38,146 bases of DNA from Fragilaria crotonensis (lineage: Eukaryota; Bacillariophyta; Fragilariophyceae; Fragilariales; Fragilariaceae), in assembly GCA_022925895.1 (NCBI GenBank), contig JAKSYS010000606.1, positions 1 through 38,146 of the forward strand, written 5' to 3'. Below are positions 1 to 38,146 of this stretch, piece after piece. The notes beneath the pieces are model-generated. The model did no database searches, was not told where the DNA came from, and saw only the letters and a program-made list of their open reading frames with translations. Each line of letters begins with the position of its first letter. The first letter of the stretch is position 1. The position numbers and the translations under genes were made by a program.

Positions 1-65
1 AGTGGTTCCTTACAATTAAAAAGTCTCGGATTAGGTTACATCATTGGACCAGCTGGGCTTACCTT

Positions 66-391
66 TCAAAGGACCGTGTCAAACATGTGTCGTGAAGTTG
101 TCGCCAGCAGAAAGAGTAAGTCGACAATAGGTACTACTGGCGACGAGATTTTGCGATCGATCCTCTCCCAAGCTTCCAGTTTAAGCTCCTTCAAGTCATC
201 AAGATCCGTGTCCACGAAGGAATCGCGTCAAGAAGAATGGCGGCAACGCGATCCAGCAGTAACACGGTGCTCGCCCGTTGCGGAGCAGTCACTGGAATTG
301 AATCAATACGATGAGACGTTCTTGTACTGATTTGAGTTTAGTTCGTCAATTGTTTCATAGAGCGTCTGGATTTGTAAGTTTTGGAGGCCAT
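66..391 (-). pseudogene. Unknown gene fragment, copy 1 of a diverged pair
   Basis: Read on the minus strand, an ATG at 391 opens a reading frame beginning MASKTYKS. After one or two frame breaks it continues as DRVAAILLDAI, then VDTDLDDLKELKLEAWERID, and ends at the TGA at 66-68. The sequence at 1799-2082 encodes a related protein in the same orientation (DHIAAILLRAI, VDEDLDYLKE). Similarity at protein level in the same frame across both copies is the evidence that this is or was coding. The total is about 105 residues, mostly helical and charged near the C-terminus. I do not recognise the family. The frame breaks (in-frame stop near 342, shift near 200) suggest a relic or a sequence error. 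No intron boundaries are clear. Confidence 0.45.
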
Positions 392-1798
392 TGTGGAATT
401 CATGGGGTTACACACAGAAACGAGAACACCTGCGGCGTTCCTTTGTCACAAAGAATGCTTTGCGGATGCCTTTCCTTAAATGGATGTGAAACACATCATT
501 TTCGTTCCACCCTATGTATGTGAGTTATCTACGAATGTGCATGCGTGCATGCCACGCATGATGAGATGTCGACAGTCGAGCCATGTCACACTCGTTCAAC
601 TTGCAGGTTGATGTCGGATTCAGTGGCTCGACATAAAACGGACATGATGTTTATGGGGATTGGTTCTGCATGCAATGCAGCAAGCACATTATTTGCGATA
701 TCCTAAGTCACTCGAAAGGCGATCAAACATTATCTCGGAACTATATTGCAATTGCAAACGGCGTGCGACTAATACTTTTCTACATTAGTTTGCTTAGCAA
801 TTGCTACTTGTACTCAGCACACTCACACTAAAGCAGTAAAGACTAACGTGATGGGACATTAAATGGAATGATACAAATTCGAGCAGTTGTGTACTCGCAA
901 GACATCCTCTGTACTCTAGTATCACATTTAATTGAGAATGTTCCTCCACGCCTTAACGAGCTTGAGGTAAACAGAATAAGGGATGCTGCGATGGGCCTCT
1001 TTTGACGAACGCCCTCAGGGCAAAGTACAATATGCAATACCGATGCGTGAAGTGAGAGCCCACGTTCGTTTTGTACACGTTTAACATTTTGTGTTTGTAA
1101 CAAAGAACTCATTACGTATGCCTTTCGTCGTCATTTTTCACGCGCTTGTCGCGCTGTAGACTGTAGACTGACGAAGGTCTGATAGGGAGGTTGATGCCAC
1201 GTGTGTTGAAGTATAGAAAACAAATGACAAATTCAAATGCTTGAAAGACTGAAGTGCTGAGTTCGTCTTGCTTATAAACCAAGTACTGCATCGGAAAGGC
1301 GCCTAGAGTAAGCGGCACAGGGTTGGCATAGAATGGGGGCTCTGCCTTTGCCGGACCAGACGGCTGCCTCATGATATACAAACTTCCTAACATTTATGTC
1401 TGGGGTACTTGTTCCCTCTCCACAGTTTCCTGGTTCTGGTCCTTTTTCTCCTGGTGGGCATAGCATCACGGGCATGGCACCGTGATTCTTGGCCTTGCAA
1501 CCTTGTCAAAGTAGAACAGTCATCCCTTCCTTTGATCAGTCGCTGAGTTTCCCCGTATTTCTAGAATCGCATTTGCACCTACCGGTAGTAGCATCTACAA
1601 GGTGCCGTGTCACTCAGCCCTTTCATTTTCGAGGAAATATGATATTAGAAGATTAAACTTCACTTCATGGAGAACCGTGATGCCTTCCAAGGAAAAGTCA
1701 CGGACTGAGTCCCATCATTGGACTATCTGAAATGATCTGATGAAGAACCCTATTAGGAGGAGTCGTTGGCAGCCTCGCGGGAACAGGGCGATAACGCG
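392..1798. other. Intergenic stretch between the two repeat copies
   Basis: About 1.4 kb with no gene I can support. Two overlapping minus-strand frames at 843-1475 are open but their translations look like no family I know and switch frame against each other. The stretch has mixed composition and no strong repeat. Confidence 0.5.
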
Positions 1799-2082
1799 TT
1801 ATTTATGGTGACCAGATTTCGATTGGTCGTCGCGCAAGCTTTCAGAATTAGTCTCCTTCAAGTAATCAAGGTCCTCATCCACTAAGGCAATCGCTCTAAG
1901 AAGAATGGCGGCAATGTGATCCAACTGTGACACGGTGCTCGCATGTTGTGGAGGAACCCTTGAAATGAATCAATTCCTTGAGACGTACTTATTCGACCTT
2001 CTTCCCGTGTTCGTTCCCCTTGTTTTCGGTTCGTCAATGCTGATGTGAGAGCTTCTGGAGATGTAGGGTTCTTGGAGGCCAT
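1799..2082 (-). pseudogene. Unknown gene fragment, copy 2 of a diverged pair
   Basis: Minus-strand ATG at 2080-2082 starts MASKNPTSPEALTSALTN. After a frame change near 1955 the product reads STVSQLDHIAAILLRAIALV and DEDLDYLKETNSESLRDD, ending at the TAA at 1799-1801. It parallels the copy at 66-391: both have MASK at the start, IDS in the middle, a conserved AAILL..AI.LVD.DLD.LKE segment and a short charged tail. The shared protein-level pattern with many silent differences suggests past selection on an encoded protein. The length is about 94 residues. The function is unknown and the frame break makes a relic likely. Confidence 0.45.
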
Positions 2083-3417
2083 GGTGATTTCCTTGATTCT
2101 TGAATTTCGGTGATGGTGAAAACTTATGGAACTGCAAACAAAATGAGTAGTACCATACTCAACCTCGTAGTTGACGTCGGTCGAGTTCCGTTACCAGTAC
2201 CATATTTGCTCACAAAGAACAAAGAATGCATTCATGTTCGCTGATTCTTTCAATTGTATACTGCGTATGAGTACTCAATACTGGTACCTGGTATGTCCAG
2301 TTTGTTTACTGCTCGTGTAAGGGATTACTCCGGAGTCCGGGTAATTTATGCTCGGAATACAGTACTCTAGTACTACATTTACAATGACATACGTACAGTA
2401 GGACCTGGACATAACCCTTTGAGTCGTGAGTAATACCGATAGTCCGATAGAGTAATCCACTACTAGTAGTCCGAGTACTTGAATACTACATCTACTTGTT
2501 CGCGGTACTGAAACCACAGCTTTTGGCTGTAAGCAGTATCGGGTTTGTCAATTGCAGTGTTTCATCCCGTCGTTATGTACGACACGCTGTACAGGACCCT
2601 ATGGTAACGGTAGATACGTGTCCCAGATACTCCGAGATCCGTGTCCTCCAGCCAGAACAGCACGTTTTACATAGCGGAGTACTAGTAGCTAGCTGCCGGT
2701 ATGCATAGTATGGTGACGACGGATCAATCCTGTCTGGAAGAGTTGGCGGCGCACAGTATCCGGGATCAGAGGCGAGTATACGTATATGCATAGTTTTATT
2801 CGTACTGAGATTGTAGTGCGTAGCGGACGTATTTACAAACGCAGAAATGCACAGGACACCCTACTCGACAGTGGACAGTACCGGTACACCAGAGAAACGG
2901 AACGAATCCGATTTATGAAACAAACGATTCGGCCTCTATCCTATGCATGGTCGTACAGTACCATACCAGAACTCTAAGGACAAGTACTGGTACCGGTAGT
3001 ACCGGTATGGTGCATCAATTCTGGAACTAAAAGTACGGTACAGTACTTGCCATGCGGTTTGTATGCATACTTGGGCGTATTCTAAGGTACAAGTACTGAG
3101 TACTCAGTACGGATTACGACACTCCGTAGTAGTAGCTGGTACTTGTAGGCCAAATCTACGCGCTGTCTATGATCTTGTGTGATCTCCCAGTTTTGGCTCA
3201 TGGAATACTATACCGGTCGTGTATATAAATATATGGATTGAAAGTGTACAAAAACAAAACGTTTTCTTGTATTCCAGTATTGTTTTATTTGTTCGGAGTA
3301 CTCAGTGCTCATTTTCTCTTTTCTTGACTTCCATTTTTGGACAGATGGGACACGTCGTGTTGATCACCAATTGTGACAAGTACAAGGTAGTTGTAGCATA
3401 GCTTGGAGCAAATATCA
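2083..3417. other. GTAC-rich intergenic region
   Basis: About 1.3 kb without a credible gene. From about 2270 to 3320 the sequence is saturated with short palindromes built on GTAC (AGTACT, GGTACC, CGGTACA) and with TAC/GTA/CTA/TAG triplets on both strands. Open frames here are short by-products of that composition. Confidence 0.7.
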
Positions 3418-4685
3418 ATGGTTAGTTCGATGCGTCGTGTCGTCGTGACCGGCATGGGTGCCATAACTCCGCTGAAACACACTAACAAGCTCCTGGAAGT
3501 CGCTGGTTGCAAATGAATCGGGGTGACGACTCTCGAGGAAGCCCTCAGACATCAGTTCCTGAGTGACGAGAGCTTTTCTCGAAGTGGAGACTGCAGAGGC
3601 GTTGCCCTGTCATGTGGCCGCTCCCGTCAAGGAGTTAAACAGAATCCAGAACTGCAAGATTTGTTGAATTTGCCCTCAAGCAGGTGCTGAAGCAATGGCA
3701 CAAGCCGACTTGGAGAATTATCTCAATGAGACTGGCTACAACGACCGAGTCGGAGTTTGTGTTGGAAGTGGCATGTCGAGCGTCCGAGAAATTGTCGAAG
3801 CTGCGCGATGTGTGGACCACAACGGCCTTCGAAGATTGACGCCGCACTTCGTTCCGAGGTCTTGACCAATTCAGCAGCTGGGAGACTAAGTATGGAGTAT
3901 CACCTTCGAGGACCGAACCTCGCGCCGTCGACAGCATGCGCCGCAGGTGCTCACGCCATTGGGGACGCTATGAGGTGCATACAATTCGGCGATGCTGATG
4001 TTATGCTAGCAGGTGGTGCCGAGGCCTGTATCGATCCTCTCAGTATGGCTGGTTTTACTCGACTACGAGCACTTTCGTCAAACCCCGCCCGAACTCTGCC
4101 TCTAGGCCGTTTGATTCTGCACGTGATGGTTTTGTGATGGGAGAAGGTGCAGCAATTTTGATTCTGGAAGAATTAAACCATGCGCAACAACGTGGTGCTC
4201 ATATCTTTGCCGAACTGTGCGGTTATGGCAAGTGGAGATGCCCATCACATTACATCTCCAGACCCAACGGGTAGCGGTGCAATTCGTGCCATGACCATGG
4301 CCCTCCAAAAGCTGATATGCTACAAGATACGTCAACCGTCGACTACGTGAATGCGCACGCAACATCGACCCCAATTGGAGATGAGATTGAGGCCCGTGCC
4401 ATTAACTCCTTGTTTGGGTCGAATTTGTTAGTGAGTGGAACTAAGGGTGCAACAGGGCATCTACTTGGCGCTGCAGGAGCAGTGGAAGCCGCCTTTACCG
4501 TTCAGGCACTGTCCACTAAGGTGATTCCTCCGACACGGAACTTGGAAGTCATTAGCGAGTCTGAGAAAGCAATCTTTCAACATGTGACAGAAGCAATGCC
4601 GAAAGATGATATGGTCGTCGCGATGACAAATAGTTTCGGATTTGGAGGAACGAATGTGTCTCTCGTCTTCAGGGCATGGCGATGA
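3418..4685 (+). pseudogene. 3-oxoacyl-ACP synthase (OXSM/FabF type), broken by multiple frameshifts
   Basis: This is a condensing enzyme of type II fatty-acid synthesis, most like the mitochondrial OXSM/FabF group. It would join malonyl-ACP to a growing acyl-ACP. The start at 3418 or 3430 gives MRRVVVTGMGAITPL, the canonical KAS II N-terminus. Across frames follow VGVCVGSGM, then the active-site Cys in STACAAGAHAIGDA (about 3933-3975), [18 protein letters not shown], the first catalytic His in NAHATSTPIGDE (about 4351-4386), the second in GATGHLLGAAGAVEAAF (about 4447-4498), and the terminal NSFGFGGTN. All three catalytic residues survive, and the length (about 420 codons) is normal for the family. 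About eight small indels disrupt the frame, near 3473, 3521, 3575, 3650-3690, 3862, 4103, 4230 and 4310. The frame cannot be translated as given. No targeting presequence precedes the MRRVVVTG start. It is a decayed copy or poorly resolved sequence. Confidence 0.85.
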
Positions 4686-5885
4686 GGTTAGCTCAGACGA
4701 GTGTGTGATCTCACTTTTCCCTTTCCTACCTTCTTCTCAGTGATCACTCCTTGTACTGATGCCCAAGTATACCCTCATAGGTGGGGTTGATGTACTGGTT
4801 CGGCGTGAATTCTTGCCGGTTCCCTTCCATAGCTAGGTGAATGATTGCATTTGCGATCATTTGCCAGGGCGGTGGAGACTATTCTGCCTTTCGAACCCCG
4901 CATTCTTCACTGCAGAGGATTGCATGGAATTTTATTAGGTTGACAACGCGTAACCTTAAAGGGTGGTTGCTAACTTGTTACCACTCAAGGATGCCGTGGG
5001 ACACGAAGTCCGACGACAGAACAATGCTTAGATGAGCCGATGGATTGAATTATAACCCAGCAGAGGACCCATGTGCACGGCTCTAGCTCTAGTTTCATCA
5101 CTTGACTCAGCTGGCACATTCTGCACTTGGGAAACATGACTTTGAAGCAATGACATGATAGTGGCTTCCAAGCGAGCCCATCTTCTCGTACTATGGGAGG
5201 GGCATAGTCGCGTTAAGCACCAGTAGCCATAATCCTGGATAGCACCTGTCGGACTGACGTGGATATCTCATACAATACATCATACCGCCATCATGCCAGC
5301 ATCCCATAAACCAGCAGATCAGGTCGAGGCATGTACATTCAACCAGGCTGCAGTTTCACATACCCATTAGACTTCACATCATCGTTCGAGAAAACATCTT
5401 AGTGTGCGGTTTTGGGAGAGTACAAGTACTGCTTTTCGTCGCTCTGTTGCTATGACTCTCATGACTCATGTGAGGACTCAGGTGCGCGAGTGCAGTATTA
5501 TGGTACTGCTATCATAGTATTGATATTTACTGTACTGTACACATAGTACTGTTGTAGTCTTAAGACAGTCTACCCCACATTACCGTTGTCACCGGATACC
5601 ATGAGTCCGGCGTCTGGCGTACTTGGACTATTCCATTTGTTAGGGAAGCATGCATACATAGAATTGATACAAAGTATGCATACACGTAGAAAAGGAGGAT
5701 TGTTGGATTGGTTAGTCGCTGGAGGTCAGCGCGCCATTTTCGTTTGCACATACGTAAAAGTGGATAGTGCAGATTTCATTTCTGCTCCGCCTGGAAGGAC
5801 TTCATCATTCGCCGGTATTACAAGCCGTACATCAGTCATTAAAGTCGTCGTCGATCAATAGAATCAGCTCAGACTTTGATCATGA
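4686..5885. other. Intergenic region upstream of the SAMHD1-like gene
   Basis: About 1.2 kb with no gene I can support. A GTAC-rich patch lies at about 5400-5560. Open frames at 5560-5861 overlap on both strands and show no family signature. Confidence 0.5.
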
Positions 5886-5974
5886 ATGGCCATCAACACA
5901 ACGATGCTGCTTTTGTCATTCAGCATCACACAGACGCAAGATACAGAGCCAACACCAAAAGATAAAGGCAAGAC

Positions 5975-7916
5975 TTGGACCGAACCTCAGGTACGTTCTC
6001 GCTTCCAGCACTTCGCGCCATAACAATGCCATGGAAGCTGACCTCTACATCCTTCAACATCAGATTCCTGCCAGTCGATCCCAGTCGTACTAACGATGAG
6101 ATTCACACGACGATCGAATTTTGTCCAGTCATGAGGACGATCGTAGATACTCCTCAGTTCCAGCGTCTTCGAGGGTTGTGTCAACTTGGAACAAGCGAGC
6201 ACACGTATATGAATGCCAATCATCGGCGCTTCGAGCACTCCATCGGGGTTGCGCATCTCGCCAAAAGAATGGTAGAGCGCATTAGAACCAGGCAGCCAAA
6301 GTTGAATATCACTGACAAAGACGTCCTTTGTGTCAAGTTGGCTGGGTTGTGTCACGACCTCGGACATGGTCCCTATTCGCATGTATTTGATAGCACCTTC
6401 CCAAATCGACTGGAGAAACATCTCAAGAGGAACCCAGAACTTTTGAAGTATGAAGGATTACCCGAAAAACCGCATGGATGGGAGCATGAAGACGGTTCTT
6501 GCATGATGATTGATGCCATGCTTGCCGGACTTGGTTTGGCGATTGATGAAGATAATCTCGATGAGCCTCTGAAACAAATCGGAGATGGCGTCGCTGCTTC
6601 GTCTTTTCGCGTCTACGATGCGCTTGATGTCAACGACAACGACTCGTCGCGTAAAACCCCGAACACCGACTTAGTCATGACATCTCGAGATTGGATCTTC
6701 ATAAAAGAAATGATTCTCGCCAAACCCCATTGGTATTCACCGCGACACCCACTGCCAGATGAATCGGGCTTTGTTGGTCGTCCTAAACGATATCAGGAGT
6801 TTTGTATGACATCGTTTCGAATCGACATTCAGGTTTGGATGTCGACAAGATTGACTACTTTGCAAGGGACCATCGACGTGCCTTCAGAGGCAGCGGTGAA
6901 ATTGATTTTAGGTTGATAGAAGAGGCGGTGGTTGCGTGGGGCCTTTGTCCTCGTCCAGACATGTGTTTCTGCTGCGACAAATACCCTCAACAGCACTTGA
7001 TGATTTGCTATCCAGAAAAGTGCGCCGGTGTGTATCATTCTTTCATCATCGCTTCAAACTACATTCCACCGTTTACACCCACAAGACAACACAAGCGTCA
7101 ACATTCATGATTGCAGATATCATGGCCTTGGCCGATCCATACTTTCGATTGCCGCCATTTGCTTTCGGACAACCTCTGCCTCTCAGTCGTGCCATGTGTG
7201 ACCCTCAAGTCTATGTGAGAATGCGAGATTCAATCATTGATTTGATTGAGTTCAATCCTGACCCTCGACTCAGGCCTGCACAGGACTTGATTCATCGATT
7301 GCGCAAACGTGATCTCTACAAGTGTGTAGCAGCACGAAAGATTGATTTGGACAATGAATTGGATGCTATCCTGTGGGCGAAGTCGGAGGAAGACATAGAG
7401 CAGGAGCTCCTTCAAGTCCGTGGCATTTACGAGAACGGTGTCGGCCTGGTAAGAAATGACGTTCTCGTGGAACGGAGAAAGATTCATATGGGCGCGAAAG
7501 ACTGCAATCCGCTGCTCCTCATGCGATTTCTACCGAAACGAGACCTGCGTTTGCTTGTCAATCCGTTCGATGACCTACCAGAAGCGCTTGAGGCCTCACC
7601 GGCCGAGTACGCCGCGCACCTTCCCAAGGTCTACCAAGAAAACAGCATACGTATCTTTTGCCGCGGTTCGGAAACGAAGTGCCAACTGCTTTGTCATGTT
7701 TTCGAGGCGTGGGTGTCAGAGTGTGAGCAGCAGTACACCGGAATGATTCATACCTTCGACGAGCAGCCTTTTGCTGCAGTCCAAATCGATGATGCTGAAG
7801 CATTGACGCAGGAAGAACCAGACCCAATGCTCAGTCCTCAACCGTTGTCAGAAACATGCAGCATACTAGTCTATCCACTGGCAGCGCGCGCGAGCAGGCT
7901 GAGTCTACGATACTAA
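5975..7916 (+). CDS. SAMHD1-like HD-domain dNTP triphosphohydrolase, two frameshifts
   Basis: This protein probably splits dNTPs into deoxynucleoside and triphosphate, as SAMHD1 does. Similarity starts at NDEIHTTIEFCP (about 6094) and runs through DTPQFQRLRGLCQLG. The metal ligands are His in NHRRFEHSIG (about 6220-6250), the HD pair in LCHDLGHGPYSH (about 6348-6383) and Asp in DVDKIDYFARD (about 6838-6870). Downstream are HHRFKLHSTVYTHK, IADIMALADPYFRL and a C-terminal region with PAEYAAHLPKVYQENSIRIF. No SAM domain is visible. The frame changes twice, at 6799-6803 and at 7040-7044; restoring one T to a short T-run repairs each. The N-terminus is uncertain: ATGs at 5882 or 5886, and a possible intron with donor at about 5991, would give a longer first exon. 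The length of about 640 codons is close to the family norm. The function is inferred from strong motif conservation. Confidence 0.85.
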
Positions 7917-8133
7917 GCTTTCGTGATGCTGTCAACGACCGCACTGCTGCAGAACTATCATCGTATTAGGACATGCTAGGACCGTTGTCTAGTCGTAAAG
8001 TGATCGTAACTATGACAACAAGAGCATAACCACACATGATGGTACCACTTTGTAGCGGTGCAGTGCTCGCATTCACGACGACTTCATCCTTAGTGCATTC
8101 ACCTCAATGACTAGCAATCCCTGGCACAACGCA

Positions 8134-9050
8134 CTAACTGTACATGGCCTCGAACGCAGATTCTTCGGTTTCGTGATGCCTGTACGACCTCTTCCTAAAG
8201 AAATCGTAAATCATTTCCGTCGTAGATTTTGTTTCTTCATTGGCTTCATCCTCCGAATCTATGCTTTCCCAGGAACCTTCGTCATCATCATCATCATCAT
8301 CATCATCGTCTCCCTGTACTTCACTTTCAATCTCTTGAGTTGCTTGAGAAATTCCAGTGACGATTTCTCCTTTTAATTTGGCGTCAATGATTTGACAAAA
8401 TCTCTCCTCCGCGGGACCTGGAATACACAAAGGTATCGATTGACACCATTTGCGGTGCTGGCCTGAATCCCTCTTTCTGTGTTCATTGTTTCTGTACATG
8501 GCGACCTTGCAATCACACAATTTCGTCACTTGCAGTTTAGGTTTTTGCTCTTCCACCTTTCCACTGAGCTTCCACATCATGAGCGACACCGAGTTGTCGA
8601 CAGAGCAATCATCACACCAACATCGCGCTCGTTCATCAGGCCAAAATGATCGAGGGAGAAATTTCGCAATGTGACCAGCAATATCTTGAGGCAAACCAAG
8701 ACGATTCGAGCAAAGGAACAATGTTTGCACAGCGGCTCGAAATTGAGATTGAAATGAATGGTGGCGTCCGGGACTCCAAGGAGCATTCCAGGCCTGAACA
8801 AGCTTGAGTAGCGTGAAATCGTAACGCGCCGATAGATGCACAGAAGAAACAGGTTTTTTATCCTATGTGCAGAGTCAGACAATGCAAAAAAGGATTTCGA
8901 GATGCGAGATAGAGACAGTACCCTTACCTCGTCATACACCCACACAAGCGATGCCTCGTCATCGTCGTCGTCGTCGTCGCCCACCGGGTAGTTATGCGTA
9001 TCACTGAAAAACAAAAACGGATCGTGTCCAGTTATTTCACCCCCAACCAT
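8134..9050 (-). CDS. Unknown protein with F-box-like helix, Cys/His cluster and Asp tracts
   Basis: The gene has two exons, 9050-8928 and 8862-8134, separated by a 65-nt GT-AG intron (GTAAGG donor, CATAG acceptor). The intron joins VWVYDE to DKKPVSSVHLSARYDF in phase 0. The ATG at 9050 is the first after an in-frame stop. The protein is about 283 residues. Exon 1 has a seven-Asp tract. Exon 2 holds a leucine-rich stretch (LGLPQDIAGHIAKFLPRSFW) that resembles an F-box or an F-box-like helix pair. A Cys/His cluster follows (CWCDDC, CDC, HRKWC) that could bind zinc. A ten-Asp tract encoded by a trinucleotide repeat follows, then an acidic tail. I do not recognise the family. Similar acidic proteins appear to be common in diatoms, but that is recollection, not evidence here. 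The 9177-10480 gene lies in the same orientation upstream. Confidence 0.6.
8281..8309. repeat. (ATC/GAT)n trinucleotide microsatellite
   Basis: About nine or ten ATC triplets. On the minus strand they encode the Asp tract of the gene at 8134-9050. A second tract at about 8957-8980 (GTC/GAC units) encodes the Asp run in exon 1 of the same gene. Length variation here would change the protein without shifting frame. Confidence 0.85.
8863..8927 (-). other. Intron of the 8134-9050 gene
   Basis: A 65-nt GT-AG intron on the minus strand with donor GTAAGG and acceptor CATAG. Removing it joins two open frames in phase 0. Confidence 0.65.
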
Positions 9051-9176
9051 ACCAAGCAGTCGCCATAGCCGCAGCCTGCTCTATCAACCGAGGCCAGATC
9101 TCTAGCAAAAACTTTGATAACGTCAAACACATCGTTTGGAACACGAGGGTAGCCGCTATAGATGCCTGATCGGTTC

Positions 9177-10480
9177 TCACCGATTCCCACCTTGCCAAGT
9201 TCCGATTCCCTCCAGGTAAAAACCTATCTGTTGCGTAGTTGATAGCGTTCGCATATCTGTCTGGAGAAATGACAGAGGAAGACCCGGCGATATGAAGTAT
9301 GGGCTGTCAGCTTCTTGATAATCCCAATCGTGTACGTACGCCCCAATGAACGATGCGACAATCTGGCTGCAGAACTCGACAGAATCGTACTTCGCTGGCA
9401 GCCTTCGTACTGATGTCTCTCCAATGAATACAAGGGTGCCGATTGAGTTGCAAAATGAGTTCATAACTTGGCTCGATTCAAATCTTCGATGCCTATTGAT
9501 CCCAGCTTGTCGAGATAGGGCAACAACAAACTCTCTCATGACCTTATACGGTATGACTTCTTTGATGCTGTTTTCCTCTGAGTCGTCGTCACTGTCGTCA
9601 TCGTCGTAATCCGTCATCTTCCAAAGATAGATTGCCTGCTTCAGCTTGGCCTTGCGTGACTTAGATGGCAACGACCCAATGTTAGTAACTATCTCGTCAT
9701 CCTTCTCTCCGGCACTCGGGTTGGCCGTATCCAGAGTTATCTTGAAAAAGGCGCACAACAGGTATGCATGCTCCAAGGTGAACTCATCCAGACCTGTACA
9801 AAGTGCCTCACCGAGAATGAGCTCTATCCGTTGCCAATCATTGCAGCTGTGGTCATAATGATCATCGACGGATTGGTCTACGCCACGTCTCACGTCGCAG
9901 CGACCGTTGCAGATGACCCTATCCAATAAGAAACAAGCGATGACATCTCTGTAGAAATTGACGTCTTGGAAACACTTCCAGTCTCTAGCATGCTCCAGAA
10001 GTTCTGCTGTCAATTTGTGGTCACGTTGAAAGTCTGCCATGGAGTGTTTCAGCAGTCGTAGAAGAACTGCATCACGTTCTGGAAAGTCCGAAAGACTGAG
10101 CAACGATGTTTTGATCGAAATACTCGTCCAATCGCCCTCATCGGAAGAGTCAAGCGGGCTATCGAGGCCATTGCTAGCAGAATCATCATTGTGTGTCTCA
10201 TAACAGTCCAGCATGGCATAGCAAGCAGGGTGGTATGGGAAAGAGACGTGTCCTCAACTATCCCGGCGTCGTTTACGTAGTTCCGGCGTAGCAAACATCG
10301 TGATTTATCGTCATCTGTTCGAACCATTATGGTTTCTTCATACTTTGCAACTTCTTCGTCCCAACACTTCTCCAATTCACGCATCCCATTCTTGATTTTC
10401 TGTACAGCACGGAGCACCTCGATTTCACGAATGCGTCGATACCCAAACATTGCCTCTTCCTCACTAATTTCTTCGGCCAT
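9177..10480 (-). CDS. Unknown acidic protein, interrupted by a 5-nt insertion
   Basis: The larger part, 10214-9177, is an open frame of 345 residues (MLDCYETHNDDSASNG at its start). A second frame upstream on the same strand, from an ATG at 10480 (MAEEISEEEAMFGYRRIREI) or 10618, ends in TTLLAM just where the first begins. At 10215-10219 the sequence GGCAT looks like an extra copy of the adjacent GCAT motif. Removing these five bases fuses both parts into one protein of about 430 residues. The N-terminal part looks helical (REIEVLRAVQKIKNGMRELE). The middle carries an acidic tract (YDDDDSDDDSEEN). No known domain is seen. It lies 126 bp upstream of the 8134-9050 gene in the same orientation, so the two may be related in function, which is only an inference. 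The ATG at 10480 is preferred because composition changes upstream of it. Confidence 0.6.
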
Positions 10481-10618
10481 GATATTCGCCTCCAAACTGG
10501 AATGATGCCAACAGACTGGACTAGGGTGACGTGACTCTGCTGAAGCTCGTTTGTTTGTCGCGGAGTAGCAGGCCCTAGCAAGTGCTCGTTGCCAATCTTG
10601 CTTTCGGCCTCGGTTCAT

Positions 10619-11861
10619 ATAAAATGGATGTCGTCTTCCTTCTTTTCATCATCAGAAAACGCGTTGCTATCCATCCAATTCGATTTTCATCGCTCGCAGT
10701 ATGCTGCAAAATCAGCAAATAGTAAGTACATGCAGTACTGTACAGTTACCAGTATGTGTCCATTCGTAGTCCCGTAGATGTTGTAGATATAATACTCCAG
10801 TATTGTACTGGTACCCATTTTCTTCTACCGGTAGATCACCATCGTATTGTATTACTGTACCAAAGTTTAGAGAGGGTCTGATGACGGTCTGACTGGTCGT
10901 TATGTGCTCAGCCTATACCCTAGTATACTGTACGTGCAGACCGCCTGCAGATACTCCGACGCACCGTGTAGGCGACCGGAATATCATGGACCATAATACC
11001 ATAATCGAGGACGCTGACTATGCATGTATTCATTTATTCAACGAGCAGACTGGAAGCAAAGGTACATTCTTGATAGTTGAACACGATCGATTGCTACTTA
11101 GCAGTCGACAAGCACTGTGATGGTCTGAGTATTTCGTTACTCGTACCAGTCATCGTTTGACGCATAATGCCATACGCCGTTCGTTATTTTCCGCTTAAAA
11201 TTGCGCCAACTATTGTCTTGACGCTATCTTCCATATCAAAGCTTCAGGTCGGCACTTTGAGTTGATGCAGTTCTTCTCGACAATGTCCTCAGCACAATTT
11301 AGCCTGTTTACCTTCATGAGTGAACGCTCCGGGACTCAAGGCCTTGAGGTCTTCAACGGGCGAAACAGTAATTTGAAGAGCTCGGGTTGAATCGTAGTGA
11401 TTCGCGCACGATACGCTCAGCTGCCATTTCTCTGCTTCGTATATCCTCCTCCACAAGGTTGACAACAACATCGGCATCGGTCAAGTATCTTCTTGCCAAC
11501 CAAAGTCACCCGACAATATCCGTCATGTCACCACCATCCAATCTCGAATGAAACGTGCGGGCATTCGTCGAAAGGCCTTACCCAACCAAATTGTTCCGTG
11601 ACTCGACTCGGCGTCGATGAAAGGCATTGCGCGCGAGATTATGTGGTGGTCGGAGAGTTGCGCAGCCACGCGTGGCCCAAACGCCCATGCCTCCGGCAAT
11701 CACAATATTAGTGCCGAAAGTCACAACGACTGGTGCACACACGAAACACCAAGAGGAGGATACATTGTTGTCGTGACATCATCATGGTGTGATCAAGTGC
11801 TGGCAGGAAGTCAGGCTGACTGGTAAAAGGTTTAAGTTGTTGTGTTTTCCCAAACCAGGAT
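10619..11861. other. Intergenic region with GTAC-rich patch and weak coding traces
   Basis: GTAC-rich DNA lies at about 10720-10990. From about 11280 to 11830 the composition is more gene-like. The minus strand contains short protein-like runs (NLVEEDIRSREMAAERIVRE near 11400-11460) separated by stops. I cannot assign a gene; a decayed minus-strand coding sequence is possible. Confidence 0.35.
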
Positions 11862-11918
11862 AAAGCTTAACGTCTAGATATTTCGATCTATTTAGAATCT
11901 ACATCGAAGATAAAAGTA
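11862..11918 (+). repeat. Left 57-bp inverted repeat
   Basis: Pairs with 12981-13037 with 56 of 57 positions complementary. The single difference is ACATCG here against ATATCG in the partner. It contains AAGCTT, TCTAGA-like and ATCGA sequence and could fold into a long hairpin with its partner. Confidence 0.9.
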
Positions 11919-12980
11919 ACCCTTCCCGAACAGATGATTATAACGTCATGTGAACGTCATCGATACGAACCCCTCGGTTCACTTAAAATCTCATTCCATG
12001 TGCATCGATTAGTCCAAATATGTCATACTTGGGGTACTTTGACTTCTACGTTGGTGCTTTTGAATCATTTGTTCGTTTTAGCCGCGCCCAAATCCGAAGT
12101 TGAAACCAACGGAAGGTCTGGTATACACCTACGCAGGTAAGTAGAAACGGTAGACGATGTACCTGAATGCATTTGGAACGCCAAATGCAAATATCATCAC
12201 AAAATTCCACAATTCAAACTTGGACAATGGACCCTCCACTGCAGACAATCTGCTTGTAATATCTCTGTAGTTCTCCTTCTTTTTACTCTCCAATCTGTGT
12301 CTTTAGCACATGTACCAATTGAGTCAGTAGTAGAGACAATAGGAGTGAACATGTCTGTTTTGATTGACTTTCAAAGCATTGTTTGAGAAGGGCCTCATGA
12401 CAAAGAAAGCTCACCGGCGTACCGGTATCGTGATACCGCCACTGTAGTAGTGGAATCGAGTACGCGGAGCACTTCAGTATTGTAGTGTGCAGTATAAAAT
12501 CTCGACTGTGCCGCTGGAGCACTCAGAGTACTGGGATGCACGTAGAATCTACGATGAATTCCGAACTATCGTTGTTCGATTTTATACTCGCGGGGATGTC
12601 CTATGTACCAGTAGTACCAACGCTAACAGCAACTCGTAGACTTTCAGTATTAAACCGTTGTAGGTTTGTCTCGAAAAATGGGGATGCTCGATTTTGGATG
12701 GAACTTTCGTGTTGTACATGGGTATCGTACTTGTACCTCGTGCGCGGAGTACTACTAGCTTAGCACAACCCACTGGAGGCACAACATGTTTCAACTGTTG
12801 TGGTACCTGGTATTCATCAATTCATCACATGTGATCATCGGATGTGGTGTAACAAAATTTGGCAACCGTGCCAGCGCGCACTTGAACACCCCTTTCAACT
12901 AGCACTCTGATTGGTGAACGAACAAAGCTGATGACGTCCATGGGGCTGAAGGACAAATGAAGATGAATGTATACAAAATA

Positions 12981-13037
12981 TACTTTTATCTTCGATATAG
13001 ATTCTAAATAGATCGAAATATCTAGACGTTAAGCTTT
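12981..13037 (-). repeat. Right 57-bp inverted repeat
   Basis: Reverse complement of 11862-11918 with one mismatch. Similarity stops abruptly on both sides, which marks element ends. Confidence 0.9.
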
Positions 13038-15252
13038 CTCTTCTCCCGAAGCCGAGAGTCAGATAGAAGATACAAAATCCTACTCGGAGTTCGGAGTAGT
13101 CCTAATAATTATGTACTATGTTTCCTTTCATCTCTATTATATGCTCCGAGTATATCACACACTCATGACGTCTGGCCGCGGCTGCAACGCACCTCTACTG
13201 TACAGTATTAGTCTACTATTCCTACACGTACCTTGTGCCTACTACCTACACAAGTACAATGATTCACCCAGTGGCACCACAACAGCCCGTAGCACATGTT
13301 CCAGTACCTTACCAGTAGTAGTACCATTTCGCACTCTATAATATAAGGTTTGCCTGCGGATGGTCTAATGGATACCATCACAGTGGTAGTCAGAATTTGA
13401 GGCGATGACCTTGATGTTCCTGCATAATCTTGTTGGAAGCTGAATAGCCAAATGGAATCAATTGATGGGCAGTAATATGTACATTAAATGCACCAAGCAA
13501 GTGTGGATGCATGGATGTCAGTGATCGTGAAAAGACATACAATAGTCAAAAAGAGCAAAACAAAATCTGATCTAATCAGAAGCTTAACAACATTCCAGTC
13601 CTTGACTAAAATCCCAGATTTCTAGCTCTCTCCTTCTGCTCATCCACATCGACTGCAAGTGGTACAAGGTCTTCAGGTGTTCTTTCTCACCGGGATCAAA
13701 CTCTCGACCTAACCACTGAGATATCCTAATAGTGCTGGAATAGCCAACTTCACTATGTACCATCTGACAGCAACAAGAACACAAACATCGAAGTAGTTAG
13801 TCGGACTACTCTATAAGAATAAGGACGGTAAGAGCAAAACGGAACGACGAAAGAGACAAAGGGAGTGTAAGGTAAGGAGCGTAATGATAAGTTCGCTGAA
13901 AAACATTTGTCACGCCGATTTGAGGCTGGCTTTTCAATATATTTATAAAGGGCCACCGTTACGTGAAAAATTCACCAAAACGAGAAGTTTTGACTTCTCA
14001 TTCATGTAAATTCTTGTCCCCAGCTTTACGTAAGCAGTCCACAAATACATAAACATCAAGTCAACTGAGTCAAAATAGGAATCTTGATGTGAAACACAGA
14101 TGTGTTCCAATCGTTCCATCCTGGTCGTACTGTGTACTGGGTACGTCTACAGATACGGTAAAGTTGTACAAATCGGAACCAAAAATTTTATGTCGTCGCT
14201 CTTCCGAATGCGACAATGATGACCATTTTGGCAATGTTCCTCATGTGGAACCACCACACAACACCGCACTAGCATCGATCGTTTCTACGGCGCATGCAAC
14301 GGTAGAAATGACGTCTTCATCTGATGATTCTCTGGCGAGAAAACCACGTTCATGTTCGATGCCAGCAGTGAGGACAGTGAACAGTAGCATCTGCCTGTCA
14401 ACAGGGCGAATCAAACGCACACATGAGAGGCATAGAGTACACCTGCCAGAAGGAGATCATTCTTCTCATGGAAATTCTAGAAACAAAATTGACAAATTCT
14501 TCTTACCAACCCATTATTTCTTCTTCCAGGAAACGTCTTTCTCCGGAATTTCTTCTCGGAGAAGATTTTTGTGTGAACGCGACAGTTTACTGTTGTGTTG
14601 CGTTCTGTCCACATGGCTGTATATGTTCATACTTCATAGTAAACAAAAGATTTATCCATACTTAAGGTACATTCATGGTATGTGTGGTAAATGGCTTTCG
14701 TAGAACGTTATGTACCTGGTACCATCCACGCTACCGGTAGTTTTCGGTTTCTTGTGCTTTTCGTGAACAACAAATGTCCGTGTGCTTGAGACCATTTTGC
14801 AACAACAAAATTGACAAATTCTTCTCATGGAATTTTCCTGGATACAATTTCTTCTTATGAGTGACATCAAAATTGTCGGCTGACCGGCTCGCATGCATTG
14901 AGTGACGCCAGCCATATGTCAACGTTACTATTCAAACGGTTGTATAACCGATTATATCTGATCCATATCAACTCTAAAAAGGGGTATCGTTTCCGGTTAA
15001 GAAGAATTCGGATGTCCCTGTTTTGTGGTAAAATGGACCTTGAAAATTGAGGCGGAATCGCGCTAAAAATGCATATACCTTGGGTGCTGAATGAATTTAC
15101 TGTATGCAGCAATTGTACGCCATACACTGGGCAAACACTCACGGTTTCTCGCAAAACTTCCTACAAAAATTCTTGAAGTTCTGAGAAAATCAGTTTCTTC
15201 GTCCGTTAGCATCGGTCCATCATCACTACCTCTACATCAAACCGATGTGACG
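13038..15252. other. Intergenic region with GTAC-rich DNA and one doubtful open frame
   Basis: About 2.2 kb. GTAC-rich sequence covers about 13080-13340. A plus-strand frame at 14089-14703 (204 codons, MKHRCVPIVPSWSYCVLG) is open but has no recognisable domain, and its 3' half overlaps an alternative open frame at 14423-14665, so I do not call it a gene. A 21-nt direct repeat occurs at 14483-14503 and 14805-14825. Sequence just before 15253 would hold the promoter of the sulfotransferase-like gene. Confidence 0.4.
14483..14825. repeat. Pair of 21-nt direct repeats about 320 bp apart
   Basis: The sequence ACAAAATTGACAAATTCTTC and its next base occur at 14483-14503 and 14805-14825. A nearby CTTCTCATGGAA motif also recurs (about 14462 and 14821). 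This indicates a small local duplication with rearranged order. Confidence 0.7.
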
Positions 15253-16333
15253 ATGAAGCGAATGAGGCTCGTGTACGCAGCGGCCATATTTGTCGTTAGT
15301 TGGCGAACTTTTGTTGCATTTTTTGGTACCACACAAGTGCCGGTAAGCGTTTCTGAGGACAGCAACCGCCGACAGAGGCAGAGAGTTGTGATATTGGCTG
15401 GACCACACAAAACTGGCACGACAGGTGTTCAGCAGTGTTTGGTGGACTGGACCATTAAGCACAGCTCCTAGACCGGTGGCTATGGGCGCTACCACCCGTT
15501 AGCGAGATGACCGAACTGAAGCTACAGCCATTGGGGCCAGAGAAGAGATTTGCTCCATTGCTGGCTGTTCTGCGAAAACAATTTTTCGTACAGGCCCTGT
15601 CGAGGAAGACTCAGCTGTGGCACTGTATCGAAAGCATACTACGAAGGCCTGGAACGAGGAACGAAGTATCGTAATTGGAGCTGAAGCGATGGATTTTATA
15701 GTCAGTGACAGGCATGATGGGGACCATATTTTGGAAGGCGTCTTGTCCGTATTGCCCTGGAATCAACGCCAACCGTTGACTTATACGGATGTGCAAGTCG
15801 TGGTCAGCTATCGAACACCACGAACTAGTCATCTCAAATCATTATGGCATGAACATGGCTATCTGAATGAATCACTCTCTGCTTTCTCCTTCGACCCCAT
15901 AAATCAAGTCTTCTTTCAATCGAACTCACTCGGTCTGGCTCGAAAATTTCTGGCACAAGGGTTGCCTACAACTATCCTTGATTTAAGTGGTTTGTGGGGT
16001 CAGTCAATCGGTATGTGCGAAGCCATTGCGTGCGACGTGCTGCACGTGAAGTGTACCGACGACTATCAAATCATGTCGCTGAAGAACGAGACACCTTATC
16101 GGAAAAATGAGAAACGAGACAGGGGGGCTTTGGATCTGACTGTGCAACAATTAGACGCTATGGAAAAGATAATGACACTCTATGATTGTGGTCTCCGCGA
16201 GTCCATACTTCGGTTACAACCGCAAATCCTGTTTCAGAAGGCTTTGTTTTCTTCTTGCCAGGGCAGAGAGTTTTCCGAATCCTTCGGCGGGATGGTCAAG
16301 TCCATTCAACGTGTAATTCTTAAAGAAAGATAA
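15253..16333 (+). CDS. Type II membrane sulfotransferase-like protein, with frame breaks
   Basis: The gene likely encodes a Golgi sulfotransferase that moves sulfate from PAPS to a glycan or other acceptor. The ATG at 15253 gives MKRMRLVYAAAIFVVSWRTF, a short basic stretch plus one hydrophobic segment typical of a type II signal anchor. At about 15390-15435 lies VVILAGPHKTGTTGVQ, matching the PAPS 5'-phosphosulfate loop (GxxKTGTT). The frame then breaks at about 15450-15475. A second frame contributes WLWALPPVSEMTELKLQPLG, and from about 15540 a third continues to the TAA at 16331 (NEERSIVIGAEAMDFIVSD, VVSYRTPRTSHLKSLWHEH). The SYRTPR segment resembles the 3'-phosphate-binding region of sulfotransferases. 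An upstream ATG at 15091 would add 54 residues but would bury the anchor. Two indels or a missed intron are needed for a single product of about 360 residues. The acceptor is unknown. Confidence 0.7.
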
Positions 16334-16722
16334 CATACTACTTGTTGTATAACGACGATGATCACTGTCAGCTACGCTATCAGTGCCAGAGTTGACGACA
16401 GTGAATTTGGTTGAGGCAAAGAATTAATCCAATGATACTAAAAACTAGATTACTGAATATCTAGGATGGACATCCGCAGCCTCGAGGAGCACTGAAGAAT
16501 CCATTGAGTAGGCAGAAGAGGAGATTCTACGTAGGAGAAACCGATCAACCACCATCAGCAACTTCGGATTGTTGAAGCATTCACAGGTCAACCTGAATCC
16601 GCCAGTCATATTCAGGTGAACAGATGAGAGGCTGACACTCACCGACAAGAGAATGCAACAGTTGGATAATAAGTAGAATGGAACAGTAGCATCGAGGTTG
16701 TAAGATCATGCTTCAACCATAC
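16334..16722. other. Short intergenic stretch
   Basis: About 390 bp between convergent genes. It should hold both 3' ends. I see no further gene, although a minus-strand second exon of the 16723-17100 gene cannot be excluded (see that entry). Confidence 0.5.
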
Positions 16723-17100
16723 TCATACCTCTCGTCCAAGCTTGCGTAACTGCTCCTTCAGCCTTTGATCCATTTTCTTCTCCTTTTCTTCCTGCTTGTT
16801 TCTCAATTTTTCCTGTGTTTTCAATTCGTTTTTACCGACTTCCTTCACATCAGTAAGAAAGAAACGGCTTCCACGAGCAATGGCCTTGGCCGACACATAT
16901 GCTTCTGTTTTGCGCGCCAACGCCTTGGAGGTTTCGAAATTTTCCCGGAGTTCCACCGCCTTGCGACCCTTGGGGTTGTATGTCTTTCGTCCCTTCGTGG
17001 CCACGTTGGCGTTCTTTCGTTTCTGAGCAGCACCTCCCGATTTCTTCTTATTCGGGGCAGAGGCTGCAGCCTTTCCGATTTTTGCAAGGCCTTGTGCCAT
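16723..17100 (-). CDS. Small basic DUF2462-like (C19orf53/UPF0390-like) protein
   Basis: An intact frame of 125 residues beginning MAQGLAKIGKAAASAPNKKK. The N-terminal half is rich in Lys, Arg, Ala and Gly (GRKTYNPKGRKAVELRENFE) and the C-terminal third is a charged helix likely to form a coiled coil (KTQEKLRNKQEEKEKKMDQR). The MAQG start, KGRK..NPK motif, small size and basicity resemble the DUF2462 family, whose human member is C19orf53, a nuclear or nucleolar protein of unknown function. The resemblance is partial, so the name is tentative. The final codons read GAG GTA TGA, and GTATGAG could be a splice donor, so the true C-terminus may lie in a downstream exon. The ATG at 17098-17100 is the first in frame. 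Confidence 0.55.
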   Translation of the reverse strand: MAQGLAKIGKAAASAPNKKKSGGAAQKRKNANVATKGRKTYNPKGRKAVELRENFETSKALARKTEAYVSAKAIARGSRFFLTDVKEVGKNELKTQEKLRNKQEEKEKKMDQRLKEQLRKLGREV

Positions 17101-17713
17101 TGTTCACTATATTTCAATTTGCGGTTGTAGATGATGAGGACGGCTGTTCCACTGGCTGAGAGGAATGAATACTAACCCCTTGGTACAATAGTGTACGCGT
17201 AATTGTGGCAAACTCTGCACGAGAGTCCTACAGTATGTCGTGTACTGCGTTTTCCAGATTAGATCAGTTGCGGCTTGCGGCGAACGCGAAGGAGTTCGTT
17301 GGGTTTCATCCTTTTTTCAATGGATGAGATGAAGGCACCATCCGTACAAGCACCGCGTCTTGCCGTCGACAATGACAGCTGTGCTCCCTCTCTCCGTGTG
17401 AGATACTACCAGATACTACTAGTATGCCATATTTGTAGAGTTGTAGAGTTACCACTAGCCACTAAACTCCAACCAGTACCTGGTAGCATGACATATGCAT
17501 GTGAGATATCAGATATCATACATCATCGGCCTGCCCTCTGCTCGACAGTCCAAAACCCTCGTACAAGTATTGTAGTCGCAGTGTCGCAGTGTCGCAGTGT
17601 CGAAGCGATGTTTTCGCAACCAGACTCGGCCACATCTCACAACACAGCATCACCTACATTCATAACTGCTGCCTTCGTTAGAGTTCCGCCATCCATCACT
17701 TGTTGATAATAAG
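17101..17713. other. Intergenic region between divergent DUF2462-like gene and RPB10
   Basis: About 610 bp that should contain both promoters. It includes a GTAC/CTAC-rich patch at about 17400-17490 and a short tandem repeat at 17575-17605. No gene is evident. Confidence 0.5.
17575..17605 (+). repeat. 8-bp tandem repeat, nearly four copies
   Basis: GTCGCAGT is repeated three times at 17575-17598 and followed by a partial variant GTCGAAG. It lies about 110 bp upstream of the RPB10 start and might affect its promoter, which is only a guess. Confidence 0.85.
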
Positions 17714-18014
17714 ATGATCATCCCGTTCGCTGTTTCACGTGTGGAAAAGTTATTGGGAATAAGTGGGAGACCTATTGAGCCTGCTACAAGCAGATTACTC
17801 GGAAGGGTACGTGTTGTTTCGCGTTTCTTCGCGATGACAGGCGTCGTTACTGACATTGATTGCGTTCCTACTTCATCTTCACATAAAGCGACGCTTTAGA
17901 TGAATTGGGACTGAAGAGATATTGCTGTCGACGAATTTGTTGACGCATGTGGATTTGATTGAGAAACTATTGAATTACAATACCGAGGCAACAGACGAAG
18001 TGGAAGCGAGCTAG
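17714..18014 (+). CDS. RPB10: RNA polymerase subunit RPB10 (ABC10-beta), one intron, three apparent 1-nt losses
   Basis: RPB10 is a small zinc-binding subunit shared by RNA polymerases I, II and III. Allowing single-base corrections, the two exons encode MIIPVRCFTCGKVIGNKWE, QADYSEG, then DALDELGLKRYCCRR and LLTHVDLIEKLLNYN, which is the family signature almost residue for residue. The zinc ligands CFTC and CC in RYCCRR are intact. The intron at 17807-17888 (82 nt, GTACGT donor, AAAG acceptor) splits the glycine codon of EGD. The frame is broken at about 17725 (one G lost from CCGGTT), 17775 (one T lost from TATTTG) and 17936 (one base lost in the Met codon after CCRR). A 12-residue tail, TEATDEVEAS, exceeds the usual length of about 67-70 residues. 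An essential gene with three breaks but otherwise perfect conservation suggests sequence error or a very recent pseudogene copy. Confidence 0.9.
17807..17888 (+). other. Intron of RPB10
   Basis: An 82-nt GT-AG intron (donor GTACGT, acceptor ATAAAG). Splicing restores SEGDALDELGLKRYCC, a conserved RPB10 segment, which fixes both boundaries. Confidence 0.85.
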
Positions 18015-19380
18015 TTGGACTGGGAGTTTCATTGCAGACACACGCTGGGTTATCTCTCGACATAGTATACGGTTGTGGATACGCTGTGCGCCAACGAAGG
18101 GCGTCTTTTCCAGTTGCTGGTGGAGAGTCCTATTGAGCGGTACAATTGGTGCATCTCTTTAAGTATTGTTAGAGCTCGATTCAACTCGCATTGCCCATTC
18201 CATTATGCTTTGCTTGGATGCGGCACTACAATTGACTGCCACATGCAGTGCTCTATGGTTAATTGTTCATCACGGTGTTCGGTCTTCGTTGTTGACTAAT
18301 TCGAGGGAAACCATACCTCATTCGCCATGTATTGGACAACGGATGGCACCAACGATGCCAGCGTTCGCGACGGGATGTCCTGCAACCTTGTCCTCGTCGT
18401 TGGCAACGTTGATCACTCCATGTTACTCAGTGCCGACTTCGCTTACCCGTAGCATCGGCCGGTGTCAAAACGGGATAGCAGCACTAGACTGTACCACGGT
18501 ATGCATACGGGGTTTTCTATCCACTCGTAGCTCGTTGTAGACTGTGGAGTGTGGAGGGCACTACCGGTAGTATCGTACCGTGCATACCACGTGCTACTTC
18601 ACACTGGTACACCGAGTACTGCGTAGAGGTACACCTTTTCTACAGTATCATACCTCGTAGAATTTTGCATCTACTACAAGTATGGATACTCGATACTGCA
18701 CCGTAACTGTACTGGTACCTTCGGTCATCTGACAGACGACCCTGTTCTTGCATCATGACTCGATGATCAGTACGACTACAGGTGCTATGTACCTACTACA
18801 TGGCACGGTAGACTATTTGCTACTTATCGCATCTACAGGCGGAATCCGGTTTCCGCTGTAAACCAGTACTAGTACTGGAGTACTCGAGTACGATGAATAG
18901 TACTAATGTACCATTTGTACTGTACGCTTTAGAAAATGAATATTTACTGTACATTGTAAGTACTGTATGTTACATTTTCCAGTACTTCCAGTAGTACTGT
19001 CACTTGTTAGTTGTTACTGTAGTAATCATTTCTTTAGTACGCACTGTGAGCGATTTACAGTATACTCTACTACCGGTAGGAGTAGGAAACATCTACTGTA
19101 TACGTCGTTCTACCAGGTACGATAATAGTACTCTTTGTACTTCGTAGACGACCTTGCCAGTAGAAAGCTTCTGGACCGCGCAAATACCAAGAAAATGGAG
19201 TTTTCGGTGACACTCGGAAGGATTGGGCAGTAGAAATCATACCAGAACGGAAACGAGAGGCGTACGAACGACCAGCCCACACACATACAGCAGCAGTGGA
19301 CGGCGGTTCCCACATGCTGGCGGTGCTATCGCTCTTGACCAATACAGCTCTACACGCCCCTCCCCCGTTCCTTTGCCTTC
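18015..19380. other. Intergenic region, strongly GTAC-rich in its second half
   Basis: About 1.37 kb. The part 18015-18540 has gene-like composition, with an open plus frame at 18166-18540 that I do not recognise. From about 18540 to 19130 there are dense AGTACT, GTACTGTA and CCGGTA motifs and no gene. The last 200 bp would hold the promoter of the BET gene. Confidence 0.55.
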
Positions 19381-22300
19381 ATGCATGATCCGTCAGACGA
19401 CACACAAGATGAAGAGGACCGGACTACAACATTAGCAGCGAACGACGCAAAAGACGTGCACGAAAACGGAACGAACGAGGACAAAGGCGGCGCCATGGAC
19501 ACGGTCGATTTTTGTACGACTGAACCCAGTGCTATAGCGGCGAATGCCGATGGCAAGCCTCAAGCCATGGATGACGATGATAATGATGACGAAATGAATA
19601 ATGATGATAGTAATGACTACGATGATGAAATTCCAGATGACATGGAGGACAATCCACACGACAAAACAAATGAAGGGGCTAAAAATAAGAACGCAACAAA
19701 AACGACGGAGCCAACAAGAACGAATACCGCAGGCTCCGTAAAAATTTCCAACGACACAACAACCACCGTTATTGCCAAATCTGGGAACGGATCCAATGGT
19801 CGCCACGGCAACATCACTAGTAGCAGTGCTGGACCAATAAGTGCTGCTCCTCCTCCTCCACCAGTGCTTAAGGGGACACTATCGTTCAATGTAGAAACGA
19901 GGCGCCACATGATTCGTGGCATGTGGAACTATGAAAATTCTTCCACCTTTCCTCCACAACGATTTGAGCTGCTCCGGAACTTGGATAAGGACGAGGATCC
20001 CACAGTCCTCCCGAGCGATGGAGAATTTCATGGATCCTTCAGTCTAGCTTATTTCCACACAACCTCCAAAGGCAAGCAGAAAGAGCGCAGCAAAGTTATT
20101 CCAGAGAGTGGTGTCAAAATCACATTCACGCCGATTGAGGGGAGCGAGGGAGAATTTGACGTTGATGGCGAAGGAACTAATCAGTTTGGAATTTTCAATA
20201 TTAATGGGAAGGCCACACCAAGCGAGCATGAGGGTGATCCAACCTTTGACATCGTCCTGAGAAAGCGCTACAAGCCTTCAAATCTGCCAGCACCAGTAGC
20301 AGCATTGGTAACCGGGGATTTGAAGAAGAAAAACGACCGAGCAATTTCATTGGAGACGGAAGTGTGGCAGGTATGGAATCCGTGGTGGAGTCTGAGGCAG
20401 GGCCTCTTCCTCCTCCGTCAGAGTCCTTTCCGTCCCGTGTGGTTTGTCTGCGCGGTAAACTCATGCGCGATCAGTCGGATGAACTTGGTGTTAATGAGGG
20501 GATCTACAGAATCAACGGGATGTGGTCGTCTGGATTGGATCTGATTCTGGCTGATCCGCAGAATGTTCGTGGGCTTTGCAATCGCTTCGAGTATGAACAC
20601 AAGAGTTCCCAAACCAGCAATGTCTTCCCCGTTTCGGGTAGATACTCTGGATGGTTCGATCTCACAAGTGAAGACGGCTCTAGAACTCGCATCAATGAGA
20701 AAGATATTACGCTAAAGTTCCGAAAAAATAACGCTGGCTATCACAACGTGGAGGGGAAAGGGTCAAACGCTTTTGGAAAATATAGCATCAGTGGCACTCT
20801 GACGCTTGACAACGTTATCACAATCTTCCGACACTTTCAAGCGCCCAAGAAGAAAGCGAAGGATCCACCCGCAAAACCGGACGGAACGACCACTAGTTCG
20901 TCAATCGGTGCTCCAATAGCGGTGAAGGATGTAGCGCCACCGCCTGACATGAAGTTGAAACTTGAAGACGTTGAAGTCCCTGGTGGTGAGCAAGTGAATG
21001 GAAATCTGCCATCCGTTCCACCTCCACCGCATGGCACGTATTCGGCCGTCTCACGAGGAATCATGCGGCTCAACGAAGACGGTTCACATACATGTTCCGG
21101 AAAATGGGCCATGACACGAGAACACTTCAACAACGGAACCGTGAGCAATTTTTCCTTCCGTCTGGAGGCCCATTTCGCTGCACAGGGAGCAGCAGCAATG
21201 AAGAAAGCCAACGGAGAAACCCGGACGACGACGAACCCGCTGGAGTGTCTCTCTTAGGTGCTCCTCCAGGATCCTTGACATTCCCGGTCGATTCTGCCCT
21301 CTACAAGGGCTCGTTTCAGATGAAGCGGGGAGCCACCAAGTATACATCGGTGATCGATCAACAGATAGTTCTGAAGTTTCGAAAGAATTCCGAGGGGTCA
21401 TTCAATGTTCATGGGACAGGGATCAATTCGATTGGAGTTTTCACTTTGGTCGGAAAATTAATACTTAGCGGAAAGAGCAGTGGACACGTTGAACTTTATC
21501 GAATGTATCCCTTGCCGCCAGCAGCACCTGGTCATCCTGGAGCGGCAGTTGTGCCTACCAAGATACAGTCAACTCCATCGTTGCCGCCACCACCGTCACC
21601 CCCACAAAAGATTAGTGGCGACACGGCGGCTCAAGCGTCGTCTTCTGCGATCCCGTCCGGTCCTGCTCCGCCGAGACAGGGACTGCTTAGGCGAGAATCG
21701 TCAAGACTCGTCAAGCTTCCTTCCCGTTTAGAGGATGATGATCCAGATGCTCAATTGGGCAGGCTCTTGGAAAAATGCGGTCAGCTTCTCAAGTTCATCA
21801 GCGAGAAAGACGTCGCGAGCGGTGCTTTCTTTGCGAACCCTGTTGACCCCGTTGCGCTCGGCCTCCCAACGTACTATCAGATTATCAGCGAACCTATGGA
21901 TCTGGGTACGATCCAAAGCAAACTTGACTCCGACGAGATAGAAACACCCGAAGAGTTTGGAAGGCTTGTTCGCCTCGTCTTCGAGAACGCCATGACCTTC
22001 AATGTGGAGCCAACTCACATCGTTCACCAGTCGGCAAGGCAGCTTTTAATACTTTTCAACCAGAAATTCCGTGATGTTGAACGAATGGCCGAAAACATCC
22101 GACGACAGCACAAGCTGCCGGATACAGTTGTCAAAACTGATCCTATGGGTGTAGGAAAGCAATTGAGTAAATCAAAGAAGCGAAAGGGCGGATCGGATGA
22201 ATTGATGAGCGCAAAGAGAAGGCGACTCTTAGAGGCTCAGACAATGGCCGCGGAGAACGCAAATGCCATGAGTGCATTGGTGGCTGCTGCACCACAAGGA

Positions 22301-23590
22301 ATTACCACTGGTGGCAGCGTGAGCCGAGCTGAATTTAACGCAATGCTTCAGATGATCCAAAAGCTCCAGGCACAAGTGGTACAGACTTACACCGCACTGG
22401 CAGAAATGTCTTCCGACGCTATAGAAGAGCCTCCTGCGCTTACGCAAACGGCCCCTCCACACTCAGTCGAGATGCAAGCCTACGTGCCTTCACAACAGGA
22501 GGAAAATCATGCTCCAGTTCAAGAAAAGAAAAAGGCAGTACCGAAGCGTAAGGAGCCCTCTCCTTTGGATGATGAGAAGTCACTTACCTTTGAGGAACAA
22601 CAAGCGATGACAGAGGCGATCAATCGGCTTCCGCGTGATAAGCTTCCTGGCGTTGTCAAAATTATTCGTGAATCGGCGAACTTAGGTGACGATGACACAA
22701 TTGAACTGGATGTCGATCAGCTTGATACGGTCACGCAACGCAAGCTGCAGCGCTTTGTAATGAAGGTAAGTATGTTCCGGAGAGTGCTAATGATCTTTCT
22801 ATTTGAACGTCTCCCTAACTTTCTGATTGTCATCCAACAGATCGTGAAGCCACCAAGAAAAAAGCCCAAGCTTGTTCCCAAGAAGAATCCGCCAGCGAAA
22901 AAGCCAGAAGCTGTGCCTATGCCAGCTGTCCCGAAGAAGCCTCAGCATACGCCGTCCTCAAAACCGCCTGAACATGGATTCTTTGCCTTTGGTTCGAAAG
23001 GTGGCGAAAGCGACTCAGATTCCGAAGATGGCGAGATCCCGCAAACAGAGGTTGCATCGTCCGAACGTAACAAGGATGACGACTTCAATCTAGGCGACGC
23101 ACATGATGACGACGATGACAACGACGACATGGGCAATAACGAATTTGGAACCAACTGGATTATGGCCACATCGGAACCTGCTGGAGCTGCGGCTGCTAAG
23201 GATGCAGACGATGACGATTGGGGCGCTGCACGAGAGCAAGCCGAAGTCGCCAAGGCCCGCGATGCGGAGCGAAAGGCCCGGGAAGAGAAGGTGCTTGCGG
23301 AAGCCGAACTCGCGAAGAGCCAACGACTGGCTGACGCTGCCGCCCGCGGGGAGGAGGCTCGTGTGCAACGCGATTTAAGAGCAGCGGAGGAGGCCCGTCT
23401 TCGAGAAGAGAAGGAGAAGCTCGCCTCGGAGAGGAAGCAGGCCGCTCGTGATGCCGAGCGAGCCAAGCTTCAGTCTGTGGAACGAACTGTGAATCTTGAC
23501 GAACAACGTGAAATCATGAAGCAATTTGAAACAAACTTTATGGGTGATGAGGCGGATGGTGCCAGTCCTTCGTCCGACTATGGGTTTTAG
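19381..23590 (+). CDS. BET-family bromodomain protein with three N-terminal repeat modules
   Basis: This is a chromatin reader of the BET class with an unusual N-terminus. The order is: an acidic, Asn/Asp/Thr-rich leader (about residues 1-150); three copies of an approximately 130-residue module ending in V.GxGxN..G.F.i.G.l (ends near 20270, 20840 and 21500); a Pro-rich linker; one bromodomain (about 21745-22095, with LPTYYQIISEPMDLGTI and NAMTFN, whose Asn would bind acetyl-lysine); a Met/Gln helix; an extra-terminal (NET) domain (about 22585-22770, TFEEQQAMTEAINRLPRDKL); a basic K/P stretch (KPPRKKPK); acidic tracts; and a long Ala/Glu/Arg coiled coil. The usual WPF shelf is replaced by AFF in GAFFANPVD. 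A 75-nt intron at 22766-22840 interrupts the end of the NET domain. Two frame breaks, near 20352 and 21216-21222, are each repaired by one added base. The restored length is about 1,378 residues. The 3' end converges with the BCAT gene. Confidence 0.85.
22766..22840 (+). other. In-frame 75-nt intron in the BET gene
   Basis: GTAAGT donor and CCAACAG acceptor. It is divisible by three and has no stop, so the frame reads through it. Splicing joins LQRFVMK to IVKPPRKKPK, which matches the NET-domain end followed by the basic tail of BET proteins, so this is an intron and not coding sequence. Confidence 0.85.
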
Positions 23591-23869
23591 AACTGTTGAG
23601 GGTGAGCTTGGAGGACGATCGGCGCCCTTCCTTGTCTGCGAAAAAAACATAAAAGAAAAACTATAAATGATGTTTTGTGTTGGGGTCGAATCCGAAGGAC
23701 TATGGCATTTCACTGTTTCATGCTTCATGGCATTTCTCCGTTTCATACTTCGTACAATGTCGTGTATCATGTACGGGTGGCGCTTTGATTCAAGGATCAC
23801 AACTGAAGTCGACGATTCTTCCCGTCGAAACGTGCGTCGATTATAATGCGTGCACAGCGTTTCATTAAT
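23591..23869. other. Shared 3' region of convergent BET and BCAT genes
   Basis: About 280 bp between two stop codons on opposite strands. It must hold both polyadenylation regions. No gene is seen. Confidence 0.6.
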
Positions 23870-25131
23870 TTAATACACCTTAAAATTCCATCCATACACA
23901 TCTTCTTCTTCTCCATTTTGAATGGCACGCACTCGATCGTACAGTCGTCTTGTCACGGCTCCAATTTCCTTCGAAAATTGGTATCGTTTGGCATTGCCAT
24001 CAGCATCGAATCGCGTGATGCTGCCCACTGGTGTCATGACGACCGCGGTTCCAACAGCCAAGACTTCTTCAAAGGCTTCCAGCTCCTCCACGGGGATGTC
24101 ACGTGCCTCAACGGTGAGGCCCTCATCCGCGGCAAGGGTCATCAAGCTCTTGTTTGTGATGGATGGCAAGACGGAACCTGATTTGGGAGTGACGAACTTG
24201 TTCTTTTTGATATCAATACCAACAAAGTTACTGGTTGAGAATTCTTCAATAGTGGTTTGGGTCGCAGCATCGAGGTACAAACCCACAGGAAAACCTTTCT
24301 TTTTGGCCAACATGTTGGGCAGCAAATCTGCCGCATAATTTCCTGCTAGTTTGACATTACCGACTCCTCTTGGCGCTGCGCGATCGTAATCATCAATAAT
24401 GATTGCATTCACAGGTTGTGAGAGACCTCCTTTATAATAATCACCAGCTGGAATGCATAAACAGATGAATGTGTATTCATCTGAGGGTTGTACGCCAATG
24501 CGAGGGCCAGATCCAAACAGGAGTGGACGAATGTAAAGAGAGCCTCCCGAACCGTACGGCGGTACGTACTCGATGTTGTCTCTGACAAGATCATTGACGG
24601 CTTGCAAGAAACGATCCATTGGTAGGCATTCCATGAGAGTGCGATCGCAGCTAGTCTTCATGCGTTTGGCGTTCTCGTCGGGTCGGAAGACGTTCACAGA
24701 GCCATCGGCGTGAGCAAAGGCTTTCAGACCTTCGAAGCAGGATTGGCCATAATGAAGGGCAGTTGCTCCGATGTGAATTTTAACGTACGGGTCCTAACGA
24801 ATGATGACATCGTATCAATAAGGTGAGGTTCATCGAATTTGAATTTGTGATAGTTGGTGCAAAACAAACTCACCGCCACAAGTTCCGTCGGGCCCCATTC
24901 CCCATTTTTGTATACAATGCGTACGTGGCTCTTAGTAGGACGGAATTCAAATTCAAGTTCTTCCCACGGTACATCCAGTTGTGCAGTACCTGGCTTTCCC
25001 AGTGCTGTATTCGCAGCTGTCATACTCATTTGCATCCATGATGATCGTGATGGAGCAGTCGTAGTTGCAGGGAGAGGTGAAAAGGCCGCAGCCGTCGTTG
25101 CCCACAATAGTGAAAGAGTCGCAATCTTCAT
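23870..25131 (-). CDS. Plastid-targeted branched-chain amino acid aminotransferase
   Basis: A PLP-dependent class IV aminotransferase that interconverts Leu, Ile and Val with their 2-oxo acids, using glutamate/2-oxoglutarate. Exon 1 (25131-24874) and exon 2 (24793-23870) are joined in phase 0 across an 80-nt intron, giving 393 residues with no breaks. MKIATLSLLWATTAAAF-SP is a signal peptide followed by an ASAFAP-like site (AAAFSP), the diatom signature for import into the complex plastid. The mature part has HIGATALHYGQSCFEGLKAF, typical of BCATs, and the PLP lysine in GNVKLAGNYAADLLP. The segment EEFSTSNFVGI stands where many BCATs have a GTMN motif. The C-terminal VGTAVVMTPVGSI is also family-typical. 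The gene is convergent with the BET gene. The right end of the gene is about 310 bp from the MULE insertion, so the transposon lies in its upstream region. Confidence 0.93.
24794..24873 (-). other. Intron of the BCAT gene
   Basis: An 80-nt GT-AG intron (donor GTGAGT, acceptor CGTTAG). Splicing joins PTELVA to DPYVKIHIGATALHYG in phase 0, continuous with the conserved BCAT N-terminal region. Confidence 0.9.
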
Positions 25132-25443
25132 GATGTTGATGGGATTTGCTCCTTTATTTATCGTCAGAGTAACATAAGATTAGTGTGTGACTGCAGCTCT
25201 GATAGCTTGTCGGATGGGCGGTGGGTATTTGAGATGGGATTTCCACCACACACGTCCGTACGTCTGGGGAACGAGAAGCACGAAACAGACAACGAACACC
25301 CTGAAAATCACGATGTGTCCGTGTCCGACTGTGTTACTTGGCTACTCGAGTACTTGGTACTGTGGTACTGTAGCAACAAGAGGTATGTCATCTACCTTCA
25401 GTATGACAGTATGACATATCAACATATCATATGTCATATAATG
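25132..25443. other. BCAT upstream region next to the MULE
   Basis: About 310 bp upstream of BCAT on the minus strand, likely its promoter, with a GTAC-rich patch at about 25345-25400. The MULE inserted at its far edge. No gene is seen. Confidence 0.5.
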
Positions 25444-25452
25444 TATTTATAA
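25444..25452 (+). repeat. Left target-site duplication of the MULE
   Basis: TATTTATAA, identical to 29844-29852 and directly outside the left inverted repeat. Confidence 0.93.
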
Positions 25453-26003
25453 GGGGAAATTGCTATCGTACCTGTTATCTATTCCAAAAATTGAAAACAC
25501 CTGTTATCGGCTATAATATACCCCCTCAAATGACAATAATAGCATGCTAACTTTTACTATATCAAAAACACCTATTATCTTTTTGCCATGTTTTCAATAG
25601 CACCATTTATGTTTTACACAACTTGCAATATCACCTATTACAATTTGCAATAACACCTGTTTCGATTATGCCAATTTCAACTCCACGCAAATTATCGTAC
25701 CCCATAACGTAGAATGCCAACACATTGACACACTTTCAAACGTAAGGATCTCATGCATTGCTTAGCATTATCATGTGCTTCTCACTGATGAAATAAGCTG
25801 TGTTATTCCATTGACAATGCTTGGTGTGATGGTGTGAGGAAGTATGTGGTCATCTTGTGTGCTCTTGGGTACATTCTGGTTATTGTCATTTGTCTTCAGA
25901 TTTCTTGGGCTTGAGATGGGTCAGTAACAAAAATCGCTTGTATACAGTGGTGTACAAATGTACAACGACGATCTTTGGACACCAACACAACACAATCTCA
26001 TCA
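25453..26003 (+). repeat. Left terminal inverted repeat of the MULE
   Basis: About 551 bp, nearly identical in reverse complement to 29290-29843. Similarity starts at GGGGAAATTG and fades at AATCTCATCA. Its outer 210 bp hold six related sites of the form CACC(T)NTTAT, listed in the findings. Confidence 0.92.
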
Positions 26004-26389
26004 TGAGTAGCTGTTCTTCATGATCAAGAGCAACACCCAACCCCATATACATGCAACTTGAACTACTTTAAGAGCTACTTTTTCTTGTTTTGTTGTCAGC
26101 AACCTCTGTAAGACCACATTTGGTTTCATTCCACATGTTCGGCGATTGTGTCCACTCTCTATTGGGAACACAATTGTGACTTTGATGGGTCAGAGTTCAC
26201 TCCGTCTGCAGTATCTTTCACTTTTGGTCTACCAGGTTGTCTCTTGATTCTTTGTGGAGGAGGCTTTGTTTTCCGTCATAAGCAATTGTGTCTACCACAA
26301 CTGGAACAATGTTCGGTTCATAAAGAAGCTGCAGTGCTTGTACTTGTAAAAGTCTGGTATGCCATCGTGTGATTCAGACAACAGACTTG

Positions 26390-27840
26390 TGAATTCCATT
26401 CTATCTCAATTTTCGAAAACATGCCATGAAGTGACGGCACGGAATACAATATCTTGCCAGAAGCCACAAGTACACCACTTGTCCCTTGTATGTGTGTTGC
26501 ACGATCCCCGAACTCATTTCTTGTGTTTGAGGTGTTACCTTATGCCCTCCTCCACTTGCCAACTCGTACACATCAAAGCCGGCCGAGCATCCCTTTCATC
26601 TCTAATCCTTGCCAGACATTGCTTAACAACATTATCTGGATTCTTGTCAACATACTTCATTCTATTTCTTGAAATGCGACTGCCCATGATGTCAATAATC
26701 TTCTTGATTGCTTTGAGCCATGGCATGCTGCAGGTGCAAGGAACATGCTATTGGCAGATGCTTGTGTTTGATGTAATGATTCCATACAGGCGGAAGTCTC
26801 ATGTTCTCATCCAGCCAAGATGTATTCTTCCACAATCCATCAATGCTTTCTATGTAGGTTGTCACTGGTCTTAGCTTCCGTACTTGATCAATGAAGAACT
26901 TCTCCTGCCGAGTAGAGAATGTGCGTGCAATCCGAAATACATATGCCGCACATTGTACAAACCTCTGCTACATTGGCTAATGTGCTTGACACACAGCACG
27001 TTTGTGTTGTCTGGGAACACATCATCAGGGCTTGTTGAAGTCCCTTGTCACGATCTGAGATAAAGATGAAAGGATTCAGCTCAGTTGTCGCATCCCTTTC
27101 ACACAAAGAAGGCAAGCCTGTTTCAGCTTTGTCAGAAGTGTGTCCATGTTTCTCGGTCTTCATTTCCGAAGACAGCAGGAAGCCAATCGGATATACCTCG
27201 TTAGCTCCTGACAATACAGAAGCAATGTAAAGAGTGCCAACATGGTCAGCACATTTCATATGCGCCGCATCGAGTGAGATCACGGGCGCGTACAAACTTA
27301 AGGATGCCATCCATAAATCCCGGAATCACCATAGCCTGTAGTAATTCATGATCCTCATTTGTCTCCCACTCGATGACTGAAGCCGCATTGCCTTCAGTAG
27401 CTGTTGCAGGTATGGAATCATTTGCTGGTAGCCTTCTTTTTGCTCTGTGCTTTGACATTAGTGAGTCTTTGTGGAGGCCACGGTAGGCAGCAAAGTAAGA
27501 CACAGAATCTCCTTCAAGATCGTTTTCATCATCACATCTCGGGCAGTTGGTATTCCAACCTTCGTTTGCAGCCTCTTCAATGTATTCCTGAACTTTTCAG
27601 CGCGCACTGTTTCCACTGTCGCCCATCACTTGCTTTGAGTGGACGACGGACCGTTGTGTGACGCAACACAGATTGCTTCTTGATGACATACTTGCCATCT
27701 ATTCGTCTCCTCCCAACATGAACCTTGAACACACAGTTGACGTGCTCAGCGCATTTGTAGACCCGGAACTTGTCCACTTCACTTCGACGAATCGCAACCT
27801 GACATCCCGACTGCTTCTGGTATTGCTCCATGACTGAGTC
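26390..27840 (-). pseudogene. Degenerate MULE transposase with DDE residues and SWIM zinc finger
   Basis: Pieces of a Mutator-type transposase follow in order on the minus strand. At about 27831-27577 is a FAR1/FLYWCH-like DNA-binding region (KFRVYKCAEHVNCVFKVHVG, then RHTTVRRPLK). The MULE catalytic domain has the first Asp in PVISLDAAHMKCADHVGTLY (about 27285-27230), and the second in FIFISDRDKGLQQAL (about 27068-27030), 72 residues later. A likely catalytic Glu is in VTTYIESIDGLW (about 26868-26834). A SWIM finger reads YCIPCRHFMACF (about 26440-26405). All are signatures of the MULE family. The reading frame shifts several times and has stops, so no single open frame is left. Introns could explain some breaks but I could not place them. 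A full-length relative elsewhere in the genome would be needed to mobilise this copy. Confidence 0.85.
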
Positions 27841-28309
27841 ACATCAGCAAGGCTTTTGAAGGACTCAATTTTGAGTTCCTTCACTAGTTTGGAAAATACA
27901 ACATCTTCAACATGCTCTTTGCGTCGGTGTTCATTTTGTTAGGTGCTTGTAGTGGTTGGCATCCTTGTTGTTCCTGACCTTCACTTGGCATGCCCTGAGT
28001 CTGTCTTCTTGGCTTGCACTAGTACAATATTGCTACCGCCAGCCTTCTTCTTTTCAGTATCGTTCTTATCGTTCTTCTCCTCTCCTTCCTCAAATCTCAA
28101 TATCTTGCCTCACACTTCTTCTGGCACGGCTTGCCGGTGAGATCATTTCCATGAGAAGCTTAAGCATGCCAGGCGACTGTGTTGCATCCTTTTTGCTGAC
28201 TCTTTAGTTGCTATTACCATCCACTATACCCTCAATGTTACATGAAGGCCGGATGACTCTGCAACATTAGCAGACACATATTGTTCTTTCCGTCATGATG
28301 ACCTCAACT

Positions 28310-29180
28310 TCAGTAGTTGGGACTCGGCATTGCTGAGTCCTCTGCATTTTGATACTCCAAGAACCACAATGCTGCCATCATCGGGAGTCGTCCATGGTGA
28401 TCAATGCGGAAGCATCCTCTGATGACACTGCAAGAGAAGTGGATACTGGATAAGTTTTCAACAGCGGCAAGGTGAGTTGCCAAATCAGAACTATGTTTTG
28501 TCATATGTTCTTGTTTGGTTTCATTGGTGATTGGAATACTGTCGATGATGTGCAGAACCACACCAATCGAAAAGAGGCCACAATCAATCAGATTACCTTG
28601 AGTCGGACATGGGCAGTGCTTGACCTGAGTTTGAGGGCGACCTATCTTAAACTTATCATCACAGACAAAGTAAAGCAATTTGTGAAATTCAGCAAGAAAT
28701 GCAAATATGACTTGCTGCACCTCGTGTCCTCGTAGGTGCACTGCAAAATCCATCAGTCATGCACTCAATACCCAATAGAATTCACAACCATGCTTTCAGT
28801 CAACTCAATCACGGACAAAGAAATGTGACTTATGAACCATTGGCACAACAAGCTTTGATCCTGGCAAGGGTGGTGGCTTTGTAGCTCTTCAGGCTCGTTC
28901 GAATGATTTCAAGGCTCTTTCGCGACGTTGATTCGAGCACCAGTTCATTTGCCTTCTCAATGAAGAAAGTTGTTGCTAATCCACCAATGTACAATGGTGG
29001 TGCGGATATATCTTCATCCTGAGAGGAAGCAACGGTGGTGTGGGAGATGGAGCTCCTCTTGGATCAAGTAGTCCAACAGGTTTGTACTCAAATACTTATT
29101 CTCCTGCAGCCTGCATCTTCTGCATGTGCCGAGAGAGAGAATAGAGAACCTTGGGCCCTGGAAAAAGCTCTTCTCAACTG
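28310..29180 (-). pseudogene. ULP1-like (C48) cysteine peptidase carried by the MULE, degenerate
   Basis: The C-terminal part is an open frame of 147 residues (28753-28310). It contains CPCPTQGNLIDCGLFSIGVV, matching the Q-x-N-x-x-D-C-G-x-F active-site block of SUMO proteases of the ULP1/SENP class, with the catalytic Cys at about 28580-28582 and the oxyanion Gln six residues before. Upstream pieces in other frames read KYLSTNLLDYLIQ (about 29100-29050), similar to the WLnD.ii entry motif, then APPLYIGGLATTFFI (about 29010-28960), and a HKSHFFV segment near 28830 that may hold the catalytic His. ULP1-like genes ride on Mutator elements in plants, where they are often called Kaonashi-type MULEs. 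Here the peptidase lies 5' of the transposase on the same strand. The frame is broken, so activity is unlikely in this copy. Confidence 0.75.
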
Positions 29181-29289
29181 CTGCTCTTCTTGGCTTCTCT
29201 TTGGTGGCATAATGAGACAAGAAATCAGTGTCAGGGACTGTCAAAAAGGAAGGGGAGGGAGAGGGTGATGCTGTTGATGATGAAATGGC

Positions 29290-29843
29290 TGATGAGATTG
29301 TGTTGTGTTGGTGTCATAAAGATCGTCGTTGTACATTTGTACACCACTGTATACGAGCGATTTTTGTTACTGACCCATCTCAAGCCCAGAAATCTGAAGG
29401 CATATGACAATGCGACCAGAATGTACCCAAGAGCACACAAGATGACCACATACTTCCTCACACCATCACACCAAGCATTGTCAATGGAATAACACAGCTT
29501 ATTTCATCAGTGAGAAGCACATGATAATGCTAAGCAATGCGTGAGATCCTTACGTTTGAAAGTGTGTCAATGTGTTGGCATTCTACGTTATGGGGTACGA
29601 TAATTTTGCGTGGAGTTGAAATTGGCATAATCGAAACAGGTGTTATTGCAAATTGTAACAGGTGATATTGCAAGTTGTGTATAACATAAATGGTGCTATT
29701 GAAAAAATGGCAAAAAGATAATAGGTGTTTTTGATATAGTAAAAGTTAGCATGCTATTATTGTCATTTGAGGGGGTATATTATAGCCGATAACAGGTGTT
29801 TTCAATTTTTGGAATAGATAACAGGTACAATAGCAATTTCCCC
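29290..29843 (-). repeat. Right terminal inverted repeat of the MULE
   Basis: About 554 bp, reverse complement of 25453-26003 with few differences (small indels and substitutions only). Ends in TTTCCCC at 29843. Confidence 0.92.
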
Positions 29844-29852
29844 TATTTATAA
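29844..29852 (+). repeat. Right target-site duplication of the MULE
   Basis: TATTTATAA, identical to 25444-25452. Confidence 0.93.
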
Positions 29853-30276
29853 TTCATCGAAAATCGAAAATACTATGAACATACCAGTATGGTCCCTACT
29901 GCACCCTGTTTTGTTTGCTCGATCTCACTTGTACCGACGTCAGACAGGCGGGCATCCACCGATGGCAAGCTCCACTGTCGTATCCGGCGGAAATTCCAGG
30001 TATGTACTTTTGTACCTTGTACCTGTACTGTACCAGTACGAGTTGGCATTTGGCATCCACGTGTTGAAGATCTTTGACATCCTCGGTCTTGCGTGTTGAT
30101 GGATTCATCCGTGGTCGTTTTTCTGTTTCTTGGCGGCCATATCGGCAATTGTCACAACAAGAAGCCAACACCAGTCAACAACTGATAGGTGTGGGGAAGG
30201 TCGAGGTGTTAGGTCATTCATCAAACCTTACCGAAGAAGCAAGTTCGGTCGGTCATCCTCAGTGTTGATAAAAAGA
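29853..30276 (+). promoter_or_regulatory. Upstream region of the MFSD5-like gene
   Basis: About 420 bp between the MULE and the transporter start, likely promoter and 5' UTR. A GTAC-rich patch lies at about 30000-30045. Open frames here lie upstream of the natural signal peptide and are not supported as coding. No specific element is identified. Confidence 0.4.
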
Positions 30277-31992
30277 ATGAGGCTCACTTGCGTAGTAACG
30301 AGCACTACCGTTGCAATGCTTTGCTCGCAGGCAGTCTCGGCCTTTGCATCCCATTCGGCTAGTGCATTGCGGCCACCACTTAAACTTCACCACAAGCCAA
30401 CGGGTATCCGTGTTGTGGAACAAAAGAATGGTCTCACTATGATGATGGCCTTGCCTCGGGGAGGATCGGCTAACCTCGTGTCTCTTCTTAACTCCAAGAT
30501 AGCTGCGGCCACCAACACCCCATCGAACCTCTTTAATACAGCGCTGGTGACTCTGGCACTCACCACTGCGGCTTTCAAAATCATCCAGAGATCGTCGCAG
30601 AAAAAATCCTCCACTGACGCCGAAAAGCCCGTCACCAAACCCAGTAGCATCACTTCGCTTCAAATGCGATACCTTTCAGTTTTTTGGTTAATTCGATGTG
30701 CCGACTGGTTGCAAGGACCATACTTTTATGAAGTCTACGCCTCCAAAGTTTTTGGTGGCGTCCAGGCATCCATGAGCCTCGTCAGCAAACTGTTTTTGAC
30801 AGGCTTTGCGTCGACTGCGCTCTTCGGGCCACTCGTCGGACGGGCGGCCGATACCTACGGACGCAAGCGAGGGACCCTGGCCTTTTGTCTCATTTATGCG
30901 GTTGGAGCTGCCAGCACCAAGTCGCCCCTCCTATCTATCTTGCTATTGGGACGCATTTTTTCGGGAGTTGGGACAAGTCTCCTATTCAGTGCACCGGAGT
31001 CATGGCTAGTGGGTGAATCGCAAAAAGGAGGTGATGATCCCGATGGAAAGTATTTGGGTGAAACCTTTGGCATGGTACGTTTGGGAACTCCTATTGTTTC
31101 ATCTCGACTACTTTCTTTTTCAAGCAGAACTCAAACATCACATTGTTCCTGGTGATAGGCGTATTCTGGAGATGCCATAGTTGCCATTCTTGCTGGCCAA
31201 TTCGCCGGTGCTGCTGCGGGCGCTCGCGGACCCACTGGTCCCTTCGAGCTGTCTACTGTATTTTTGGCCCTAGGCGGTGTACTCGCCACCTTGCTTTGGA
31301 AGGAGAACGTTGCCGATTCAGCGGGCGGTTCGGATGGAGACAAGAAACCGTCGATTCGTGATGCCATTGATGTCGTTACTGCAGACCCAAAAATCATGCT
31401 GGTTGGTGCCGTCCAATCCTTGTTCGAAGCTGCCATGTACATTTTCGTGTTGCAGTGGCCGCCTGCCATCTCCAGCGCAGTTCAGACTGTCTTCGGTGCG
31501 AGTGCGGTGACTCCGTACGGAACAGTCTTTTCATGCTTCATGGCCTGCTGCCTCCTGGGATCTACACTCTTTGGTCAATTTGCCAAAATGGGTGTGCCCA
31601 CGGAAACCTTTACAACTGGGATGTTGGCTCTCGCCACCATCGCCATGGGTGGATCTACAATCGCCGCCTCTTCCAGCGCCGTTTCGTTGTGGACCATTGT
31701 AGCCGGCTTCTTCGCCTTTGAATCATGCGTTGGCATGTACTTTCCTTCAATCGGGACTCTGCGCAGCAAGTATGTTCCGGATTCTCACCGCGGTGTCATT
31801 ATGAATCTGTTTGGGATTCCACTCAATGCGCTTGTTGTGAGCGTGTTTCTGTCGATGAAACGATTGGGCCTCACGGGTGCCCTGGGAATTTCGACAGGGG
31901 CTCTTGGGGTTGCGACACTGTGTATGATTGCCCTGCAGCGATTGACGAGTTCTCCGAAAGCCGTGACGGTGGCGGTAGTAACTCCTGTGTAG
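30277..31992 (+). CDS. MFSD5-like molybdate-anion transporter with plastid presequence
   Basis: A major-facilitator transporter of the MFSD5 group, whose plant and algal members (MOT2 type) move molybdate. Exons 30277-31074 and 31159-31992 are joined in phase 0 across an 84-nt intron, giving 543 residues with no break. The ATG at 30277 opens MRLTCVVTSTTVAMLCSQ, a signal peptide followed by AVSAFAS, an ASAFAP-like cleavage site that suggests a plastid membrane location. The core begins at about residue 130. RCADWLQGPYFYEVYASKVF and ASTALFGPLVGRAADTYGRK (the MFS loop 2-3 signature) match MFSD5 closely, as do FSAPESWLVGE, AVQSLFEAAMYIFVLQWPPA and CVGMYFPSIGTLRSKYVP. About twelve hydrophobic segments are visible. 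The substrate and plastid location are inferred. An in-frame ATG-less extension upstream to 30130 is open but lies before the signal peptide. Confidence 0.88.
31075..31158 (+). other. Intron of the MFSD5-like gene
   Basis: An 84-nt GT-AG intron (donor GTACGT, acceptor GTGATAG). It joins GETFGM to AYSGDAIVAILAGQF in phase 0, continuing the transporter frame. Confidence 0.88.
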
Positions 31993-32082
31993 TGGTAATG
32001 TGCGCTATTTTACTTTCCGTGTGCATGTGTGTGTTGTTGTGATAAAGCATATATGTTGGGTATTGTAGATACTGTACTGGTA

Positions 32083-32449
32083 TTATTGTTGATGGGAACT
32101 GTCCTTTGGATCATGCACTGATGTATCGACAACTTTGTTAGTATTGTCATTGTCAAGATTGAATTTCGACAAGAGCGAATCGACAGTGTCTTTTTTCTTC
32201 GGCTGACAAATCCTTCGGAGTCCCTTCATCCTCAATGTCCCCAACGACGGTACATTTGTACTGCCAGATGTTTGTAAAGAACCCCGTCCCGCAAAGTGCA
32301 TCGTTTCTCTCCTGCAGAGCGTTGACAGCAGGCGCACCCAAACCCCAAATTCCTATAGTCGACACAGCAAAGAAACGCCTCGATGAGCAAGATGGAGACA
32401 ACGCATTCGTGACGGAGCAAATCAGAAGGGACAGAGAGGCAAGGCGCAT
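32083..32449 (-). CDS. Putative thylakoid-lumen protein, one A-run frameshift
   Basis: The ATG at 32449 opens MRLASLSLLICSVTNALSPS, a signal peptide with a plastid-type cleavage region. It is followed by SSRRFFAVSTIGIWGLGAPA and VNA, a twin-arginine, hydrophobic and AxA arrangement like Tat thylakoid-lumen signals. The mature part, from LQERNDALCGTGFFTNIWQY, has two Cys (ALCGTG and YKCT) about 13 residues apart and an acidic C-terminal half. The frame breaks in the run of six T at 32191-32196 (A on the coding strand). One more A joins AEEK to KDTVDSLLSKFNLDND and the stop at 32083. The restored product is about 122 residues. I do not know a named family, though similar CGTGFFTN sequences seem conserved in algal plastid proteins. 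The gene converges with the MFSD5-like gene, about 90 bp away. Confidence 0.65.
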
Positions 32450-33324
32450 GGTGAGAGTGTCAAGTGCCAACAACGGAGACAGTGTGACACGAAAAGTGTG
32501 ATATTGAAGGTTGATGCACTCACTAGAGTCCTGTCTCTCATCTCTCATCTCACGTAGTCAAAAAGTCAAAAGACAAAAGATATGTACATACATCAATTGA
32601 GAATTCCAAATTCCGATCACGCATGATTTGTGGGTTTTGAAATTTTTAGGAGAAATTCCAATAACACCATTTAAGTTGCGTTTTTCAATTGAAAAACACC
32701 CAATGTGTTACAGAAACGGTTTTTGCTATTTCTCGTTAAATAATTGTAAGGTTATTATTACAATAAACCCGTTGAATACCGGCGTGTTTGTACTTCGTAC
32801 CAGGTACACCTGTTTATGCAGCCTTGCCTGGGACAGTGGTTGACAGACGGTCTGATACACGATACACCACTCACCACACTACCAAAGCCACCATCAAATA
32901 TTAGAAATGCCACCTCATTGTGATGGTCCTTTTCTTCGTAAATACATCATCAATCTATTGACTTCCAAACCATCATCTGCTTGAAACACTATTATCTTCA
33001 AATCTGTATAGTGTTCATAATTTGGTTCAGCAGTCTCTCATTGCATTTTTTCAACGATTGCACGGGCTCATGGTGATGAGTTTCTTGAAATTCAATTGAG
33101 ATGCTAGTATTGTTCACAAATTGAAGATCCAAAATCAGACACAATCAGAACATCAGTGCATTGAAGGCATATATAACCCCATGTCCCTGCTGTCTCAAGC
33201 ACACTCTCAGTCAAAGCGGCCTTGTTGCTGTGAGTATCTTTGAAGCGACATCATAATCTCTAACTTAAGGAATGCTTTGTTGTTCCAAATACGGCGCGCA
33301 AAACAGATCAAGTATCAGGATTTC
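32450..33324. other. AT-rich intergenic region with a possible MULE-end relic
   Basis: About 875 bp. At 32649-32710 the sequence GGAGAAATTCCAATAACACC and the following CACC-containing segments resemble the outer end of the MULE inverted repeat (GGGGAAATTGCTAT and CACCATTTATG sites). No partner was found within the window. No gene is seen. Confidence 0.4.
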
Positions 33325-33840
33325 TCATACCACTATAATGGAAAGGGGAGGCAATATCCCATTGGCATTTTGATAAAGAATGTTACTTATCTTCCATCCT
33401 GACATGAATTTTATTCTTGGATTGATTCTGTATCTCAAGAGAAGTGCATTTTCCAACCGTTGACAAGTAAAGTAGAAGTTTAGAGTGTCTTTCAGGAAAG
33501 CTTCTGTATAGACAAAAGCCATATTTGTGATGTCAGTCATGGTGATGACCCTCAATTCCATTGTTTGAACAATTTCTGGTATGATGTGCCTCAAAAGCTT
33601 CTCAGCAACCCCCTGACACATCAAAATGTTGTCTCTCTGTCCCACAACTTCCAAGACTTGTTTGAAAATGTTAACTTCAGCAAAAAAGGATGCTGGGTTA
33701 CCTCTGACAGCCTTTACAATTCTTGGAACAACGCCGCTGCTGTCACCGATATCTGCGCTTGCAACATCGAAGACAAATGTACAGGACACGAGATCAGTCT
33801 TCAGATGCCTGCCCTTATTTGAAGGAATGGGGAGCCCCAC
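33325..33840 (-). CDS. Unknown open frame in AT-rich DNA
   Basis: A minus-strand open frame of 171 codons (MGLPIPSNKGRHLKTDLVSC at its start, then VFDVASADIGDSSGVVPRIV). Its composition is protein-like and it is the longest frame in this AT-richer block. I do not recognise a domain. It may continue upstream through broken pieces to about 35400 (for example LSKRIQTMWKNASLIGYKEM near 35130), which would make the whole a decayed gene of a mobile element. That link is an inference. No introns could be placed. Confidence 0.4.
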   Translation of the reverse strand: MGLPIPSNKGRHLKTDLVSCTFVFDVASADIGDSSGVVPRIVKAVRGNPASFFAEVNIFKQVLEVVGQRDNILMCQGVAEKLLRHIIPEIVQTMELRVITMTDITNMAFVYTEAFLKDTLNFYFTCQRLENALLLRYRINPRIKFMSGWKISNILYQNANGILPPLSIIVV

Positions 33841-35600
33841 CTCTAGTACCTAGTTCATCATCAGGCTCAATCTGTTTGCAGAAATGAAGAACTGTCGTCA
33901 ATGTTATCATAATTGCATGTCATTAGCCAGCTATCATGATAGTGTTCAATGCAAGAGATCAGCTGCTGAGAGCTGCTTAAGCCGCGCAAAATTAAGATAC
34001 TGTTAAACGATTCCGGGAAAATTACATAGACTCACGGCGGTTCAGGGCGTTTAATCCAAAACATTGATGCTTTGTCTCTTGGTGATAAAGCGTTATTGAC
34101 AATACATATCAAACGCATAGTAGATTCATATAAAGGAAAATAATAGCATTTCTCAAATGGTTGAGGAGTCTTTCAAGAAAGTCATAAGGGTCCTTAGTCG
34201 CTTTGGCAACAATGGTGGAAAAAGGGACAAATGCTTTGTCTTTCTATTGAGCTTCCAAGAGGCGGAAATGAACCTTTGTGCCCAGCACGCATTTCAAGGG
34301 GAGGAGACCCTGTGCTTCCCATTCTTTTGAATGGTGCAAGCCATGTTCCTTCCATGTCCCTGATGACATGCCAACCAAAATTGTTGTCCTTTCTTTTTCA
34401 AGTCCATCAAGACATTCCTCATACTCCTTCATACACCAGCAGACGCCAGACCACCTAGTAGTGCTAACTTACAAGAAAGGTGACTGGTGCCTCAAAAGAA
34501 ACACACATCATTTTAGTGCTGGTGTCAGCAGCCTCAATGGAACAATGCAAGTATTTTGATATGATTATTTCTGTTTGACTTGTGATGCTTCTAAAAGATG
34601 CAATTACTGGTGTGATCTGGGGTGCTATTACAAGAGCCGGAGACTCCATGTTTTTGTGTGCCTTGATAGACACAATGACGACAGTAGCATCCCATAGTAT
34701 GTTCGGATTGGTGAGAAACTTTGCTTTACTCGTGCGCGATTTGTTTTCAACAAAAGCTTCAGTGACTCACCACAGACAATCCCATTTCAATGATAAATTT
34801 TGGTACAAAGTGTTAAAGGGCATGAGGAAAGTCAGCAAATGCAATCTAACTGCAATCCCAACCTTTTCTAGGGAAGGTCATCAGCTAAACGCAATGATGC
34901 TTCCCCCATGGTCTATCGAACATGACTCTCCTTCAAGATTCAGCAACAAATGCTCTCTTCTCTACTACAAATCTAGACCTGCAATAGTCAAAAGCCTTGC
35001 CACAAATTAGGTCAACTGCTGCGTTGGCATCATTACCATTATGGCTGGTGGCTATATGATAACTCCTGTTACCATCCAAAGCAAAAGGAGCTCCCAAGAT
35101 TTTGGAGACTCGTTCATCTCCTTATATCCAATCAAAGATGCATTCTTCCACATCGTTTGAATCCGTTTTGAGAGCACATCAGAAACAGATTCAATTTTGG
35201 TTGGTTCCTTGTTGAATACCAGTGCCAATTAACCACTAGAGAGACAATTCAAGACGCAACATAGATCTTCATTCTCAACTTGGACAAATTTGTAGGAGAA
35301 GCTTCCCTCACTTTTCAATTCAGATATTTATAGAGGAAACATTTCCTTCAATTTCTGCCACAGGAATGTCAAAAAAGTTGACAAATTGAAAGCAACGTTA
35401 CCACTTTCCAATGCGAAACAGTTATTACCTCCTTACTTGGTCGTAGCTTCTATGTTGGGTTTGTTGTCTTTCCCGGGAACAAGCCCTTGATCAGGAGTAC
35501 TTCCTAGTGCGTGTCTAGTACCATTGGCATGACCTTTTATCAAGATCAATCACATTGCCTGTCTGTTTTGACGCAAATTTTTGAGCAGTTTTGTGATTAT
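33841..35600 (-). other. AT-richer block with fragmentary minus-strand coding traces
   Basis: Short minus-strand stretches look like protein but sit in changing frames, for example SFSYKFVQVENEDLCCVLNC (about 35300-35240) and EYEECLDGLEKERTTILVGM (about 34425-34365). A plus-strand frame at 34582-35010 (142 codons) is open but unrecognised. The block probably holds an old mobile element or pseudogene. Confidence 0.35.
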
Positions 35601-35910
35601 CTGCATTCAACCGTCACCTCTGTTGCTGCGGCGTTAGAAGTAGCCATTGTCTGACTCCACCAGGTCTAGCATGTGATGTACTTAATCTTGCTTGCGAACT
35701 GGTATTTATGCCTTCACTTTCTTCCCCAATAAGAGCCTTTGACATGCATACCATTCCCCGAGTGGTCTCAGAATGCAGCCGCAGCCCTCGTCATATCAAG
35801 AGCTCCTCCACCCAGATAGTATGCCCTGAGCTCAACAGGGACCTTTGCATCAAGAACCATGGGTGCCGAAGTAGCAACCCACAGGGATGCAGAATGGGTT
35901 AGTTTAGGGT

Positions 35911-36255
35911 TCATAAGAACCCTTCCGTGTTACCAACTACAGATGACCAACACATTTGATTGTCTTTGACCATGATGGGCGTCACACTCAGGCGGGGGGT
36001 GATAAGTCCACCACTTATGTATACATGAAGTGTACTGCCGAAGGGTCTGATAGCAGAAAAGGTGAGTTCATAATTATCAACAGCACGACCCCGTGATGGT
36101 GTCCAACCTACCAGAGCAATCTCATCGCCACGAGGTGGCAACCCTGACGTTCGGTCCAAAAAAACTGCGTACCCGCCGTAGCAAATACACCATGTGATGG
36201 CAATATCAATTAATGGCAAGTGATTAATAGAGCGTGAATAGAGATAACGAATCAA
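35911..36255 (-). CDS. Unknown open frame
   Basis: A minus-strand frame of 114 codons starting MIRYLYSRSINHLPLIDIAI. The second part (DRTSGLPPRGDEIALVGWTP, then GSTLHVYISGGLITPRLSVT) has balanced, protein-like composition. I see no known domain, partner or splice evidence, so it may be a chance frame. Confidence 0.3.
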   Translation of the reverse strand: MIRYLYSRSINHLPLIDIAITWCICYGGYAVFLDRTSGLPPRGDEIALVGWTPSRGRAVDNYELTFSAIRPFGSTLHVYISGGLITPRLSVTPIMVKDNQMCWSSVVGNTEGFL

Positions 36256-36611
36256 AGTGAAACGTCAGTTCGAAAGATTCGGGTATTCGCAGGCGACAGG
36301 TGACTCAGCAGTTCAAGTGCACCACCGCCGCCGTCGGTACGACGGTAAACTTTAAACTTTCATGGTTTATACAAATAACAGGTATTCCAAACTTGGCATT
36401 ACCTGGCTGCAAGATGACGTTGCGATTCGAGTGCTAGTAGAGAAGTCATCGAGAGCGAATCTTGCCGAACGATGAACCAACGTCGGATGACCATACGGCT
36501 TCTGCGGGTCTTTTCATTGTTGTTCCACCATCTCATTCCTTCGGGAGTTCAAGTTGCCACTAGGAATCAGGTAGACTTGCCGGTTCGATCGCGAGTGATG
36601 CGCTGCCACGC

Positions 36612-37529
36612 CTACCGGTAGATGGGGCGATGGCATGGAAGAAGCTCTCCTCCGGAACCCACGTCACTACAATAAAACTCAAGTGGCGTAGGCGTCAGAT
36701 CCCTTGTTGGCGAAGTTGGAATGTCTCCTGACATGTCGTTTATGAGGGGTCCCCTTCTAGCATAGGACATGCAGTCCTGGAGGTGTCTCCAGTTATTGTT
36801 CAGTGCATGCCTCCAAATACTGTATTCAAACACATATTTCTGATATTCTGATGCGGTGATGTGACCAGAAGGGAGTGGGCTTAAATGATAAACCGGGGCA
36901 GCACCAGAACGACGGCAAGAATTGGGCGGGACTGTGCTGTTGGGTTTACGCGTTTCCATGACGTTCTTGATTGGGTCAAGAGCCCTCGTCAGTCCTCGTG
37001 AGGGAACGAGTCGCTCCCCGCTCTCGAGTGCCTGATCGAGGACGCTTGGGCTCGCCGCCTTCGTCCTCGGCAATGACTCTCCGACGATCGCGGAGGGCTT
37101 GACCGACCTGGACGAAAATAACGTTACGTTAATTGTCGGTGAACATGGACAGGCATTTCATCGCCATGTTAACAAAATGCCGAAGGCACTTCGGTCAGCT
37201 CGAGTGTGGTGACTTTTGATACGCGATTAACAAACACAAAAGGCAAACTGTACAAGAAGTAAAGGACCCACCTTTATGACGTAAATATCCCGGTCTACCT
37301 CAATCCACGTCTCCGTCTGAGGGACGAATCGCAGTAATCTTACACCATCCTGTCTCAGGTTGTAAACAACACGGGAAACGATAACTCCCCTTTCACGACG
37401 AGTGCTCGCGGAATGGTATTGGTTTCCAAGTTCGGCGATTATCGTTCGAAAACGAATGTTTCCTGGGTGCCTCCAAGCCCAAGGGGTCCGCCCGACGATT
37501 ACGTCCAATGGCATCGGCGACGTGATCAT
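36612..37529 (-). CDS. DUF6824-type domain protein, one intron, probable frameshift
   Basis: Exon 1 (37529-37272) opens MITSPMPLDVIVGRTPWAWR, followed by HPGNIRFRTIIAELGNQYHS and ASTRRERGVIVSRVVYNLRQ, and WIEVDRDIYVIK. A 164-nt intron (37271-37108, GTGGGT donor, CCAG acceptor) leads to VGQALRDRRR, which completes the domain. The HPGN.rfR, Y..A.k..K, W.ev and K..qaLR pattern is the hallmark of a domain expanded in diatoms (DUF6824), of unknown molecular role. The exon 2 frame stops near 36985, but an overlapping frame (LDQALESGERLVPSRGLTRA onward to the stop at 36612) is clearly protein-like, so one indel near 37020-37080 is likely. The restored product is about 250 residues. The usual DVLCGRG-like opening is altered to DVIVGRTPWAW. 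Confidence 0.75.
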
Positions 37530-38146
37530 ACTTCAAAGTTCCGTCCACGTCTTGTAGTGTAACCTTCGTGCCTCAGAGGATAAACGCAGTTTCCTTGCAT
37601 GTGGTATTCCTCGCACACATCTCTTGCTTACAACATCCTGGGATCTCTATGTAGGACATCAGAAAATCGCGTCGCTTCGTTCCGCCTCTAGGATGGTGCG
37701 ACGTAGAATCTACACGAAGAACTCCATATTACCAAGATGACCACATCTGTTTATTCGGGAGTTGGCCTGAACACAACGTCGGATGCTGACGTTGATTTCC
37801 AAATACGACTGGTTTTAGTAGCGAATGTAATTTTACCTGGTATGCGCTAACTTCACATACATGGGGAACTGCAACAGTCAGTATGTATAATGGGTACGTG
37901 TACCCATGGATAGAACCCCGTCCGAACGAGAATTTTACTATCTTTTGTAGATTTATGCATAACGTTTTCAGAGTGTCATTCTGTCATACGATCTACATAT
38001 CCTACTATATTATAAATTAATTGTGTGCGTGAGTGCGTGCGTCCGTCTGTTACGGAGTATGACCACTTGGGTACTGATGAAATGAATACTGTCTGAATTT
38101 TTTCACTTCGCCAGGGTTGAGTACTGAAAGTAAACAGTAACAGTAA
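37530..38146. other. Right-hand intergenic end
   Basis: About 620 bp with no gene I can support. It would include the promoter of the DUF6824-type gene. A short GTGCGTGAGTGCGTGCGTCC stretch near 38021-38045 is a simple-sequence tract. Confidence 0.5.

Follow-up and report, generated by a model that had tools for sequence, protein, structure and literature searches.

An N-terminal C48 peptidase domain in the transposase of a Mutator-like element lineage of the diatom Fragilaria crotonensis

The window, that is the whole stretch of 38,146 nucleotides that was analysed, is contig C566 of an assembly of 62.1 Mb in 881 contigs and was found to hold a dead copy of a Mutator-like element (MULE). The transposase of the element and of its related families (type I) is one protein, which contains an N-terminal C48 peptidase domain followed by a MuDR-type DNA-binding region and the MULE (DDE) core. 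It is considered somewhat probable that this protease is targeted to the ends of the element and would strip SUMO-type modifiers there, aiding transposition or easing silencing in cis. The protease fused to the N-terminus of a MULE transposase in a diatom, together with a derived core-less carrier, appears to be a new form of the known MULE-ULP1 association.

Anatomy of the window element and of the type I families

The window element was found to contain terminal inverted repeats (TIRs) of about 550 bp, the arms of which are 97.3% identical over 556 columns, and the ACCTRTT boxes of the left TIR number 5 per 560 bp against a shuffled mean of 0.13 (Table 1). The target-site duplications (TSDs) of MULEs are about 8-11 bp long, most often 9 bp. 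An exact 9-bp TSD was found at the window copy and also at L003, L004, L005, L006, L007, L008 and L016; no TSD was found at L009, L010, L011, L018 and L027, among which L009, L011 and L018 reach a contig end. Among the features of MULE membership, the long TIRs and the 9-bp TSD are present in the window itself and the DDE domain (PF10551) was recognised through the relatives, whereas the SWIM/CCHC finger C-terminal of the core is present in the relatives and left in the window as broken remains only. The copies L003, L007 and L008 of the window family (C62, C71 and C298) contain an identical 9-bp TSD, TACATATAA, and because of this common TSD they may be copies of one insertion (by duplication or as haplotypes) rather than separate jumps.

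Table 1. Features of the MULE copy in the window (positions in the 38,146-nucleotide stretch)
Feature	Position	Strand	Basis
Left TSD TATTTATAA, 9 bp	25444..25452	.	exact 9-bp match on both sides
Whole MULE copy, 4391 bp	25453..29843	- (coding strand)	boundary and copy comparison
Left TIR, starts GGGGAAATTGCT, with five ACCTRTT boxes	25453..26003	+	arm alignment
GRPK motif and CCHC knuckle (GHNRRTC) remains, C-terminal, two frames	26133..26245	-	translations by eye; compared with the L015 C-terminus
MULE catalytic core remains, three pieces	26695..27596	-	Pfam MULE and own profile
Transposase DNA-binding region	27607..27840	-	matches the type II C48-DBD protein (45% identity, E 7.4e-17)
148-aa frame holding the C48 half with Gln and Cys	28313..28756	-	Pfam E 0.12; own C48 profile of the element family, 99 bits
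QGNLIDCGLF, oxyanion Gln and catalytic Cys	28571..28600	-	Q and C invariant in 10/10 alignment rows (A1)
Broken C48 domain, approximate full extent	28409..29165	-	limits estimated from matches
Right TIR	29290..29843	-	arm alignment
Right TSD TATTTATAA	29844..29852	.	exact 9-bp match on both sides

The C48 domain of the window copy was found to be scattered over several frames, with HFFV, which holds the catalytic His, in the frame 28888-28808, the Asp region in the frame 28781-28692 and the Gln-Cys part elsewhere. The estimated extent of the domain nearly agrees with the 28310-29180 of the preliminary description, within which QGNLIDCGLF also lies. Its longest piece matched positions 153-206 of the 217-position Peptidase_C48 profile at E 0.12 and 12.6 bits (cut-off 20.7), and the Pfam MULE match at about 26981-27283 reached E 0.0043 and 17.9 bits against a cut-off of 27.6, the MULE pieces scoring 104.6, 63.8 and 60.2 bits with the own profile. 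Both domains fall below the Pfam cut-offs because the window copy is broken. The copy on C875 (L004), which shares 95% identity with the window element along the copy length, contains one frame of 858 aa with C48 at 29.5 bits and MULE at 38 bits, both over the cut-off. The preliminary description had read QGNLIDCGLF as a ULP1/C48 active-site block lying inside the element upstream of the transposase; the two domains in the L004 frame confirm the block, and in the window the frame 28756-28313(-) lies 5′ of the MULE frame 27325-26891(-) within 25453-29843. Long copies with 90-95% identity were found on C62, C875, C285, C230, C71, C298, C329, C461, C54 and C16, and a C48 match was present in 10 of the 10 long copies covering the stretch, several of them with stops or frame breaks. 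The shorter copies on C823 and C797 (which end before the C48 frame) and on C807 and C840 (which touch its edge only) are uninformative on C48.

Single frames in which C48 and MULE both exceed the Pfam cut-offs were found, besides L004, in L015 (1042 aa), L016 (968 aa), L017 (997 aa) and L020 (843 aa). The C48 domain (PF02902) scored 29.5-35.3 bits against the cut-off of 20.7 in L004, L015, L016, L017, L020 and L025. The window piece alone falls short of it, so that a scan confined to the window would have refuted the preliminary description by its own HMM test. The MULE match of L016 reached 44.8 bits. L015 was found to contain C48 at residues 115-245, a DBD_Tnp_Mut-like region at 410-469 (below the cut-off), MULE at 604-711 and SWIM at 906-930, followed by a GRPK stretch and CSICGKRGHNRRSC. 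The same order of C48 and then MULE was found in L016, L017 and L020. The SWIM match was over the cut-off in L015 and L016, the DBD_Tnp_Mut (PF03108-like) match was below it in L015, L016 and L017, and a CCHC knuckle was recognised by eye in L015, L016 and L025, the most complete type I relatives thus adding a SWIM finger and a CCHC knuckle to the three common parts. A long, variable linker rich in acidic residues follows the type I C48. The preliminary description had presented the protease as something carried by the MULE; a diatom MULE with tight linkage is indeed present, but the peptidase is an N-terminal domain of the transposase and not a separate cargo gene.

The type I TIRs measured about 490-560 bp in the families where they were found (window, C49, C149 and C540). 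The terminal end GGGGAAATT is common to the window family, C49 and C149 and was present at one end of L015, L029, L017 and L020; it was not found in L014, L019, L021, L022 and L023, the ends of which may differ or fall outside the stretch examined. One copy of the L015 family, L049 (C40:67100-69600), was found to contain C48 joined to the C-terminal knuckle in a core-less frame of 351 aa, a deletion distinct from that of type II described below.

The window element is flanked by a class IV aminotransferase gene on one side (frame 23870-24793) and by an MFS_5 transporter gene on the other (frame 30100-31155). A bromodomain and BET gene, that is a chromatin reader, is present at 19339-23590 (+), a few kb from the element, and its frame 20990-23590 matched PF00439 (E 4e-15) and PF17035 (E 1e-17). 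The window also contains a frame with a ketoacyl synthase C-terminus at 4275-4685 and an HD-domain frame at 5966-7916 (+; PF01966, E 1.2e-10), which a second long frame overlaps.

Linkage, conservation and class of the C48 domain

The genome-wide Pfam search gave at least 44 C48 places and at least 108 MULE places, both counts being lower bounds. A MULE was present within 4 kb of C48 at 31 of the 44 Pfam places, where about 0.66 would be expected at random scatter, and at 48 of 69 places (about 1.03 expected) in the union with the window-protein search, a set that is biased to element C48s by the inclusion of that search. Only two linked arrangements were found, C48 lying 5′ on the same strand in 42 of the 48 cases and 3′ in convergent orientation in the other 6. 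The 21 unlinked places include the window itself (since its MULE piece is too weak for the genome MULE search), C16 at a contig end, pieces of elements such as those on C193, C317 and C129, and the host-like genes on C460, C52, C15 and C493. Two 'solo' C48s were considered as domesticated genes and rejected, as the open piece that follows the one on C317 contains the type I DNA-binding region and the one on C193 is an internally deleted type II copy. In the search for viral carriers, the viral-contig pattern search gave no match, and none of 100 pattern matches from a further search was confirmed.

No C48 was found within 4 kb at 60 of the 108 MULE places, so that the protease is not required for MULE transposition as such. 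As many MULEs have no detectable C48, the link is confined to one transposase lineage and one derived case.

In the A1 alignment the catalytic His, Asp, Gln and Cys were found to be invariant in 10 of 10 rows. Among the fragment rows (score at least 40, several per locus) His was present in 41/45, Asp in 46/48, Gln in 51/52 and Cys in 51/52. Between families pS was 0.67-0.92, which is saturated, and amino-acid identity was 25-61% in C48 and 48-66% in the type I DDE core. Purifying selection on C48 between families, and with it long-term constraint, is clear, and as the catalytic residues are near-invariant despite the saturated synonymous sites, the protease is an old, selected part of the type I transposase. 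The old association put forward in the preliminary description holds to this extent, within this genome.

Within families the mean dN/dS of C48 was 0.70 in the window family (21 pairs), 0.66 in L015 (21 pairs), 0.24 in L021 (21 pairs), 0.33 in L020 (3 pairs), 0.58 in C330 (3 pairs) and 0.88 in type II (15 pairs). The corresponding means of the DDE core were 0.71 (3 pairs), 0.26 (21 pairs), 0.17 (10 pairs), 0.15 (1 pair), 1.34 (1 pair) and 0.85 (3 pairs). With C48 means of 0.24-0.88, many present copies look relaxed or dead and drifting. The L015 and L021 families were found to be sisters in the C48 tree (42 rows with score at least 60 and profile span at least 110, of which 37 in the unrooted tree) and in the DDE tree (36 rows, scoring 140 or more with a span of 150 or more, including 4 of the 60 C48-free MULE loci), as is expected if the C48 and DDE domains move together.

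The A1 profile matched chains of SENP1 (best E 3.8e-7), SENP2, SENP7 and Ulp1 among the solved structures, followed by weak matches to SENP8 chains (E 0.18 and 0.28), and the single type I C48 of L015 gave no significant match to solved structures (best E 0.21). The catalytic His is followed by Phe in 43 of 45 rows, whereas SENP1 chains and the host-like C460 gene contain HW at this place. Trp in that position (HW) is typical of the SENP/Ulp1 deSUMOylase subgroup. The element C48s lack this subgroup feature, and since they contain HF where SENP1 and C460 contain HW, their substrate may differ from SUMO. The element C48 is accordingly filed as C48-like, and a SUMO-type substrate is plausible given the structure matches and the Rad60-SLD (SUMO-like) matches, which the genome contains at no fewer than 12 places (best E 1.1e-15).

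In the rooted C48 tree (15 rows and 4 host-like rows) the host-like C48s were placed apart from the element C48s with support 85/90 and long branches. A recent capture from the genome's own SENP1-like gene (C460/C52) was rejected, as C460 and C52 are distant in this tree. The genes L032 and L035 on these two contigs are near-identical SENP1-like host genes and are perhaps haplotype copies of one gene.

The second C48 carrier (type II)

On C137, C313, C579 and C20 the C48 gene was found to lie on the 3′ side of a different MULE transposase in convergent orientation, and C91 contains the same convergent arrangement as judged from match lists alone. C346 belongs to the same C48 group and is an internally deleted copy. 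The transposases on C20 and C346 were found to contain MULE and ZSWIM1-3 RNaseH-like matches. By the terminal inverted repeat (GGATCCGATTAACTGTCACC..., 36 bp exact in C137) the element extends over 42755-51778 on C137 and 8676-17226 on C20; no TSD was found at the type II ends, the flanks being read by eye. Identity between the type II transposase and the type I cores is 15-19%, and in the DDE tree the type II transposase joins four C48-free MULEs with support 100/100; the type II C48 is 29-43% identical to type I C48s, as type I C48s are among themselves.

A 31-bp tandem array lies beside the 5′ end of the type II gene, where AATAACACC occurs 12 times in 461 bp against a shuffled mean of 0.005; this motif is absent from the rest of the element. 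A tandem array of about 100 bp was also present ahead of the right TIR, with 7.1 copies in L062 (C137) and 3.1 copies in L063 (C20). Among the copies examined, none contained the full-length type II gene as a single frame, and each of the four longer copies read contains a frameshift. The genes on C137 and C313 are open through C48 and shifted in the linker, that on C20 has 502 aa with the N-terminus out of frame, and that on C579 is split. As the copies on C137, C313, C579 and C20 share about 99% of their DNA sequence, the age since capture is not readable from them.

The type II protein is collinear with the type I protein and was found to contain C48, the DNA-binding region and the pre-core region followed directly by the GRPK stretch and the CCHC knuckle, without the DDE core and SWIM, the frame continuing across the gap. 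In DNA two stretches of the gene were aligned with the type I element on C149, one of 1662 columns (58%, E 9e-61) and one at the C-terminal end (68%, E 1e-18), about 1.3 kb of core-coding DNA being skipped, and residues 18-448 of the protein are 45% identical to C330. The 31-bp array aligned with the window element TIR at a score of 55 (best of 300 shuffles 31) and with the C149 TIR at 48 against 27 shuffled; with the C49 TIR no alignment above shuffles was found (21 against 28). From the collinearity, the DNA and protein matches and the array-TIR alignment, a type I gene that had lost an internal part and carried TIR-like repeats would have become the second gene of another MULE. The type II C48 gene thus seems to derive from the fused transposase through loss of the catalytic core, as judged from architecture and collinearity and not from a tree, and the donor may be an unsampled family.

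Nesting of the type II C48 inside type I by tree was not shown, as type I forming a single clade was not rejected (p-AU 0.247) when the tree was rooted with 4 host-like C48s. The AU test of 34 rows against 8 (p 3.35e-5) included the type I-like L051 and L033 and the type II L037, and gives no answer on nesting because its row sets were mixed; nor does the 37-row tree, which is unrooted. A simple nested insertion was rejected, as C137 lacks GGGGAAATT and its matches to the window TIR, one of which covers TIR positions 17-49, lie solely 5′ of the gene.

It is a possible, if doubtful, reading that the second MULE lineage captured the core-less C48, DNA-binding and CCHC gene with its TIR-like repeats, and that the product would act as a stand-alone, DNA-targeted deconjugase countering silencing of the element. 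If true, a KIU/VANC-like system would have been re-invented independently of plants out of transposase parts. Type II is a natural deletion experiment, in which the protease, the DNA-binding region and the knuckle were kept, the core was lost and a different transposase became the carrier.

Proposed role of the protease and comparison with known systems

The favoured reading builds on the anatomy, the linkage, the near-invariant catalytic residues and the purifying selection between families. As read from the anatomy, the DNA-binding region would carry the protease to the repeated boxes in the TIRs of its own element, where the protease would strip SUMO-type modifiers at the ends from the transposase itself, from repair factors or from silencing factors, and this removal would favour transposition or ease silencing in cis. 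That a protease inside the transposase persisted through long divergence speaks for deconjugation being important to the element itself, and compact single-protein elements permit a direct test of active-site mutation.

The N-terminal position of C48 in one long frame, ahead of the variable acidic linker, would also suit a peptidase that cuts its own polyprotein and frees the transposase from the N-terminal part without any host modifier, and Ulp1-like proteases are described as N-terminal in the single proteins of the retrotransposons NeSL and Utopia-1_TSP (PMC4640811). However, the linker contains no conserved cleavage-like motif (by eye only), and in type II, which keeps C48 and the DNA-binding region without the core, there is nothing to release. 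Self-processing is therefore held to be quite unlikely, and since type II keeps the protease and the DNA-binding part without the cutting core, a local regulatory role is favoured over polyprotein processing. The identity of the modifier bears on another alternative, in which the protease would act on NEDD8 or ubiquitin and mainly stabilise the transposase or alter repair rather than affect SUMO-based silencing. The HF at the active site, the weak SENP8 matches and the description of plant MULE-borne ULPs as remote from deSUMOylases, with SUMO an unlikely substrate (PMC6117577), point in this direction; the best structure matches are nevertheless SENP1 and SENP2, at a similarity too low for specificity to be read, and this alternative is rated unlikely.

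The broken state of the window copy and of many others, together with the frequent capture of gene pieces by MULEs (PMC13317346, PMC2528002), would fit a captured host fragment travelling as a functionless passenger by transduplication, as in Pack-MULEs. Against it, open frames and active-site residues are kept across families with saturated synonymous sites, and the element C48s stand apart from the host-like C48s in the rooted tree; the passenger was rejected as the main reading on the between-family selection figures and is regarded as very improbable.

The premise of the preliminary description that ULP1 domains occur on plant MULEs agrees with the literature, in which MULE-borne ULP1 is described from Arabidopsis, melon, rice and grapevine in both orientations (PMC2528002), ULP1-bearing plant MULEs having been reported in 2006-2007 (PMC13317346, PMC2836005). 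The role of the protease in them is described as unknown in the text of PMC13317346 that treats them, and KIU-bearing VANDALs are linked there to silencing loss. PMC2836005 mentions Ulp1 in Mutators from hydra, lancelet and maize, and its authors, writing on Ginger, proposed a role of the protease in repair after transposition.

The plant KI-MULE/KIU (Kaonashi) elements and the ULP1-MULEs of melon, rice and grapevine resemble the diatom elements in combining transposase and C48 in one element, in direct and reverse orientations (PMC2528002, PMC13317346). KI-MULEs are described as non-TIR with ULP reverse to mudrA, whereas the diatom type I contains TIRs of about 500 bp in the families in which they were found and C48 N-terminal in the transposase, KI-MULE/KIU and diatom elements being compared here by description. 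The plant VANDAL/VANC system contains a second, DNA-binding MULE protein, in some cases with Ulp1, and tandem repeats in non-coding parts (PMC10398659, PMC13317346). Compared by layout, type II is similar to this system and to the KI-MULEs, as its gene for C48 and DNA binding is reverse to the transposase, and it also contains the 31-bp array beside that gene; in contrast to VANC, the diatom protein seems to derive from the transposase of another transposon minus the DDE core.

A protease of ubiquitin/SUMO type is likewise joined to the transposase in the MuDRs of hydra and lancelet and in Ginger1 (Ulp1 or OTU), but in Ginger1 it lies at the C-terminus of another DDE transposase (PMC2836005). 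The oomycete CryptonS and CryptonF also place C48 on mobile elements of a stramenopile, but these are tyrosine recombinase elements and not DDE MULEs, and the C48 of CryptonS is an additional protein (PMC3212892). MULE-Diatoms (group 37 in the eukaryote-wide MULE survey by Dupeyron et al. 2019) is a diatom MULE with SWIM (PMC6446971), for which the table of that paper gives TIRs of 123-124 bp, 'No TSD and not indicated' and no other motif, the comparison again being by description; the terms 'Ulp', 'protease', 'peptidase' and 'C48' have zero occurrences in its main text. Among the literature matches listed, which come from outside subscription papers and Repbase Reports, none was seen to describe a diatom MULE fused to C48, and a Repbase entry may exist.

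The genome was found to contain silicon transporters (PF03842, best E 4e-193), which are a diatom marker. Multi-domain silicon transporters are known from other diatoms. At G000:C97:29749-33762 three silicon-transporter domains were present in one open frame of 1456 aa.
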